Source: Methylohalobius crimeensis 10Ki (GTDB lineage Bacteria > Pseudomonadota > Gammaproteobacteria > Methylococcales > Methylothermaceae). Taken from it: a stretch of DNA of 64,000 nt. The position numbers and the translations under genes are program-made. The stretch is taken from NCBI RefSeq assembly GCF_000421465.1, contig NZ_ATXB01000001.1, forward strand, positions 992,001 through 1,056,000, written 5' to 3'. How positions within the stretch are numbered: position 1 is the first letter of the stretch; every line of letters begins with the position of its first letter. The notes beneath the pieces were generated by a model, which was not told where the DNA came from, did not search any database, and worked only from the letters and a program-made list of their open reading frames with translations. Positions 1-64,000 of this stretch are shown here, piece by piece.

Positions 1-1646
1 AGCAACATTCTACGGCGATCGAGGCCGAGGTGCGGAAGGCCAGAAATGTGCTCATGATCGCCGAATCGGTACGCAATGAAATGGCCACTCAATGGGAGGT
101 GGGGACATTCACTCCCGAGATGTTGCGCGAGTTTAAGACCCTGCCGGAGGCCGAGGCGAGGGCGAAGATTCTATCCACGGTCCCGGTGGTGATGTCTTGG
201 CATGTGATTCAATCCAGGGCGGAGGAAAACGGCATCGAGCTGCGTACACCGCGCGAGAATCCGCGCAACCCAAAAAACGTTCCAGACGCGCTGGAAGCAG
301 AGGCCTTGCAATACTTCACCCGTCATCCCGAAGCGACCGAATACCAGGTGCTCGACGAGCGAACCGAAGCTCTGCGATATTTTAGGCCGGTGCGTTTACA
401 GCAACAATGTCTGATTTGTCACGGGGATCCGAGGAACTCGCAAAATCTGTGGGGCCGAAACGACGGGCGGGACATCCTCGGCTATCCCATGGACGGCAAA
501 AAAGCCGGCGATTTGCATGGGGCTTTCGAGGTGATCTCTTCCATGGAAGAGACCGATAGTATCATCGCCGCCAATGTATTCAAGGGGGCGGGCTTGATCT
601 TTATGGTCGTCTTGATCGTTGCCGGCGGTTTGTTTTTCGCCACCAAACGGATGGTGGTCGACCCCTTGACCGTTTTGGGCTTGAGGTTGCAGGACTTCGC
701 CCAAGGCGAGGGAGATTTGACCGCCCGCTTGGAAGTCAAAGGCAAGAACGAATTCGCCTGGGTGGCGCATAGCTTCAATCAGTTCGTCAAGAAGCTGCGC
801 AAGATGATGCTGACCCTGAAGGACAGCAGTCAGTATCTCGCCCAGGAAACCGAAAATTTGAATCGCTTGGCCACGGTCACCGAGGAAGGGGCGGCCAGTC
901 AACGGAACGAACTCAGTCATGTGGCCGCCACCATGCAGCAGATGGCGGTGGCGGTGCAGGAAATCGCCAGCAGTACGACCAAGGCGGCGGATGCGTCCCA
1001 ATCCACCGATACGGAGGCCAAGTCGGGGCAGGAGGTGGTGCAGACGGCGATCGGCAAGATCGACCGGCTGACCTCGGAAGTGGACAAGGCGGCGCAAGTG
1101 CTCAAGGAATTGGAAGGCGATAGCGACAGCATCGGCGAAGTGCTGAAGATTATCGGCGACATTGCCGATCAGACCAATCTTTTGGCCTTGAACGCCGCCA
1201 TCGAAGCGGCCCGGGCCGGAGAGCAAGGACGCGGATTCGCGGTGGTGGCCGAGGAGGTCCGTACCCTGGCTTCCCGGACTCAGGAGTCCACCGCCGAGAT
1301 CCAGCAGACCATCGAGCGTCTGCGCAACCGATCGCGCCAGGCGGTGGAGGTGATCACCGAAAGCAAGGAGCAGGCGCATGCGAGCAGGGAAGAGGCCCAC
1401 AGCGTCAACACGGTGCTCGAAAATATCACCGGCATGATCGACGAAGTCAAGCAAATGAACGCGCAAATCGCCAGCGCGGTGGAAGAGCAGAGCATGGTCG
1501 GCGAGGAGGTCAACCAAAACGTCGCCCGGGTCAACGAAGGCGTGGAGTCGGCCTATGCCAAGATGGAAGAGACCCGTCAGGCCGTCACCTTGCTCCAGGA
1601 ACAGGCCGGCAAGCTTGCCGAGATTGTCGGGCAGTTCAAGACCTAG
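1..1646 (+). CDS. Methyl-accepting chemotaxis protein with c-type-heme sensor domain (5' end missing)
   Basis: Chemoreceptor that would pass a ligand or redox signal to CheA/CheW. The reading frame is open to the left edge of the window, so the start lies outside; the first in-frame GTG is at 30. The N-terminal part resembles the Tll0287-like/DUF3365 sensor domain and contains a CxxCH heme-attachment motif (CLICH, bases 408-422). A single membrane segment (about 570-640) is followed by a HAMP-like linker and a long cytoplasmic signalling domain whose hairpin tip ([20 protein letters not shown]) is canonical. The heme motif implies the sensor domain is periplasmic. Family assignment is firm for the signalling domain and good for the sensor. 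The ligand is unknown; redox, oxygen or NO sensing is inference. Confidence 0.92.
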
Positions 1647-1703
1647 TAGGGGCGACCGGCCGGTCGCCCCTACCAATCACCGGCCGGTCGCCCCTACCAA
1701 TCA
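1646..1703. repeat. Palindromic intergenic repeat with 24-bp tandem copy
   Basis: Bases 1646-1673 form a perfect 28-bp palindrome (GTAGGGGCGACCGG and its complement). It starts on the last base of the chemoreceptor stop codon. The right part is repeated directly as two adjacent 24-bp units, 1656-1679 and 1680-1703. The GTAGGGGC/GCCCCTAC ends resemble the array after pntB. The RNA would fold strongly, but no T-run follows, so it is called a REP-like repeat and not an intrinsic terminator. Confidence 0.85.
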
Positions 1704-1717
1704 GGCGCCTTAGATAA

Positions 1718-2964
<1,247 letters not shown>

Positions 2965-3219
2965 TTACAAGCCTTCGCTCGAGAACAGTACCACTTTGTC
3001 GCTGATGAAGCGGACCTTGATGTTTTTTTTCGGCTTGCCCCAGGTGCAGCTTTCGGCGTTGAGCACCGCTTCGCATTCGTCCGGTTCGCCCAGAAGTTTG
3101 ACCACTTCCTGATAATCCATGCCCAACTCCAGGTTCTGATAGTTTTCCGGGGTGACCTTGCTGCAGGCGGCCAGCAGCAGGGTCAAGGCGATCAATGAAA
3201 GCGTGCGTACTCCGGTCAT
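2965..3219 (-). CDS. Small SmpA/OmlA-like lipoprotein
   Basis: 84-residue predicted lipoprotein. A hydrophobic signal peptide ends in a lipobox (LLAACSK) with Cys at residue 19. The mature part, with GMDYQEVVKLLGEPDEC near residues 33-49, looks like the short BLIP/SmpA-like fold found in BamE and many small envelope proteins. It sits between tamB and cbpA on the same strand with short gaps. Precise function is unknown; an envelope role is inferred from the lipobox and the neighbouring tam genes. Confidence 0.75.
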   Translation of the reverse strand: MTGVRTLSLIALTLLLAACSKVTPENYQNLELGMDYQEVVKLLGEPDECEAVLNAESCTWGKPKKNIKVRFISDKVVLFSSEGL

Positions 3220-3248
3220 GGCTGTCCTCTGTAAAATATGTGGATGAA

Positions 3249-6200
3249 TCAGTCGGATTCAAGGGTGTAGAAAAGATCGATGCTTTGACTGGTTCCGGCG
3301 CCCGCTTCGACGGTGAAGAAGCGATTGATCCGGTAGCGCAGCAGCGCCTTTCCGATCCCGTTGAACAAGCTGAAAGCATACCCCACATAGAGGTCGGGCG
3401 TCAGGTACTTTCCCAGGGCGAGGGAGGTTTCTTCGAGGGTGGTGCCGCTTCTCATCTCCACTTCGTCCAAACCCAATTGCTTGATCCAGGGAATGGCCAG
3501 GTCGACTCCCATGGACAAGGCGGCCTTGGCGATCATGGCTTGTTCGCTCTGGCCGCTGCTCTTGAAGGAACGGCCGGTCAACAGATAGGCCAGGGCTTCG
3601 GTTTCCGGCAAGGGCGGCTGGCTTCTGACCTTGAGGATAGGGTTTTGAGCCGGGCCGCGCACCTCCAGGATGGCGGTGACGTCCTCGTCGGGGATGGTTC
3701 GAACCGCTTTGAGGTCGAGATAAGGCTGGTCCACCGGGCCGTTGAAGATCAACCGGCCTTTTTCGATGGTCAGGTTCTGTCCGTAGGCCTTGTAGGTGCC
3801 TTCCTCCAGATCGATCGCTCCGTAGGCGCTGGTTTGGGCATTGCGGCTGCGGACTTCCATACTGCCTGCCAAGCCCGTTTTCAAGCCGAACCCTTCAAGG
3901 CGTACGGATTTTCCCAAAATGACTTCCACCCGGCTGGTAAGCTGGAAAGGCGGGGGCGCGGTTTGGCTATCGGCTCCCACGATGACTTCGTCTTCGGACA
4001 CCGTCACGCTTCCCCGGGGCAATTCCTTGAGCTGAATATCCGCGTCGGGAATGGTGACTGTCCCTTCCAGGCGTGCGGTTTGATCGGACAAGTCGAATAC
4101 CAGATCCGGCGAGGCGCTGACCTTGGCCTGGGTGCGTCTCGCCACTTGTAGATTCTGACCGCGCAGCATGAAGTGAAGTTTTCCCGGCAATTGGGCCCAG
4201 CCGGAAAAATCCGCGCGGCCTTCGCCGGATTGAAGGCTTCCTTTCAGGTTCAAGCGCTTCTCGTCGCCGCGAATGGTGGTTTCGATGGCGGTGAGGCGAA
4301 TGCCGGCCGGCGGAATGGTCGCGGCGGCGCCGGTCAATCGCAGTCGGCCTTGCGGCTTTAGATTGCTGATCGGGCCGTCCATATGCAGATTGGCTGAGAT
4401 TTGCCCTTCGGGCTCCGCCACTTGGGGCAGCCACGGCGCCAGCTTGGCGAGATCGGGGATTTCCAATTGAAGCCGGCTGTCGAGACCGATCGGACGGGCG
4501 TTGAAATTCAACCGCCAGTCGGCCTCGAAAATACCGTCGCCGGCAGTCGAAGCTTTCGGGGGGAGCAATTCGATCCGCCTGCCTTCGGAGCTGGTTAGTC
4601 TGATGCCGTCGTCGATACGCGCCTGCCAGATGCCGTCGCGGTAACTGCCCGATAAAGCCGTTGCCAGTTTGCCTTGCGGAGTTTCCAGCTCGAGATTCCA
4701 TCGATGTTGATCGAATCCGCCTCGGGCGGCCAGATCCAAGCGCTCGATTCGTTGATCGGGAAGTTGCAATCGGCGCAGGCGGAAATCGCCTCGAGAGGCG
4801 GGATCGTCGGGGTCGAAACGGAGAGACATTTGGAGCGATTTCAGGCGATATTCCTGCCAGATCAAATCCCGGCCCCGGGCCTCGGCTCGGATGTTGGGAA
4901 GGTCGGGTTTTCCCGTCACTTGTCCCTGAGCTGTCAGAGACCCGCCGAGATCCGGCCAAAGCTCATGCAGGCGGGGGCCGTCGAAGGCGAAGTTCAGGTC
5001 GAGCGTTTCTTGGTAACTGCCCGTGATCCGGAGTTGGTTGGCGCCGCTTTTGACATTGAACTGATCGAAGCGCCATTTGCCGTTTCGGAATTCGACGGCG
5101 CCGGCGGCGTCCACCGGTTGCTGACGCAAACTGCCGCGAAGGTGGTCGATTTGAAGCGTGAAAAGCCGTTTTTTATTCCACTTGCCGTTGCTCGATGCCG
5201 CCAATTCCAGATGGCCGGGCCAATCGGGCGCGAAGGGTTGCGGATTCAGATCTTGCCCTTCCAGGGTAAGATCCCAGCTCAGCGCCGGCGACCAGCCGAT
5301 TTCGCCGGTGGCGTTCAACCGGCCTTGAGGGGGGCGCAGCTCGAGCGACTTCAGCGCCAGGGATTCGGCATTGCCCTGGCCGTTGAGGCGGAGCTGGAGC
5401 GAGGGAATGGTTTTGCCTGCATATCGGGCATCGAGCTGAAGTTGATAGGACTCCAACTTTCCGCTGCTCGAGGCCTGCAGCTCTAAATCCCCGGGCCACT
5501 CAGGAACGAAAGATTGGGGATTTAGATCGCGCCCTTCCAGGGAAAGCTCCCAAGCCAAGGCCGGCGACCAGCTCACTTGACCGGTGGCGGTCAGTTGGCC
5601 TTCGGGGGGAAGCACCTCGAGCGATTTCAGCGCCAAGGATTCGGTGTTTCCGCGGCCTTGGAGGCGGAGCTTGAGTTCGGGTATGGTGTTGCCGGTCACG
5701 AGGGCGTTCAGTGCGATCCGGTAATCGCTGAGCGTTCCGTCCGCGCGATAGTCACCTTGCGGACTTTGGTAGTTTGGGGCATCGGGCGGCCAAGCGAGAT
5801 TCTTCCAGTCGCCGTGAATAGCAAACGGAAGCTCCGGATCCACCACGTTCGCCTTGCCGCGGGTTACGACCTGGAAAGGCGCCGTGAGTCGATGATCGAT
5901 GACGAGCTCGCGCAGGTTGCCGGTCACCGTTCCCTTTCCGTTTAAGACGTTTTCTTCGATCTTGCCGCGCCAGTCGACATTCAGGGTCAAGGGGTAGTCC
6001 CCCTGAAGCCGCCCTTTTCCGCTGGCAATGAGTGTCCAGGGTTGAGCTCGAGCCTCGAGGGTCTGTAGGACGAGCCGGTCTTCCGTCAACTCGGCGGCCA
6101 GCCTTATCTGCTCGATCGTCTGATGCATCTTTCCTTGGACGATGACCGCGTCGTTCAATTCGGCGTGGCGGATCGCAACGGCGACGGGCAAGCGAATGGT

Positions 6201-6572
6201 GGGCAGGGTGAGGGGGGAGGGTTCCGCGGTCTCCGGCTCCGCCTCCGTCTCACCCCGGTAACGCAAGCTGGTGGCGACGATTTTCTCGATCGTCAAGCGC
6301 TTGGAAAACAAATCCTTGGGGTGCCAGGTCAGACTTAGACGGTCTAAATCGATTGCATAGGGGGGGAGCCGATATCGGACCTGATCCAATTCGAGGTGGC
6401 GCAAGAGGGTTCCGCGCGTCTTGCCGATGGTCAGTTCTCCGGGAACGATATGGACGGCGGTGTGGGCGATCCAGCGGGTACCGGTTTGGGTCGCCGCCAG
6501 TCCCAAGAGACCGGCGGCGGTCAACGGGATCATGAGAATCGCGATCGCACTAAAGTAAAGCCACCGTTTCAT
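3249..6572 (-). CDS. tamB: Translocation and assembly module inner-membrane protein TamB
   Basis: 1107-residue AsmA-like protein spanning the periplasm, partner of TamA in outer-membrane protein assembly and probably phospholipid transport. There is one N-terminal membrane anchor (about residues 5-28), a long repetitive beta-rich body, and a conserved C-terminal TamB domain (about 750-1107, including LPETEALAYLLTGR). It is shorter than E. coli TamB (about 1260 residues). A 76-residue segment is duplicated in tandem (residues 297-372 and 389-464). The gene follows tamA by 4 bp, the usual operon order. Confidence 0.93.
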   Translation of the reverse strand: MKRWLYFSAIAILMIPLTAAGLLGLAATQTGTRWIAHTAVHIVPGELTIGKTRGTLLRHLELDQVRYRLPPYAIDLDRLSLTWHPKDLFSKRLTIEKIVATSLRYRGETEAEPETAEPSPLTLPTIRLPVAVAIRHAELNDAVIVQGKMHQTIEQIRLAAELTEDRLVLQTLEARAQPWTLIASGKGRLQGDYPLTLNVDWRGKIEENVLNGKGTVTGNLRELVIDHRLTAPFQVVTRGKANVVDPELPFAIHGDWKNLAWPPDAPNYQSPQGDYRADGTLSDYRIALNALVTGNTIPELKLRLQGRGNTESLALKSLEVLPPEGQLTATGQVSWSPALAWELSLEGRDLNPQSFVPEWPGDLELQASSSGKLESYQLQLDARYAGKTIPSLQLRLNGQGNAESLALKSLELRPPQGRLNATGEIGWSPALSWDLTLEGQDLNPQPFAPDWPGHLELAASSNGKWNKKRLFTLQIDHLRGSLRQQPVDAAGAVEFRNGKWRFDQFNVKSGANQLRITGSYQETLDLNFAFDGPRLHELWPDLGGSLTAQGQVTGKPDLPNIRAEARGRDLIWQEYRLKSLQMSLRFDPDDPASRGDFRLRRLQLPDQRIERLDLAARGGFDQHRWNLELETPQGKLATALSGSYRDGIWQARIDDGIRLTSSEGRRIELLPPKASTAGDGIFEADWRLNFNARPIGLDSRLQLEIPDLAKLAPWLPQVAEPEGQISANLHMDGPISNLKPQGRLRLTGAAATIPPAGIRLTAIETTIRGDEKRLNLKGSLQSGEGRADFSGWAQLPGKLHFMLRGQNLQVARRTQAKVSASPDLVFDLSDQTARLEGTVTIPDADIQLKELPRGSVTVSEDEVIVGADSQTAPPPFQLTSRVEVILGKSVRLEGFGLKTGLAGSMEVRSRNAQTSAYGAIDLEEGTYKAYGQNLTIEKGRLIFNGPVDQPYLDLKAVRTIPDEDVTAILEVRGPAQNPILKVRSQPPLPETEALAYLLTGRSFKSSGQSEQAMIAKAALSMGVDLAIPWIKQLGLDEVEMRSGTTLEETSLALGKYLTPDLYVGYAFSLFNGIGKALLRYRINRFFTVEAGAGTSQSIDLFYTLESD

Positions 6573-6576
6573 CGCC

Positions 6577-8322
6577 TTAGAGCTCCGGTCCCATGGATAC
6601 GTGGACGCGCAGTTTGAAGTCGCCGTCGTTTACCGGCGTGGCTAGATCTACTCGAATGGGACCCACCGGCGAATACCAGCGGATACCCAGACCGGCGCCG
6701 ATTTTGACCGGTTCGTCAAAAGTCGTGAAGGCATTGCCTGCGTCCATGAACAGCGCGGCTCCCCACTTTTCCAGAAACATCTGTTCGTACTCCAGACTGG
6801 CCACCCCCAGATAGCGGCCGCCGACGACGTCGCCGTCGTTGTTCTCGGGGCCCAAGCGTTTGTAGCCGTAACCGCGCACGCTGGTGTCGCCGCCGGCGAA
6901 AAAACGACTGCTGGCGGGCAGGTTGGCGAAGCGGTCGGTCCAGGTGGCGCCGGCTTCGAGCCGCGATAGGATGCGTCCCCGCCAGGGCAGTTGATATACC
7001 CCCTTGGTATAGGTATGCGCTTGAAGGTAGTGGACCGGGTCGCCCAGCAGGCTGCTGCCGCCTTCGAATGACAAATCGATTTTCCAGCCTCGTTTGGGGC
7101 GCAGGCGGTCGTCGGCTTTTACCCGATTCCAGCGGATCGCGGGGATCAGCAGCAATGAGGATTGGTTTTCGTCGCCTTCGATGTTCGAGCTTTCGTATTT
7201 CAGATCCAGGCCGAATTGTTCCGTCCAGCGCCGACGCGGATGGACGAAGTGGGCGCCGAATACGGCGCTGTCGGTGCGCAGGGTATCGGTCTCTTCGTGT
7301 AAATAACCGCCTTGCAAACTCAAGGTTTCCTGAACCGGGTTTGTCCAGGGGATCAGGTAGCGACCGCTGAGTTCCGAGCGTACCGGGGAAGCCCGTCCGT
7401 TGATCTCCAGCCGATGGCCGCGGCGGTTGACGCGGCGGTTCTCGTAACCCAGGGACAAGCGGGGACCGGTGTTGGTGTCGAATCCCGCACCGATCTTGAA
7501 ATAATGCTGTTTGCGGGGAAAGAGCCGGATAGTTACCGGAATTTGCCCCTCGCGGATCTCCTCTCGCGCGGGGCGAATTTCCACATCCGCGAAATATTCG
7601 CTGTCGGCCAGCGCTTGGTAGGTTTCGGCCATCTGGGCGCCGCTATAGGGTTCCCCGGCTTTGACGGGGAGATAGCGGCGGACGAAGTCGGGATTCAGTA
7701 TGTCCTGCCGAATCTCGATTTCCCCCAGCCTATAGCGCCGTCCGGAGTCGTAGTGAAGCCGGATCCACGCAAGCCCCCGGGAGGGATCGACTTTCAATTC
7801 ATGGACGGAGAAGCGGCCGTCGAAGTAGCCGCGCTGTTCGGCCAGATTTATGAGGCGGCTTTTCAAATTCTCATAGCGGCCGTGATGGAGCGGATCTCCC
7901 GCTTTCAAGGGGGGATTTTGGAGGATTGCCTGGAACTTCGGATCGTCGGCGGCCTCTCCGGAAATTTTCAGATCCACCTCGGCCAACTCGATCCGAGGGC
8001 CGGGTTCGACAAAGATCTCGGCCTGCCAACACTCCGGGGTGAAAGAAAAATCGGTGCGGATGACCGGTTGATAATACCCCAATGCCCGCAGCGCCTTGCC
8101 GATTTCGCGTTTGGCCAAGGAAAAGGAATCTTCCACACGCCACCTGGGAGAATCGCAGCTTTCATCGAGCAGCGACAATTGTGCCTCGATATTGGCGAGT
8201 CGTTCTCCTTCCACCCCTTCGATGCGGATATCCGGTTTGGGATCGTCGGCCGAAAGCATGCCGTTCCAAATGATTGCGGCTAAAAGCAGGAGTAGCCGGA
8301 CGCTCCCTCGCCGGCCTGTCAT
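6577..8322 (-). CDS. tamA: Outer-membrane assembly factor TamA (Omp85 family)
   Basis: 581 residues, close to E. coli TamA. It has an N-terminal signal sequence (to about residue 25), POTRA domains (about 30-265) and a C-terminal 16-strand Omp85 barrel. Barrel landmarks include FFAGGDTSVRGYGYKRLGP (the conserved VRGY motif of the inward-folding loop) and the end GIRWYSPVGPIRVDLATPV. It works with TamB to insert outer-membrane proteins. Its ATG shares one base with the stop codon of the upstream DUF2007 gene (TGATG), which suggests coupling. Confidence 0.94.
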   Translation of the reverse strand: MTGRRGSVRLLLLLAAIIWNGMLSADDPKPDIRIEGVEGERLANIEAQLSLLDESCDSPRWRVEDSFSLAKREIGKALRALGYYQPVIRTDFSFTPECWQAEIFVEPGPRIELAEVDLKISGEAADDPKFQAILQNPPLKAGDPLHHGRYENLKSRLINLAEQRGYFDGRFSVHELKVDPSRGLAWIRLHYDSGRRYRLGEIEIRQDILNPDFVRRYLPVKAGEPYSGAQMAETYQALADSEYFADVEIRPAREEIREGQIPVTIRLFPRKQHYFKIGAGFDTNTGPRLSLGYENRRVNRRGHRLEINGRASPVRSELSGRYLIPWTNPVQETLSLQGGYLHEETDTLRTDSAVFGAHFVHPRRRWTEQFGLDLKYESSNIEGDENQSSLLLIPAIRWNRVKADDRLRPKRGWKIDLSFEGGSSLLGDPVHYLQAHTYTKGVYQLPWRGRILSRLEAGATWTDRFANLPASSRFFAGGDTSVRGYGYKRLGPENNDGDVVGGRYLGVASLEYEQMFLEKWGAALFMDAGNAFTTFDEPVKIGAGLGIRWYSPVGPIRVDLATPVNDGDFKLRVHVSMGPEL

Positions 8323-8531
8323 CAGGAGACGAGATATTGATCGATCAATTGGCGGGCGGCGGAAACTTGGTCGTCCTCAACCCAGAGGGAGATCAGGCCG
8401 GTGACCGGCAAAAGGCCGATTCCTCCCTGGAGATGCTGGCCGTGGATATGGGCGTCGATCCCGTGGTGTTCGAGCATTCCCTTGACGATATTGGCTTCTA
8501 GGATGTCGTCGGCTTGGTAAATCTGCCGCAT
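8322..8531 (-). CDS. DUF2007 family small protein
   Basis: 69-residue protein of the DUF2007 family (putative PII-like signal transducer). It starts MRQIYQADDILEANIVKGML and carries the typical QGGIG and WVEDDQVSAARQLI segments. The ATG at 8531 fits the family better than an in-frame TTG at 8540. It overlaps the tamA start by one base, so it is probably the first gene of the tamA-tamB transcript. Biochemical function is not known for the family. Confidence 0.82.
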   Translation of the reverse strand: MRQIYQADDILEANIVKGMLEHHGIDAHIHGQHLQGGIGLLPVTGLISLWVEDDQVSAARQLIDQYLVS

Positions 8532-8604
8532 GGGGCGCAAGACAAAACAGTAAAACGCTAAAATACTTTAACCTGGACGGTTAGTAAATCCCTCGAGGAG
8601 AGGC

Positions 8605-9834
8605 ATGAAGGTATATTTAGTCGGCGGCGCGGTCAGAGATCAACTTTTGGGGTTGCCGGTGAAGGAGCGCGATTGGGTGGTGGTGGGGGAAACCCCCGAA
8701 TCCATGGAAAGGCGCGGCTTTCAGCAGGTGGGTAAGGATTTTCCGGTGTTTCTGCACCCGACAACCCATGAGGAGTATGCCCTGGCTCGGACCGAGCGTA
8801 AGGTGGGGCCGGGCCATCGCGGGTTCGTGGTCCATGCCGCCCCCGATGTCACCCTGGAGGAGGATTTGAGGCGCCGGGATTTGACCCTCAACGCCATGGC
8901 CATGGACGCGGAAGGGCGCTTGATCGATCCCTATGGGGGCGCGCGCGATCTGGAGAATCGAATCCTCCGCCACGTTTCACCGGCTTTTGCCGAGGATCCC
9001 CTGCGGGTTCTTCGCGTCGCCCGCTTCGCCGCCCGCTTTGCCGGTCTGGGTTTTAGCGTGGCGGCGGAAACCATGGCATTGATGCGCCGGATCGTCGGCG
9101 CGGGGGAGATGGAAACCTTGACCCCGGAGCGGGTCTGGCAGGAGTTGATCAAGGCTTTGGAACAAGACACGCCGGCGGTGTTTTTCCAGGTGCTGAGAGA
9201 ATGCGGAGCCAACGCGCGGCTGTTTCCGGAAATCGAGCGCCTGTTCGGGGTGCCCCAGCCGGCGAAATGGCACCCGGAAATCGATACCGGTGTTCACATC
9301 TTGATGGTCGTGAATCAGGCGGCACGGTTGACCCCCGACACGGTGGTGCGCTTCGCCGCCCTGACGCATGATTTGGGCAAGGGTTTGACCCCGCCGGACA
9401 TTTGGCCCGGACACCGGGGCCATGAAACCCGGGGACTGGAACCGCTGGCGGAGTTGTGCCGACGCTTCAAGGCGCCAAAGGCCTACTACCGATTGGCGGA
9501 ACGGGTGATGCGTTATCACGGTCATTGCCACCGGGTGCGCGAATTGCGCCCGGGCACCATCGTGGATGTTCTGTCTGGCGTGAATGCTTTCCACGACAAT
9601 CAAGACTTCGAGCAATTCTTGCTGGCCTGCATGGCCGACGCCTTGGGTCGCAAAGGCTTGGAGGACCGTCCCTATCCCCAGGCCGACTGGTGGCGGGCGT
9701 TTCGGCGCGCGGCGATGGCGGTCGAAACCGCTCCGCTGCTGGCCAAGGGCCTGCGGGGGGAGGCGCTGGGCCGCGAACTGCGCCAGGATCGAATCCGGGC
9801 GGTGGCAAGGGAGAAGGGACGCTTGGTGATATAA
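8605..9834 (+). CDS. cca: tRNA CCA-adding enzyme (multifunctional, with HD domain)
   Basis: 409 residues. Adds or repairs the CCA end of tRNAs using CTP and ATP. The N-terminal class-II nucleotidyltransferase begins with VGGAVRDQLLGLPVKERDWV, followed by the DLTLNAMAMD motif and the tRNA-binding helical region. The C-terminal HD domain (ALTHDLGKGLT, about residues 250-262) marks the gammaproteobacterial form that also has 2',3'-cyclic phosphodiesterase and phosphatase activity. It matches E. coli Cca in length and motifs. The gene stands alone on the plus strand, divergent from the tam operon. Confidence 0.96.
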   Translation: MKVYLVGGAVRDQLLGLPVKERDWVVVGETPESMERRGFQQVGKDFPVFLHPTTHEEYALARTERKVGPGHRGFVVHAAPDVTLEEDLRRRDLTLNAMAMDAEGRLIDPYGGARDLENRILRHVSPAFAEDPLRVLRVARFAARFAGLGFSVAAETMALMRRIVGAGEMETLTPERVWQELIKALEQDTPAVFFQVLRECGANARLFPEIERLFGVPQPAKWHPEIDTGVHILMVVNQAARLTPDTVVRFAALTHDLGKGLTPPDIWPGHRGHETRGLEPLAELCRRFKAPKAYYRLAERVMRYHGHCHRVRELRPGTIVDVLSGVNAFHDNQDFEQFLLACMADALGRKGLEDRPYPQADWWRAFRRAAMAVETAPLLAKGLRGEALGRELRQDRIRAVAREKGRLVI

Positions 9835-9947
9835 AAAGCGGCATTGGATTCCCGGGCCCTACGGTGGAACGTCCGAGCATAACCGCGGGTCACAATTCTT
9901 GGCGGTTTTGGAAAACCCTTGTCAATCAATAAAAACAGGAGGGAGCT

Positions 9948-11492
9948 ATGCGATTCTTAGCTGTCCACCCGGGCCCTTTGATGTACACCAAGGTTTTTTT
10001 GCGCTTGGAGCCCCTCGGTCTGGAAATCATCGCTGGCGCGGCGCGTAAGGCGGGCCATCAAGTACGCTTGATCGACCTCCAAGTGGAAAATCATCGAGAT
10101 TATTTCAAACTGATCGAGGACTGGCGGCCCGATGTGGTGGCCTTTTCCTGTAATTATTTGGCCAACGTGCCGGAGATCGTCGATCTGGCTAAAGCGACCA
10201 AGGTCAAATGGCCCGCCTGTTTCGTGTTCGTGGGCGGTCACAGCGCTTCGTTTACCGCGCAAACCCTCCTGGCGCATGCCGACGGCGCCATCGATTGCAT
10301 CCTCAAGGGCGAAGCCGAGGCGGTGATCGCCGATTTTCTCGCGGTCGTCGCAGACGATCCCACCGCTGTCACTCGAATTCCCGGCGCGGTGACCCTCGAC
10401 GGAGAGGGGCCGCCTCCCGGATTCGTCGAGCGGCTGGAGGATTTTCGCCCGGCACGCGACCTATTGCGTCACCGCAAAAAATACTTCATCGGCACCCTGG
10501 ATCCCTGTGCGTCGATCGAGTTTTCGCGCGGGTGTCCCTGGGATTGCTCCTTTTGCAGCGCCTGGACATTTTACGGTCGCAGCTATCGGAAGCTGAGTCC
10601 GGAGGTGGCGGTGGAGGAACTGGAATCCATCGATCAACGGGGGATTTTCATCGTCGACGATGTGGCGTTCATTCAATCCAAGCACGGTTTTGAAATCGGT
10701 GAAGCCATCGCCCGCAAGGGGCTGAAGAAAAAATATTATCTGGAGACACGCGGGGATGTGCTCCTGCGCAACAAGGAAGTGTTCAAGTTTTGGAAGGAAC
10801 TGGGCCTGGAATACATGTTTTTGGGGCTGGAAGCCCTGGATGAGGAAGGGTTGAAAAAATTCCGCAAACGCGTCCCCTTGGGCCGCAATTTCGAGGCGTT
10901 GGAGTTCGCCCGTTCCCTGGGGATTCACGTGGCCGTCAATCTCATCGCCGATCCGGATTGGGACAAGGAGCGGTTCCGGGCGGTTCGGGAGTGGTGCATG
11001 GAAATTCCGGAGATCGTCAATATCAGCGTCAACACCCCCTATCCCGGCACCGAAACCTGGCATACCGAATCCCGCAAGCTGATCAGCCGCGATTATCGGC
11101 TGTTCGATATTCAGCATGTGGTGCTTCCCACCAAGCTGCCATTGGACGAGTTTTATCGGGAACTGGTCGAAACTCAGCGGGTGATGGCGCAGAAACACAT
11201 GGGATGGCGCTCTCTGGTGGACATGTTCGGCACCACGGCGGGGCTTCTATTGCGGGGGCAGACCAATTTTTTCCAATCCTTGTGGAAGTTCGACAGCGTG
11301 TTCAACCCCGATCTATTGTTGGCCGATCACGACAAACCGGTGAAATATGAAATTCCCTTGCCGCCGCCGGCCGAAAAAACGGTGGACGTCAAATCGCTCT
11401 ACGTTCATGCCGTAGCCGGGCGCCGTAGTCGGGAGATTGACGAGGGAACCGAGCGTTTCGTGGACGAGACGCGGATGGGAAGCGCCTTGTAA
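9948..11492 (+). CDS. hpnR: B12-binding radical SAM protein, probable hopanoid C-3 methylase
   Basis: 514 residues. The N-terminal cobalamin-binding Rossmann domain (about 1-140) is followed by a radical-SAM core with CPWDCSFC (Cys196, Cys200, Cys203) binding the 4Fe-4S cluster. The opening segment, with LMYTKVFLRLEPLGLE, and the overall length match my memory of HpnR, which methylates hopanoids at C-3 in aerobic methanotrophs and some other bacteria. A good Shine-Dalgarno (AGGAGG) precedes the ATG. No other hopanoid genes are nearby, so the call rests on sequence alone; another B12 radical-SAM methylase is the alternative. Confidence 0.8.
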   Translation: MRFLAVHPGPLMYTKVFLRLEPLGLEIIAGAARKAGHQVRLIDLQVENHRDYFKLIEDWRPDVVAFSCNYLANVPEIVDLAKATKVKWPACFVFVGGHSASFTAQTLLAHADGAIDCILKGEAEAVIADFLAVVADDPTAVTRIPGAVTLDGEGPPPGFVERLEDFRPARDLLRHRKKYFIGTLDPCASIEFSRGCPWDCSFCSAWTFYGRSYRKLSPEVAVEELESIDQRGIFIVDDVAFIQSKHGFEIGEAIARKGLKKKYYLETRGDVLLRNKEVFKFWKELGLEYMFLGLEALDEEGLKKFRKRVPLGRNFEALEFARSLGIHVAVNLIADPDWDKERFRAVREWCMEIPEIVNISVNTPYPGTETWHTESRKLISRDYRLFDIQHVVLPTKLPLDEFYRELVETQRVMAQKHMGWRSLVDMFGTTAGLLLRGQTNFFQSLWKFDSVFNPDLLLADHDKPVKYEIPLPPPAEKTVDVKSLYVHAVAGRRSREIDEGTERFVDETRMGSAL

Positions 11493-11495
11493 TAA

Positions 11496-11524
11496 GGCCG
11501 CCAAGACTCGGTGGGAAGGCGGCC
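11496..11524. terminator. Hairpin between convergent genes
   Basis: GGCCGCC (11496-11502) pairs perfectly with GGCGGCC (11518-11524) around a 15-nt loop. It fills the gap between the hpnR stop and the stop of the convergent FHA gene, where a bidirectional terminator would be expected. No clear T-run follows on either strand, so the assignment is moderate. Confidence 0.5.
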
Positions 11525-11527
11525 GAT

Positions 11528-12124
11528 TTATCCGCCGTGAAAAATGAAAAAATTGGCGGCGATCGTCAGCCTGTCGCCGGGGTTGAGTAGGAGCGTCCGG
11601 GTCCCCAACGGATCGCCGTTCACCTTGATTTGGTCGCCGCCTTCGAGGCTCGACAGAAAATGGCCGTTTTGACGGCGCGCGATGACCGCAATGCAACCGT
11701 CGGAACCCAGCCTGGTCAGCGCGCGTTTCAAGGGGATCACCCGGCCGATGTTTTTTCCGTTGAGGATCTGGAGGCTCGCCTCCACTTGCTTCGGTGGCAT
11801 TTTTGCCTGGATATCGCCGCCCGATGCGCCCGCTTTTTCGGCAACGTAATGAAGCGTGTGCTTGCCCAGGTGAATGACATCCCCCGAGGCGAGCCGGTGC
11901 CGGTCGATGGCGTGTCCGTTGACTTCCACCGGGAAGCGTTCGTCCTCGCGCATCAAGCGGGGACCGTCGAGATGCTCAAGATCGATGATCAGGTGCTTGG
12001 GCGCGATGGCGAGGCTGTCGATGCAAATGGTATTGTCGGGATCCCGCCCGACGGTGACGACGCCGCTGTCGAATTGGTGAGCTCGGACCAACTTGCCTTT
12101 GAAGCTTACCGTCAGTTTCGCCAT
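11528..12124 (-). CDS. Protein with two FHA domains
   Basis: 198 residues made almost entirely of two forkhead-associated (FHA) phosphopeptide-binding domains. The first (about 20-92) has VGRDPDNTICIDS and a later VNGHAIDRHRLASGDVIHLG. The second (about 115-197) is more diverged (RLGSDGCIAVIARRQNGHFL, LNPGDRLTIAANFF). No membrane segment or catalytic domain is present. FHA proteins act as phosphothreonine-dependent adaptors; no kinase gene is adjacent, so the partner is unknown. Confidence 0.85.
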   Translation of the reverse strand: MAKLTVSFKGKLVRAHQFDSGVVTVGRDPDNTICIDSLAIAPKHLIIDLEHLDGPRLMREDERFPVEVNGHAIDRHRLASGDVIHLGKHTLHYVAEKAGASGGDIQAKMPPKQVEASLQILNGKNIGRVIPLKRALTRLGSDGCIAVIARRQNGHFLSSLEGGDQIKVNGDPLGTRTLLLNPGDRLTIAANFFIFHGG

Positions 12125-12205
12125 TGGGACCTCGTTGCTCGATCTTTTTTGTGCAAGTATAGACGATTGAGTTCGCCAAAAATGTGATCGGCAGCGACGG
12201 ATCGA

Positions 12206-13450
12206 TTATTTGGCGAGATGGAAGCGAACCTGTTTGACCGCGTTGCCTTCCATTTCCAGAATTTCCACTTGGAATCCGTTCAAATTAAGGCTGGTTCCGG
12301 AAGTAGGGATCATTTCCAAGTGCTCCATGATCAAGCCGTTCAGGGTTTTGGGGCCGCGGGTGGGCAGGTGCCAACCGGTGATACGGTTGAGTTCCCGCAC
12401 CGAGATGCCGGCATCGACGAGATAGCTTTCCTCGGTCTCTTTTTTGACTTGGCTGGGATGCCCGGTCAATTCCCCGACCAATTCCTGCATGATGTCCTCC
12501 AAGGCCACCAATCCCTGGACATCGCCGTATTCATCCACCACCAGGGCAAGGCGTTTGCGTTGCCGCTTAAAATCCGCCAGGGCCTGGTGCAACGGCATGT
12601 TTTCGGGCACGAAGTAAATTTCATCGAGGGCTTGGCAGATGGTTTCCTTGGTGGGAAGCTCGGTGGAAATTAAGGGAAGCAGGCTGCGGATATGGAGTAC
12701 GCCGACGAGGCTGTCGAAATTCTGCTTGAACACCGGCAAGCGGGTGTGGCGGCTGGTTTTAATCTGCTCGAGGATGGTTTCGATGGGGTCGTCCAGGTTG
12801 ATGCCTTGGATATCCTGCCGTGGCACCATGACGTCCTCCACGGTGGCGCTTTCCAGATCCAGAATGGTCAGCAGCATATTGCGATAACGCCCCGGCAGGC
12901 GGGCATCGGCTTCCGCGACCACCGTGCGCAGTTCCTCGGTGGACAGAAGGTCGCTGGTGCCGTGTTTGAGCCGAATGCCGAACAGAAACAGCACGATGTT
13001 GGCCAGCAGGTTGACGAGCCACACCAAGGGATAGAATAGCCGGAGCAGTGGCAGAAGAATCCAGACGGCGAAGAAGGAAACCTTTTCCGGATGGGTGGCG
13101 GCGACGGTTTTGGGGGCGACTTCCGCGAAGATCAGGATCACCAGGGTCAAAGCACCGGTGGCGATGGCGATCCCCGCTTCTCCGTAAATACGCAGAGCGA
13201 TTACCGTGGCCAGGGAGGAAGCCAGGATATTCACGAAGTTGTTGCCCAACAGGATCAAGCCGATCAACCGGTCGGGACGGTCCAGAAGCCTGCGCGCGCG
13301 GAGTGCGCTGGCTTGCTTTTTCTTGGCTAGATGCTGGAGCCGATAGCGGTTGAGCGCCATCAAGGCGGTTTCGGAGCTGGAGAAAAAGGCGGACAGCAGG
13401 ATTAAAACAGCTAATGCGCCGAATAATACGCTCAGCGGGATATCGTTCAA
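12206..13450 (-). CDS. CorB/YfjD-like CNNM-CBS membrane protein (HlyC/CorC family)
   Basis: About 414 residues. The N-terminal CNNM (DUF21) domain has several membrane segments and begins with FFSSSETALMALNRYRLQHL. A CBS-domain pair follows (about 195-310; VMVPRQDIQGINLDDP), then a CorC_HlyC C-terminal domain. The family is linked to magnesium and cobalt efflux or resistance. The family-like N-terminus has no ATG; a TTG at 13448-13450, preceded by GGAG, is the best start. The frame stays open about 190 codons further upstream, but that stretch looks non-coding and overlaps the fleQ start region. Confidence 0.85.
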   Translation of the reverse strand: MNDIPLSVLFGALAVLILLSAFFSSSETALMALNRYRLQHLAKKKQASALRARRLLDRPDRLIGLILLGNNFVNILASSLATVIALRIYGEAGIAIATGALTLVILIFAEVAPKTVAATHPEKVSFFAVWILLPLLRLFYPLVWLVNLLANIVLFLFGIRLKHGTSDLLSTEELRTVVAEADARLPGRYRNMLLTILDLESATVEDVMVPRQDIQGINLDDPIETILEQIKTSRHTRLPVFKQNFDSLVGVLHIRSLLPLISTELPTKETICQALDEIYFVPENMPLHQALADFKRQRKRLALVVDEYGDVQGLVALEDIMQELVGELTGHPSQVKKETEESYLVDAGISVRELNRITGWHLPTRGPKTLNGLIMEHLEMIPTSGTSLNLNGFQVEILEMEGNAVKQVRFHLAK

Positions 13451-13594
13451 GGGGAGATTTACTCCGTGTTTGTTATACGAGTGAAGATTTCTAAGGCTTG
13501 AGTAAGAGGATGTCAAGTTGGGATGCTTCGCCCTCGGAATGAATGCGGCAAAATTTTGACATTCGAAGGGGGCTGATTTACTTTCCTCCCTCCG

Positions 13595-15118
13595 ATGCCA
13601 TATAACCTTATCGCAGCGATGAAAGCACCATCCATATTGCTCGTGGCGCCCGAGGGGGAGGAGCAAAGCCAAATCCAGTTTATTCTGGAGTATAGCGAAT
13701 ATTCGGTCCGCCTGGCGGAGCCGGCTGCTTTGGAGTCGGCGTTGATGGAAGGGGGGGATTATTACGCTGCCATCCTGATAAGCGGCGGGGGGTTGGCTCA
13801 AAGTGTGCGGGTATTGCGCCAAACTACGCCGGATGTTCCGCTCGTGATCATGCGAAAACGGAATGATGGGACCCCCTTGCCCTCGCCGGTGGAAAGCGAG
13901 ATTACTGCAACGCTGGATTGGCCGACCACCTATCCGCAATTGATGGCATTGATGCATCGGTTGCGAGGGCGCCGGGATAGAATCGATGGAAACGGGACCG
14001 CGCCGCGCAGCGGCCATCTTTCCACTCGGGAGGTAGCGGAAAAGCGGCGGCCATTGGAATTGTTTCGCAGTTTGAGCGGAACCAGTACCGCGATACAGCG
14101 GGCTTGGCGGTTGATCGAACAGGTTGCCGACACCGAAGTGACCGTGTTGATTCTGGGCGAGTCGGGGACCGGCAAGGAAGTGGTGGCGCGCAATTTACAT
14201 TATCATTCTTCTCGCCGCAGCAAGCCCTTCGTTCCGGTTAATTGCGGAGCCATTCCCGGGGAACTGTTGGAAAGCGAATTGTTCGGGCACGAAAAAGGCG
14301 CGTTCACCGGTGCCTTGAGCTCGCGTCAAGGACGCTTCGAAATGGCCGAAGGGGGAACCCTGTTCCTGGATGAAATCGGGGACATGCCCTTGGCGATGCA
14401 GGTCAAATTATTGCGGGTACTTCAGGAACGTTGCTTCGAGCGGGTCGGCAGCAGCCGGTCCGTGGACTGCGATGTGCGGGTCATCGCGGCGACGCATCGA
14501 AATCTGGAGGAAGAGATCGGGGCGGGGCGTTTCCGGGAGGATTTGTATTATCGCCTCAACGTGTTTCCCCTCGAAGTGCCGGCGCTGCGGGAACGCAGCG
14601 AAGACATCCCCTCGCTGGTGGCGGATCTGATCGCGCGAATCGAATATGAAAAACGCGGTTCCATTCGATTGACCGCCGCCGCTCTGGAAACGCTCAAACA
14701 CTATGATTGGCCCGGCAATGTCCGCGAGTTGGCCAATTTGATCGAGCGCTTGACGGTGCTTTATCCCTACGGCGTGGTGGATGTGGGAGATTTGCCGGAA
14801 AAGATCTTGCCTCGGATCGGCGGAGAGGCCGAGCCTACTGTGAGGGATTCCCCGCCCCCGAGTATCGCCGAGGATCAACCGGCGGAGGAGGGGAGTTCCG
14901 GGCGCCAAGCGGCGAGCATCGAAACCGGGACGTCCCAAATCCGCTTACCTGAGGAGGGGCTGGATTTGAAGGAACACTTGAGTGCGCTGGAGAAGGACTT
15001 GATCCGCCAAGCCCTGGAGGAGTCTCAAGGGGTGGTCGCCCATGCCGCTCAGCGCTTGAAGATGCGCCGCACCACCTTGGTGGAGAAGTTGCGCAAATAT
15101 AACTTGCGTGAAGAGTGA
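13595..15118 (+). CDS. fleQ: Sigma-54-dependent flagellar master regulator FleQ
   Basis: Enhancer-binding protein that activates flagellar genes with RpoN and, in Pseudomonas, responds to c-di-GMP. The N-terminal receiver-like domain has no evident phospho-acceptor Asp pocket, as in FleQ. The central AAA+ domain has Walker A GESGTGKE (about residues 188-195), the sigma-54-contact loop GAFTGA and Walker [12 protein letters not shown]. The Fis-type helix-turn-helix is at the C-terminus. Start choice is uncertain between the ATG at 13595 and a later ATG at 13619 ([11 protein letters not shown]); neither has a strong ribosome site. It heads the flagellar block and probably drives the sigma-54 promoters before fleS and fliE. 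Confidence 0.92.
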
Positions 15119-15287
15119 GAAAGAGGCGCGCCGGATCTGCCTGCCGGCTTGGCGGGTGTCAAATTTCCGACTTAGAACCACCCGGGCGTCACGAAACGAC
15201 GCCAATCGGTCCTTTCGTAGGGGAACGCGAACCGATCGTTCTTGGAGTCCCTGCCCTTAAGTTTTTGATGTAACTTATATTTATTTA

Positions 15288-15304
15288 TTGGCATCGTCCT
15301 TGCA
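15288..15304 (+). promoter_or_regulatory. Sigma-54 promoter of fleSR
   Basis: TTGGCATCGTCCTTGCA has the -24 GG and -12 GC doublets 10 bp apart, matching TGGCAC-N5-TTGC closely. It lies 45 bp upstream of the fleS GTG start and just after fleQ, so FleQ is the likely activator. Confidence 0.8.
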
Positions 15305-15348
15305 ATATTTACGTTCGGAAAGTGGACGAACGAATAAGCGAGTAGACG

Positions 15349-16626
15349 GTGATCGAACTTCGCAAATCGGCACGACAGGCAATCCGGATAGCCGACGGAA
15401 GCCACGGCAAGGAAACGGAATATAGAAAACTCCAAGACGCCTTCGAGTTATTCAATCAGCTTTCCCGGACCTTGACCGATTCGTATCGCGAACTGGAGGG
15501 CCAGGTTGCGCGGCTCAACCGGGAATTGGCCGCGGCCCGGAGCGAGCGCCTAAAAGCGCTGACCGAAAAGGAGAAGTTGGCCACCAAGCTGCAACGCTTG
15601 CTCGAGGTCTTGCCGGGCGGCGTGATCGTGCTCGATGGCCAAGGTCGTATCAACGAATCCAATCCCGCCGCGGTGCAATTGTTGGGAGCGCCTTTGGTGG
15701 GAGAGTTTTGGACGGACATCAGCGCCAGCCGTTTCGCCGAGGAAAGCGACAATCCTCACGAACGGCGCTTAACCAATGGCAGAACCGTCAGTATTTCTGC
15801 TTCCCAGCTTTTCGAGTCGGAAAGTTCTTTGGAAAGCGGCCGGGGTCAAATTTTGCTGCTCGCCGACGTGAGCGAAATGCGTACCCTGCAGGAATTGCTG
15901 GATCAACATAAGCGCCTCTCGGCCATGGGAGAAATGGTCGCGGAACTGGCCCATCAAGTGCGAACGCCCTTGGCGACGGCCATTCTCTATGCATCCCACC
16001 TGCAGGGCGATGAAGTGGATGAGGAGAGGCGCCGCCGTTTCGCCGGCAAGATTGTGGATCGCCTTCATCATCTGGAACGCCAGGTCAACGACATGCTGAT
16101 TTACTCTCGCAAGGGGCGCTTGGCCACCGAGAGCGTTTCGGTGGAGGATTTCCTGCAATGTCTTCGGCAAGCGGCCGAACCGCTTTTTGTTCCGACTTCG
16201 GTCGAGTTGGTGTTCAACAATCAGACTTTCGGCGGCGAGCGGTTTCGAGGGAACGCGGAGGTTTTGGAGGGGGGGATTCTTAACCTCCTCAACAATGCCT
16301 TCGAAGCCGTAAGCGAACGCGGCCGGGTAGAGATCCGCGCGCAGCGCGCGCGCGAATGGATTGTTCTGAGCGTGATCGATGACGGCGAGGGCATGGATGA
16401 GGCGGTTCGAGCGCGTATTTTCGAGCCTTTTTTTACCACCCGCGCCAGCGGGACGGGGTTGGGATTGGCGGTGGTCGACGGCATCGTTCGCGCGCTCGGA
16501 GGTTTTATGCGCTGCGATACTTCGCCCGGGGGCGGAGCGGCGTTCCACATCCACTTGCCGCCGGCGGAGGAAGATGCCCCTCTGCCGGGTGGGTATCACG
16601 ACGGTCGGGCCGGAAACAGGAGGTAA
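15349..16626 (+). CDS. fleS: Flagellar sensor histidine kinase FleS
   Basis: 425 residues, cytoplasmic, with no membrane segment. A coiled-coil region (about 40-85) leads into a PAS domain (about 85-185). Then come a HisKA domain with the phospho-acceptor His202 in AELAHQVRTPLATA and an HATPase_c domain with a GTGLGLAVVDGIV ATP lid. FleS phosphorylates FleR to turn on class III flagellar genes in Pseudomonas and Vibrio (FlrB). The start is GTG at 15349. fleR follows 3 bp after the stop, so they share a transcript from the sigma-54 promoter at 15288. Confidence 0.92.
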   Translation: MIELRKSARQAIRIADGSHGKETEYRKLQDAFELFNQLSRTLTDSYRELEGQVARLNRELAAARSERLKALTEKEKLATKLQRLLEVLPGGVIVLDGQGRINESNPAAVQLLGAPLVGEFWTDISASRFAEESDNPHERRLTNGRTVSISASQLFESESSLESGRGQILLLADVSEMRTLQELLDQHKRLSAMGEMVAELAHQVRTPLATAILYASHLQGDEVDEERRRRFAGKIVDRLHHLERQVNDMLIYSRKGRLATESVSVEDFLQCLRQAAEPLFVPTSVELVFNNQTFGGERFRGNAEVLEGGILNLLNNAFEAVSERGRVEIRAQRAREWIVLSVIDDGEGMDEAVRARIFEPFFTTRASGTGLGLAVVDGIVRALGGFMRCDTSPGGGAAFHIHLPPAEEDAPLPGGYHDGRAGNRR

Positions 16627-16629
16627 GCG

Positions 16630-18048
16630 ATGACGGGATCAGCTTCCGAACGGTTTGAATCGGATATCCTGGTGGTGGAGGACGACCGGACGCTGAGCGA
16701 AGCCTTGTGCGACACCCTGGGATTGGCCGGTTATCGGGTGCGATGCGCCGTGGACGGGGGCGATGCCTTGGCTCAATTGGACAAGTATCCGGTCAAGCTG
16801 GTGCTCAGCGACGTCAAGATGGCGCCCATGGACGGACGCACCCTGTTGCAGAATATTAGACGCCGCTGGCCGGAGTTGCCGGTCTTGTTGATGACCGCTT
16901 ATGGCACCATCGAGCAGGCGGTGCGTGTCATCCAAGCCGGCGCTTGCGACTATTTGGTCAAGCCGTTCTCGTCGGAAGTGCTGAAAAAGCAGGTCGAACG
17001 CTATATTTCCCTATCCACCCACTCCCATTGCGAGTCGACGGCCGCTCCGGCCATGCGGCGGATGTACGAGTTGGCCCGGCGGGTCGCGCCCACCGATGCG
17101 ACGGTGCTGATTTTGGGCGAATCCGGCACCGGCAAGGAGGTGCTCGCCCGTTATTTGCACCGGCATTCCTACCGGCAAGGGAGGCCGTTCGTCGCCATTA
17201 ACTGCGCGGCGATACCCGATCAGATGCTGGAAGCGGAGTTGTTCGGTTATGAGAAGGGAGCTTTCACCGGTGCTTACCAATCCACTCCCGGCAAGCTCGA
17301 AATGGCTCACGGCGGCACCATTCTCCTGGATGAAATCTCGGAGATGGTCCCCGCGCTTCAAGCCAAATTGTTGCGGGTGCTTCAAGAGCGTGAAGTGGAA
17401 AGGATCGGGGGGCGTCAAATCCTGAAGCTGGACGTCCGGGTGTTGGCGACCTCCAACCGTAACTTGCGCGACGAAGTCGCCGCGGGTCGATTTCGGGAAG
17501 ATTTATTTTATCGGATCAACGTATTTCCCCTGCAGATCCCCCCCCTGCGCGACCGCCGCCGGGATATCGTCCCCTTGGCGGAGGTGTTGTTGAAGCGGCA
17601 TGCCGACGGCAATCGCTTGCCGTCCTTGTCGGAGGAGGCGGTGAAGAAGCTGCAATCCTATCCCTGGCCTGGCAACGTGCGCGAGTTGGAGAATGTGATC
17701 CAACGCGCTTTGATTTTGACCGGTGACGACCGGATTCGGCCTTCGGACTTGATCTTCGACGAGCCGGATTGCGTGTCGGCCGAGGATTCCCGGACTATCC
17801 TTGATCAAAACGACACCTGTGTAGAGGGGATAAAACCCATGCTCTCCGAGGCCGGCGGTCGCGGTGGAAACGGAGCGACTAAATTGGAGGAGAGCGTGCG
17901 CTGCGCCGAGGAGCGAATTATTTTGACCACGCTGAGGGAAGAAAACGGTAGCCGCAGCTCCACCGCCAAGCGCTTGGGCATCAGTCCCCGAACCCTGCGT
18001 TACAAGATCGCCAAAATGCGCGAAGCCGGCGTTTCGGTGCCGGGTTGA
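16630..18048 (+). CDS. fleR: Sigma-54-dependent flagellar response regulator FleR
   Basis: 472 residues. The N-terminal receiver domain has the acidic pocket VVEDD and phospho-acceptor Asp61 (VLSDVKMAPMDG). The AAA+ domain carries GESGTGKE and the sigma-54 interaction loop GAFTGA. The C-terminal Fis-type helix-turn-helix (SSTAKRLGISPRTLRYKI) is clear. With FleS it should activate basal-body and hook genes such as fliE downstream. Length and domain order fit FleR/FlrC. Confidence 0.93.
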   Translation: MTGSASERFESDILVVEDDRTLSEALCDTLGLAGYRVRCAVDGGDALAQLDKYPVKLVLSDVKMAPMDGRTLLQNIRRRWPELPVLLMTAYGTIEQAVRVIQAGACDYLVKPFSSEVLKKQVERYISLSTHSHCESTAAPAMRRMYELARRVAPTDATVLILGESGTGKEVLARYLHRHSYRQGRPFVAINCAAIPDQMLEAELFGYEKGAFTGAYQSTPGKLEMAHGGTILLDEISEMVPALQAKLLRVLQEREVERIGGRQILKLDVRVLATSNRNLRDEVAAGRFREDLFYRINVFPLQIPPLRDRRRDIVPLAEVLLKRHADGNRLPSLSEEAVKKLQSYPWPGNVRELENVIQRALILTGDDRIRPSDLIFDEPDCVSAEDSRTILDQNDTCVEGIKPMLSEAGGRGGNGATKLEESVRCAEERIILTTLREENGSRSSTAKRLGISPRTLRYKIAKMREAGVSVPG

Positions 18049-18070
18049 TGCATTTGGCGTCGCATATGGA

Positions 18071-18086
18071 TGGCATGAAAACTGCG
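18071..18086 (+). promoter_or_regulatory. Sigma-54 promoter of the fliE operon
   Basis: TGGCATGAAAACTGCG has GG and GC doublets exactly 10 bp apart. It lies 122 bp before the fliE start and just after fleR. The expected RNA start near 18098 is immediately before two hairpins. FleR or FleQ is the likely activator. Confidence 0.7.
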
Positions 18087-18100
18087 AAACATATGCCTGA

Positions 18101-18140
18101 CCGTTCTGCCGGGAGCAGAACGGGACGCCGCGAAGCGGCG
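18101..18140 (+). promoter_or_regulatory. Two adjacent hairpins in the fliE leader
   Basis: CCGTTCTGC (18101-18109) pairs with GCAGAACGG (18115-18123) around a 5-nt loop. Then CGCCGC (18126-18131) pairs with GCGGCG (18135-18140) around GAA. They would lie at the very 5' end of the RNA made from the sigma-54 promoter. A role in RNA stability or translation control is inference. Confidence 0.55.
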
Positions 18141-18157
18141 CCCGGAGGGTGCGCGCT

Positions 18158-18211
18158 ATGAATGGGGCGCATCAAAAGTTAAGCGGGTATGGACGAGGTA
18201 AAAGCCGATGA
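18158..18211 (+). CDS. Possible 17-residue leader peptide before fliE
   Basis: Short frame MNGAHQKLSGYGRGKSR. A strong ribosome site (GGAGG at 18144-18148, 9 nt before its ATG) precedes it, and its stop overlaps the fliE ATG as ATGA. This arrangement would couple its translation to fliE. fliE also has its own site (GAGGT, 18195-18199), so the frame may be fortuitous. It resembles no family I know. Confidence 0.35.
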   Translation: MNGAHQKLSGYGRGKSR

Positions 18212-18522
18212 GTCAAACCGATATCAACAGCATTCTGGCGCAAATGCGGGTGCTGCAAGATCAGCCGGGACCGAGCAAGCCCAACCGGGAAGCGGCCGAA
18301 ACGGATTTCTCCGCTCTGCTTAAGGATTCGATCGATACGGTCAATGAAACCCAGCAACAGGCGGGTAATTTGAGCGAAGCTTTCGAGCGCGGAGAGGAAG
18401 ATGTTCCCTTGGCGGAAGTCATGGTGTCCCTGCAAAAAGCCAACGTATCCTTCCAGGCCATGGTCCAGGTGCGCAACAAGTTGGTGGAAGCCTACAAGGA
18501 CATCATGAACATGCCAATGTGA
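18208..18522 (+). CDS. fliE: Flagellar hook-basal body protein FliE
   Basis: 104 residues, the usual FliE length. FliE joins the MS ring to the proximal rod and is the first exported rod component. The C-terminal helix (PLAEVMVSLQKANVSFQAMV then VRNKLVEAYKDIMNMPM) is the conserved family signature. It leads the fliEFGHIJK order. GAGGT lies 8 nt before the ATG. Confidence 0.96.
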   Translation: MSQTDINSILAQMRVLQDQPGPSKPNREAAETDFSALLKDSIDTVNETQQQAGNLSEAFERGEEDVPLAEVMVSLQKANVSFQAMVQVRNKLVEAYKDIMNMPM

Positions 18523-18578
18523 GCTTTTCCCGGTCGCTACCGCGAACAGGCGAATAAACTTGATAACCAAAGTGAAGC

Positions 18579-20342
18579 ATGGAATTGGCGGACAGCAATC
18601 ACAGCGGCGTTCCCGCATCCACGGAGAGTAAACAAATGACCCGATCCAAGGAAGGGGCGCTGATGTCGGTGGAGGAAGGCAACCAATCACCATCGCCGAA
18701 TTCGGTTCTGCAAAGCTGGCGGGAACTGTCCTGGCAGCGGCAGTTGGGGTTCGTGTCACTCATCGCCGTGGTTGTCGCCTTGGCCGTGGCGGTACTTTTG
18801 TGGGCCCAGACCCCCGACTACAAGCCGCTCTATATCGATTTGAACGAGGACCAAGCCGGAGAAATTCTGGAGTCCTTGGACCGGCTTGAGGCGGATTATA
18901 AAATCGACCGCCGCCGCGGAACCATCATGGTGCCGGCGGACGCGGTCCACGAGCTGCGGCTGCGGTTGGCGGCGCAAGGTTTACCTCGCCGGGATGAAGG
19001 CGGCTATGAAATCCTGGAAAAGGAATCCGGTTTCGGGACCAGTCGGACGCTGGAAAAGGCCCGCTATCAACGGGCTTTGGAAGGAGAGATCGCGCGTTCC
19101 GTCATGACCCTCGAGGGGGTAAAGGCGGCGCGGGTGCATCTGGCGCTCCCCAAGGAATCGGTTTTCGTTCGCCAGCGCAAACCTCCCAGCGCATCGGTGG
19201 TGCTGCAATTGATTCCGGGTCATGAGGTGGGGCGTGAACAGGTGCAGGCGATCGGGCATCTGGTCGCTTCCAGCGTACCGCGTTTGATTTCGGAACAGGT
19301 GACGGTAGTCGACCAATACGGGCATTTGCTCAATTCCGACGAGCCGGACGAGGATGATCTGTCCCTCACCGACAAGCAGTTTGAATACAAGAAAAAAGTG
19401 GAGAGCTACCTTGCCGAAAGGATCGAGAATCTGTTGAGTCCGCTGGTGGGGCGGGAATCTCTGCAAACCCAGGTGGCGGCGGATATCGATTTCACCAAGG
19501 CGGAGCGAACCGAGGAGCTTTACAACCCCGATCCCTCCGCTTTGCGCAGCGAGCAGCTGGAGGAAGGGCAGACGCGCAACCAGGGTGCGCAAGGCGTGCC
19601 GGGTGCCCTCACCAATCAGCCACCGGCGGCGGGCACCGCCCCGGAAGAGACCGCCGCCGAGGCACAAACCGGCGAGGGGGAAAAATCCGCGCCGACAGAA
19701 TTTCATAAGAAGCGCGTCCGTAATTACGAATTGGACCGCACCATCAATCATATCCGCCAGTCCCGCGGCGAGATTCGCCGCCTGACCGTGGCGGTGGCGG
19801 TGGACAACATCGAAGTGCCCGGGGAAAACGACACAGTGACTCATCGCCCCTATACTCGGGAAGAACTCAATAGCCTGGTTGCCCTGGTGCAGCAGGCGGT
19901 GGGTTATGATGCCGACCGCGGCGATCAGGTGACGGTCACCAACGTGGCTTTCCGCGGCAACGAGGCCATTGCCCCCCCGCCGCCGCTACCGCTTTGGCGA
20001 CAGCCCTGGCTCTGGAATCTGGGTAAGCAATTGGCGGCTCTGATCGTGGTATTGATTTTGATATTCGCGGTTTTGCGGCCGCTCCTGCGGGCGCTGTTTC
20101 CGCCGCCGGAAAAACCAACGAGCGAGCAGGCGAGAACCGAGATCAAGGCGGAAGTCGAGAGTGAAATCGATGAGGAAGATCGGCCTTCGACCCTGGAGCA
20201 GGAGAGCGAGGAATTGCTGCGCCTGACGGGTCCGCAAACTTATGAAAAGCGGCTCGGATTTGTCCATCGCCTGATCGAAAACGATCCGGATCGGGTCGCG
20301 CAGGTCATCAAGAACTGGATTAGCGAAGATGGCAGAAAATAA
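18579..20342 (+). CDS. fliF: Flagellar MS-ring protein FliF
   Basis: 587 residues forming the inner-membrane MS ring. Membrane helices flank the periplasmic ring-building region (about residues 60-85 and 480-502). The YscJ/FliF domain contains DYKPLYIDLNEDQAGEILE. The cytoplasmic tail, where FliG binds, is acidic. The start is taken at 18579; internal ATGs at 18636 and 18663 are possible. The 3' end overlaps fliG by 14 bp. Confidence 0.95.
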   Translation: MELADSNHSGVPASTESKQMTRSKEGALMSVEEGNQSPSPNSVLQSWRELSWQRQLGFVSLIAVVVALAVAVLLWAQTPDYKPLYIDLNEDQAGEILESLDRLEADYKIDRRRGTIMVPADAVHELRLRLAAQGLPRRDEGGYEILEKESGFGTSRTLEKARYQRALEGEIARSVMTLEGVKAARVHLALPKESVFVRQRKPPSASVVLQLIPGHEVGREQVQAIGHLVASSVPRLISEQVTVVDQYGHLLNSDEPDEDDLSLTDKQFEYKKKVESYLAERIENLLSPLVGRESLQTQVAADIDFTKAERTEELYNPDPSALRSEQLEEGQTRNQGAQGVPGALTNQPPAAGTAPEETAAEAQTGEGEKSAPTEFHKKRVRNYELDRTINHIRQSRGEIRRLTVAVAVDNIEVPGENDTVTHRPYTREELNSLVALVQQAVGYDADRGDQVTVTNVAFRGNEAIAPPPPLPLWRQPWLWNLGKQLAALIVVLILIFAVLRPLLRALFPPPEKPTSEQARTEIKAEVESEIDEEDRPSTLEQESEELLRLTGPQTYEKRLGFVHRLIENDPDRVAQVIKNWISEDGRK

Positions 20343-21333
20343 GGAATTAAACGGAATCGATCGCGCCGGTTTGTTGATGCTGGCGGTCGGGCATAAAAAC
20401 GCGGCCCAAGTCATGAGGCGTCTGGGACCCAAGGACGTGCACATGGTCAGCCTGGCCATGGCGAGACTGGAGGATATCCGCACCGATGCGGTAGAGGAAG
20501 TGGTGGAGATGTTCCTGGAACACATCGGCGGGCAAACGTCCATCGGCGTGCGACCGGAGGAATATATCCGCAGCGTCCTCATGGAAGCCTTGGGCGAGGA
20601 CGAGGCACAATTACTGATCGATCGGATCCTGCTCAACCGCAACAGCCGCGGAATCGAGCAGCTTAAGTGGATGGAGCCGCGCGCCATCGCCGAAATGCTG
20701 CGCAACGAACATCCCCAGATCGTCGCGATTTTGTTGTCATTGCTGGACGCCGGCCAATCCGCGGCGGTGCTGGAGTATTTGCCCGACAACATGCGCTACG
20801 ACACGGTGATGCGGATAGCCGGACTCGAGGCGGTGCAACCGGACGCACTCAAGGAACTGGATGCGATCATGGAGGAGCAATTGATGGGCAAGACCAATCT
20901 CAAGTCTTCCAATATCGGCGGTGTGGAGAGAGCCGCCGAAATCCTCAACGTCACCGAAAGCGGGATCGAGAACGGCATCATGGAGCAACTGGAGGAAAAA
21001 GCGCCCGATTTGGCGCAGCAGATCCAGGACAAAATGTTCGTTTTCGAAGATCTGGCCCAATTCGACGATCGCAGCACTCAAACTCTGTTGCGCGAGGTGT
21101 CCACCGATACCTTGCTGCTGGCCCTGCGGGGAACCGACGAAGCCCTCAAGGAAAGAATTTTCGGCAACATGTCGCGGCGGGCCTCGGAAATGCTGCGGGA
21201 CGATCTGGAGGCGGCGCCTCCGGCCAAGCTGAGCGAAGTGGAAGCGGCCCAGAAGGATATTTTGCAAATCGCCCGGCGTTTGGCGGATGCCGGAGAAATC
21301 ATGTTAGGCGGAGGGGGAGATGAGCTCGTCTAA
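20329..21333 (+). CDS. fliG: Flagellar motor switch protein FliG
   Basis: 334 residues. Part of the C-ring that generates torque against the MotA/B stator and sets rotation direction. All three FliG domains are visible, including the middle-domain EHPQIVAILLSLLD and the C-terminal charged helix around DDRSTQTLLREVSTDTLLLA. It overlaps fliF upstream and fliH downstream by 14 bp each, so translation is probably coupled. Confidence 0.96.
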   Translation: MAENKELNGIDRAGLLMLAVGHKNAAQVMRRLGPKDVHMVSLAMARLEDIRTDAVEEVVEMFLEHIGGQTSIGVRPEEYIRSVLMEALGEDEAQLLIDRILLNRNSRGIEQLKWMEPRAIAEMLRNEHPQIVAILLSLLDAGQSAAVLEYLPDNMRYDTVMRIAGLEAVQPDALKELDAIMEEQLMGKTNLKSSNIGGVERAAEILNVTESGIENGIMEQLEEKAPDLAQQIQDKMFVFEDLAQFDDRSTQTLLREVSTDTLLLALRGTDEALKERIFGNMSRRASEMLRDDLEAAPPAKLSEVEAAQKDILQIARRLADAGEIMLGGGGDELV

Positions 21334-22174
21334 GAACCCATTTTCTTCCGAAGAAATTGAGACGGCCGCCCCGCTGCAATGGCCGGAAGTGGTTCCGGAA
21401 TCCCCTTCCTTGGAGAATTCCCCCTCCGATTCGCAACTCTCCAAGGATTTTGTCGCGATTTTGCGGCAAGATTTGAACGACGCCGAGGAAGGGCAGGAAA
21501 AACCTCCGGCCGAGTCGGCCGCTTCCGAAGGTTTGGCGGCCATGCACCAACAGGTCTTCGAGGAAGCGGTTCGGTCGGGACGCGAGGCCGGCTATCGGGA
21601 AGGCTACGACAAAGGGAGTCAGGACGGCTACAAGGAAAGCTATAACGAGGGTTTTCAGCAAGGTTACCGGGAGGGTCGAGAAAAAGGAGCGGCGGAAGGC
21701 CGGGCGGAGGCGAAGCGGGCGCTGGACAACGAGGTGGCGTATCTGGGCCAGTTGATGGGAGCCTTGAGCGAGCCGTTGGCCCAGGTGGACGACCAGGTGG
21801 AGAAGGAATTGACCACGCTGGCGATGACGGTTGCCAAACACCTGGTGAGGCGGGAATTGAAAACAGATCCGGGCCAGATCGTCGCAGTGGTGCGGGAAGC
21901 GCTGGCCGCACTTCCCATGTCCCAGCGCCAAGTGACCTTGTTCATGCATCCCCAGGATGCCGAATTGGTTCGATCGGCATTGCATCTCGATGAGGCCAAT
22001 GTGCCCTGGCGGATCGTCGAGGAGCCGCTGATTAGCCGGGGAGGTTGCCGGGTGGAAACCGAGGTGTCCCGTATCGATGCCACCGTGGAAACCCGCATGG
22101 CGACGGTGATCGCCGCCGCCTTGGGAGGAGAGCGCGCCGAGGATCGGGAGGTAGGAAATGTCGGCGGCGATTGA
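21320..22174 (+). CDS. fliH: Flagellar export ATPase regulator FliH
   Basis: 284 residues. FliH dimers bind FliI and anchor it at the export gate. A poorly conserved acidic N-terminus leads into a helix of repeated Gly-x-x-x-Gly and Gly-Tyr spacing ([20 protein letters not shown] and following, about residues 90-125), a hallmark of FliH. The C-terminal domain (about 150-270) resembles the stator E-subunit fold. The ends overlap fliG and fliI. Confidence 0.92.
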
Positions 22175-23564
22175 GGATCCGACGCCGACGGTGGAACGTC
22201 CGGCGCCAACGCCTTCTCCCCAGCGTACCCAAGAATGGTCCCGGCGGCTTCGGGCGGTGCGCGGTCGGTTGGAGCGTCCTCCCTCGGTGACGGTGGAGGG
22301 CAAACTGTCGCGCATGGTGGGGTTGACTCTGGAAGCGGTGGGTTGTCAGGCGCCGGTGGGGGAGCGCTGCTGGGTGGAAACCGCCGATCGCGCCAAAATC
22401 GAAGCCGAAGTGGTGGGATTCGCCGACGAGCGTCTCTATCTGATGCCGGTAGGCGATGTCCACGGATTGGAGCCCGGCTGTCGGGTCATTCCCAGCGGTA
22501 GCGCCTGCGCCGCGAAGGTCGGCACGGGACTGTTGGGGCGGGTGCTCGACGGCGCCGGTCATCCCCTCGACGGAAAAGGTCCGCTGGCCTACGAAGTCAC
22601 ACGGCCTCTGCAGGGACGCCCGCTCAACCCGCTTTTGCGCCAACCGGTGGAAGATCCCCTGGACGTCGGAGTTCGGGCCATCAATGCGCTCTTGACGGTG
22701 GGTCGGGGACAGCGATTGGGATTATTCGCCGGTACCGGGGTGGGTAAGAGCGTGCTGCTGGGAATGATGACCCGTTTCACCTCGGCCGATGTGGTGGTGG
22801 TGGGCTTGATCGGTGAGCGGGGGCGGGAAGTCAACGATTTCGTACGCAAGATCTTGGGTCCGGAGGGATTGGCGCGCGCGGTGGTGGTGGCCACTCCCGC
22901 CGATCAGCCGCCCTTGATGCGCCTGCACGGTGCGTTCTTGGCGACCGCCATCGCCGAGCATTTTCGCGACCAGGGTAAAGACGTTCTGTTGTTGATGGAT
23001 TCCTTGACTCGCTACGCCCAGGCCCAGCGGGAGATCGCCCTGGCGATCGACGAACCGCCGGCGACCAAGGGGTATCCGCCCTCGGTGTTCGCCAAGCTCC
23101 CGCGTCTGGTGGAGCGCGCCGGCTGCGGCGAGGAAGGCACCGGCTCCATCACCGCCTTTTATACGGTGCTGGTGGAGGGGGACGATGCCAGCGATCCCAT
23201 CGCCGACGCCGCCCGCGGGATTCTGGACGGCCACATCGTGTTGTCGCGGGAATTGGCGGAGGCGGGTCACTATCCGGCGATCGACATCGAGGCTTCCATC
23301 AGCCGGGTAATGGCCGATATCGCTCCGGAGGCGCAGCTCGAGGCCGCCCGGAAGCTCAAGAAATGTTACGGCTTGTATCAGCGCAATCGGGATTTGATCG
23401 CCGTGGGGGCTTATCAACGGGGCTCCGACCCGCGCATCGATCAGGCGATCGCTTTGCAACCGAAGATCACCCCATTTCTTCAGCAAAGTATGAATGAAGC
23501 GGTGGATTTGAACGACAGTGCGGCCGCCTTGCAATCCCTATTGCCGGCCGATTTGTCTGTTTGA
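22158..23564 (+). CDS. fliI: Flagellum-specific export ATPase FliI
   Basis: 468 residues, related to the F1-ATPase beta subunit. It powers unfolding and export of flagellar axial proteins. Walker A is GTGVGKS in [16 protein letters not shown]; the Walker B region is [20 protein letters not shown]. The start at 22158 overlaps fliH by 17 bp; the N-terminal 30 residues are Pro/Thr-rich and may vary. fliJ follows after 12 bp. Confidence 0.96.
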
Positions 23565-23576
23565 GCATGAGGTTAT

Positions 23577-24014
23577 ATGACCCGCGTTCGTCGGCTTGAG
23601 CAATTGGCGGAACTGACCGCCAGGGAGGAAAAACAGGTCGCCAAGCATCTGGCTGACGTCGGCCGTCGATTGCAGGAGTCCGAAGCACAGCTGCAGTCCC
23701 TATGCCGCTTCCGGACGGAATATGCTGAACGCTACCAACAGGAACAGGGAGCCATCAGCGCCCTCCACTTGGGCGAGTTGCGGGCCTTCTTGAGCAATCT
23801 GGGGCGGGCGATCGAGGAACAGGAGGCGGCGTTGCAACAACTGCGGCAAGAATATGCCGCCTTGGAACAACGCTGGCAGCGAATTTATTGCCGTCATCGC
23901 GGAATCGGAAAGGTGCATGCCGATCTGCGCCGCCGAGAGCAAGAGGCGCGGGAGCGGCGAATCCAGGTTGAATTGGACGATCGCGCCGCGATCAAGCGGC
24001 AAAAAAGAGACTGA
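23577..24014 (+). CDS. fliJ: Flagellar export protein FliJ
   Basis: 145 residues, almost entirely charged coiled coil, typical of FliJ, the gamma-like stalk and chaperone-escort protein of the export ATPase. Its position between fliI and fliK is canonical. Sequence conservation in the family is low, so context carries much of the call. Confidence 0.88.
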   Translation: MTRVRRLEQLAELTAREEKQVAKHLADVGRRLQESEAQLQSLCRFRTEYAERYQQEQGAISALHLGELRAFLSNLGRAIEEQEAALQQLRQEYAALEQRWQRIYCRHRGIGKVHADLRRREQEARERRIQVELDDRAAIKRQKRD

Positions 24015-24098
24015 GCGCGATCCATCTTCAAGTTTGAGGTGGGAATGGCTTGATGTTTGCTTATATTTTGGCGGGTAAACGCTGGGGAGAATGAGATC

Positions 24099-25748
24099 AT
24101 GCAATTGGATTTGAGCGGCGGGTTGGCTTCGGTTTTGACGGAATGGTTGCCTCAAGCGGGAAGATCTTCGGAAGTCCCCAAGGAAGCGGGGGCGGAGTCG
24201 GAAGACTTTGGAGCGGTGTTTGACGGTATTTTGAATCGGTTGTTTGCCGCATCCGGCAAGGAAGATCCGCGGAACCCCGAGTCCCTGGCCAAAATGGTTT
24301 CCGAGCAGTTGATGAATGGCCGGACACAAGCCTTCGAGCGGGGCCGGTTGCGGCTCGACTCCTCTGCACCCGGCGGAGAGAAGGGCATGCTTCTGGAGGA
24401 TCTGAAGGCGATACGGGATCAGTTGGTGGCGTCGCTGCAAAGATTGTCCGCGCAAAGCGTGACCACGGCCAGGGAGACGGGCCAAATGCCTCGCGGCGAG
24501 GAAGGCCGCATGGGCGTCACGGAATCCTCCGCTCCGAAACAGCTTGGCAAAATGGACGCCTTGCTGGCGAAACTGAAAGATTTAAGCGATCGCCTGGAAT
24601 CGTCGGGTCGGTTTCGAGGAGAGGAGGGAAGCGTCAAGGAGGAGAGCGAAGTCGGCGAGAAAATGCTTTTACTCGTCGGTCAGTTAGCCGAGGCGGCGAT
24701 CGAATCGGGGCGAAAATCTCACCAATCAGGAGGCCTACCGGATGAATCGAGCGCCAGGCTCGGAATGCAGGAGCGAGCATCTGGCGGTGGGGAATTGCCG
24801 CTTTCGGATGCACCCGATCTAATTGAGCGGATCAAGCGGGAAATCCGCGAATTGGTAAACCAGATGGCCGCCGGTGAAGGGGCGTCCGAGACCGGGGTCG
24901 AAGGCGCCCGAGTGTCCCGCCCGGTTGCTCAGGAACTGGCGTATTTTGAAGCGGAGATCGATGCCGAGGATGCGGTCACTGTGCGAGAAGAGAAGCGCGC
25001 TTCGTCCTCCTCGATGGCGCGAGGTTTCGAGGCGATTCGAGCCGCGTCTTCCTCATCCGGGGATGTGGCTGGCGAGGCGAAGGCCGACGCCACGGAGATC
25101 GGCAAACAAAGCGAGGGGAACGCGGATTCCGGCAAAACCGCCGGAGAGCCCGCTGTCTTGAGCGAAGCGACCAAGTCCTCCCTGCGCCATTCCCCGTCGA
25201 TGGAGCAGCCCTCGGTCCTGGGTGCGGACGGTTCAGTGCGTCCGGCGCTCGGAGCCCCGGGAGGCAATGGAGCGGCGACGGATTCGAAGAGCGTCGGGCT
25301 GGAGTTACAGCGTCCCTTGGATCATCCCGAATGGGCCGACGAGTTGGGCCAGCGGCTGATCTGGATGCGCGGTAAATCGGTTCAGGCCGCCGAGATGCGC
25401 CTCAATCCGCCCCAATTGGGACCGGTAGAGGTCAGAGTTCAAGTACACGAAGATCAGACCAGCGTTCAATTCGCATCTTCCCATGCGGCGGTGCGGGAAG
25501 CCATCGAGTCGGCGCTGCCGCGTTTGCGAGAGTTATTCAATACGCAGCAATTGCAGCTGGATCATGTGGAGGTGGCCGCACAGTCTTTCGAAGATCGGAA
25601 CCATTCCCAGACCCGGCAGGAGCAGTCCGGCTCTTCGCCCCGGCATTACCGACGCGAAACGGAAAATATGGCATCTACAGAATCAGGCCAAGAGGGCGGG
25701 CGGCCGTCGGTGAAAATCGGCGGCCGCCTGTTGAGCCTCTATGCCTGA
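24099..25748 (+). CDS. fliK: Flagellar hook-length control protein FliK
   Basis: 549 residues from the ATG at 24099, which follows GGGGAG. The N-terminal two thirds is low-complexity and Glu/Ser/Gly-rich, as expected for the molecular-ruler part. The conserved C-terminal domain (about 410-500) contains ELGQRLIWMRGKSVQAAEMR followed by LNPPQLGPVEVRVQV. It measures hook length and switches export specificity. It is the last gene of this flagellar block; its stop codon abuts the stop codon of the convergent rne without any spacer. Confidence 0.9.
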   Translation: MQLDLSGGLASVLTEWLPQAGRSSEVPKEAGAESEDFGAVFDGILNRLFAASGKEDPRNPESLAKMVSEQLMNGRTQAFERGRLRLDSSAPGGEKGMLLEDLKAIRDQLVASLQRLSAQSVTTARETGQMPRGEEGRMGVTESSAPKQLGKMDALLAKLKDLSDRLESSGRFRGEEGSVKEESEVGEKMLLLVGQLAEAAIESGRKSHQSGGLPDESSARLGMQERASGGGELPLSDAPDLIERIKREIRELVNQMAAGEGASETGVEGARVSRPVAQELAYFEAEIDAEDAVTVREEKRASSSSMARGFEAIRAASSSSGDVAGEAKADATEIGKQSEGNADSGKTAGEPAVLSEATKSSLRHSPSMEQPSVLGADGSVRPALGAPGGNGAATDSKSVGLELQRPLDHPEWADELGQRLIWMRGKSVQAAEMRLNPPQLGPVEVRVQVHEDQTSVQFASSHAAVREAIESALPRLRELFNTQQLQLDHVEVAAQSFEDRNHSQTRQEQSGSSPRHYRRETENMASTESGQEGGRPSVKIGGRLLSLYA

Positions 25749-28076
25749 TCAGTCCATATCGCCGGGTTCCGGTTCCGGTACCCGCTTGACCGTCTGGTCG
25801 GCGTTCTCTTTGGAAGAATCGGCGGGCGGTGACTTTTGCTTTTCCCCCTTCGGCGGGGCTTCGTTGGTGCCCGCCGGCTCCGACTTTGCTTGAGGTTTGG
25901 ACGGTTCTGCCGTCTCCCTCTCGGCTTTCCTCGGCCGGCGCACGTTCTTTTCCGCCGGTGTTCCCGAGGATTTAGGCGGTGCTTCAGATGCCGGCTTGTT
26001 GACCTCCTTGGACTTGGAGGTGGCGGGCGTGCCCTTTTCCGCGTGTTCCGACTCTGCAGGAGGCTGATTGCTATTGGCCGATTGCTCCGGTGCCGTGCGT
26101 GGGCTCTGGCGCCGGCCGCCGCGCCGTCTCCGGGACGAACCGCGACGGTTCCCGGGGCGTTTCCGGGGTTTGGGCGGCGTGCCGTTTTCCTCTTTGCCCG
26201 AATCCAATAGCTTGGGAGAGAGATTGTCTCCTTCGGTTGCAGCTTTGGGCGGCGCCGCTGATCGAGCGCTTTCCCGGCGCGGGCTTTGATTCTGAGGTCG
26301 CCGTCCCCGGCGTCGGCCATTGGGTTGCCCTTGGGTCGGGGTGCGCCGGGGCGGGGGAAGGGCGGCTTGGGGAGCGGGTGGTTCCGGCGGGGATTCGGCG
26401 GGTCGGGCGCCGCCGATGAGCTTCTGCCAAAACCGTTTGATCAGTTCGGCCGAAGAAGCCCGGCTGCGGATCGGGGCCGGCGTGGTGGGAAGGAAATCCC
26501 TGACCGCCGGTTGCTCGATCTTACGCGCACCTTCGGTGACGAAGGCAGGGACTTCGCCTTTCTCCTGTGGGATGTGGGTGTAGCTGGGCTGCTCGGTTTC
26601 TTCGCCGGCACGGATGCGTTGGATTTCGTAGGCCGGCGTTTCCAGGTGCTTGGAGGGGAGGATGATGATGCTCACCTCGTGGCGCTTTTCGATTTGCTCC
26701 AGCGCCTCGCGTTTTTCGTTGAGGAGGTAGGTCGCCGGTTCCAATGGAAGTTGGACCACCACCCGGCCGGTATTGGGTTTGATGGCTTCTTCTTCCACGA
26801 TGCGCAGGATCGACAGCGCCAGCGATTCGGTGCTGCGAATCGTGCCTTGGCCTTGGCAGCGGGGGCAGGGGATGAGGCTGGATTCTCCCAGCGACGGGCG
26901 CAGCCTTTGGCGCGACATTTCCATCAAGCCGAAGCGCGAGATGCGACCGGTCTGAATCTTGGCCCGATCGCTTTTCACCGCTTCCCGAAGTTTTTGCTCC
27001 ACGGCGCGTTGGTTGCGCATCGAGATCATGTCGATGAAGTCGATCACAAACAGCCCGCCCAGATCCCTGAGACGCAACTGGCGGGCAATCTCTTCGGCCG
27101 CCTCCAGATTGGTGTTGAGGGCGGTTTCTTCGATGTCGCCGCCTTTGGTGGCGCGGGCCGAGTTGATGTCGATGGAGGTCAGCGCTTCGGTATGATCGAT
27201 GACGATCGCTCCGCCCGAAGGCAGAGGCACTTCGTGCTGATAGGCCAGTTCGATCTGGCTTTCGATCTGAAAGCGGCTGAACAGCGGCACGGTATCCTCG
27301 TAGAGTTTGGCCTTGCCGATAAAGTGCGGCATGACTTGCTGGAGGAAGTTGCGCACCATCCGGTAATTGGACGGATTGTCGATGAGAATCTCGTCGATAT
27401 TGGCGCGCAAATGGTCGCGCAGGGCCCGGATGATGACGTTGCTTTCCTGGAAAATCAAAAAGGGTGCCGACCGCTGTTCGGCGGAACGTTCGATGGCTTC
27501 CCAAAGCTGCAGCAGGTAGTTGAGGTCCCACTGCAATTCTTCGGCGCTTTTGCCGCTGGCCGCGGTGCGGACGATCAAGCCCATGCCTTCGGGTAGGTCG
27601 AGAGAAGCGATGATCTCCCGCAGGTCGCCACGGGCCTCTCCCTCGATCCGGCGTGAAATGCCGCCGGCCCGGGGATTGTTGGGCATCAGCACCAGATAAC
27701 TGCCGGCCAAGGCGATATAGGTGGTCAGGGCGGCGCCTTTGTTGCCGCGCTCTTCCTTCTCGATTTGGATGACCAATTCCTGGCCTTCGCGGATCAAATC
27801 CTTGATCTCGGATCGACTTTGATCCGGGCCTAGCGGATGGGAAAAATAGACCGGCGCGATTTCCTTGAACGGCAGGAAGCCGTGGCGGTCCGCGCCGTAG
27901 TTGACGAATACCGCTTCCAGGCTGGGTTCGATCCGAGTGATGGTGCCCTTATAGATGTTGGCTTTCTTTTGATCTCGGGAGGGAACCTCGATGTCGAAAT
28001 CGTAAAGCTTTTGGCCGTCTACCAGAGCGACGCGCAGCTCTTCCGGCTGCGTCGCATTGATAAGCATTCTTTTCAT
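25749..28076 (-). CDS. rne: Ribonuclease E
   Basis: 775 residues from the ATG at 28076 ([20 protein letters not shown], nearly identical to E. coli). Essential endoribonuclease for mRNA decay and rRNA/tRNA processing. The catalytic half contains the S1 domain (about 35-120), the 5' sensor, the DNase-I-like region ([20 protein letters not shown]) and the Zn-link CPRCQGQG. The C-terminal scaffold (about 520-775) is short compared with E. coli (1061 residues) and rich in Arg, Pro and Ser, as in an RNA-binding, degradosome-organising tail. Confidence 0.95.
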
Positions 28077-28528
28077 TCTGATATTCCTTTTGCGTCCGAG
28101 CGAATGAGTTGGAAGCGGGTAGGGACGGAATGGCGTCCGCGGAAAGAGTGGTGAGCGCAGCTTTGTCGGGCGCGCTCGAACCATGCCCTGGAGTTCTCCG
28201 CTTGACCCTGCTTCCAGAGGTTTCTTTCATTCGTATTATATGTTTGTTTATCCAGGTGATGATTTGAACCCAATAAAAATCGATTTGCGCCTTTTGTCAC
28301 AGGCTTTATTCTTTTATGACTCGAGGATCGGCGCTTTGTTCTGGGCAGGGAGGGTAGAAGCTCCGCCCGGGCCCCCTGCCGGTGCCACTCCCGGTTGTCT
28401 GGGTGCCCGGTCGAGTCGTTTCATCAAGTATATTATGGTGAGGAATCAATGACGCATCGTAGTATTCATTATAAACGCGGGAAAGCGCAAAATCCATGCA
28501 TCCCCTTCGGGAAGGCCACAAGGTGGAC
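28077..28528. other. Divergent rne-rluC intergenic region
   Basis: About 450 bp with no convincing gene. It should hold the rne leader, which in E. coli is long and mediates autoregulation by RNase E, and the rluC promoter. A perfect TATAAT on the minus strand lies at 28240-28235. A GC-rich stretch at 28350-28415 could fold but has no clean inverted repeat that I could define. Confidence 0.5.
28235..28240 (-). promoter_or_regulatory. Possible rne -10 element
   Basis: Reads TATAAT on the minus strand, about 160 bp before the rne start, which would give a leader of roughly 150 nt. No good -35 box is visible at the right distance, so this is a weak call. Confidence 0.35.
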
Positions 28529-29494
28529 ATGACTGAGCAAGCCAAAGAAAACGGGCCGCGATTCATCGAGATCGATACCCATGACTCGGGACAGCGAATT
28601 GATAATTTTCTAATCACTCGGCTGAAAGGGATGCCCAAAAGCCGGATTTACCGCTTATTGCGTAAAGGAGAGGTGCGAGTCAATAAGGGGCGGATCAAGG
28701 CGCATTACCGGCTGCGCGCCGGAGATCGGATCCGCTTGCCGCCGATGACGCTTCCCGCCCGGGCGCGAGAGGAGGAAAGTCCCGAGATCCAGATGATGGG
28801 AAGGCGATTGGAAGAGTGCATCCTGTACGAAGACGACGAGTTGCTGGCGATCAATAAGCCTTCGGGCATGCCCGTTCACGGCGGAAGCGGGCTTCAGGGA
28901 GGCGTGATCGAAGGCTTGCGCCAGGTTCGGCCGGAGGCGCGGTTTTTGGAATTGGTCCACCGACTCGACAAGGACACTTCCGGTTGTCTTTTGATCGCCA
29001 AGCGAAAACAGGCATTGCGGGAATTGCATCGGATTTTCCGCGAAGACCGGGTGGACAAGCGCTATCTCGCCTTGTTGAACGGCGTTTGGCGGCGGCCTCG
29101 GGAGATGGTCGACGTGTCGCTGCGTAAATTCGTGCTCCGCGGCGGGGAGCGATTCGTCAAGGTAGATCGGGAGGGAAAACCGTCCCGGACCGAATTTCGG
29201 ACCTTGGAGCGGTTCACGGAGGCCACCCTGGTGGAGGCTCGGCTGCTGACCGGGCGGACGCATCAGATTCGGGTGCATGCCGCCTACTTGGGACATCCCA
29301 TCCTCGGCGATACCCGCTACGGCGACGAAGAAGCCAATCGCCGTTGGCGGGGAAAGGGGCTCAAACGCTTGTTTTTACACGCCTGGCGTTTGGAATTGCC
29401 GCATCCGGCCGATGGTTCCCGCCTCCGCTTGGAGGCCCCGCTGGATGCGGAGTTGGAGTATTTGCTGGAAGCGTTGAAGAAGGCAAGATCATGA
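28529..29494 (+). CDS. rluC: 23S rRNA pseudouridine synthase RluC
   Basis: About 321 residues. Makes pseudouridine at 955, 2504 and 2580 of 23S rRNA in E. coli. The N-terminal S4 RNA-binding domain includes KGMPKSRIYRLLRKGEVRVN. The catalytic domain has HRLDKDTSGCLLIAK with the active Asp, and GRTHQIRVH. The ATG at 28529 with AAGG 5 nt upstream is preferred to the ATG at 28496. The order rne-rluC (divergent) matches other gammaproteobacteria. Its stop overlaps the next gene as ATGA. Confidence 0.93.
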   Translation: MTEQAKENGPRFIEIDTHDSGQRIDNFLITRLKGMPKSRIYRLLRKGEVRVNKGRIKAHYRLRAGDRIRLPPMTLPARAREEESPEIQMMGRRLEECILYEDDELLAINKPSGMPVHGGSGLQGGVIEGLRQVRPEARFLELVHRLDKDTSGCLLIAKRKQALRELHRIFREDRVDKRYLALLNGVWRRPREMVDVSLRKFVLRGGERFVKVDREGKPSRTEFRTLERFTEATLVEARLLTGRTHQIRVHAAYLGHPILGDTRYGDEEANRRWRGKGLKRLFLHAWRLELPHPADGSRLRLEAPLDAELEYLLEALKKARS

Positions 29495-29904
29495 ATGGGA
29501 AAACCGACGCTCGGACAAAAAATTCGGATAAAAACTTACGGACCAAGCGCCAGGTACACATTAAAGTCCGAGAGTTCCAGATTCCTCCGGTCCGCCATGG
29601 GGTGGTGCTGGGTCGCAAAGCCTCCATCGGCTGTTATGCGATTCGCAAAGCGCTGCACTTATTGATGGCGACCCCTTTCGTCCATATCGAGCTGGACGAC
29701 GAGGTGATCAGCGACATTATCGTGCGTCAGGCGGTACTGCGACGCTTTCCTCGGCAGGAACTGATCGCCTTCGTTCTGGAGCAGGTCAAACCGATGATGG
29801 GAGAGGAGGAGATTTTGCATTTGGAAATCGATACGGAAGTTTTATTCGATGCTCGGATGATCGATCGGGAGCGAACCGAAAATCATAATCCGGAAACCGA
29901 TTGA
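29491..29904 (+). CDS. Unrecognised 137-residue protein
   Basis: The ATG overlaps the rluC stop (ATGA) and the TGA shares its last base with the ATG of the following histidine kinase, so it is co-translated with both. The first 30 residues are Lys/Arg-rich. A possible globular part follows (about 30-125; FQIPPVRHGVVLGRKASIG and an acidic C-terminal half with EEEILHLEIDTEV). No signal peptide, membrane segment, Cys pair or nucleotide motif is visible. I do not recognise the family. Position suggests a partner or regulator of the kinase; an RNA-related role is also possible because of rluC. Confidence 0.8.
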   Translation: MNGKTDARTKNSDKNLRTKRQVHIKVREFQIPPVRHGVVLGRKASIGCYAIRKALHLLMATPFVHIELDDEVISDIIVRQAVLRRFPRQELIAFVLEQVKPMMGEEEILHLEIDTEVLFDARMIDRERTENHNPETD

Positions 29905-30983
29905 TGTTCCTTACCGCAAGCGATGCCCTGACAACCCGGTTGGTGTGCGTATCGGAGGAGGCGCGTCCTCAAATTGATCAGGACCTCGCGAAAACCGTAT
30001 ACGCGGTATTTGCCGTGGACGATCCCCAACGCTTCCTGGGTTTGGTTTCGGCCAAGGAAATTGCGGAACAACCGCACCGGATTTTTGCCGATCTGCTTCC
30101 CAAGCTAGCGCCGTCTCCCGTACCCGAAAACACGCCTCTCGCGCGAGTGTATCGGCGCATGGAAGAGTTGGATTGTTGGTATCTCCCGGTAGTGAACCGG
30201 CTGGGGGAATTCATGGGTGCGGTCACGCGTTCGCGAATACTCAAGGTTTTGTTGGAGGAAAATCAGCGTCTGACTCGGCGGCTGTTTTCCTTGCAAGAAG
30301 AGGAGCGACGCTATTTGTCCCGGGAATTGCACGACGAGCTGGGGCAATACCTGGCCGCCTTGCGGGCGAATCTGGATTGCTTGGCTGTTTTTGGCAACAA
30401 TCAGCCGCAGCTCCAACGCCAGATCGATATCATCAACCAATTGATGGATCATCTTTATTGTGTGGTGCGTGGCATGATACATCGATTGCGCCCGGAACTT
30501 CTGGATCATTTGGGTCTGGAGGAAGCGCTGAGGGGGCTCATCGAAGAATACCAGAGTCAATATCCCGGGATGACGTTCGGATTGGAGATTTACGGCAGTC
30601 TCGAGGAAATGGATGAGGAGCGGGAACTCGCCTTGTATCGGCTCGTGCAAGAATGCTTGACCAATGTGATCCGCCACGCTGAAGCTCGCCAGGTGAAAAT
30701 ATGTATATGCCATTTGCCCGATTCTCCCCGAAATTTATGCCGACGCTATTTTCCCCCGCCCCGCGATCGCCGAGTTGTCCATTTGACGGTTTGCGATGAC
30801 GGAAAGGGCTTGCCGGTGCAGCTTTCTCCTAAAGGATTAGGCCTTGCGGGCATGCGGGAACGGGTAGAGGCGCTGGGCGGGACTTTTTTGCTCGAAAGCC
30901 CTCTCAATCAAGGAGTTTGCGTGGCGATTGAATTGCCTTTGAAGGATTCGTATGAGGCCGATTCGGCTGCTGTTGGTGGATGA
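29904..30983 (+). CDS. Sensor histidine kinase with N-terminal CBS-type module (NarX/UhpB class)
   Basis: 359 residues, soluble. Residues about 5-115 look like a CBS-domain pair (FADLLPKLAPSPVPENTPLA, LPVVNRLGEFMGAVTRSRIL). A HisKA_3 domain follows with phospho-acceptor His143 in SRELHDELGQYLAALR, then HATPase_c with QECLTNVIRHA and the lid GLGLAGMRERVEALGG. CBS pairs usually bind adenine nucleotides, so the kinase may read an adenylate or related ligand; that is inference. The 3' end overlaps the response-regulator gene by 32 bp. The same N-terminal module recurs in the protein at 33229-35919. Confidence 0.88.
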   Translation: MFLTASDALTTRLVCVSEEARPQIDQDLAKTVYAVFAVDDPQRFLGLVSAKEIAEQPHRIFADLLPKLAPSPVPENTPLARVYRRMEELDCWYLPVVNRLGEFMGAVTRSRILKVLLEENQRLTRRLFSLQEEERRYLSRELHDELGQYLAALRANLDCLAVFGNNQPQLQRQIDIINQLMDHLYCVVRGMIHRLRPELLDHLGLEEALRGLIEEYQSQYPGMTFGLEIYGSLEEMDEERELALYRLVQECLTNVIRHAEARQVKICICHLPDSPRNLCRRYFPPPRDRRVVHLTVCDDGKGLPVQLSPKGLGLAGMRERVEALGGTFLLESPLNQGVCVAIELPLKDSYEADSAAVGG

Positions 30984-31584
30984 TCATCCGGTGGTGCGCC
31001 AGGGTTACCGGTGTTATTTGAAAAGCGCGCCGGATACCGAGGTGGTGGCCGAGGCCAGCGATGGCAGCGAGGCGTATCAGGCCTTCATTGCCTGTCGGCC
31101 CGATATCACCGTGCTCGACATCAGTCTGCCGGACGTGAGCGGCCTGGCGGTGCTTAGGCGGATCCGGCAACGGCTTGCGGATGCCAAGGTGCTCGTATTC
31201 ACCATTCACGATAACCCTCTTCTCGTAAGAAAATCCTTGGAAGCAGGGGCCCGGGGCTATCTCAGCAAGCGCTGCGGTCCGCCGATATTGATGGAAGCAG
31301 TGCGCCGCGTGATGCAAGGTGAGCGATACGTGGAATCGCGTCTGGAACAAGCGGTTTCCTTCCCTCCCCATGAACTGCTCCAGCGTTTGACGGCGCGTGA
31401 ATTCGAAGTGTTTCAACTATTGGCCCAGGGTCGGTCGGTGAACGAGATTGCAAGCTTGCTCCACTTAAGTTCCAAAACGGTGGGCGTCCATCAGACCCGG
31501 ATTTTGAAAAAGCTCGATCTTCCCAATATTGCCCATCTGGTTTTATTGGCGGTTCGTTGCGGCTTGGTGGAACCTGAAATTTAA
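30952..31584 (+). CDS. NarL/LuxR-family response regulator
   Basis: 210 residues. Receiver domain with VDDHPVVRQGY and phospho-acceptor Asp56 (TVLDISLPDVSG). The C-terminal LuxR helix-turn-helix contains LTAREFEVFQLLAQGRSVNE and SSKTVGVHQTRILKKL. It is the evident partner of the overlapping upstream kinase and resembles the GacA/UvrY group in length and layout. Targets are unknown; the chemoreceptor and GGDEF/EAL genes downstream are candidates. Confidence 0.92.
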   Translation: MRPIRLLLVDDHPVVRQGYRCYLKSAPDTEVVAEASDGSEAYQAFIACRPDITVLDISLPDVSGLAVLRRIRQRLADAKVLVFTIHDNPLLVRKSLEAGARGYLSKRCGPPILMEAVRRVMQGERYVESRLEQAVSFPPHELLQRLTAREFEVFQLLAQGRSVNEIASLLHLSSKTVGVHQTRILKKLDLPNIAHLVLLAVRCGLVEPEI

Positions 31585-31666
31585 GGATATTTCTTATAGC
31601 AATCGCCGTGCCTTCTTCCATAATTCCCATATAAATTAACGGGATATTCAGTTTGAAGGGGGCTAC

Positions 31667-33223
31667 ATGCGGCGCAATTTGCCGGTCACCAACCAGGAAA
31701 GGCATTTCGGCGATGAGCGGGAACTCATATCCAGCACCGATCTCAAAGGCCGGATTACTCATGTCAACCGCGATTTCATCGAGATCGCCGGGTTTTCTGA
31801 AGAAGAGTTGATGGGCAAGGCCCACAATATCATCCGTCATCCCGATATGCCTCCGGAGGCGTTCCAAATCCTCTGGGATACGATTCGGGCGGGCAAATCT
31901 TGGATGGGATTGGTTAAAAACCGTTGCAAGAACGGTGATCATTATTGGGTTGATGCATTCGTGACTCCTCTCATCGAAGATGGGCAAATCACCGGCTATG
32001 AATCGGTTAGAGTGTGTCCCAGAAGCGAGTGGAAACACCGCGCTGAAAATTTATACCGGCGAATCCGCGCAGGTAAATCATTGCCGCGTTGGCGGCTGGG
32101 AATGGGTGGAAAACCGAGTCTCGGCTTTGGCATTTTGCTGCTTTTCCCTGCCGCCGCTTATCAGTGGGGATCGCCGGTCTGGTTTTGGTCAGCATGGATA
32201 TTTACCGCGATTGCAGCTTGGGGCCTGTGCAGCTATGTCTCGGCGCCGCTGCAAAAAGTCGTGACCCGGTCGCGCCGGTTTATCGACGATCCCGTCGCTT
32301 GTTTGGTATATACCGGACGCGGCGACGAGGCCGCGCAACTGGAGACTGCGTTTTTGGCCATGCAGGCGCGGATACGCACCATGCAGGGGCGCTTCGAGGA
32401 AATGGCCCGGCAAATGGCGGCGAGGGCCGAACAAAATCACACGGCGTCCGAGAACACCAGTCGGATCTTGCAAGGTCAGCGGGATTCCACCAATGTTTTG
32501 GTCCGTGCCATGGATGAAATGAATCAGACCATCCATAATATCGCTGAAAACGCTGCGCATGCGGCGGATGTGGCGGAAAACGCCAATGACGTGATTGAGG
32601 AAGGGGTCGATACCAGTCGGGAGAGCGCGCAAGTGATCACCGTTTTGGCCGATGAGATAGAGCAAGCTGCAGCGGTGATTCGACAATTGGAAGAGGAGAG
32701 CGATGCCATCGGCATGGTGGTGGGCGTGATTCGCGATATTGCCGATCAGACCAATCTTTTGGCCCTCAATGCCGCCATCGAGGCGGCCCGAGCCGGAGAG
32801 CAAGGGCGCGGATTCGCGGTGGTGGCGGACGAGGTGCGTAAATTGGCCTCCAGTACGCAAAATTCCACCCATGAAATTCAGCAATTGGTGGAACGCTTGC
32901 AAGAAGGTTCGCGGCAAGCCGTCCAGGTGATGGGCGCCAGTCGGGAACAAGCACAACAGGGCGTCAGCCGGGCGGAGTCCGCGGCCGATAATTTGAGTCG
33001 GGTGATCGAGCGGATCGTCGATATCAAGGATAGAAATCTCCAAGTAGCCAGCGCCGTGGAACAGCAGTCTCACGTATCCGATGAAATCAAACGCAGTGTG
33101 GAGGAAATTCATCAAGTAACCGACCGGATTGCCGGTGAGGCCGAGTCAACGGCGTCCGCCAGCGATGATTTGACCCACTTGGCCATCGAATTGCGAAACT
33201 TGGCAAGAAGGTTTCGAATCTAA
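31667..33223 (+). CDS. Aer-like chemoreceptor with PAS domain
   Basis: 518 residues. The N-terminal PAS domain (about 20-125; [20 protein letters not shown] and [16 protein letters not shown]) is the type that binds FAD in the energy/redox receptor Aer. A membrane hairpin lies at about 145-190. A long signalling domain ends in a standard tip ([20 protein letters not shown]). It lies 5 bp before the GGDEF/EAL gene and 82 bp after the response regulator. FAD binding and aerotaxis are inferred from family. Confidence 0.92.
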
Positions 33224-33228
33224 AGTAT

Positions 33229-35919
33229 ATGGATATACAAAACAATTTTTTTTCTCTTACCCAACCGCTTTGTGTCCGTGAAGCTTTAAGCGGCCAGGTG
33301 ATCTACGCCGCTCCCGAAGATCGACCGGTTTTGCAGCAGCTGCCCGACTATTCGGTATTTGCGGTTTTTGAAACCTCCCACCAGTTGGAAATTTTTTTAG
33401 GGCTTGTGACCGCGGAACAAGTGGCGGCTCATCCGGACCGGATTCTAGTCGACCTTTTGCCCAAGCCGGCGCCTTCTCCACTGGAGCCGGATACGCCGGT
33501 AGCAGTGGCGAAACGCCGTTTGGAGGTAGAGAGAGTAGGGGCTTTGCCGGTTTTGGGTGAAGACGATCGTTTCGTCGGAGCGGTGACCCTGTTGAGCCTA
33601 TTGGAGGCATCCCTGGCCCGGGAATTTCAGTTGAGCCGGGATGGCCGGCGCTTGCTTGCGCGATGTCGAGAGGAACACCAGCGTTTGGTCGATCACACCA
33701 GTCATTTGAGGGATTTCCAAAACGCCTCCAAGCAATTGCTGCAAACCGTGGTCTACACCTATGCGGAACGGGAGGTGGTTCAGCACGGTATCGAAATGCT
33801 GAGACGATTGATCGGTGCCCGCTACGGCGCGGTCGCCTTGCTCGACGAAAAGGGTGATATCGAGGATTTCGTGTATGCCGGGTTGGGTTCCGAGGCGGCC
33901 GATCGAATCGGTCGGCTTCCGGAGGGAAAAGGGTTGTTGAGCATCGATGTTTTGGGCAAAACGGGTACGCTGCGCTTGGAGAATATGGCCGAACATCCCG
34001 GGGCGGTCGGATTTCCGCAGGGGCATCCGCCGATGCGATCCTTGGTGGCGGCGTTGATCGAGCATCGGGGAGAATGTTACGGCAGGGTTTATTTATGCGA
34101 CCGCCTTGACGAGACGCCTTTTTCCGCCGAAGACGAGGCGCTGGTCAAGGAGTTTGCCACCATCTTGGCGGTGGCGGTGAAAAACAGCCGGGAGAGGGAA
34201 AGGCAACGCGAGAATGAAATGCAATTGAAGATCGCCGCCGAGGTGTTCAATCAAAGCGCCGAGGCGATCCTGGTGACCGATGCGGACACCAGGATTTTGA
34301 TGGTTAATCAAACCTTGACCACGATCACCGGTTACCGGTCCGAGGAATTGGTCGGTAAAACCCCTCAAATTTTCAGTTCCGGCCATCACGACAAAGCCTT
34401 CTATCGCCGGATGTGGCGATCGCTGCACGAGAATGGCCAATGGGAGGGGGAAATTTGGAACCGGCGCAAAAACGGTTCGGAGTATCCGGAATGGTTGCAC
34501 ATCAGCGCCTTGACCGACGACGACGGGCAGGTAAGCCATTACGTGGCGGTGTTTTCCGATCTGTCGCGGCTGTCGGTGCGGCAAGAAGGGATGGAACGAC
34601 TGGCGCGGTTCGATCATTTGACCGACTTGCCCAATCGGCTGGTGTTTCAGGCCGAACTGAGGCATGCAATGTTGCGTACTCGTTTCAACGGCAAATACAC
34701 GGCCTTGTTGATGCTGGATCTGGACCGTTTCAAGACCGTCAACGATACCCTCGGCCATCAGGTCGGAGACCAGTTGCTGCAGCAGGTCGCCAAGCGCCTT
34801 AGGCATTGTTTGAGACAGCGGCAGGCGCCGCGCATGGGAGACGTGGTGGCGCGCTTGAGCGGGGATGAGTTCACGATTATTTTGAATGATTTGACCTCCC
34901 GCGAGGATGCGGAAACGGTGGCGCGCAAAATTATCAGCCGCCTGCAAGCGCCTTTTGTGCTGGGAGAGTTGAAGCGTTCGGTCACCGCCAGCATCGGCAT
35001 CGCCCTGTATCCCGACGCCAACACCGAGACTCTGGATGACCTGATCACCCATGCCGACCAGGCCATGTATCATGCCAAACAGGCCGGTCATAACGGTTAT
35101 CGGTTTTTCGACAGCCAGGTGCATGCGCAGGCTAAGCGCCGCTTGATGCTGGAAAACCAGTTGTACAACGCCCTCGATCGGGAGGAATTCGAGCTCTACT
35201 ATCAGCCCCAGGTAGCGGCGCAAAACGGGCATGTCATCGGTTTGGAGGCTTTGCTCCGATGGCGTCACCCCGAGCACGGCTTGGTGAGTCCCGGCGAATT
35301 CATTCCCATCTTGGAAAAAACCGGCTTGATGATACCGGTGGGGGAGTGGATATTGCGCACGGCATGCGCTCAGTACCGCGATACGGTAAGGGCTTTAGGC
35401 GCTCGGGAAGGGGAGGTGACGATGGCGGTGAATCTGTCGGTGCATCAATTGACCTCAAGGCTGCCTGGGTTAATTAGTGCGCTGTTGGAAGAATATCGCC
35501 TGGCTCCGCATTGGCTCAAGCTCGAGTTGACCGAATCGGCGGCCATGGGCGATCCGGAGGGATCGATGCGGATTTTTGGTAATCTAAAAAAATTGGGCAT
35601 GGAAATCTGCATCGATGACTTCGGTACCGGTTACTCTTCCCTGAGTTACTTGCGCCGCTTGCCGATTGCCAACCTCAAGATCGACCGATCCTTTATTGCG
35701 GATATGACTTGGGATTCCGAGGGGCGAACCATCGTCAATACCCTCATCGCCTTGGCCCATAACCTGGGGCTCAAGGTCATCGCCGAGGGCGTGGAAACGA
35801 AAGCCCAGTATGCGTTGCTACGCGAGTACGGTTGCGAGGTGATGCAGGGTTTTCTGTTCGGTCGGCCGGTAGCGCTTTCCCAGCTCAAGCCGCTTTGCTT
35901 TGCCGCCAACCCAGATTGA
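33229..35919 (+). CDS. CBS-GAF-PAS-GGDEF-EAL cyclic-di-GMP signalling protein
   Basis: 896 residues. Order: a CBS-type module (about 5-140) very like that of the kinase at 29904-30983, a GAF domain (about 165-320), a PAS domain (about 335-455), GGDEF (about 465-640) and EAL (about 650-890). The cyclase signature reads SGDEF (Ser544-Phe548) instead of GGDEF. The phosphodiesterase motif EAL (673-675) is intact, and DDFGTGYSSLSYL is present. Net phosphodiesterase activity is likely, but SGDEF cyclases can be active. The 3' end overlaps the convergent glycosyltransferase-like gene by 35 bp. Confidence 0.92.
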   Translation: MDIQNNFFSLTQPLCVREALSGQVIYAAPEDRPVLQQLPDYSVFAVFETSHQLEIFLGLVTAEQVAAHPDRILVDLLPKPAPSPLEPDTPVAVAKRRLEVERVGALPVLGEDDRFVGAVTLLSLLEASLAREFQLSRDGRRLLARCREEHQRLVDHTSHLRDFQNASKQLLQTVVYTYAEREVVQHGIEMLRRLIGARYGAVALLDEKGDIEDFVYAGLGSEAADRIGRLPEGKGLLSIDVLGKTGTLRLENMAEHPGAVGFPQGHPPMRSLVAALIEHRGECYGRVYLCDRLDETPFSAEDEALVKEFATILAVAVKNSRERERQRENEMQLKIAAEVFNQSAEAILVTDADTRILMVNQTLTTITGYRSEELVGKTPQIFSSGHHDKAFYRRMWRSLHENGQWEGEIWNRRKNGSEYPEWLHISALTDDDGQVSHYVAVFSDLSRLSVRQEGMERLARFDHLTDLPNRLVFQAELRHAMLRTRFNGKYTALLMLDLDRFKTVNDTLGHQVGDQLLQQVAKRLRHCLRQRQAPRMGDVVARLSGDEFTIILNDLTSREDAETVARKIISRLQAPFVLGELKRSVTASIGIALYPDANTETLDDLITHADQAMYHAKQAGHNGYRFFDSQVHAQAKRRLMLENQLYNALDREEFELYYQPQVAAQNGHVIGLEALLRWRHPEHGLVSPGEFIPILEKTGLMIPVGEWILRTACAQYRDTVRALGAREGEVTMAVNLSVHQLTSRLPGLISALLEEYRLAPHWLKLELTESAAMGDPEGSMRIFGNLKKLGMEICIDDFGTGYSSLSYLRRLPIANLKIDRSFIADMTWDSEGRTIVNTLIALAHNLGLKVIAEGVETKAQYALLREYGCEVMQGFLFGRPVALSQLKPLCFAANPD

Positions 35920-36847
35920 GGGGGTCGCCCGGCGGTCCCAAGGGCGGGGTGCGGTCGAGGACTTCGAGGGCATCGTGGCGGATATGATCGCGGCCCATTT
36001 CTTCGCGCAGCACGTCCTCGCTGACAATGCCGTGATCCAGGCATTCCTTGAGCAGGCCGAAGAAAAACCGTTCCTGGTTGCGGTCCGGGTGGCGCCTGTA
36101 GGTGCCCAATAAAGCGTGATCCCCCAACAGGCGCCGGCGGGTGCGCATCAGCCAGCCGATGGGTGGAAACAGGCGAAAGCGTTCGGCCGGGGTCCAGTCG
36201 ATGGGCAGCCCGGTCTTCCACGGTTGGGTCAGGCGACGGGTATTATGGAGTAGTTTGGTTTCAGGGGTCAGCTTGTCGAAATCGTTCCACTCCGGTTCGA
36301 AGAGGCCGATACTCCCTTGAGGTTCCCGGCGCAGGCCGATCCAGTCCATGTAGTCCAGTTGGAAGTCGAACATGGCTCGGAACTGCTCCTCGCAGCGCCA
36401 GTGGGTGAGTTTGGCGCAGTCCATGAGCATCACGCTGGAGGCGTAGCATTTGTCGATCCACCATTTGGGGCCGGAACGGGGGCGGCAGAGAATCGCCTTG
36501 CCTTCCATGTCCCGCGTCAATAGCTCCCAGACGTCGCCGACGGCGAAAATGTCCGGGTCCACTACGATGGCCCGACCTTGGTAGTTCATCAGCTGCGGCG
36601 GCATAAAGCGCAAGGGCGTGAAAGACTGCAGGTCGTCGTTGCGCCAGATGCGTTCGTACCCGTCCCGGAGGAAAGATTTGCCTTCCATTTCCTGGAAGAA
36701 CGGGTAATCCCGGTGATGGAGGATGCGCACGTCGAAACGGTCGGCAAAAGCCGAATTGCGCTGCATGGCGTACTGGGCCACCAGCGCGCCGATCCATTGT
36801 TTATGATTGGTATGGATGAAAACGCAATAATCCTTGGATTCGCTCAT
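35885..36847 (-). CDS. Glycosyltransferase-like protein (GT8-type fold suspected)
   Basis: 320 residues, soluble. The N-terminal half starts CVFIHTNHKQWIGALVAQYA and has a DxD-like metal and sugar-nucleotide motif in RAIVVDPDIFAVGDVWELL (about residues 92-110), as in family-8 retaining glycosyltransferases. The rest is Trp- and Arg-rich. It overlaps the sulfotransferase stop by 4 bp (ATGA). A role in building a surface glycan that the sulfotransferase then modifies is inference. Confidence 0.6.
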   Translation of the reverse strand: MSESKDYCVFIHTNHKQWIGALVAQYAMQRNSAFADRFDVRILHHRDYPFFQEMEGKSFLRDGYERIWRNDDLQSFTPLRFMPPQLMNYQGRAIVVDPDIFAVGDVWELLTRDMEGKAILCRPRSGPKWWIDKCYASSVMLMDCAKLTHWRCEEQFRAMFDFQLDYMDWIGLRREPQGSIGLFEPEWNDFDKLTPETKLLHNTRRLTQPWKTGLPIDWTPAERFRLFPPIGWLMRTRRRLLGDHALLGTYRRHPDRNQERFFFGLLKECLDHGIVSEDVLREEMGRDHIRHDALEVLDRTPPLGPPGDPLNLGWRQSKAA

Positions 36848-37770
36848 GCGTTCACCGCTTGTTTGGTTGGGGTGTAGTGGTAGACGGGATCGAGTCGCTC
36901 GTTGACGTAGGCTTCGATCCGAGCTACCTGTTCATCGTCGAAATAATCGCGCCAGCCGCCCACTTTGGCCCGGCGTACTTTATAGGAATGGGGATTGGCC
37001 TTATCCTTGGGGACCATCCGGCTGCCGCTGAGCCAGAATTTCTTTTCCTGCTCCAGCTTGCGCATGTTGTCCACCGAGGCGTATTCCACCGCGTCCCGGA
37101 TTGCCTCCTCCGTCCCCGGCGTTCCCAAGAAATCGGTGATGCGCCTCATTTGCCCGGCGGTGTCGCTGCGCAGGTCTTCGTAGCGGACCAGAAGCAGATC
37201 GTCCAGCTTCGGCATCTCCTCGGCCCAGAGATTGAGAAAATCGATAATCTTGGGCAACCCCGCCGTTTCATACATCACGAAATCGAACAGGGAAATATCG
37301 CTGTCGTGCGGGGGATATTGATTAAGGATTTTCTTCGCCGGCCGCATCCGATATTTCCATTGGAAAAATTGGGAAACCGCTACGTCTTGAGGGTCGCGTA
37401 CCAGCAGGATTACCTTGTGGCCGGCGTAATCGGCCTTGGAATCGGCGTGGCCGGTATAGTCCTTTAAATAATTGTCATGGGTGAAAAATAGTTTGGGGAT
37501 GCTGGAGCTTTGACGGTGCAAGTTGTCAAAACCCAACAACTGCCGAGAGGACAGCCCGTACTTGGTTTGATAAAAACGTGACAGCATGACGCGCAGCCAG
37601 GTGCGGCCGCTTTTTCCGTACGAGACGATGGCCGCATCGCAGAGGGCGAGCTTGCGTGCTTCCTCGCGCCCGCGCAAACGTCGCTCCAGGCCGATTCGGC
37701 GCTGCTCGGGAAGGTAGCAAGCGGCGGCTAGGGCCAGATGGCGAGAAACCTTTTTCCAAAGGGTATGCAT
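36844..37770 (-). CDS. PAPS-dependent sulfotransferase
   Basis: About 308 residues from the ATG at 37770. The 5'-phosphosulfate loop is YGKSGRTWLRVMLSRFY (about 46-62), and the 3'-phosphate binding stretch is LLVRDPQDVAVSQFFQWKY. RYEDLRSD and the C-terminal KVGGWRDYF also fit the Sulfotransfer_1 family. It would transfer sulfate from PAPS to a sugar or lipid hydroxyl. It is translationally coupled to the glycosyltransferase-like gene, which suggests a sulfated glycan or glycolipid. Confidence 0.88.
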   Translation of the reverse strand: MHTLWKKVSRHLALAAACYLPEQRRIGLERRLRGREEARKLALCDAAIVSYGKSGRTWLRVMLSRFYQTKYGLSSRQLLGFDNLHRQSSSIPKLFFTHDNYLKDYTGHADSKADYAGHKVILLVRDPQDVAVSQFFQWKYRMRPAKKILNQYPPHDSDISLFDFVMYETAGLPKIIDFLNLWAEEMPKLDDLLLVRYEDLRSDTAGQMRRITDFLGTPGTEEAIRDAVEYASVDNMRKLEQEKKFWLSGSRMVPKDKANPHSYKVRRAKVGGWRDYFDDEQVARIEAYVNERLDPVYHYTPTKQAVNA

Positions 37771-37796
37771 GGGTAAATCCGGAAGTAATTGAAGTC

Positions 37797-37831
37797 GACG
37801 AATATCTAGACGAATATCTAATGGATATCTG
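37797..37831. repeat. Short tandem repeats upstream of the sulfotransferase gene
   Basis: Two exact 12-bp copies of GACGAATATCTA (37797-37808 and 37809-37820) are followed by a diverged third (ATGGATATCTG, 37821-37831). ATATCT therefore recurs every 11-12 bp, on one face of the helix, as in a regulator binding array. It lies within 65 bp of the sulfotransferase start. Confidence 0.6.
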
Positions 37832-37863
37832 AATTTGATTATACGAATAATCCCGCTGGCTTT

Positions 37864-37892
37864 CTCGTGCAATCTCTAAGAAATTGCACGAG
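37864..37892. repeat. Perfect 10-bp inverted repeat between divergent genes
   Basis: CTCGTGCAAT (37864-37873) and ATTGCACGAG (37883-37892) are separated by 9 nt. It sits midway between the divergent sulfotransferase and ELM1-family genes. No T-run follows, so it may be an operator or leader hairpin and not a terminator. Confidence 0.65.
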
Positions 37893-37969
37893 CAGGGGGC
37901 GGCCGACCTTGTTTCGAGAGTCAAACTGTAGTAGATTTGCGTCAAAAATACAATTTGTTGTTTTTTGTC

Positions 37970-37978
37970 TGCTATAGT
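37970..37978 (+). promoter_or_regulatory. Extended -10 promoter candidate for the ELM1-family gene
   Basis: TGCTATAGT provides an extended -10 (TG-N-TATAGT) 27 bp before the ATG at 38006. No good -35 is seen, as is normal for extended -10 promoters. Confidence 0.45.
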
Positions 37979-38005
37979 ATTGAGCAAGTAGCGCAGGAGC
38001 AGGGT

Positions 38006-39160
38006 ATGTGGTTTATGTTGCATCACTGGATCGGTCGACAAACGTGTGTTGCCCCCACTGCCCCCCGTGTCTGGGCGTTGCTTAATCATCGCGCCGGGGA
38101 AAACGCGCAGGTGCTGGCGCTTGCCGAGGCTTTGAACTGGCCCTTCGAGATCAAGCAATTTACCTACCGCAAGTACGTGCCCTATCTGCTGGTGGGAGCC
38201 TCCTTGTCCGGTATTCACGAGGAGCAATCCGACTCCCTCGCTGCCCCCTGGCCGGATTTGATCATCAGTGCGAGTGCTCGCAACGAGCCCATCTGTCGCT
38301 GGGTTCAACGTCAGGCCGCCAAGGCGGGCAAACGGGTGCGCTTGGTCCACATCGGCAGACCCTGGAATCGCCTGAGCCGCTTCGATCTGGTGATCACGAC
38401 GCCTCAATATCGGTTGCCTCGTCGAGCCAACGTCCTCCACAACGGGACGACCCTGCATCGAGTCACTCGGAATCGCCTCGCCCGCGAAGCCAAGCGCTGG
38501 CAGCCGCGGTTGGCGCATCTTCGGCGTCCTGTAATCGCGGTCATGATCGGCGGCTCGAGTGGTCCTTACCTCATGGATCAAGCGGCGGCGCGCCAGTTGG
38601 CCACGCAGGTGGACAAACTGGCTCGGGAACTGAACGGTGCTTTGCTGGTAACCACCAGCGCCCGAACGCCGCCGGACATTTTGGAGACCTTTGCCGCGAG
38701 TATTACCGCGCCCGCGCATTTGTTTCGCTGGTCTCCGGATTCCCGGGAGAATCCCTATTACGGTTATTTGGCCTTGGCGGATCAAATCGTGGTCACCAGC
38801 GACAGTGTTTCCATGCTGACCGAATCTTGCGCCACTGGCAAGCCGGTGCATATTTTCGATCTCGGCAAAGTGGCTCGATGCTGGCAGGATGTGAGTTGGA
38901 ACCGTCTGCGCGCTTCCATTTATCGCTGGGCGATGCATGGGGCGCCCAAGCGTCTGACCCGCGATATCTCCCGGGTGCACGAACGAATGATCGCCGAACG
39001 CCGTGCGGTTTGGCTGGGACAGCCTTTTCCCGTCGGACCCATTCCGGATTTTTCCACCGATATGTGCCGTGCGGTGTCGCGCGTTAGGTCCTTGTTCGTG
39101 GAAGAGTCCCGAACGCTGAAGGCTTCCCGTAGCGAGTCCTTGAATCCGGTTTTTTCCTGA
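38006..39160 (+). CDS. ELM1/GtrOC1 family protein (mitochondrial-fission ELM1-like, DUF1022)
   Basis: 384 residues from the ATG at 38006, which follows AGGAG. Landmarks are VWALLNHRAGENAQVLALAE at the start, PDLIISASARNEPICRW, VAVMIGGSSGPY-like VIAVMIGGSSG, and the late VTSDSVSMLTESCATGKPVH. The last is a nucleotide-sugar-binding-like segment of GT-B folds. The family is common in proteobacteria, often near lipopolysaccharide genes, and is thought to be glycosyltransferase-like; its reaction is not established. Divergence from the sulfotransferase pair supports a surface-glycan role. Confidence 0.82.
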   Translation: MWFMLHHWIGRQTCVAPTAPRVWALLNHRAGENAQVLALAEALNWPFEIKQFTYRKYVPYLLVGASLSGIHEEQSDSLAAPWPDLIISASARNEPICRWVQRQAAKAGKRVRLVHIGRPWNRLSRFDLVITTPQYRLPRRANVLHNGTTLHRVTRNRLAREAKRWQPRLAHLRRPVIAVMIGGSSGPYLMDQAAARQLATQVDKLARELNGALLVTTSARTPPDILETFAASITAPAHLFRWSPDSRENPYYGYLALADQIVVTSDSVSMLTESCATGKPVHIFDLGKVARCWQDVSWNRLRASIYRWAMHGAPKRLTRDISRVHERMIAERRAVWLGQPFPVGPIPDFSTDMCRAVSRVRSLFVEESRTLKASRSESLNPVFS

Positions 39161-39465
39161 TCCTTTCTTAGCATTTTTCTGTTCATCAGGCATCCCCGAT
39201 TCCTATCCAATCCTTCCCGAGTTTCCGGGTCGATACCGCTTTAAGGAAACGACAGAGGGTTGCCCTTATCATGCGGGGCGGCGGATGAACCTCATAGAAG
39301 CGGCCGCTTGTGGCCATCCATCCCTTGCATCATGCTTGACCCTGTCTGATTTTTCTGCTTAGTTTAGCGGCGAACAACCTTTGGCGACAGAAAGCATGAG
39401 GTTGTCGCTGCGAGGCAGGATTATATTCGCAAAAAAATAAATAAGTTTAGGAGAGAGAGCACGTT
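39161..39465 (+). other. Intergenic leader region of pntAB
   Basis: 305 bp with no credible gene. It contains an inverted repeat ACAACCT (39374-39380)/AGGTTG T (39399-39405), partly overlapping GCGACA (39384-39389)/TGTCGC (39403-39408), so two alternative hairpins are possible in the pntA leader. A poor -35-like TTGACC lies at 39336-39341. The pntA ribosome site is AGGAGAGAG at about 39450-39458. Confidence 0.45.
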
Positions 39466-41034
39466 ATGAAAATCGGAGTACCCAAAGAGGTTCATCCGGG
39501 GGAACGCCGGGTGGCAACTACCCCGAGTGTGGCCGAGCAACTCCAAAAGCTTGGTTTTTCCGTCGCTGTCGAGACGGGCGCCGGGCGCGATGCCAATTTT
39601 ACCGATGACGCCTATCGGGAAGCCGGCGTTGAGATCGTCAAAGACGCCCGTCTGTTGTGGGCGGAGTCGGATATTGTCCTTAAGGTCCGTCCGCCGGAAA
39701 CCCATCCTTACTGTGGGGAGGAAGCCGATTTGTTGCGGGAAGGAGGGCATCTGATCGGTTTCATTTGGCCCGCCCAGCATTCGGAATTGATGGACAAATT
39801 CGCCGCCAAAAAGGCGACCGTACAGGCCATGGACAGCATTCCCCGGCTCTCCCGGGCGCAGAAAATGGATGCCTTGAGTTCCATGGCCAATTGCGCCGGC
39901 TACCGGGCGGTCATCGAGGCGGCCGAGCATTTCGGCAGCTTTTTTACCGGACAGGTCACCGCCGCGGGCAAGGTGCCGCCGGCCAAGATCCTGGTGATCG
40001 GTGCCGGGGTGGCGGGATTGGCGGCGATCGGCGCCGCGGTCAGCTTGGGCGCGGTTGTGCGCGCCTTCGATGTGCGCCCCGAGGTGCGCGATCAGGTGGA
40101 GAGTCTGGGGGCCGAGTTCCTCCAGGTTGAGATGGAGGAAGAGACCGGTGCCGGAGCGGGCGGGTATGCCAAGGAGATGAGCGAGGAGTTTATCCGCAAG
40201 GAAATGGAATTGTTCGCCCGTCAGGCGATGGAGGTGGACATCATTATCACCACGGCCTTGATTCCCGGCAAACCGGCTCCCAAGCTGATCACCGCCGGCA
40301 TGGTGGAGTCCATGAGGGAAGGCAGCGTGATCGTGGATCTGGCGGCCGAGCAGGGAGGAAACTGCGAACTCACCGTGCCGGGCGAAGTGGTGAAGAAGCA
40401 CGGCGCCACCCTCATCGGCTATACCGATCTGCCGAGCCGAATGCCCACCACCGCCAGCCAATTGTACGCCACCAACCTGCGTCATTTACTGGCCGATCTG
40501 TGTCCCGAAAAGGACGGCATCGTTCACGTGGATATGGACGATGTGGTGATCCGCAACGCGACCGTGGTCAAGGAAGGCAAAATCACCTGGCCGCCGCCGC
40601 CGATTCCGGTGTCCAAGGAGGAAAAACCCGCCGGCGCGGTGGCTTCGCCTCCGGTGGAGGAGAAGCCGGAAAAAAGGAAGTTGCCCACGCAATGGATCGC
40701 CGCCGGACTGTTGGCGGTGGCGGGGTTGGGCCTCTACGGCATGGGCATGGTGGCGCCGGCCGAGTTCCTGTCCCACTTCACCGTGTTCGTGCTGGCGTGT
40801 TTCGTCGGTTATATGGTGATCTGGAACGTCACGCCCGCCCTGCATACGCCGCTGATGAGCGTGACCAACGCCATTTCCGGGATCATCGTCATCGGGGCGT
40901 TGATTCAGGTTTCCTCCCCCGGGGTGATGCTGAAGTTGCTCGCCTGGGTGGCGGTATTGATCGCCAGCGTGAATATCTTCGGCGGTTTTTGGGTGACCCA
41001 GCGCATGCTTGGCATGTTCCGAAAAAATCAATAA
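39466..41034 (+). CDS. pntA: NAD(P) transhydrogenase alpha subunit
   Basis: 522 residues, the fused E. coli-type alpha subunit. Proton-translocating transhydrogenase uses the proton gradient to make NADPH from NADH. Domain I binds NAD(H) ([18 protein letters not shown]; Rossmann segment [20 protein letters not shown]). A Pro/Lys-rich linker (about 375-405) leads to C-terminal membrane helices (about 405-515). pntB follows 12 bp downstream. In a methanotroph this would help supply NADPH for biosynthesis. Confidence 0.96.
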
Positions 41035-41046
41035 AGGGGGTGTGAC

Positions 41047-42444
41047 ATGCCACAGGGCGTTATTATCGTTTCCTATATCGCAGCGACCATTCTATTCATC
41101 CTGGCTCTTCGAGGGTTGAGCCATCCGGAAACCGCCCGGCGCGGGAATCTCTACGGCATCGTCGGCATGACCCTGGCGATCCTGGCCACGGTTTTATCGG
41201 AGCGGGTCACCACCTACGGATTGGTGATCTCGGCCATGGTGATCGGCGGGACGGTGGGGGTGTATGTCGCCCGCCGGGTGCAGATGACCCAGATGCCGGA
41301 ATTGGTGGCCATTCTTCACAGCCTGGTGGGGCTGGCCGCGGTGCTGATCGGCTATGCCAACTACATCGATCCGAGCGCCAGTTTCGAAGGCGTCGCCAAG
41401 ACCGTCCACGAGGTGGAAATCTATCTCGGAGTGCTGATCGGGGCGGTGACCTTCACCGGCTCGGTGATCGCTTTCGGCAAACTGTGCGGACGAATCTCCG
41501 GCAAGCCGGTCCTGCTTCCCGCCCGCCACTGGCTCAATTTGGCCCTGCTGGTGGCGGCGGTGCTGCTGGGCAAGTGGTTCCTGGGCCTGGAAAGCGTCGG
41601 CGTGGGGATGATCCCGCTGATACTGATGACCGCGATCGCCTTCGCCTTCGGCGTCCATATGGTGATGGCCATCGGCGGCGCGGACATGCCGGTGGTGGTC
41701 TCCATGCTCAATAGCTACTCGGGGTGGGCGGCGTCGGCCACCGGCTTCATGCTCTCCAACGACCTTTTGATCGTCACCGGCGCTTTGGTGGGTTCCAGCG
41801 GGGCGATCCTCAGCTACATCATGTGCCGGGGAATGAACCGGAATTTCCTCAGCGTCATCGCCGGCGGTTTCGGCACCGAGGGCGGCACCGCCGCGGCGGC
41901 GGCCGGGGAAGCGGGCGAAGTCCAGGCGATCGATTCCGACGAAACCGGCGGGTTGTTGGACGGTTCCAAGAACGTCGTCATCGTGCCCGGCTACGGGATG
42001 GCGGTCGCCCAGGCCCAATACGTGGTGGCCGAGATCGTCAAAACCCTGCGGAGTAAAAACGTCAACGTCCGTTTCGCCATCCACCCGGTGGCGGGTAGGA
42101 TGCCGGGGCACATGAACGTGCTTCTGGCCGAGGCCAAGATCCCTTACGATATCGTCTTCGAGATGGACGAGATCAACGAGGATTTTCCCTCTACGGATGT
42201 GGCGGTGGTGATCGGCGCCAACGACATCGTCAATCCCGCCGCCGAGGAGGATCCCCAAAGCCCCATCGCCGGGATGCCGGTGCTCGAGGTGTGGAAGGCC
42301 AACACCTGCATCGTCTTGAAGCGCAGCATGGCCACCGGCTATGCGGGGGTGGACAATCCGCTGTTCTTCCGCGACAACACCCGAATGCTGTTCGGGGACG
42401 CCAAGGACAGCCTGGAGAAAGTGCTGGCCGTCCTTAAACAGTAG
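41047..42444 (+). CDS. pntB: NAD(P) transhydrogenase beta subunit
   Basis: 465 residues. The N-terminal membrane domain has about nine helices and completes the proton channel. The C-terminal domain III binds NADP(H): [20 protein letters not shown], then [20 protein letters not shown] and [14 protein letters not shown]. Partner of pntA. The last codons and stop codon are included in a direct repeat (42431-42466) that recurs downstream. Confidence 0.97.
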
Positions 42445-42600
42445 GGGCAGGCCCCTGTGCCTGCCCTGATCCTGGTTTCAATTGTAGGGGCAGGTCCCCC
42501 CCTGTCCCTGCCCTGATCCTTAAACAGTAGGGGCAGGCCCCTGTGCCTGCCCCAGCCTTGATAAGGAGGGGGAGGGCAACCACGGGGGGTTGCCCCTACG
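42431..42600. repeat. GC-rich REP-like repeat array after pntB
   Basis: Three units beginning TAGGGGCAGG and ending near CCTGCCC start at about 42442, 42484 and 42528; the first two continue TGATCCT. A 36-bp block is exactly duplicated (42431-42466 and 42517-42552) and includes the final pntB codons and stop. A further inverted repeat GGGCAACC (42574-42581)/GGTTGCCC (42588-42595) ends in CCCCTAC, like the repeat at 1646. The array is non-coding. Confidence 0.85.
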
Positions 42601-42663
42601 GTTGTCATTAAGGAAGAGATCGGTTGGCTCAAGATAGCTTTCGGAATCGCCGTGGCGCTCGAT

Positions 42664-42695
42664 GCTTCGCTGGTCCGGTAGCGCGAAGCGTTTTT
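42664..42695 (+). terminator. Intrinsic terminator downstream of pntB
   Basis: GCTTCGC (42664-42670) pairs with GCGAAGC (42683-42689), followed by GTTTTT (42690-42695). It is in the right orientation to end pntAB transcription after the repeat array, and sits just before the 3' end of the convergent hepT. Confidence 0.65.
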
Positions 42696-42701
42696 GCCCT
42701 T

Positions 42702-43116
42702 TCAGTCCGCCGCCTTCAAGGCGAGGTTTGCGAAATCGACAACCTCCCGCATGCGGTGTTCGATCGCATCCACCATGATTTTGAGATCCAATTCCTGGTA
42801 TTCATGCACCAGAATATTGCGAAGGCCCACCATCGCTTGCAGGGTTTTCATCTGTTCGGCACCGATCAACCCTGCGCGCTGTAATAGAGCAAAGGAATCT
42901 CTGCTGTCCTGGGGCAATCCCAGTTTTTTGGTTTTGATAAGGTGATTGGCGATGTCGATCGCCAATTCGCAGATCCGCTGCAGATTCATGGCGATGGCAT
43001 CCTGTTTGAGAAAATCTTGTTCAATAGGGGACGCCCCTGTCCTGAGCATAATATTGGTTGATTTGGTGAACACAGCGTTCGATGCTGATTTTCTTGTTCA
43101 GAATGACCTCATTCAT
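42702..43116 (-). pseudogene. hepT: HepT-like HEPN toxin, frameshifted
   Basis: DUF86/HepT ribonuclease toxin. The C-terminal part contains the HEPN catalytic motif RX4HXY as RNILVHEY. The natural start is the ATG at 43116, overlapping the mntA stop as ATGA; it reads MNEVILNKKISIERCVHQIN, then a stop at 43022-43024 after about 31 codons. The rest of the family sequence (EQDFLKQDAIAMNLQRICEL) continues in another frame. The span of 415 bp is one base more than a whole number of codons, so a single-base insertion explains it. A REP-like segment (43026-43045) lies at the break. Real inactivation or a sequencing error are both possible. Confidence 0.8.
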
Positions 43117-43526
43117 AGTTGGTAAAATCTCCCGCTGCGCAATCCGTCGGCCAACACCTCCGCCCGTTCCTGATTAAGCTTTTGGTATAAGGACAGGACC
43201 AGCATTTCGAATTCGTCGGCCGCGTATCGGTTGCCGCAGAAGATCCGCCGATCGGCCATGACGATTTCTTTCTGAAACACGGTCGATACCCGGCGCAGGT
43301 TGATCAGGTCCACGTTCCTGTCAAGCAGTCGTTCAAGCGCATAACGCAATTCGCTCAGGGTAAGGCTGCCGGCCTTTTGCGCCGTCTCGGGCGGCAGCAA
43401 CACGGCGATATCCACGTCGCTGTCCGGCCACTCGTTTTCCGTTCCCCAGGAACCGAACAGGTAAATCGCCTGGGTAGCGGGGAAAGCCGTGAGCACCGTT
43501 CGAACGATCTCGTTCTCGGCGATCAT
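43113..43526 (-). CDS. mntA: MntA-like minimal nucleotidyltransferase antitoxin
   Basis: 137 residues. The nucleotidyltransferase motif GSWG (25-28) with Asp37 and Asp39 (DSDVDIAVLLP) is intact. MntA antitoxins AMPylate or otherwise nucleotidylate HepT next to its active site to neutralise it. The C-terminal helix supports the call. It is the upstream partner of the frameshifted hepT with a 4-bp overlap. If hepT is dead, this antitoxin may be left without a target. Confidence 0.87.
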   Translation of the reverse strand: MIAENEIVRTVLTAFPATQAIYLFGSWGTENEWPDSDVDIAVLLPPETAQKAGSLTLSELRYALERLLDRNVDLINLRRVSTVFQKEIVMADRRIFCGNRYAADEFEMLVLSLYQKLNQERAEVLADGLRSGRFYQL

Positions 43527-43600
43527 ATGGTCACCTCCTTCTGAACATTTTCACCCTTGTCGCCTCGTGTCACCCATATGCACGCCTTCCCATGGTAAAT

Positions 43601-44377
43601 CTATTCCTCCCTGAGCACATCAAACTCGTTGAACGCGATTGCCAGGCTGAGTTTGAGGTTGAGTATGGAAGCCACGGTGGTGGCGGTGAAAATGCTTACC
43701 ATGATGGCGATTTGATATTTCACCGCTACCCAGGGTTCTGATCCGCCTAGAATTTGGCCGGTCATCATGCCGGGAAGCGAGACCAGCCCCAGGGTCGCCA
43801 TGCTGGCCAGGATTGGATTGACCGCTGCCTTCACCGCCTCTCGAAAATAAGGCCGCGCCGCTTCCCAGCGGGTGGCGCCGAGGAGAAGGAAGGTCAGGTA
43901 TTCCGATTCGTTTTTTCGGATCGCCGCATAGAAGCGCTCCAGGGCGATGACGTTGGCTTGCAGGCAATTGCCCAGGATCATGCCCGCCAAGGGAATCAGA
44001 TAGCGGGCGTCGTGGATCTGCGGCGGACGGATCACCAGAAATACCAGATAGGCGGTGGAAAGCAGCACGCTGGCGGCCACCGCGGTCAAGGTAGCAAGGA
44101 AGAAACGGCGTATCCTCAAACCGCTGCGGCGGAGGATGGTGAGATCCGCCGCCACCAGCATGACCAACAGCCAGAGGCCGTTCAGCAAGGGGTGATTGAA
44201 GGCGAACAGGGCTTTGAGATAGACGCCGACCAAGGCGAGCTGCAGGCTCATGCGCACGAGGGCGATCGCGATCTCGCCGCTCATCCTCAGACCGATGAGC
44301 CCCAGCAGCAGCCACGGCACCAGGACCAGGGCATACAGGAGGGTCATTTGCGGCGCGGCGATATCAAGCGTATCCAT
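43601..44377 (-). CDS. fetB: FetB-like ABC transporter permease (UPF0014)
   Basis: 258 residues with about seven membrane helices. The UPF0014 signature region reads IPLAGMILGNCLQANVIALE and the later LVSLPGMMTGQILGG is strongly conserved. FetAB of E. coli is an exporter linked to iron homeostasis and peroxide resistance. Its start lies within the 3' end of fetA (14-bp overlap). Confidence 0.9.
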   Translation of the reverse strand: MDTLDIAAPQMTLLYALVLVPWLLLGLIGLRMSGEIAIALVRMSLQLALVGVYLKALFAFNHPLLNGLWLLVMLVAADLTILRRSGLRIRRFFLATLTAVAASVLLSTAYLVFLVIRPPQIHDARYLIPLAGMILGNCLQANVIALERFYAAIRKNESEYLTFLLLGATRWEAARPYFREAVKAAVNPILASMATLGLVSLPGMMTGQILGGSEPWVAVKYQIAIMVSIFTATTVASILNLKLSLAIAFNEFDVLREE

Positions 44378-45032
44378 GGGGCTTCTCCTCGCGCAGATGA
44401 CCTGCTTCCAGTTCGTACACGCGCTCGCAGCGGTCGAGCCAGGCCGGATCGTGGGAGACCGACAGAACCGTGTGAGAGGAAGCGAAAATCACGTCCATCA
44501 CCGCCTGTTTGCTTACCGGATCCAGCGCGCTGGTTACTTCGTCGAGGAGAAAGAGGCTTTTTCCCAGCAGCAGAGCGCGGGCGACGGCGATGCGTTGTTT
44601 CTCGCCGCCGGAGACTCGGCGGCATTCCTGCCCGAGAATCGTTTCCGGCAGGCGAACCCGCTTAAGGGTTTCGTGCAGGCGGGGCTCGGAAGGCTGTCTG
44701 TCCCGGTGTGCCTTGAAGCGGAAAGGCAGCATCAGAGCCTCCCTGACCGTGTCGGCGCCCAACACCGGTTCCTGGTCGATGTAGGCGGTGCAGCCACGAA
44801 GGGTTTGAATCGTTGCCCGGTCGAGCGGTTTTCCCAGGAAAAAAAGCGTGCCTCCCGTCAGGGGATAGAGCCCCAGCACGGTCTTGAGCAGCGTGCTCTT
44901 GCCCGAGCCGGATTTGCCCTTAAGCGCGATTTTTTCCCCCGGATTCAAGGTGAGATTGAGGTCCTTGAGAATGGCCTTTTTTCCGACCGTCACGCTGACG
45001 TGGTCGAAACGGAGGAGGAGGTTTCCGGTCAT
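44364..45032 (-). CDS. fetA: FetA-like ABC transporter ATPase
   Basis: 222 residues. ABC ATPase with Walker A GKSGSGKS (about 39-46), signature VSGGEKQR, Walker B LFLLDE and the switch His in LSVSHDP. Pairs with FetB. It is 19 bp after the NIF3-like gene on the same strand, so the exporter may share its transcript. Confidence 0.9.
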   Translation of the reverse strand: MTGNLLLRFDHVSVTVGKKAILKDLNLTLNPGEKIALKGKSGSGKSTLLKTVLGLYPLTGGTLFFLGKPLDRATIQTLRGCTAYIDQEPVLGADTVREALMLPFRFKAHRDRQPSEPRLHETLKRVRLPETILGQECRRVSGGEKQRIAVARALLLGKSLFLLDEVTSALDPVSKQAVMDVIFASSHTVLSVSHDPAWLDRCERVYELEAGHLREEKPHGYA

Positions 45033-45051
45033 GGCGGAGACGGCGTTTTCC

Positions 45052-45819
45052 TCAAGCCGGATTGTCCGAGGGTAGATAAACGCACTCCACTGGGAAAGCT
45101 TCGCTCACCTTGACCATCAATTCTTGCACGCCGAACTGCTCGGTGGCGTGATGGCCGCCGGCGAACATGTGGATGCCCGCCTCCTGGCTTTCGTGCCAAT
45201 CGTGCTCGCTCATCTCGCCGGTGATGTAGGCGTCCATGCCGGCGGCCAGGGCCTGTTTCCATTCCCCGTTGGCGCCGCCGGTGATGATGCCGATCCGGGA
45301 CAGGCGGGCTTCGGGCTCGGGGCAGGCGAGCATCACCGGATGTTCGAGCACTTGTTCCAGGCGTTGCTGTAACGTCTTGGGCGCGCATGGGTTGGAAAGG
45401 GTGCCTTGCATGCCCACGGTCGCGCCCTGATATTCGCCGAAAGGGGACAGGTCGGTCAGGCCGATCCGGCGGGCGAGGGCGGCGGCGTTGCCCACCTCCG
45501 GATGCCCGTCGAGGGGGAGGTGGTAGCCGTAGAGATTGATGCGATGGCGCACCAAGGGATGGACCCGCTGGGCGAAAGGACCGACTAGGGGACGAGGACC
45601 GTGGAAGCGCCAGAACAGGCCGTGGTGGACCACCAACGCGTCGGCGCCGGTTTCGATGGCTTTCTGGGCGGATCGGACGGTGGCCGAAACCGCGAAGGCG
45701 ATTTTGGAAATCGTTTCGGTCCCTTCGATTTGCAGACCGTTGGGACCGTAGTCCTGGTAGCGTTCGGGTTCCAATAGTCGGTTGAAAAAGGCGGTTAATC
45801 GATCGCGTTCAATGGACAT
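45052..45819 (-). CDS. NIF3-family dinuclear metal-centre protein
   Basis: 255 residues from the ATG at 45819 (MSIERDRLTAFFNRLLEPER). Family landmarks: DYGPNGLQIEG near the start, ALVVHHGLFW with metal-binding His residues, HLPLDGHPEVGNA and the C-terminal MFAGGHHATEQFGV. The E. coli homologue is YbgI; GTP cyclohydrolase I type 2 is a common but doubtful annotation. It overlaps the upstream HAD gene by 25 bp. Function of the family is unresolved. Confidence 0.9.
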   Translation of the reverse strand: MSIERDRLTAFFNRLLEPERYQDYGPNGLQIEGTETISKIAFAVSATVRSAQKAIETGADALVVHHGLFWRFHGPRPLVGPFAQRVHPLVRHRINLYGYHLPLDGHPEVGNAAALARRIGLTDLSPFGEYQGATVGMQGTLSNPCAPKTLQQRLEQVLEHPVMLACPEPEARLSRIGIITGGANGEWKQALAAGMDAYITGEMSEHDWHESQEAGIHMFAGGHHATEQFGVQELMVKVSEAFPVECVYLPSDNPA

Positions 45820-46472
45820 AAATTCAAACTGTGAGCGAGTTGGTCGAGAGATGAAAAACGGGCCGCGGCGAGTCTTTGAGCGGTTTCCGAAACCGGTGCG
45901 TAATCGGGGATCCATACTGGCTGCATTCCCGCCCGGAATGCGGCAAGGAGTCCGGCCTCCGAGTCTTCCACCGCCAGGCAATTTTCCGGGGCCAGGGCAA
46001 GCTGCTCGGCCGCCTTGAGATAGATATCCGGTGCGGGTTTGCCGTGCGCGACCTCGCTGCGGGTGACGATAATGGGGAAATGGGCTTGGATGCCGGCCAG
46101 GTTCAGACAGTTTTCCGCATCGGGGCGGTGGCTGTTGGTGGCCAGGGCGAACGGCAGCCTTTGCCGCTTCAGGGTGGCAAGCAAATCCCCGAAGCCGGAT
46201 TTGACCGGGATGCCCTCACGAGCTACCGCCTCATGCCAGCACCGGGTGCCGGTATCAAGGAAGCGTTCGAAGTCGAATCCGGGACCCAGGGCCCGACATA
46301 AAATAGTTTCCACGGCGTCGACGGAAAGCCCGGACAGCTTTTTCAGCAGGGTATCGTCCAGCTCGAATCCCAGGATACCGGCCGCACTCCGCCATGCTTG
46401 ACGGTAGCGGGCTTCGGTGTCCAGAATCAGACCGTCCATATCCAGGATGACGGCGTCATAGGGTGACGGCAT
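45795..46472 (-). CDS. HAD-superfamily hydrolase (beta-phosphoglucomutase-like)
   Basis: 225 residues from the ATG at 46472. Motif I is ILDMDGLILDTE with nucleophile and acid Asp residues. A helical cap (about 18-80) follows, then motif II ALATNSH, motif III Lys in HGKPAPDIYLKA and motif IV VEDSEAGLLAA. Probable phosphatase or phosphomutase of a small phosphorylated metabolite. Substrate is unknown. Confidence 0.87.
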   Translation of the reverse strand: MPSPYDAVILDMDGLILDTEARYRQAWRSAAGILGFELDDTLLKKLSGLSVDAVETILCRALGPGFDFERFLDTGTRCWHEAVAREGIPVKSGFGDLLATLKRQRLPFALATNSHRPDAENCLNLAGIQAHFPIIVTRSEVAHGKPAPDIYLKAAEQLALAPENCLAVEDSEAGLLAAFRAGMQPVWIPDYAPVSETAQRLAAARFSSLDQLAHSLNLCPLNAID

Positions 46473-46483
46473 GGCGGTTGCTT

Positions 46484-46972
46484 TCAAAACTTCTCCGGAT
46501 ACAGGCGACTGGCCCCATCCATGTCGCCGGTATCGCGATAATTCATCGGTTCGCCCGGACGCTGGATTTCCCCGCCCGTCACTTCCCCCAGTACCAATCT
46601 GTGGTCTCCGGCCGGATATTCGTCGCGGACGATACAATCCAAATAGGCCAGGGATTCGGTCAAGATGGGCGCGCCTATGGTTCCGGGCCGCCACTCGATA
46701 CCCGCCAGCTTGTCGCTCGTCGCCGCTTGTCCGAAATGGCGCGCCAGGTCCAATTGATCGCTGGCCAGCAGGTTGACGGTGAAACCGCCGCCGGACTGGA
46801 GAAGGGCGTAGGAGCGATGGCGCGGATGGATGCTCAAGGCGACCAGGAGCGGATCGAACGACACTTGCATGACCCAGGCGGCGGTGAAAGCGTTGCGATG
46901 CTCGCCGGCGGCCACGCCGACGACATAGACGCCGGCGGTCAAGGTCTTGAGGAGTTCGCTGGGGCGGGTCAC
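46484..46972 (-). CDS. Flavin reductase-like FMN-binding protein
   Basis: 162 residues of the flavin_reduct fold. Residues 8-40 (LKTLTAGVYVVGVAAGEHRN, then FTAAWVMQVSF) and the later HRSYALLQSGGGFTVNLLA are the FMN-binding stretches. It may reduce flavin with NAD(P)H or act as a flavin-binding partner. The start overlaps the stop of the upstream MutS-like gene by 4 bp. Its link to that ATPase is unexplained. Confidence 0.85.
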   Translation of the reverse strand: MTRPSELLKTLTAGVYVVGVAAGEHRNAFTAAWVMQVSFDPLLVALSIHPRHRSYALLQSGGGFTVNLLASDQLDLARHFGQAATSDKLAGIEWRPGTIGAPILTESLAYLDCIVRDEYPAGDHRLVLGEVTGGEIQRPGEPMNYRDTGDMDGASRLYPEKF

Positions 46973-48576
46973 GGCTTTTCCTCTTTCAGGTAACGCTCGA
47001 TGTCTTCCTTGGAAAAGCCGACTTCCTTGGCCACCCGATCGGCGTGGCTGACCCGGGAAATGCCGTCGATGAGACGATGGGTGGGACGGTCGCCGACGAA
47101 TTCCACCTGCTTGGGTTGCCCGATGTTCCGCTCGATGAGTTGGTCCACCAGTTCGTGATTGTGGGTGACCAGGAGGCTGGTCCCTCCCTTTTTGTGAAAA
47201 CCCTCCATGATGTCGGAAGAAATCTTCAAGCGCTCTTCGTAGGTGGTGCCCTCGGCCAGTTCATCCAGGATCACCAAGCTTTTGGGGGTGGTGGCCAGGA
47301 AAATCCGCTTGGTATGCTTGAGCTCGGTGGCGAAGCGGCCTTCCCGATCGCTCAGATGGCTGATTTCCGGCGCTTGGTAGAAGATCCGGTCGGCCACCGT
47401 CAAACGCGCTTCCCTGGCCGGCACGAAGCCTCCGATCTGGGCGAGCAATTGAGATTGGGCCAAGGTCTTGCAGAAGGCGGTCTTGCCGCCGCTGTTGGGG
47501 CCGGTGATGAAGGTGAGGCGGTGCGTGTCCAGGTCGATGTCGTTGGGCACATAGTCGGGATTGGCCTTTCCCAGAATCGGGTTGCGCAGATCCCGACCGA
47601 GGAAGCGGTGGTGGCCGTCGTCGAGCATCTCCGGAAGGCAGGTGGGATGACCGAAGTCATCGGCAAAACGCAGGAAACTCAGCAGTTCGTCCAGATAGCC
47701 CAGCGCCTCCAACAGACTATGAACTTCGGTCGCTTCCCGGAAAGTCTTGCGCAAGGGATAGATAAAACGATCCCGGTCGTAGGTGCCCACGATGGGGGTA
47801 TAGACCGCGCCCAAGGGAAGCAGAAACAGCCAGGCAACGCCGAGTGCCGGGCGGGACAGGTTCAACAGCGCCGGCAGCCCCGTCCAAGCGAGCAGAAGGC
47901 CGCCCACGCCGGCGGCGATCAAGCCCGGTTTAAACAGGGAAGGGCGGAAGCGGATTGCCGGCAGCCAGCCCTTTTCCGCCTTCGTCAACAGGCGTTTCTC
48001 GGTCCGGTAGGCCGGTCCTTGCATCAGGGCGTGGCTGCGGCTGGCGGCGAAATCGGTCAGGGTGGCGATCAAGGTTTTGAGGTAGGGGCTTTGCGCGGTC
48101 GGCAGCTGCTTTGCCCGGTCGACCGTTTCCAGGATGAAACGGGTCCCGTTGAGATAGGCCTCGTAGCCGAATCCCTTGATTTCCCGGGAATTGACCGGCG
48201 TCCCGGCGAGCCCTAGGAAAAACGCGTAAAGGAGTTTGTAGAATTCGCTCTCCCGCTCGGGATGGGCGGCGTTCTCGACCAATCGTTCCAGATCTCGGCG
48301 CAGCCCGTCGTTGGCCTGGAGTTCGCGCAATGCCTCCTGCTTGGCGCGAATCAGATCGATGTCGGTCAAAGGGTTGGTCAGGGAACGGTGCAGGGTGGCC
48401 TGACCGATTAGCGTGCGGGTGCCGTCGACGGCGTCGAACAGGGCTTCCACCTCCATGGTATCGGCGGTGGCGGGATCCAAGCCCCCCGCTTCGCTGGGCC
48501 GGGACGCTTTAACTTCGGCCCCCTCCTGCCACTGGCTGAGAAAAGGGGAATAATGATTGGAGAGCTTTTCGAGCAT
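46969..48576 (-). CDS. Membrane-anchored MutS-like ATPase
   Basis: 535 residues from the ATG at 48576. The C-terminal MutS domain V has Walker A GPNSGGKT (359-366), Walker B LVILDELAEGTTYEE and the dimer His region LLVTHNHELV. Mismatch-recognition (domain I) and connector domains are absent. Two strongly hydrophobic segments lie in the middle (about 217-240 and 243-264), so it is probably membrane-bound, unlike mismatch-repair MutS. The core domain (about 40-210) is helical. A role in canonical mismatch repair is unlikely; function is unknown. It follows the nucleotidyltransferase by 14 bp. Confidence 0.85.
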   Translation of the reverse strand: MLEKLSNHYSPFLSQWQEGAEVKASRPSEAGGLDPATADTMEVEALFDAVDGTRTLIGQATLHRSLTNPLTDIDLIRAKQEALRELQANDGLRRDLERLVENAAHPERESEFYKLLYAFFLGLAGTPVNSREIKGFGYEAYLNGTRFILETVDRAKQLPTAQSPYLKTLIATLTDFAASRSHALMQGPAYRTEKRLLTKAEKGWLPAIRFRPSLFKPGLIAAGVGGLLLAWTGLPALLNLSRPALGVAWLFLLPLGAVYTPIVGTYDRDRFIYPLRKTFREATEVHSLLEALGYLDELLSFLRFADDFGHPTCLPEMLDDGHHRFLGRDLRNPILGKANPDYVPNDIDLDTHRLTFITGPNSGGKTAFCKTLAQSQLLAQIGGFVPAREARLTVADRIFYQAPEISHLSDREGRFATELKHTKRIFLATTPKSLVILDELAEGTTYEERLKISSDIMEGFHKKGGTSLLVTHNHELVDQLIERNIGQPKQVEFVGDRPTHRLIDGISRVSHADRVAKEVGFSKEDIERYLKEEKP

Positions 48577-48590
48577 GGCCGCGTTCCTCC

Positions 48591-49523
48591 TCAAGATGGG
48601 ATGACTTTGATGTATTCTTCGGGCGCCTCCCGGCTGGTGCCGATGACGATTCGGCGTTCCCCGTCGGAGGCTTGTTCCAGGTGACCGGAAATTTCCACCC
48701 GTTCCCCCGCTTCGGCTTGGCCCAGATAAGTGGCGGTGAAACACAAGGCAAGGGGAATCTCCGGGTGGTCGAGACGATAGCGGGCGGGGGTGGCGAAAGC
48801 GCCCTCGGCATCGATGACGGGGGCGCGGATACGGGTGCGCCCCAATTTGCACCATAGACGGGGATCGGCATCCATGGAATTTTCCTCCATCAGAATCAGA
48901 TCGAATTTGGTTCCGTCGATGGCGCCCTTGTTGTACTTTCGCTGTTCGTGCCAAAGGTATTCGTCAAAGCTCAAAGCGCACCCGCGGCGCTGGTAGGTGG
49001 CTCGCCACAGCGCCCGGTCGGGTGCTTGCAACCATCCGTGGGCGAAGCCGTCGCGGACGATGCGGCGGGCCTGTTCGAACGGTTCGCGGCCGTAAACCAC
49101 CAGGTCCAGGTCGGAAGCTTCGTGCTGCAGACCGATCAACAGCGAACCGGTCACTCCCAGCTGTTCGCTGGAAAGTCCTTCCACCTCGAACAGATCCACC
49201 AATCGCTGCAATTTGTCGATTAGCGGCTCGGTGGCGGGACGGTCCAGCAATTCCCGCAGGCGTTGGCGCGGGCATAGATGGGTTTCGACCGCATTGATGG
49301 GCACGGCGTGCAGGAGCGCGTCTCTACGCGGAGAGTAGTAAAGATACCGGGGATAGCGGGTCCGCAAGATCGCTTCCGCTTCATGGGTGGTGACTTTGCG
49401 AAGTCCGGCGGGCGTGGGGGCGTAACGCAGGCAGGCGACGACGCGCCCCGCCTCGGTTTCGTTCAAGGTGACGGCGAAAACCAGTCCTTCCCGGGTGATG
49501 ATGAAATCACGAGCCTGAAACAT
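48591..49523 (-). CDS. Predicted nucleotidyltransferase (COG1665-like)
   Basis: 310 residues. The central pol-beta-type motif GVTGSLLIGLQHEASDLDLV gives GS at 126-127 and metal-binding Asp138 and Asp140. The N-terminal region (about 1-90) has RYPRYLYYSP and the C-terminal part ends with a beta-rich segment (about 245-305). It resembles uncharacterised nucleotidyltransferases I associate with archaea (COG1665). The target could be a tRNA, a nucleotide or a protein. It is the first gene of the run of packed minus-strand genes down to fetB. Confidence 0.68.
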   Translation of the reverse strand: MFQARDFIITREGLVFAVTLNETEAGRVVACLRYAPTPAGLRKVTTHEAEAILRTRYPRYLYYSPRRDALLHAVPINAVETHLCPRQRLRELLDRPATEPLIDKLQRLVDLFEVEGLSSEQLGVTGSLLIGLQHEASDLDLVVYGREPFEQARRIVRDGFAHGWLQAPDRALWRATYQRRGCALSFDEYLWHEQRKYNKGAIDGTKFDLILMEENSMDADPRLWCKLGRTRIRAPVIDAEGAFATPARYRLDHPEIPLALCFTATYLGQAEAGERVEISGHLEQASDGERRIVIGTSREAPEEYIKVIPS

Positions 49524-49613
49524 GAATCAGATTATACCGGCATTGAGGTACGTCTTATTAGTTGAAGATTTTTTTAACTGAGGGGTTGAGCAAAACACGT
49601 TGAAGTGTTGAAA

Positions 49614-49650
49614 TTTGTCAGCATTTTTGACAAAAATTGTCGTTGACAAA
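49614..49650 (+). promoter_or_regulatory. Tandem palindromic enhancer-like sites
   Basis: TTTGTCA-N7-TGACAAA at 49614-49634 and TTGTC-GTT-GACAA at 49637-49649. Half-sites TGTCA/TGACA occur four times in 35 bp. They lie about 60-90 bp upstream of a sigma-54 promoter, the usual place for enhancer-binding-protein sites. The same TGTCA-N7-TGACA layout recurs at 50016-50032. Confidence 0.65.
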
Positions 49651-49705
49651 CAACTACTACAACGTGATCGGTTTATCTCTTTGATTTAAGAGAATTTCCT
49701 GTGCC

Positions 49706-49721
49706 TGGCACAGGGAATGCA
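49706..49721 (+). promoter_or_regulatory. Sigma-54 promoter of the 59-residue gene
   Basis: TGGCACAGGGAATGCA has the full TGGCAC -24 box and a -12 GC exactly 10 bp after the GG. RNA would start near 49732, leaving a leader of about 34 nt before the ATG at 49766. It overlaps an 8-bp inverted repeat CCTGTGCC/GGCACAGG (49699-49715). Confidence 0.8.
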
Positions 49722-49765
49722 GAGATAAGCCCAAAGTCCGCTATTTTTGAGAGGAGGACCCAATC

Positions 49766-49945
49766 ATGAATCGTCGCATTCAGACTCTGATCCGCTCTTT
49801 TCAAGGTTATGCCTACGAAGTGGCCGGTATGATCACCGCTTATTTCGACGATCCGGATCAAGCGCGCGCTTGCGCCGATCGGATCTCCGCCGAGTGGCGC
49901 AAACCGGTGGAAGTTTCAGGCACCAGTCTGATCGTGGTTTTGTGA
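49766..49945 (+). CDS. Unrecognised 59-residue protein, sigma-54 controlled
   Basis: MNRRIQTLIRSFQGYAYEVA begins a 59-residue frame. A strong ribosome site (GAGGAGG, 49751-49757) lies 8 nt upstream of the ATG. The protein has a basic N-terminus, a central acidic segment (FDDPDQARACADRI) with a single Cys, and a C-terminal hydrophobic beta-strand (GTSLIVVL). No signal peptide or membrane helix is evident. The promoter, palindromes and ribosome site argue that it is real although it is short and flanked by non-coding DNA. I do not recognise it. Confidence 0.72.
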   Translation: MNRRIQTLIRSFQGYAYEVAGMITAYFDDPDQARACADRISAEWRKPVEVSGTSLIVVL

Positions 49946-49976
49946 AGCAGCTGTTTTTCCGCCGCAAAACGGAACA

Positions 49977-50040
49977 GGCGACACTGAGCATATCGCGCCG
50001 TGTCGCCTTCCCAACTGTCAATTTTTTTGACACGCCAGTT
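49977..50040. promoter_or_regulatory. Hairpin and third TGTCA-N7-TGACA site after the 59-residue gene
   Basis: GGCGACAC (49977-49984) pairs with GTGTCGCC (50000-50007). Then TGTCA (50016-50020), seven A/T bases and TGACA (50028-50032) repeat the architecture of the upstream site, inside a wider AACTG/CAGTT inverted repeat (50013-50017 and 50036-50040). The first hairpin could end the small transcript; the second may be another regulator site. Confidence 0.55.
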
Positions 50041-50102
50041 TGCCGAAACGCCGGCTCCGTTTGCCGACAAAGCTTGGAGAGAGCGGTTTCCGATTTCCGA
50101 AC

Positions 50103-51128
50103 TTAGCCAGCGAGTCGGACTTTTTCCGCGATCGCTTCAGCCATTTCCGGGGTAGAGCAGATGGAGCCGGGTTTCAGATCCGCGGTGACGTGTTTGCCTT
50201 CCCGGATCACTTCGCGAACCGCCTGTTCGATCCGGCGCGCCGCGGCTTGTTCGCCGAGATGGTCGAGCATCATGACCGTGGCAATGATCATGGCGGTGGG
50301 ATTGGCGATATTTTTGCCGGCGATGTCCGGCGCACTGCCGTGAACCGGTTCGAACATCGCCGCTTCCCGGCCGATGTTGGCGCCGGCGACCAGTCCCAGT
50401 CCTCCCACGAGGCCCGCGGCCAGATCCGATAGGATGTCACCGAACAGGTTGGTGGTGACGATCACGTCGAACTGGTCCGGGTGCATCGCCATCTGCATGG
50501 CGCAGGCATCGACGATGCGATCCTCGAACTCGATCTCCGGATACTTCTGCGCCACTTCCCGTCCGATTTCCAGAAACAGCCCCGAGGTGCATTTGAGAAT
50601 GTTGGCCTTGTGCACCGCGGTGACTTTTTTACGCCCGGTTTGCCGAGCGTAGCGGAAGGCGTGCTCGATGATCCGTTCGCAACCGCTGCGAGTGACCACG
50701 GCGATGCTCTCGGCCGCGATGGTCTTGCCTTCGGCCTTGATGTAATGCTCGATGCCCGCGTACAGACCTTCGGTGTTTTCCCGTACCGTGACCAGGTTGA
50801 CATTGCCGTAACGGGTTTGCGTTCCCTCGAAGGACAGGGCCGGCCGGACATTGGCGTAGAGGTCGAATTCCTGGCGCAGGGTCACGTTGACGCTGCGATA
50901 ACCGCCGCCCACGGGCGTCGTCAAGGGTGCCTTGAGGGCGGCCCGGTTGCGGCGGAACGAGTCCAGGGTCGCATCCGGCAGGGGGGTGTCGTGCCGGTCC
51001 ACGGCACTCATGCCGGCCAGTTGCCGGTCCCACTGGATAGGGGCGCCGGCCGCTTCGACGACTTGGACGGCGGCTTCGGTGATTTCCGGGCCGATGCCGT
51101 CGCCGGGAATCAGCGTCACAGTATGCAT
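50103..51128 (-). CDS. NAD-dependent isocitrate dehydrogenase-type enzyme
   Basis: 341 residues of the isocitrate/isopropylmalate dehydrogenase family. GDGIGPEITEAAVQVVE starts the nucleotide-binding half. Substrate residues are in VGGGYRSVNVTLRQEFDLYANVRP-type stretches (about 70-100) and VRENTEGLYAGIEH. Metal-binding Asp residues are in FGDILSDLAAGL, and the cofactor loop is PVHGSAPDIAGK. The short length and this loop suggest the NAD-linked isocitrate enzyme and not leuB or the long NADP type. Oxidises isocitrate to 2-oxoglutarate. The Fae paralogue lies 55 bp upstream on the same strand. Confidence 0.85.
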   Translation of the reverse strand: MHTVTLIPGDGIGPEITEAAVQVVEAAGAPIQWDRQLAGMSAVDRHDTPLPDATLDSFRRNRAALKAPLTTPVGGGYRSVNVTLRQEFDLYANVRPALSFEGTQTRYGNVNLVTVRENTEGLYAGIEHYIKAEGKTIAAESIAVVTRSGCERIIEHAFRYARQTGRKKVTAVHKANILKCTSGLFLEIGREVAQKYPEIEFEDRIVDACAMQMAMHPDQFDVIVTTNLFGDILSDLAAGLVGGLGLVAGANIGREAAMFEPVHGSAPDIAGKNIANPTAMIIATVMMLDHLGEQAAARRIEQAVREVIREGKHVTADLKPGSICSTPEMAEAIAEKVRLAG

Positions 51129-51183
51129 AGGGTTGTTCTCCGGAGGTTGGAAACGAAGTGGGACGAGACAGGCCGCGGATCAC

Positions 51184-51735
51184 TCACCACAAGGATTCTC
51201 CTGTGACCGGGTCGTACATTTCATGATGGATTTTCTTCCGGTTGGCGATCAACTCGTCGATCCCGGGTTCGTCGTTGAGGGCGCGCTTGAGCGCCAGCTT
51301 GGTCGCTTCGTAATTGGTCCGATAAAGATCTTTTTTGTCCGGGTTTTCCTGGACGCCGCACTCTGGATCGAGCCACACGTTGACGATGATGCACATCTCG
51401 TTGGCCCATTCCTTGGGAATCACGCCGTCGATGACGCTGTCCAGCACCGCGTCGGCGACCGCCGATTGCACCACCCCGAAAAACAGGGAAATGTAGGCGG
51501 TGTTTTTCATGGTGACTTTGGGCACCATCAGCGTGGCCGGCTTGACCTGCTGGTTGCAGGCGCGGATGGCGAACAGGCGGGTATGGCCTTCGGTTTGCCC
51601 CATCAGGGTCGCAAAGGCGGTGCCCACCGGACCGTTGGCGGCCCCCAGGACGATTTCGGGCATGGCGTCGGTGCCCTGATCCTCGCTGGCGAACACGGTG
51701 GCCTCGCCGGTCTTGAAAATCGGAATCTCGGACAT
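51184..51735 (-). CDS. Formaldehyde-activating enzyme (Fae) family paralogue
   Basis: 183 residues from the ATG at 51735, 9 nt after AAGGAG (an ATG at 51744 touches that site). Fae condenses formaldehyde with tetrahydromethanopterin. Shared landmarks are TAFATLMGQTEGHTRLFAIR, VKPATLMVPKVTMKN, FGVVQSAVADAVLDSV and NYEATKLALKRALN. Aligned by eye, the catalytic histidine of Fae (in AHID) is replaced by Met25 (AMPE). A divergent Fae2/Fae3-like paralogue is therefore likely; it may bind or sense the C1 carrier and not catalyse. Co-directional with the isocitrate dehydrogenase gene. Confidence 0.85.
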   Translation of the reverse strand: MSEIPIFKTGEATVFASEDQGTDAMPEIVLGAANGPVGTAFATLMGQTEGHTRLFAIRACNQQVKPATLMVPKVTMKNTAYISLFFGVVQSAVADAVLDSVIDGVIPKEWANEMCIIVNVWLDPECGVQENPDKKDLYRTNYEATKLALKRALNDEPGIDELIANRKKIHHEMYDPVTGESLW

Positions 51736-51891
51736 GTTTGGCATCTCCTTGTGATGTTGTGGGAATGAAAAAACAACCCCCTAGTATATCAATCAGTGGG
51801 GAATGAGGGGAACTTCAAAGCCATCGCCGATGGCGAGCGAATGAGATAGTGGTAAACTGCGAATATCCGATCATTTCAATACAGTTCGGTC

Positions 51892-52695
51892 ATGATTGAT
51901 TTTAATGCCGGCGTGACGAGGCTCGAGTCCGTCCGAGGGTTTCTCTTCGATCTGGACGGGGTTTTATACGTGGGCGGTCAGGTGATCGAAGGCGCCCGCG
52001 AAGCGCTCGAATGCATCCGCGAGGCGGGGTACGGGTGCCGCTTCATCACCAACACCAGCACTCTTTCCCTGGCCTCTCTTCAGGGTAAATTGAATGCGCT
52101 GGGGTTCGATATTCCGCGCGAAGAGATCATCAGCGCCCCCCAGGCGGTGTTGCTTTACCTTCAGTCGTGCGACGATCCGCTCTGCCACCTTCTTTTGGCC
52201 GAGGACGTGAAGTGCGATTTCGCAGCTTTCCGACAATCCGATACCCATGCCGATTACGTGGTGGTCGGGGATATCGGCGAGAGGTGGAATTACGCCGTCC
52301 TAAACCGGGCTTTTCGGCTTCTGATAGAAGGCGCGGCGTTGATTGCGGTGCATAAGAATCGATTCTGGCGGACCGAGGAAGGGTTGCAAATGGATCTGGG
52401 CGGTTTTGTCGCGGCTTTGGAATACGCCGGCGCCAAACAAGCCCAAATTATCGGCAAGCCCTCGCCGGCGTTTTTCGAATTGGCGTTGCAGGACCTGGGG
52501 CTTCCAGCCGACCAGGTGGCCATCGTGGGCGATGACATCGATGCGGACATCGGTGGCGGCCAGGCATCGGGTTTGTCCGGCATTTTGGTCAAGACGGGAA
52601 AATACCGGGAGGACTATGTCCGCGCCGTTTCCGTTCGACCCGACGGGATCATCGACTCGATTCGCGACTTGCCGCAAGTGTTGGGGATCCCATGA
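51892..52695 (+). CDS. HAD-superfamily phosphatase (HDHD2/NagD-like)
   Basis: 267 residues. Motif I is GFLFDLDGVLYVGG, motif II FITNTSTLS, the Lys is in IIGKPSPAFFELAL, and motif IV is IVGDDIDADIGGGQ. A C2-type cap (about 85-180) places it with NagD, HDHD2 and LHPP phosphatases. Substrate is unknown. Its end overlaps the guanine deaminase start by 4 bp, so the two are probably co-expressed. Confidence 0.88.
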   Translation: MIDFNAGVTRLESVRGFLFDLDGVLYVGGQVIEGAREALECIREAGYGCRFITNTSTLSLASLQGKLNALGFDIPREEIISAPQAVLLYLQSCDDPLCHLLLAEDVKCDFAAFRQSDTHADYVVVGDIGERWNYAVLNRAFRLLIEGAALIAVHKNRFWRTEEGLQMDLGGFVAALEYAGAKQAQIIGKPSPAFFELALQDLGLPADQVAIVGDDIDADIGGGQASGLSGILVKTGKYREDYVRAVSVRPDGIIDSIRDLPQVLGIP

Positions 52696-54017
52696 GTACG
52701 GTGTATCTGGGTACCGTCGCCCATCTGCAGGGCGATCCCTTCGCCGCGTCCGGCGCGTTGGAAATCATCGAGCGGGGTGCCTTGTGGGTGGGAGACGACG
52801 GTCGCATCGTGGCGGTGGGCGAGCGGGACGCCATTTTGCCGCGCCTGCCTGCTTCCGTCGGGCGGGTGGAGTACCGTGAAGGTTGGATCCTGCCGGGCCT
52901 GATCGACGCCCACCTCCATTTTCCCCAATATTACGCCGTGGCCGCTCCCAATCGGGGCTTGCTGCGCTGGCTGCGAGAGACCATCTTCCCGGCGGAGGCG
53001 GCATTTCGGGATCGAGCCTACGCGGCCCGGGTTGCGGACAAGCTGATATGGCATTTGCTACGCGGCGGTGTCACTTGCGCCATGGTGTTCGGTTCCCAGT
53101 TTCTCGATGCCACCGAAGCCCTCTTCGAAGCCGCCGGCCGGGGAGGGGTGCGCCTGATCGCCGGGGTCACCGTCATGGATAGGGACGGTCCGGAGGAGTT
53201 GTTGACCGATCCGGAGACGGTCTATCGGAGCAGCGAAGCCTTCATCCGCCGTTATGCCGGTCACCCGCGGCTCCATTATGCTTTGACCCCGCGTTTTGCC
53301 CTGACCAGTTCGGTCGAACTCATGGAGGCTTTGGGGGCTCTGAAAAAGCGGTATCCCCAAGTGTATCTTCAGACCCATATCAACGAAACCCGGGAGGAGA
53401 TCGCCGCCGTGGCCCGGGATTTTCCTCAAGCTTCCCATTATCTGGATGTGTACGACCGCTTCGGCTTGTTGGGCGACAAAACGATTTTGGCCCATAACAT
53501 TCATCCCGGGGAGATGGAATTGGCGCGCTTGGCCGAGAGCGGCTGCGGAATATGCCATTGCCCCAGCAGCAATCTGTTTTTGGGAAGCGGTTTGTTCCCG
53601 CTCGAACGCCATCTGGAACACGGCGTCCCCCTGGCCATAGGAACCGATATCGGTGCGGGCCTCAATTTCTCGGTGTGGGGGGAGTTGGCGGAGGCCCATA
53701 AGGTTCAGCGTCTCCGGTCGGTTTCTCTGGATGCCGGTCAGCTTCTCTATTGGGTGACCTTGGGAGCGGCCCGGGCGTTGGGATTGGATCGGGAAATCGG
53801 CAATTTCGAAGCGGGAAAATGGGCCGACTTCTGGGTGTTGGCGCCGAATGACGACGACTATCTGAACGAGCGCTTGCAGCGCTGCCGCGACCTGGAAGAT
53901 GCCTTGTTCGTGCTCATGCATTTGGCCGCCCGGTCCCCGTCACGCGCCACCTACGTGGCCGGGAAGGCGCTTGGCGGCAGTTTCCAAAACCATGGGCGGG
54001 GTCCGGCGCGGAAGTGA
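52692..54017 (+). CDS. guaD: Guanine deaminase
   Basis: 441 residues of the zinc amidohydrolase superfamily. Hydrolyses guanine to xanthine and ammonia in purine salvage and degradation. Metal ligands are visible in DAHLHFPQYYA (about 71-81), QTHINETREE, HNIHPGEMELARLAESG and GTDIGAGLNFS. The segment CHCPSSNLFLGSG is characteristic of GuaD. The stop codon directly abuts the stop of the convergent glgA. Confidence 0.92.
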   Translation: MSTVYLGTVAHLQGDPFAASGALEIIERGALWVGDDGRIVAVGERDAILPRLPASVGRVEYREGWILPGLIDAHLHFPQYYAVAAPNRGLLRWLRETIFPAEAAFRDRAYAARVADKLIWHLLRGGVTCAMVFGSQFLDATEALFEAAGRGGVRLIAGVTVMDRDGPEELLTDPETVYRSSEAFIRRYAGHPRLHYALTPRFALTSSVELMEALGALKKRYPQVYLQTHINETREEIAAVARDFPQASHYLDVYDRFGLLGDKTILAHNIHPGEMELARLAESGCGICHCPSSNLFLGSGLFPLERHLEHGVPLAIGTDIGAGLNFSVWGELAEAHKVQRLRSVSLDAGQLLYWVTLGAARALGLDREIGNFEAGKWADFWVLAPNDDDYLNERLQRCRDLEDALFVLMHLAARSPSRATYVAGKALGGSFQNHGRGPARK

Positions 54018-55493
54018 CTAGACGCTGAGCCCGGTTTTGGGGCGAGCCTCGAGGTCGTCCAGGGCTTGCTTGTAGAGTCGGTGGTATTCGGCGGCGCTCC
54101 GTTTCCAGGAGAAATCTTGGGCCATTCCGGTTTGCTGCAAATCGCGCCAGGTGTCTTTTTGGCTGTAGAGCAGCCAAGCCCGTTTGACCGCTTCCTGGAA
54201 GGCGCCGCCGACGGGCTGGCTGAAGCCGATGCCGGTGGCGGTATGATTGTCCAATCGGTCGGGCGTGGCATCCACCACCGTATCCGCAAGTCCCCCCGTA
54301 CGGTGGACGACGGGTACCGTACCGTAGCGCTGGCTATACATTTGGTTGAGGCCGCAAGGTTCGAACCGCGATGGCATGAGAAAGATATCCGCCCCGGCCT
54401 CGACCAGGTGAGACAAAGGTTCGTCGAAGCCGATATGGACCGCCACCCGGTCGGGATAGCGGCGCGACCAATAAAACAAGCCATGCTCGAAGTCGCTGTT
54501 GCCGCTGCCGAGAAACACGAATTGGAGCGGGTAATCGATCAAATGGGTGAGCGACTGCAGAATCAGATCGATTCCTTTTTGCGGCACCAGTCGGCTGATG
54601 AAAGCCAACAGCGGCGTGTCGGGTTCCTGGGGAAGTTTGAAGCGGTTTTGCAGGGCGGCCTTGCTGAGCGATTTCTGTCGCAGCGAATCGCGGTCGTAGA
54701 CATGGGGAATCCAGGGGTCGGTGGCCGGATTCCATTTGTGGGTGTCGATGCCGTTCAAAATGCCGGAGAGGTGTTCTTTGCGTGCCTTAAGCACGCCTTC
54801 CAGGCCGCAGCCGAAAGCCGGCGTTTGGATTTCCTTGGCATAAGTGGGGCTGACGGTGTTGATTCGATCGGCGTACATCAATCCCCCCTTGATGAAAGAC
54901 AGCTGGCTATGGAATTCCAGTCCGTCCATATGCCATAAAGAGCGGGGGAGTCTCAGTTGGGAAAAAACCGCCGGGGGAAAAACGCCTTGATAGGCCAGGT
55001 TGTGAATGGTGAACACGGTGGCCGGTCGCGTTTTCTCCTGGGAGAGAAGTGCCGGCACCAGCCCGGTTTGCCAGTCGTTGCAATGGACCACGTCCGGTTG
55101 CCAGTCGAGACCGAGCCGATCCAAAGCCAGATGAAAGCCCGCCCAGCAAAAACCGCCGAAACGCTCGGCATTGTCCGGCCAGGGCTCTCCCTCCGGGCTC
55201 AAATAGGGGTTCTCGAGGCGATCGAACCAAGGAGGGACGTCCAGGAGCCACACCGGCATGGCGATATCGGGAAGGGTGGCGTCCAATAAAGTGGCGGGAC
55301 GATCCAAAAGATCAAATTCCGCCACCGGATTCAGGTCGGTGCATTGCGCTTTGGCTTGGGGATAGGCGGGCAACAGTACCCGTACGTCGTGGTCCAGTTC
55401 GCGCAAGGCTTGAGGAAGGCTGCCCGCCACGTCCGCCAGGCCGCCGGTTTTGATCAGAGGATGCAGTTCGCTGGCGAGGAAAAGGATGTTCAC
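54018..55493 (-). CDS. glgA: Glycogen synthase
   Basis: 491 residues, GT5. Transfers glucose from ADP-glucose to the non-reducing end of glycogen. The ADP-binding [16 protein letters not shown] is at residues 15-30. The C-terminal [20 protein letters not shown] contains the catalytic Glu, and RTGGLADTV follows. The start overlaps the glgB stop by 4 bp (ATGA), so glgB-glgA is one unit. Confidence 0.96.
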
Positions 55494-57700
55494 GAAGCGG
55501 CTGTTTCTTCGGGTTGGCGACAGAAGACCACGCCTGCCAAGGGGGGCAGGGTAATGCTGATGGAATAGGGGCGTCCCATCCAGGGAATGGGGTCGGCCTC
55601 GATCCAGCCGTTGCCCAGATTACTGCCGCCATAAAATTGGGAGTCGGAGTTGAGAATCTCCTGATAGGCGCCCGGCTCGGGTACGCCCAGGCGGTAGTCG
55701 TGGCGCGGCACCGGCGTGAAATTGAGCGCGACGAGGAGAAAATCGTCAGCGCTCCTGCGCAGATAACTCAAGGTGGATTGAGAGGAATCGTGGCAGTCGA
55801 CCCATTCGAATCCCGGCGACTCGAAATCGTACTGATGGAGTTCCGGCTGGTTCCGGTAGAGGCGATTGAGGTCCGCCACCAGGCTTTGGACGCCTTGGTG
55901 CAGCGGGTATTGCAGGAGGTCCCATTCCAGTTCGCGCTCGACATCCCATTCCGAGGGTTGGGCCAGCTCGCTGCCCATGAACAGGAGCTTTTTCCCCGGA
56001 TAGGTCAGCATATAGGTGTAAAGCAGGCGCAGATTGGCGAACCGCTGCCATTCGTCTCCCGGCATCTTGGCCAGCATGGAGCCTTTGCCATGCACCACTT
56101 CGTCGTGGGAGAAGGGGAGGACGAAGTTTTCGGTGAACGCATAGAGCAGACCGAAGGTGAGTTGGTCGTGATGGTATTGGCGGTAAACCGGGTCGTTGGC
56201 CAGGAAGGCGAGGGTGTCGTGCATCCAGCCCATGTTCCATTTCATGGCGAATCCCAGGCCGCCCACCCAGGGGGGGCGGGTGACCTGGGGCCAAGCGGTG
56301 GATTCTTCGGCGATCACCACGGTGCCGGGATGCTGTTCCTGGGTGATATTGTTGAGTTCGCGCAGAAAATCGATGGCTTCCAGATTCTCGTTACTGCCGT
56401 ACTTGTTGGGAATCCATTCGCCCGGCTGACGCGAATAGTCCAGGTACAGCATGGAAGCGACCGCGTCGACCCGGAGGCCGTCGATATGGAATTCCTCGAG
56501 CCAATACATGGCGCTGCCGAAAAGGAAATTCCTGACCTCGTTGCGGCCGTAATCGTAGATCAAGGTGCCCCAGTCGGGGTGTTCGCCGCGGCGCGGATCG
56601 GCGTGTTCGTATAAGGGGGCGCCGTCGAACCAGGCCAGGGCCCAGGCATCCTTGGGAAAATGCGCCGGCACCCAGTCGATGATCACGCCGATATCGTTTT
56701 GGTGGCAGTAATCCACGAACCAGCGAAAATCGTCCGGAGATCCGAAACGGCTGGTGGGGGCGTAATAACCGGTGGTCTGATAGCCCCAGGAAATATCCAG
56801 GGGATGCTCGGTGACCGGCATCAGTTCCAGGTGAGTAAAGCCGTGTTCCTTGACGTATTCCACCAATTGCCGCGCCAGTTCCCGGTAGCCCAGAAAACCA
56901 TCGTCCTTGTCCCGCCGCCAGGCGCCCAAATGCACTTCGTAGACGGACATGGGGCTGTGTTGCCAGTCCCATTGCTGGCGGTCTCGCATCCAGTCCCGGT
57001 CATTCCATTCATATTGGTCGTCGCGAACGACGATCGCCGCGGTATTGGGGCGCAGTTCGAAAAAACGGCCGTAGGGGTCGGTCTTGACGAACACATCGCC
57101 GCTGTGACGATTGCGGATTTCGAATTTGTATAAGGTGCCTTCGCCGAGTCCGGGGACGAACAGTTCCCAAACGCCGGAATCGTAGCGGCAACGCATCGGG
57201 TGGCGGCGTCCGTCCCATTGGTTGAAATCGCCGACCACGCTGACCCGCTCGGCATTCGGTGCCCAAACCGCGAATAGGGTTCCGTCCACGCCGTCCACGT
57301 TTTTGAGGGAGGCGCCCAAGATCCGATAGATGTGCCAATGTTTCCCGGTGCCGAATAGATAGAGGTCGAAATCGGGGATCTGTGGGGCGAAAGTGTAAGG
57401 CTCGATGGAGCGGTGCTCCTGCCCCTTGGCATCGGTCCATAGTAGGGCGTAATGCAATGGAATATCGTGATCCTTGATGGACCCTTCGAACAGGCCGGTT
57501 TTTTTGGTCGGCGTCAATTCCGGCCCGTTTTCGATCCGGACTTTGCGGGCGCCCGGGAAAAATGCCCGCACAATGTCGTCGCCCTGTTCGTGGTGACGGC
57601 CCAGTACCGAAAAGGGGTCGTAGTGTCGCGCTTGGACGATCAACTCCAAGGCTGGCGACAATCCATGCGTCCTGTCGGATGAGGAAATACTTGAGTTCAC
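55490..57700 (-). CDS. glgB: 1,4-alpha-glucan branching enzyme
   Basis: 736 residues, GH13. Makes alpha-1,6 branches in glycogen. It has an N-terminal CBM48-type domain (about 20-220), then a catalytic barrel with the nucleophile Asp in [12 protein letters not shown], the acid Glu in [11 protein letters not shown] and [12 protein letters not shown]. The start codon is GTG at 57700, a typical region for GlgB ([11 protein letters not shown] follows at about 24). Divergent from glgC with a 79-bp gap that must hold both promoters. Confidence 0.96.
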
Positions 57701-57779
57701 TTTGCCGATGCCTTAATAATGATTTTGCGTTTTGGAACTATAGTAGCAAATTCCGCCAGGCCAAGGAGATCTTAATACC

Positions 57780-59057
57780 ATGTCCGAAAACAACTACCCC
57801 CAACGCTTCGTCAGCCTCCTGACTCGTCAAACGGTTGCCCTGATTCTCGCCGGGGGGCGCGGCAGCCGGCTCAAGAGACTCACTGACTGGCGCGCCAAGC
57901 CGGCGGTTCACTTCGGAGGCAAATATCGAATCATCGACTTTACCCTGTCCAATTGTTTGAATTCCGGTATCCGGCGCATCGGCGTGCTGACCCAGTACAA
58001 GGCCGACTCCTTGATTCGCCATATCCAGAAGGGATGGGGGTTCCTCCGCGGCGAGTTGGGGGAGTTTATCGATTTGCTCCCCGCCCAGCAGAGGATCCAC
58101 GACTCCTGGTACAAGGGCACGGCGGACGCGGTCTATCAGAACCTGGATATTCTGCGCCCGCACGATCCGGAATACGTGCTCATTCTGGCTGGCGACCACG
58201 TGTATAAAATGGACTACGGTGCCATGCTGGCCTATCATGTGGAGAATAAGGCCGATATCACCGTGGCTTGCGTCGAGGTGCCGGTCAAGGATGCGAGCGC
58301 GTTCGGGGTGATTCACGTGGACGACTCCAGCCGCATCGTCGATTTCGTCGAAAAACCGGATCAACCGCCGGCAATTCCCGGGCGTCCCGATACGGCGCTG
58401 GCTTCCATGGGGATCTACGTGGTCAATGCCAAATTTTTGTACGAACAGTTGATCAAGGATGCCGACAACTCCAAATCCAGTCACGATTTCGGCAAGGACA
58501 TCCTTCCCGAGGTGATTAACCGATACCGCGCCTTTGCCTATCCTTTCCTCAACATGCAAACCGGCGTGCAAAGCTACTGGCGCGATGTGGGGACCATCGA
58601 CGCCTATTGGGCCGCCAATATGGAGTTGATCGGGGTCAATCCGGAGCTCAATTTGTACGACAAGAATTGGCCCGTCTGGACCTACCAGGAGCAGGTGCCC
58701 CCGGCGAAATTCGTCTTCGAGGACACGGCCCACGATCGCGTCGGTCATGCATTCGATTCCATGGTCTGCGGCGGGGTGATCATTTCCGGTTCCACGGTGC
58801 GCCATTCCATCCTGTCTCCCAATGTGCGCGTCAACTCCTGGGCCTTGGTGGAGCATTCGGTGGTGTTGCCCGACGTCAACATCGGCCGCTACGCCAAGGT
58901 TCGGCGCGCGATCATCGACCGCGGCTGCGATGTTCCGCAAGGAATGGAGATCGGCTACGATTTGGAAAAAGACAAAGCGCGTTTCGATGTCAGTCCCGGC
59001 GGTATCGTGACCGTTACCCCGGATATGCTCGGCCAGAAGATCCACTTCGTGCGTTGA
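57780..59057 (+). CDS. glgC: Glucose-1-phosphate adenylyltransferase
   Basis: 425 residues. Makes ADP-glucose, the committed step of glycogen synthesis. It has LAGGRGSRLKRLTDWRAKPA at the N-terminus, then LAGDHVYKMDY, VDFVEKP and the C-terminal left-handed beta-helix (about 300-420) carrying allosteric sites. AAGGAG lies about 11 nt before the ATG. Divergent from glgBA, completing the classical pathway. Confidence 0.96.
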   Translation: MSENNYPQRFVSLLTRQTVALILAGGRGSRLKRLTDWRAKPAVHFGGKYRIIDFTLSNCLNSGIRRIGVLTQYKADSLIRHIQKGWGFLRGELGEFIDLLPAQQRIHDSWYKGTADAVYQNLDILRPHDPEYVLILAGDHVYKMDYGAMLAYHVENKADITVACVEVPVKDASAFGVIHVDDSSRIVDFVEKPDQPPAIPGRPDTALASMGIYVVNAKFLYEQLIKDADNSKSSHDFGKDILPEVINRYRAFAYPFLNMQTGVQSYWRDVGTIDAYWAANMELIGVNPELNLYDKNWPVWTYQEQVPPAKFVFEDTAHDRVGHAFDSMVCGGVIISGSTVRHSILSPNVRVNSWALVEHSVVLPDVNIGRYAKVRRAIIDRGCDVPQGMEIGYDLEKDKARFDVSPGGIVTVTPDMLGQKIHFVR

Positions 59058-59104
59058 TGCGAGGCATGGCGGAAGGCCGGAAGCGCTTTAATTAAGGAGA
59101 GTAT

Positions 59105-60586
59105 ATGCCCAGAGCGGTGGAAAATAGCGTCCTGGAGCGACGCCGGGCGGGGGTTTTGCTCCATGTCACCTCACTTCCGGGGGATGCCGGCGGAGATTTG
59201 GGGGAAAACGCTTTCCGGTTCGTGGATTTCTTGGCCGATTGCGGTTTATCCGTATGGCAAGTTCTGCCGGTGGGTCCGACCCATAGCGACGGTTCGCCCT
59301 ATCAATGCCTCTCCGCCCACGCCGGCAATCCTGAATTGATCAGCCTGGATTGGCTGATGAGGCGCGGCTGGCTCGTCGAGGAAAGGGTCGCACAGGACAA
59401 GACGACGGCCGCCGGCCGGGCAGCCCTCCTATCTGCGGCCCATGAAGCCTTCCGGGCCTGCGGCGGAGGGGACTTGGCCGGGGACTATGAAAGATTCGTC
59501 CGCTTCCATGCCTATTGGCTGGAGGATTATGCCTTGTTCATGGCGCTTAAGGGGTGTTTCCAGGACGAGGTTTGGTGGAAATGGCCGCTTAAGTACCGTC
59601 TTCGGGATGCGGATAGCTTGATCCGGATCCGGGGCCGGCTGGGAAATGAAATCGATCGAATCCGCTTCGAACAGTTCGTGTTTTTCCAGCAATGGCGTGA
59701 ATTGCGCCAGTATGCCCATCGGCGCGGCGTGCTGCTGTTCGGCGACATGCCCATCTTCGTGGCGGCCGACAGCGCCGATGTGTGGGCCAAGCGCCGGTAT
59801 TTCCGGTTGAATGATCAGGGAAAGCCCACGGTGGTGGCCGGGGTGCCGCCGGATTATTTCTCCGCCACCGGTCAGCGCTGGGGGAATCCCCATTACGACT
59901 GGCAAGCGATGGAGGAGGACGGGTTTACCTGGTGGATCGAGCGAATGCATACCCAACTGGAAATGTTCGATTGGGTCCGCATCGATCATTTCCGGGGCTT
60001 CGAGGCCTGCTGGGAAATCCCGGCCGAATCCGACACCGCCGTCCAAGGCCGATGGGTAAAGGCGCCGGGGGAGGCCTTGCTCGAGGCCGTCCACGCCCGA
60101 TTCGGCCAATTGCCGTTGGTGGCCGAAAATCTGGGCATCATCACCCCAGAAGTGGAAACTCTGCGCAGAAAATTCGGCATTCCCGGGATGCTGGTGCTGC
60201 AGTTCGCCTTCGAGGGCGGGGCCGGCAATCCTTATCTCCCGCATAATCATACGATCGACAACGTCGTCTATACCGGCACCCACGACAACGATACTTCGCT
60301 GGGTTGGTTCGAGTCCCTGGATCCGGGTGGCCGAACATATCTGTACGACTACCTGGGGCAACCCGGGGCGTCCATGCCGGAGGCGCTGGTTCGCTGCGCT
60401 TTTGCATCCGTTGCGGTGTTGGTGGTGCTGCCGATGCAGGATGTGCTCGGCCTGGGGTCCGACCAGCGCATGAATACCCCCGGAACCACCGCCAACAACT
60501 GGCGTTGGCGTTTCTCCTGGGACCAGCTTCAATCCCGGCATGGGGACCGGCTCAAGCACTGGGTTCATCTATACGGCCGGGGTTAA
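59105..60586 (+). CDS. malQ: 4-alpha-glucanotransferase
   Basis: 493 residues, GH77. Disproportionates maltodextrins, working with glycogen turnover. Landmarks: VLLHVTSLPGDAGGDLG, GPTHSDGSPYQCLSAHAGNP, GDMPIFVAADSADVW, catalytic Asp in DWVRIDHFRGFEACWEIP and Glu in VAENLGIITPEV, then TGTHDNDTSLGW. It follows glgC by 47 bp with AAGGAG before the ATG, probably one operon. Confidence 0.95.
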   Translation: MPRAVENSVLERRRAGVLLHVTSLPGDAGGDLGENAFRFVDFLADCGLSVWQVLPVGPTHSDGSPYQCLSAHAGNPELISLDWLMRRGWLVEERVAQDKTTAAGRAALLSAAHEAFRACGGGDLAGDYERFVRFHAYWLEDYALFMALKGCFQDEVWWKWPLKYRLRDADSLIRIRGRLGNEIDRIRFEQFVFFQQWRELRQYAHRRGVLLFGDMPIFVAADSADVWAKRRYFRLNDQGKPTVVAGVPPDYFSATGQRWGNPHYDWQAMEEDGFTWWIERMHTQLEMFDWVRIDHFRGFEACWEIPAESDTAVQGRWVKAPGEALLEAVHARFGQLPLVAENLGIITPEVETLRRKFGIPGMLVLQFAFEGGAGNPYLPHNHTIDNVVYTGTHDNDTSLGWFESLDPGGRTYLYDYLGQPGASMPEALVRCAFASVAVLVVLPMQDVLGLGSDQRMNTPGTTANNWRWRFSWDQLQSRHGDRLKHWVHLYGRG

Positions 60587-60592
60587 GCGATG

Positions 60593-61171
60593 CTAACCGA
60601 TCGTATCGACGCGATAGCGATAGACCTTGAGGGTATCGGACCAATGGTCGGGCGTCAGGCCCGCTTTCATTTTCAGTTGGCGCAGGAAATCCCGCTTGTC
60701 GGGCAGGGCTTCCCAAACCGCGGGTAGGAAAGTGGCTCGGTGCATGCCGTCCTCCAGAACCAGGCCATCGGCGCGGGGTCTGATTTCGGTTAACAGCGTT
60801 GCTTCCGATTGGAAGGAGATTTCCTCCAGTGGAGAAAGGATGGAGAGATGGATCTCCAGTTGCTCCGCCTCCTCGGCGGTCACCGGCGGAAAACGGGGAT
60901 CGCCGAAGGCGGCGGCGAATGCGTTGCGAATCACGTCTTCGGCCAGAGGGCGCCGCGCCTCGAGGGAGCCGATGCAACCCCGGAGCCGCCGATGCTTTTC
61001 CAGGGTGACGAAAGTGGCCCGGTGCGCGAGGAGCGCCCTAGGCAGAATATCCGGTTCGATTTCCGGCGGTTGGTCGTGACGGACTCCGAAATGGATCGAT
61101 TCCCGGGCCAATTCCAGCAGCGTCCGGCGATCCTCCGGATAAAATGAAAGCTCAAAAGAAGGCATAGGCAC
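60593..61171 (-). CDS. amrA: AMMECR1-domain protein (AmmeMemoRadiSam system protein A)
   Basis: 192 residues from a GTG at 61171, or 190 from an ATG at 61165. The AMMECR1 signature LRGCIGSLEARRPLAEDV is at about 63-80, and FLPAVWEALPDKRDFLRQL near the end. Biochemical role is unknown. It overlaps the 3' end of the MEMO gene by 20 bp. Confidence 0.9.
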   Translation of the reverse strand: MPMPSFELSFYPEDRRTLLELARESIHFGVRHDQPPEIEPDILPRALLAHRATFVTLEKHRRLRGCIGSLEARRPLAEDVIRNAFAAAFGDPRFPPVTAEEAEQLEIHLSILSPLEEISFQSEATLLTEIRPRADGLVLEDGMHRATFLPAVWEALPDKRDFLRQLKMKAGLTPDHWSDTLKVYRYRVDTIG

Positions 61172-61934
61172 CGTATCCTACGACACGATCTCTGGGGCCT
61201 GCGGTATCCCCGGAATTACGCAGGTCGAGCGTTTCGGCCTTGAGTCCGTGCTTGCGAGCGGTGAGCAGCATTCCATTCAGCGGTATCCGCCCGCAGGCGG
61301 ACTCAAAAGTGATCCGGCTGGGGTCGAGATGCTCGATCGCTTTCGAGGTGGCCGCATCCAGGTGCTTGGCCGTGGGGTAGTCATGGTAATGACTGAGATC
61401 CGAGCTGATTACGATGAGGGTGTCTTTCTCCCACAATTGCTCCAGCACTGTCGCCACCTCCTCGCCGGTGGCGTCGCCGACCAGGATGGGGATGACCGTA
61501 AAATCACCGAGGACTTTTTGTAAGAAGGGCAGGTGAACCTCCAGGCTGTGTTCCGGCTCATGGGGTCCGTCGTGTCGCTTCACGAACGGCAATTCGGAGA
61601 CTTTCGCGACGCCCGGGCGATCCACCGGAACCCTTCCCAGCGGAGAGAGAAAGGCATCCACGCCGGGGATCGCCAGGCCGCGAAAAGGAACGTGGTGGGC
61701 CGGACCCGTCAGAATTACCCGGCTGATGGTGTTTTTGGCCGGGGTCAGCAGGCGGTAGGCGCTCGCCGCCACCGGGCCGGAATAGACATAGCCGGCGTGG
61801 GGCGCGACGATGGCCTTGGGAATGGGGCCTCGTGGCGTTTCGGCGCTTACAAAACGCCGCACGACTTCGCTCAATTCCACCGGGTCGTCGGGGTAAAACA
61901 GTCCGGCGACTGCGGGGTAGCGTACCGATGTCAT
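61152..61934 (-). CDS. amrB: MEMO-family protein (AmmeMemoRadiSam system protein B)
   Basis: 260 residues. The fold is related to class III dioxygenases (LigB). Putative metal or active-site residues are in PHAGYVYSGPVAASAY (His46 region), GPAHHVPFRG, EHSLEVHLPFLQ, VISSDLSHYHDYPTAK and the C-terminal SACGRIPLNGML. The bacterial enzyme activity is not established. Precedes amrA in the same unit. Confidence 0.92.
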   Translation of the reverse strand: MTSVRYPAVAGLFYPDDPVELSEVVRRFVSAETPRGPIPKAIVAPHAGYVYSGPVAASAYRLLTPAKNTISRVILTGPAHHVPFRGLAIPGVDAFLSPLGRVPVDRPGVAKVSELPFVKRHDGPHEPEHSLEVHLPFLQKVLGDFTVIPILVGDATGEEVATVLEQLWEKDTLIVISSDLSHYHDYPTAKHLDAATSKAIEHLDPSRITFESACGRIPLNGMLLTARKHGLKAETLDLRNSGDTAGPRDRVVGYGAYAFF

Positions 61935-62024
61935 GCCAAACCTCCTGGTCTAGAAGAACTTGAAGTGGGAGAGTTGTGTCTATATGGAGGCAATTAAGCC
62001 TAAATTCAATAGGGGAATACCGAC

Positions 62025-63119
62025 ATGGCAACGTTTGCCAACGATACCGTTTCGACCCGGCATTGGCACGCACTACCCGACGGCAAGGTGCAGTGCGACC
62101 TGTGTCCTCGTTTTTGCAAGCTTCACGAGGGGCAAAGGGGATTGTGCTTCGTTCGCGCTTGCCGGGACGGCCAGATCGTTCTGACCTCCTACGGTCGGGC
62201 CAGCGGATTTGTCGTCGATCCCATCGAAAAGAAACCGCTGTATCATTTTCTTCCCGGCACACCGATTTTGTCTTTCGGGACCGCCGGTTGCAATCTGGCC
62301 TGCAAGTTCTGCCAGAATTGGGACATCAGCAAGTCGCGGGAGTTCGATACCTTGACCGCCGAAGCTTCGCCGGACGCCGTCGCCCGGGCCGCCCAGGCCC
62401 TGGGGTGTAAAAGCGTGGCCTATACCTACAACGACCCGGTGATCTTTCATGAATACGTGATTGACACCGCCCGGGCATGCCGGGAGGCGGGGATCCAGTC
62501 CGTGGCGGTTTCCGCCGGGTACGTTTGCGCCGAACCGCGCCGAGAGTTCTATCGTTATATGGATGCGGTCAATGTAGATTTGAAGGCCTTCACCGACGGC
62601 TTTTACCGAAAGATCTGCGGCGGTCGTTTGCAACCGGTTTTGGAGACCTTGGAGTACATCAAGCACGAGACCGACGTTTGGCTGGAGATCACCACCTTGT
62701 TGATCCCGGGCGAGAACGATTCGGACGAAGAAATCGATCGGATGACCCGTTGGGTGGCGGAAAGGCTGGGACCCGAGGTGCCCCATCACTTCACCGCCTT
62801 CCATCCCGAATGGAAAATGATGGATAAGTCGTCGACTTCCCGTTCCACTTTGATCCGGGCGCGGGAAATCGCCCTCAAGAACAGATTGCGTTACGTGTAT
62901 ACCGGCAATGTGCACAATCCGGAAGGTGACAGTACCCGCTGCCATGGCTGCGGTCAGCGCCTGATCGGGCGGGATTGGTATGTGTTGACGGATTGGAATC
63001 TTACCGACGATGGCAAATGTAACCGATGCGCTGCGCCGCTTGCCGGAATATTCGAAGCTCAGCCCGGGGATTGGGGGGCGCGGCGCTATCCGGTGGATAT
63101 GGCGAGATATGCGGCGTGA
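62025..63119 (+). CDS. amrS: Radical SAM enzyme of the AmmeMemoRadiSam system
   Basis: 364 residues. The N-terminus has a CDLCPRFCKL Cys cluster. The radical-SAM triad is GCNLACKFCQNWDIS (CX3CX2C). The conserved AYTYNDPVIFHEY and VNVDLKAFTDGFYRKICGG follow. The C-terminal region has two CxxC pairs (CHGCGQRL and CNRCAAPL) resembling a zinc ribbon. The family is distantly related to pyruvate-formate-lyase activating enzymes. Divergent from amrB-amrA with a 90-bp gap, so a shared regulatory region is likely. Substrate is unknown. Confidence 0.92.
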   Translation: MATFANDTVSTRHWHALPDGKVQCDLCPRFCKLHEGQRGLCFVRACRDGQIVLTSYGRASGFVVDPIEKKPLYHFLPGTPILSFGTAGCNLACKFCQNWDISKSREFDTLTAEASPDAVARAAQALGCKSVAYTYNDPVIFHEYVIDTARACREAGIQSVAVSAGYVCAEPRREFYRYMDAVNVDLKAFTDGFYRKICGGRLQPVLETLEYIKHETDVWLEITTLLIPGENDSDEEIDRMTRWVAERLGPEVPHHFTAFHPEWKMMDKSSTSRSTLIRAREIALKNRLRYVYTGNVHNPEGDSTRCHGCGQRLIGRDWYVLTDWNLTDDGKCNRCAAPLAGIFEAQPGDWGARRYPVDMARYAA

Positions 63120-63122
63120 GCG

Positions 63123-64000
63123 TTAACGAGGCAGCAAAATCGTGTTTTCGGCCGGACGGCTTTGGTTCGGAGCGGGATAGTCCAGGGTATAGTGCAACCC
63201 CCGGCTTTCCTTGCGCCGCATGGCGCTTTTGACAATCAACTCGGCGGTAATGATCAGGTTGCGTAGCTCCAGAAGGTCGCTGGTCACGCGAAAATTGCCG
63301 TAATACTCGGAGATTTCCTGTTTCAGTAGTTCCGCCCGCCTGAGAGCTCGCTCGAGCCGCTTGTCGGTGCGCACGATGCCCACGTAGTCCCACATGAAAC
63401 GGCGGATTTCGTCCCAGTTGTGGCTGACCACCACTTCTTCGTCGGAGTCGGTCACTTGGGATTCGTCCCAACAAGGAATGGTCGGTGGGGGAGGTAAATC
63501 CGGGAGTCGCCGACGCAGATCGTCGGCAGCTTGTTGGGCGAACACCAGGCACTCCAAGAGGGAGTTGCTGGCCATGCGATTGGCCCCGTGCAAGCCTGTG
63601 CAGGCGGTTTCGCCCACCGCATACAAACCGGGAATATCGGTGCGCGCCCGGGAGTCGGTGAGAACGCCGCCGCAGGTATAGTGCGCGGCGGGGACCACCG
63701 GGATGGGCTCCAGGGTCATGTCGATGCCGAATTTCAGGCAACTGGCGTAAATGTTGGGAAAATGACCTTGGATGAAATCGGCGGATTTATGGGAGATATC
63801 CAAATAAACGCAGTCCACGCCCAAGCGTTTGATTTCATGGTCGATGGCGCGGGCGACGATGTCGCGCGGAGCCAATTCGGCGCGCGGATCGAAACGATGC
63901 ATAAAAGGGGTGCCACCGGGCAGGAGCAATTTCGCGCCTTCTCCCCGCAAGGCTTCTGAAATCAGAAAGGATCGTGCCTGGGGATGGTAAAGACAGGTGG
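63123..64000 (-). CDS. nadB: L-aspartate oxidase, C-terminal part (5' end outside the window)
   Basis: FAD enzyme oxidising aspartate to iminoaspartate for quinolinate and NAD synthesis. The frame is open through the right edge of the window ([20 protein letters not shown] before the first internal Met). Visible landmarks: [39 protein letters not shown] and the helical C-terminal domain ending in [11 protein letters not shown]. It is convergent with the radical SAM gene; only 3 bp separate the stop codons. Confidence 0.94.

Follow-up and report, generated by a model that had tools for sequence, protein, structure and literature searches.

A conserved 59-residue protein gene of Methylohalobius crimeensis with a predicted place in the PrsK/PrsR-sigma-54 (PEP-CTERM-box) regulon

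The closest described counterpart of the locus reported here is the promoter class found at proteobacterial genes for PEP-CTERM proteins. As the available text of Haft et al. (2006, PMC1569441) describes them, these promoters carry a 17-nt motif, termed motif 1, with the 3' end TTTACA, followed after a spacer of 32-92 nt (mean 62.8) by a sigma-54 element with GG at -24 and GC at -12. The same text reports that motif 1 is sometimes repeated and that the architecture co-occurs with three proteins, PrsK, PrsR and PrsT. One PEP-CTERM gene, pepA, has been shown to be RpoN1-dependent in Aquincola, where control by PrsR is probable (PMC9850573). Another sigma-54 regulon that invites comparison is that of GlrR (QseF), for which the consensus site TGTCN10GACA has been described (PMC8745638).

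The window, a 64,000-nt stretch of the M. crimeensis 10Ki genome, contains a 59-codon open reading frame, hereafter P59, that a sequence-only reading had described as an orphan gene under a sigma-54 promoter, attended by three palindromes and served by an activator that it left unnamed. Direct reading of the window places every element of that description where it had been put (Table 1).

Table 1. Features at and around the P59 gene, in window coordinates
Feature	Position	Strand	Remark
Activator box TGTCAGCATTTTTGACA, PrsR-type (PEP-CTERM motif 1)	49616-49632	+	TGTCA-N7-TGACA
Second palindrome TTGTCGTTGACAA	49637-49649	.	TTGTC-GTT-GACAA; not conserved
Sigma-54 -24/-12 element TGGCACAGGGAATGCA	49706-49721	+	One mismatch to consensus; conserved in orthologs
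Ribosome-binding site GAGGAGG	49751-49757	+	Direct sequence reading
P59 gene	49766-49945	+	59-codon ORF; predicted alpha-beta-beta-alpha-beta-beta cytosolic miniprotein
Downstream PrsR-type box TGTCAATTTTTTTGACA	50016-50032	+	No linked promoter; score 25.4

Judged by its conservation, P59 is a real gene under purifying selection. All nine further genomes of the genus (Methylohalobius/Methylothermaceae) contain one syntenic ortholog apiece. It sits beside a divergent nucleotidyltransferase-like gene common to these loci, and most of the genomes also share a dehydrogenase gene farther downstream. Ahead of the start codon the orthologs carry GGAG(G) or something close to it. Relative to the nearest relative, G001, P59 has accumulated 24 silent and 6 non-silent codon changes (dN 0.057, dS 1.45), giving a dN/dS of about 0.04. 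With orthologs in all nine relatives and so low a ratio, the small gene proposed from the letters of the window holds up well; the label of orphan does not, since P59 has a family that consists of these orthologs together with homologs in Methylococcaceae. The latter occur in 1-6 copies per genome in many Methylococcaceae-like genera (family f4) and are mostly also about 59 residues in length. A profile scan of contigs with the genus alignment yielded six relatives. Matches are present in 27 of 201 Methylococcales genomes, and beyond this order they are weak at best among 369 gammaproteobacterial genomes. A search with P59 against the Pfam and NCBIfam models returned no match, and no general conserved neighbor was found for the Methylococcaceae homologs. 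By these comparisons P59 appears to represent a new small-protein family, whose gene would sit, in this genus, within a known sigma-54 regulon. A second homolog in the same genome (L019, G000:C2:298814-298984, minus strand) continues into a 158-aa frame and is without the box-promoter arrangement.

Taken by itself, a -24/-12 match carries little weight, as such elements occur at chance level in the window (17 with two or fewer mismatches, compared to 16.4 expected). The element before P59 is nonetheless credible because it is conserved and lies at a fixed distance from the box upstream. In the upstream alignment, GG-N10-GC is found in 10/10 P59 orthologs of the genus and also in the aligned homolog from G033, and the spacer between box and element measures 73 bp here, within the published range of 32-92 nt, and 72-73 bp in the orthologs with an intact box. 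The element and its constant spacing support the earlier proposal that P59 has a sigma-54 promoter served by an activator box, and the conservation on which that proposal had staked itself is indeed found in the related genomes, for the frame (9/9 others) as well as for the promoter (10/10).

A scoring matrix trained on the promoter-linked boxes of other genes in the genus gives the upstream box 25.4, within the training range (minimum 24.6); in the window this box has the top rank and the downstream box the next. The window has two exact copies of TGTCA-N7-TGACA, and both flank P59. Pattern searches across the genome (3.5 Mb), a check suggested at the outset, returned 15 sites of the form TGTMA-N7-TKACA and one for the reversed control. 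The upstream box keeps its position in the orthologs, TGTCA-N7-TGACA being followed by AAAAAT in most aligned rows, and the flank TGACAAAAAT accompanies it in most of the ten upstream regions aligned. Less favorably to control by PrsR, the box extends to 18 nt in G003 and G009 and is degenerate in G004 and G007, with the promoter retained in all four. Among the Methylococcaceae homologs examined, a recognisable box is kept only in the genus of G033 and G066, so a link to PrsR does not hold throughout the P59 family.

Within the genus, the composite of a box, 60-90 intervening nucleotides and GG-N10-GC occurs 2-7 times per genome and strand, compared to 0-1 times in the reversed control. Where the -24/-12 element is a good one, nearly all spacers fall at 62-64 or 72-75 bp, two classes that differ by one turn of the helix, and the 72-73 bp seen at P59 is also found before PEP-CTERM genes of the genus. 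Most of the genes behind such promoters encode PEP-CTERM or other secreted or membrane proteins, several of which exceed the TIGR02595 cut-off. The genes prsK, prsR and prsT are clustered in this genome. PrsR scores 664 bits with TIGR02915 (cut-off 502.6), PrsK 408 bits with TIGR02916 on a partial piece (cut-off 300) and PrsT 273 bits with TIGR02917 on a truncated piece, below the cut-off of 312. PrsR was found in nine of the ten genus genomes and was not found in the fragmented assembly of G006. A Fisher test of P59 with PrsR across 201 Methylococcales genomes (21/27 versus 75/174, p = 0.0008) takes no account of phylogeny, and we rest no conclusion on it. Separately, in two genomes (L188, G000:C1:1697755; L214, G007:C64) a PrsR-type box and a -24/-12 element stand before a gene whose product, 227-234 aa in length, apparently has a single membrane helix; it would be a non-PEP-CTERM member of the putative regulon, and the G000 protein at L188 gave no NCBIfam match.

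Because box, spacing and co-regulated PEP-CTERM genes agree, PrsK/PrsR can be named as the candidate regulator, and the comparison suggests that the P59 locus very probably belongs to the PrsK/PrsR-sigma-54 (PEP-CTERM-box) regulon. The activator box of the sequence-only reading thus stands, and the activator behind it acquires a specific candidate. With the described system the locus shares a 17-nt box, a spacer in the same range, the -24/-12 element, a single-gene unit and a genome that carries prsK-prsR-prsT. By matrix score the upstream box conforms to motif 1, insofar as that motif is known from the available published description rather than from its logo. The P59 boxes differ from it in ending TTGACA instead of TTTACA; within the genus, most PEP-CTERM boxes end TTACA and those of P59 TGACA. 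Unlike the usual targets of the system, P59 is soluble, has 59 residues and is devoid of a signal peptide or PEP-CTERM tail, and unlike the system as described, an extra box follows the gene in four of the ten genomes.

The overall explanation that we favor, with a probability of about 0.7, is that P59 is a monocistronic gene under PrsK/PrsR and sigma-54 whose product is made with the PEP-CTERM envelope proteins and may serve as a cytosolic adaptor or regulator. PrsK, a membrane kinase, would phosphorylate PrsR, which would then bind the upstream TGTCA-N7-TGACA box and, through DNA looping, activate the sigma-54 polymerase presumed to be poised 73 bp downstream, on the -24/-12 element. The transcript would begin near 49732, and the soluble 59-residue protein would be produced together with the PEP-CTERM envelope proteins. 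From that perspective, what looked like an orphan small ORF is a conserved gene for which a candidate regulator can be named, and the PEP-CTERM-box regulon would include, besides sorted surface proteins, a miniprotein of the cytosol. The regulatory link also provides a first hint of a role for P59, in the exopolysaccharide-linked surface (PEP-CTERM) programme. As it is short, single-gene and strongly conserved, and has a consensus that spans the genus, the P59 promoter makes a convenient test case for direct control by PrsR, of which our literature search found no demonstration for any gene.

The consensus TGTC-N10-GACA had made GlrR the first candidate, and its binding to the box would assign P59 to an envelope-stress regulon instead of the PEP-CTERM regulon. 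Like glmY of the GlrR/QseF regulon, P59 is a very small gene with inverted TGTC and GACA half-sites upstream of a sigma-54 promoter, a full-length GlrR ortholog (56-59% identity) is present in eight of the ten genus genomes, including this one, and the boxes of G003 and G009 have exactly N10. The spacing at P59 in this genome is N9, however, eight of the ten orthologs are without N10, and the P59 target is a protein gene. Such sites are also nearly absent around glrR itself (one among eight genus loci, L139), whereas the spacing and core of the P59 box match those of PEP-CTERM promoters. GlrR was dropped because searches did not find it in G001 and G005, two relatives that keep both box and promoter, and its chances of being the activator now appear very slim. 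It is similarly improbable that the box is used by some other conserved sigma-54 activator. Five of these, PrsR included, are common to G000 (this genome), G001, G005 and G009, so that candidates do exist in L119 (PilR-like, as we take it by eye), L126 (presumably NtrX-like, again by eye), L123 and L125. Nothing ties these four to PEP-CTERM promoters, however, and the identical box and spacing stand before PEP-CTERM genes, which published work predicts to be targets of PrsR. Two other sigma-54 activators, L115 and L122, lie close together at about 14000-17800 of the window (G000:C1:1006075 and 1009044) and presumably, from inspection by eye, resemble FleQ- and FleR/FlrC-type flagellar regulators. 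If PrsR is the activator, the box at 50016 might be a second PrsR enhancer that acts from the 3' side of P59. It has a full score and is one of the 15 genomic sites, which vindicates the suspicion that the repeated N7 spacing is unlikely to be chance; a box also lies downstream of P59 in G001 (+4), G002 (+157) and G006 (+218), and repetition of motif 1 is on record for known promoters in the available text of PMC1569441. Against this, the six other relatives (G003-G005 and G007-G009) are without an intergenic downstream box. The apparent matches there coincide with V-K/R-K-V-Y codons, read by eye, on the pcm coding strand and are explained by them. The 50016 box could equally be the relic of a lost neighboring promoter, and the enhancer role is best regarded as doubtful. 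A second promoter starting from this box, as once envisaged, was rejected, with no -24/-12 element 60-90 bp away on either strand, as was a terminator, the box offering just a weak 6-bp stem. The pcm coding sequence (L096, L102 and relatives) mimics the activator box by coincidence and is a trap for motif counts.

What P59 does may be approached through its structure. The AlphaFold model built from a 35-row alignment (pLDDT 93.8), for which a single-sequence model was discarded, has the order helix-strand-strand-helix-strand-strand. Inspection of the sequence, which ends in ...VEVSGTSLIVVL, revealed no signal peptide, no transmembrane stretch and no PEP-CTERM tail with its PEP motif, transmembrane segment and basic cluster. 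As no export or sorting signal is present, P59 is most likely cytosolic. Structure searches returned HAD caps, the PulL C-terminal domain, ribosome recycling factor and the ArgR C-terminal domain, which share a common small arrangement. We tentatively infer, while placing the odds against it, that P59 may be a small protein-protein adaptor or regulator in the cytosol, perhaps with a catalytically dead core of the nucleotidyl-cyclase type, that serves the exopolysaccharide/envelope programme and exopolysaccharide/envelope assembly in methanotrophs. P59 may also be the small regulator or stress peptide that the sequence-only reading proposed. A competing and likewise unlikely view sees P59 as a pared-down, non-catalytic relative of the class III/GGDEF nucleotidyl cyclase core that binds a second-messenger enzyme or receptor. 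Outside the P59 family, the only class-level matches of its profile among 369 gammaproteobacterial genomes are two proteins that we take from their sequences to be class III cyclases and one that we take to be a GGDEF protein (E 7.5e-5 to 2.5e-4 per genome). Three of eight PDB sequence matches are cyclases (E 0.09-0.6), Foldseek aligns 5d0h_B at 26% identity and rmsd 1.6, and a P59 homolog precedes a gene for a CHASE2-type adenylate cyclase by about 1.2 kb at L108 (G063) and L112 (G054). In its predicted structure P59 follows the helix-strand-strand-helix-strand succession of the cyclase core, which it also matches weakly by profile, in a single register. Yet P59, with 59 residues and none of the catalytic ones, is without the first strand and its metal-binding Asp, and the Gly-Asp turn reads Gly-Met. 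An hhalign comparison with five cyclases gave a probability of 1.2%, which is not significant; the HAD caps, PulL-C, RRF and ArgR-C are better fold matches, the two top PDB sequence matches are unrelated designed miniproteins, P59 is without a Pfam match, and this genome and G009 are without a PF00211 cyclase. Quite improbable is the broader notion that the family is a non-catalytic mini cyclase core under PrsR-sigma-54 through which methanotrophs link second-messenger signalling with their PEP-CTERM/exopolysaccharide programme, its gene having PrsR boxes on both sides in some species.

Of the three palindromes noted around the gene at the outset, the upstream box stands by its conservation and the downstream box by its full score. 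The middle one fares differently, showing no conservation in G001 or the other orthologs in the upstream alignment, which suggests that it is probably incidental. A perfect inverted repeat, CCTGTGCC/GGCACAGG, at 49698-49714 overlaps the -24 element and is not kept in the nearest relative. Right after the stop and before the downstream box, at 49975-50010, the sequence could fold into a hairpin, GGCGACAC...GTGTCGCC, which has no immediate T run and is a possible terminator.
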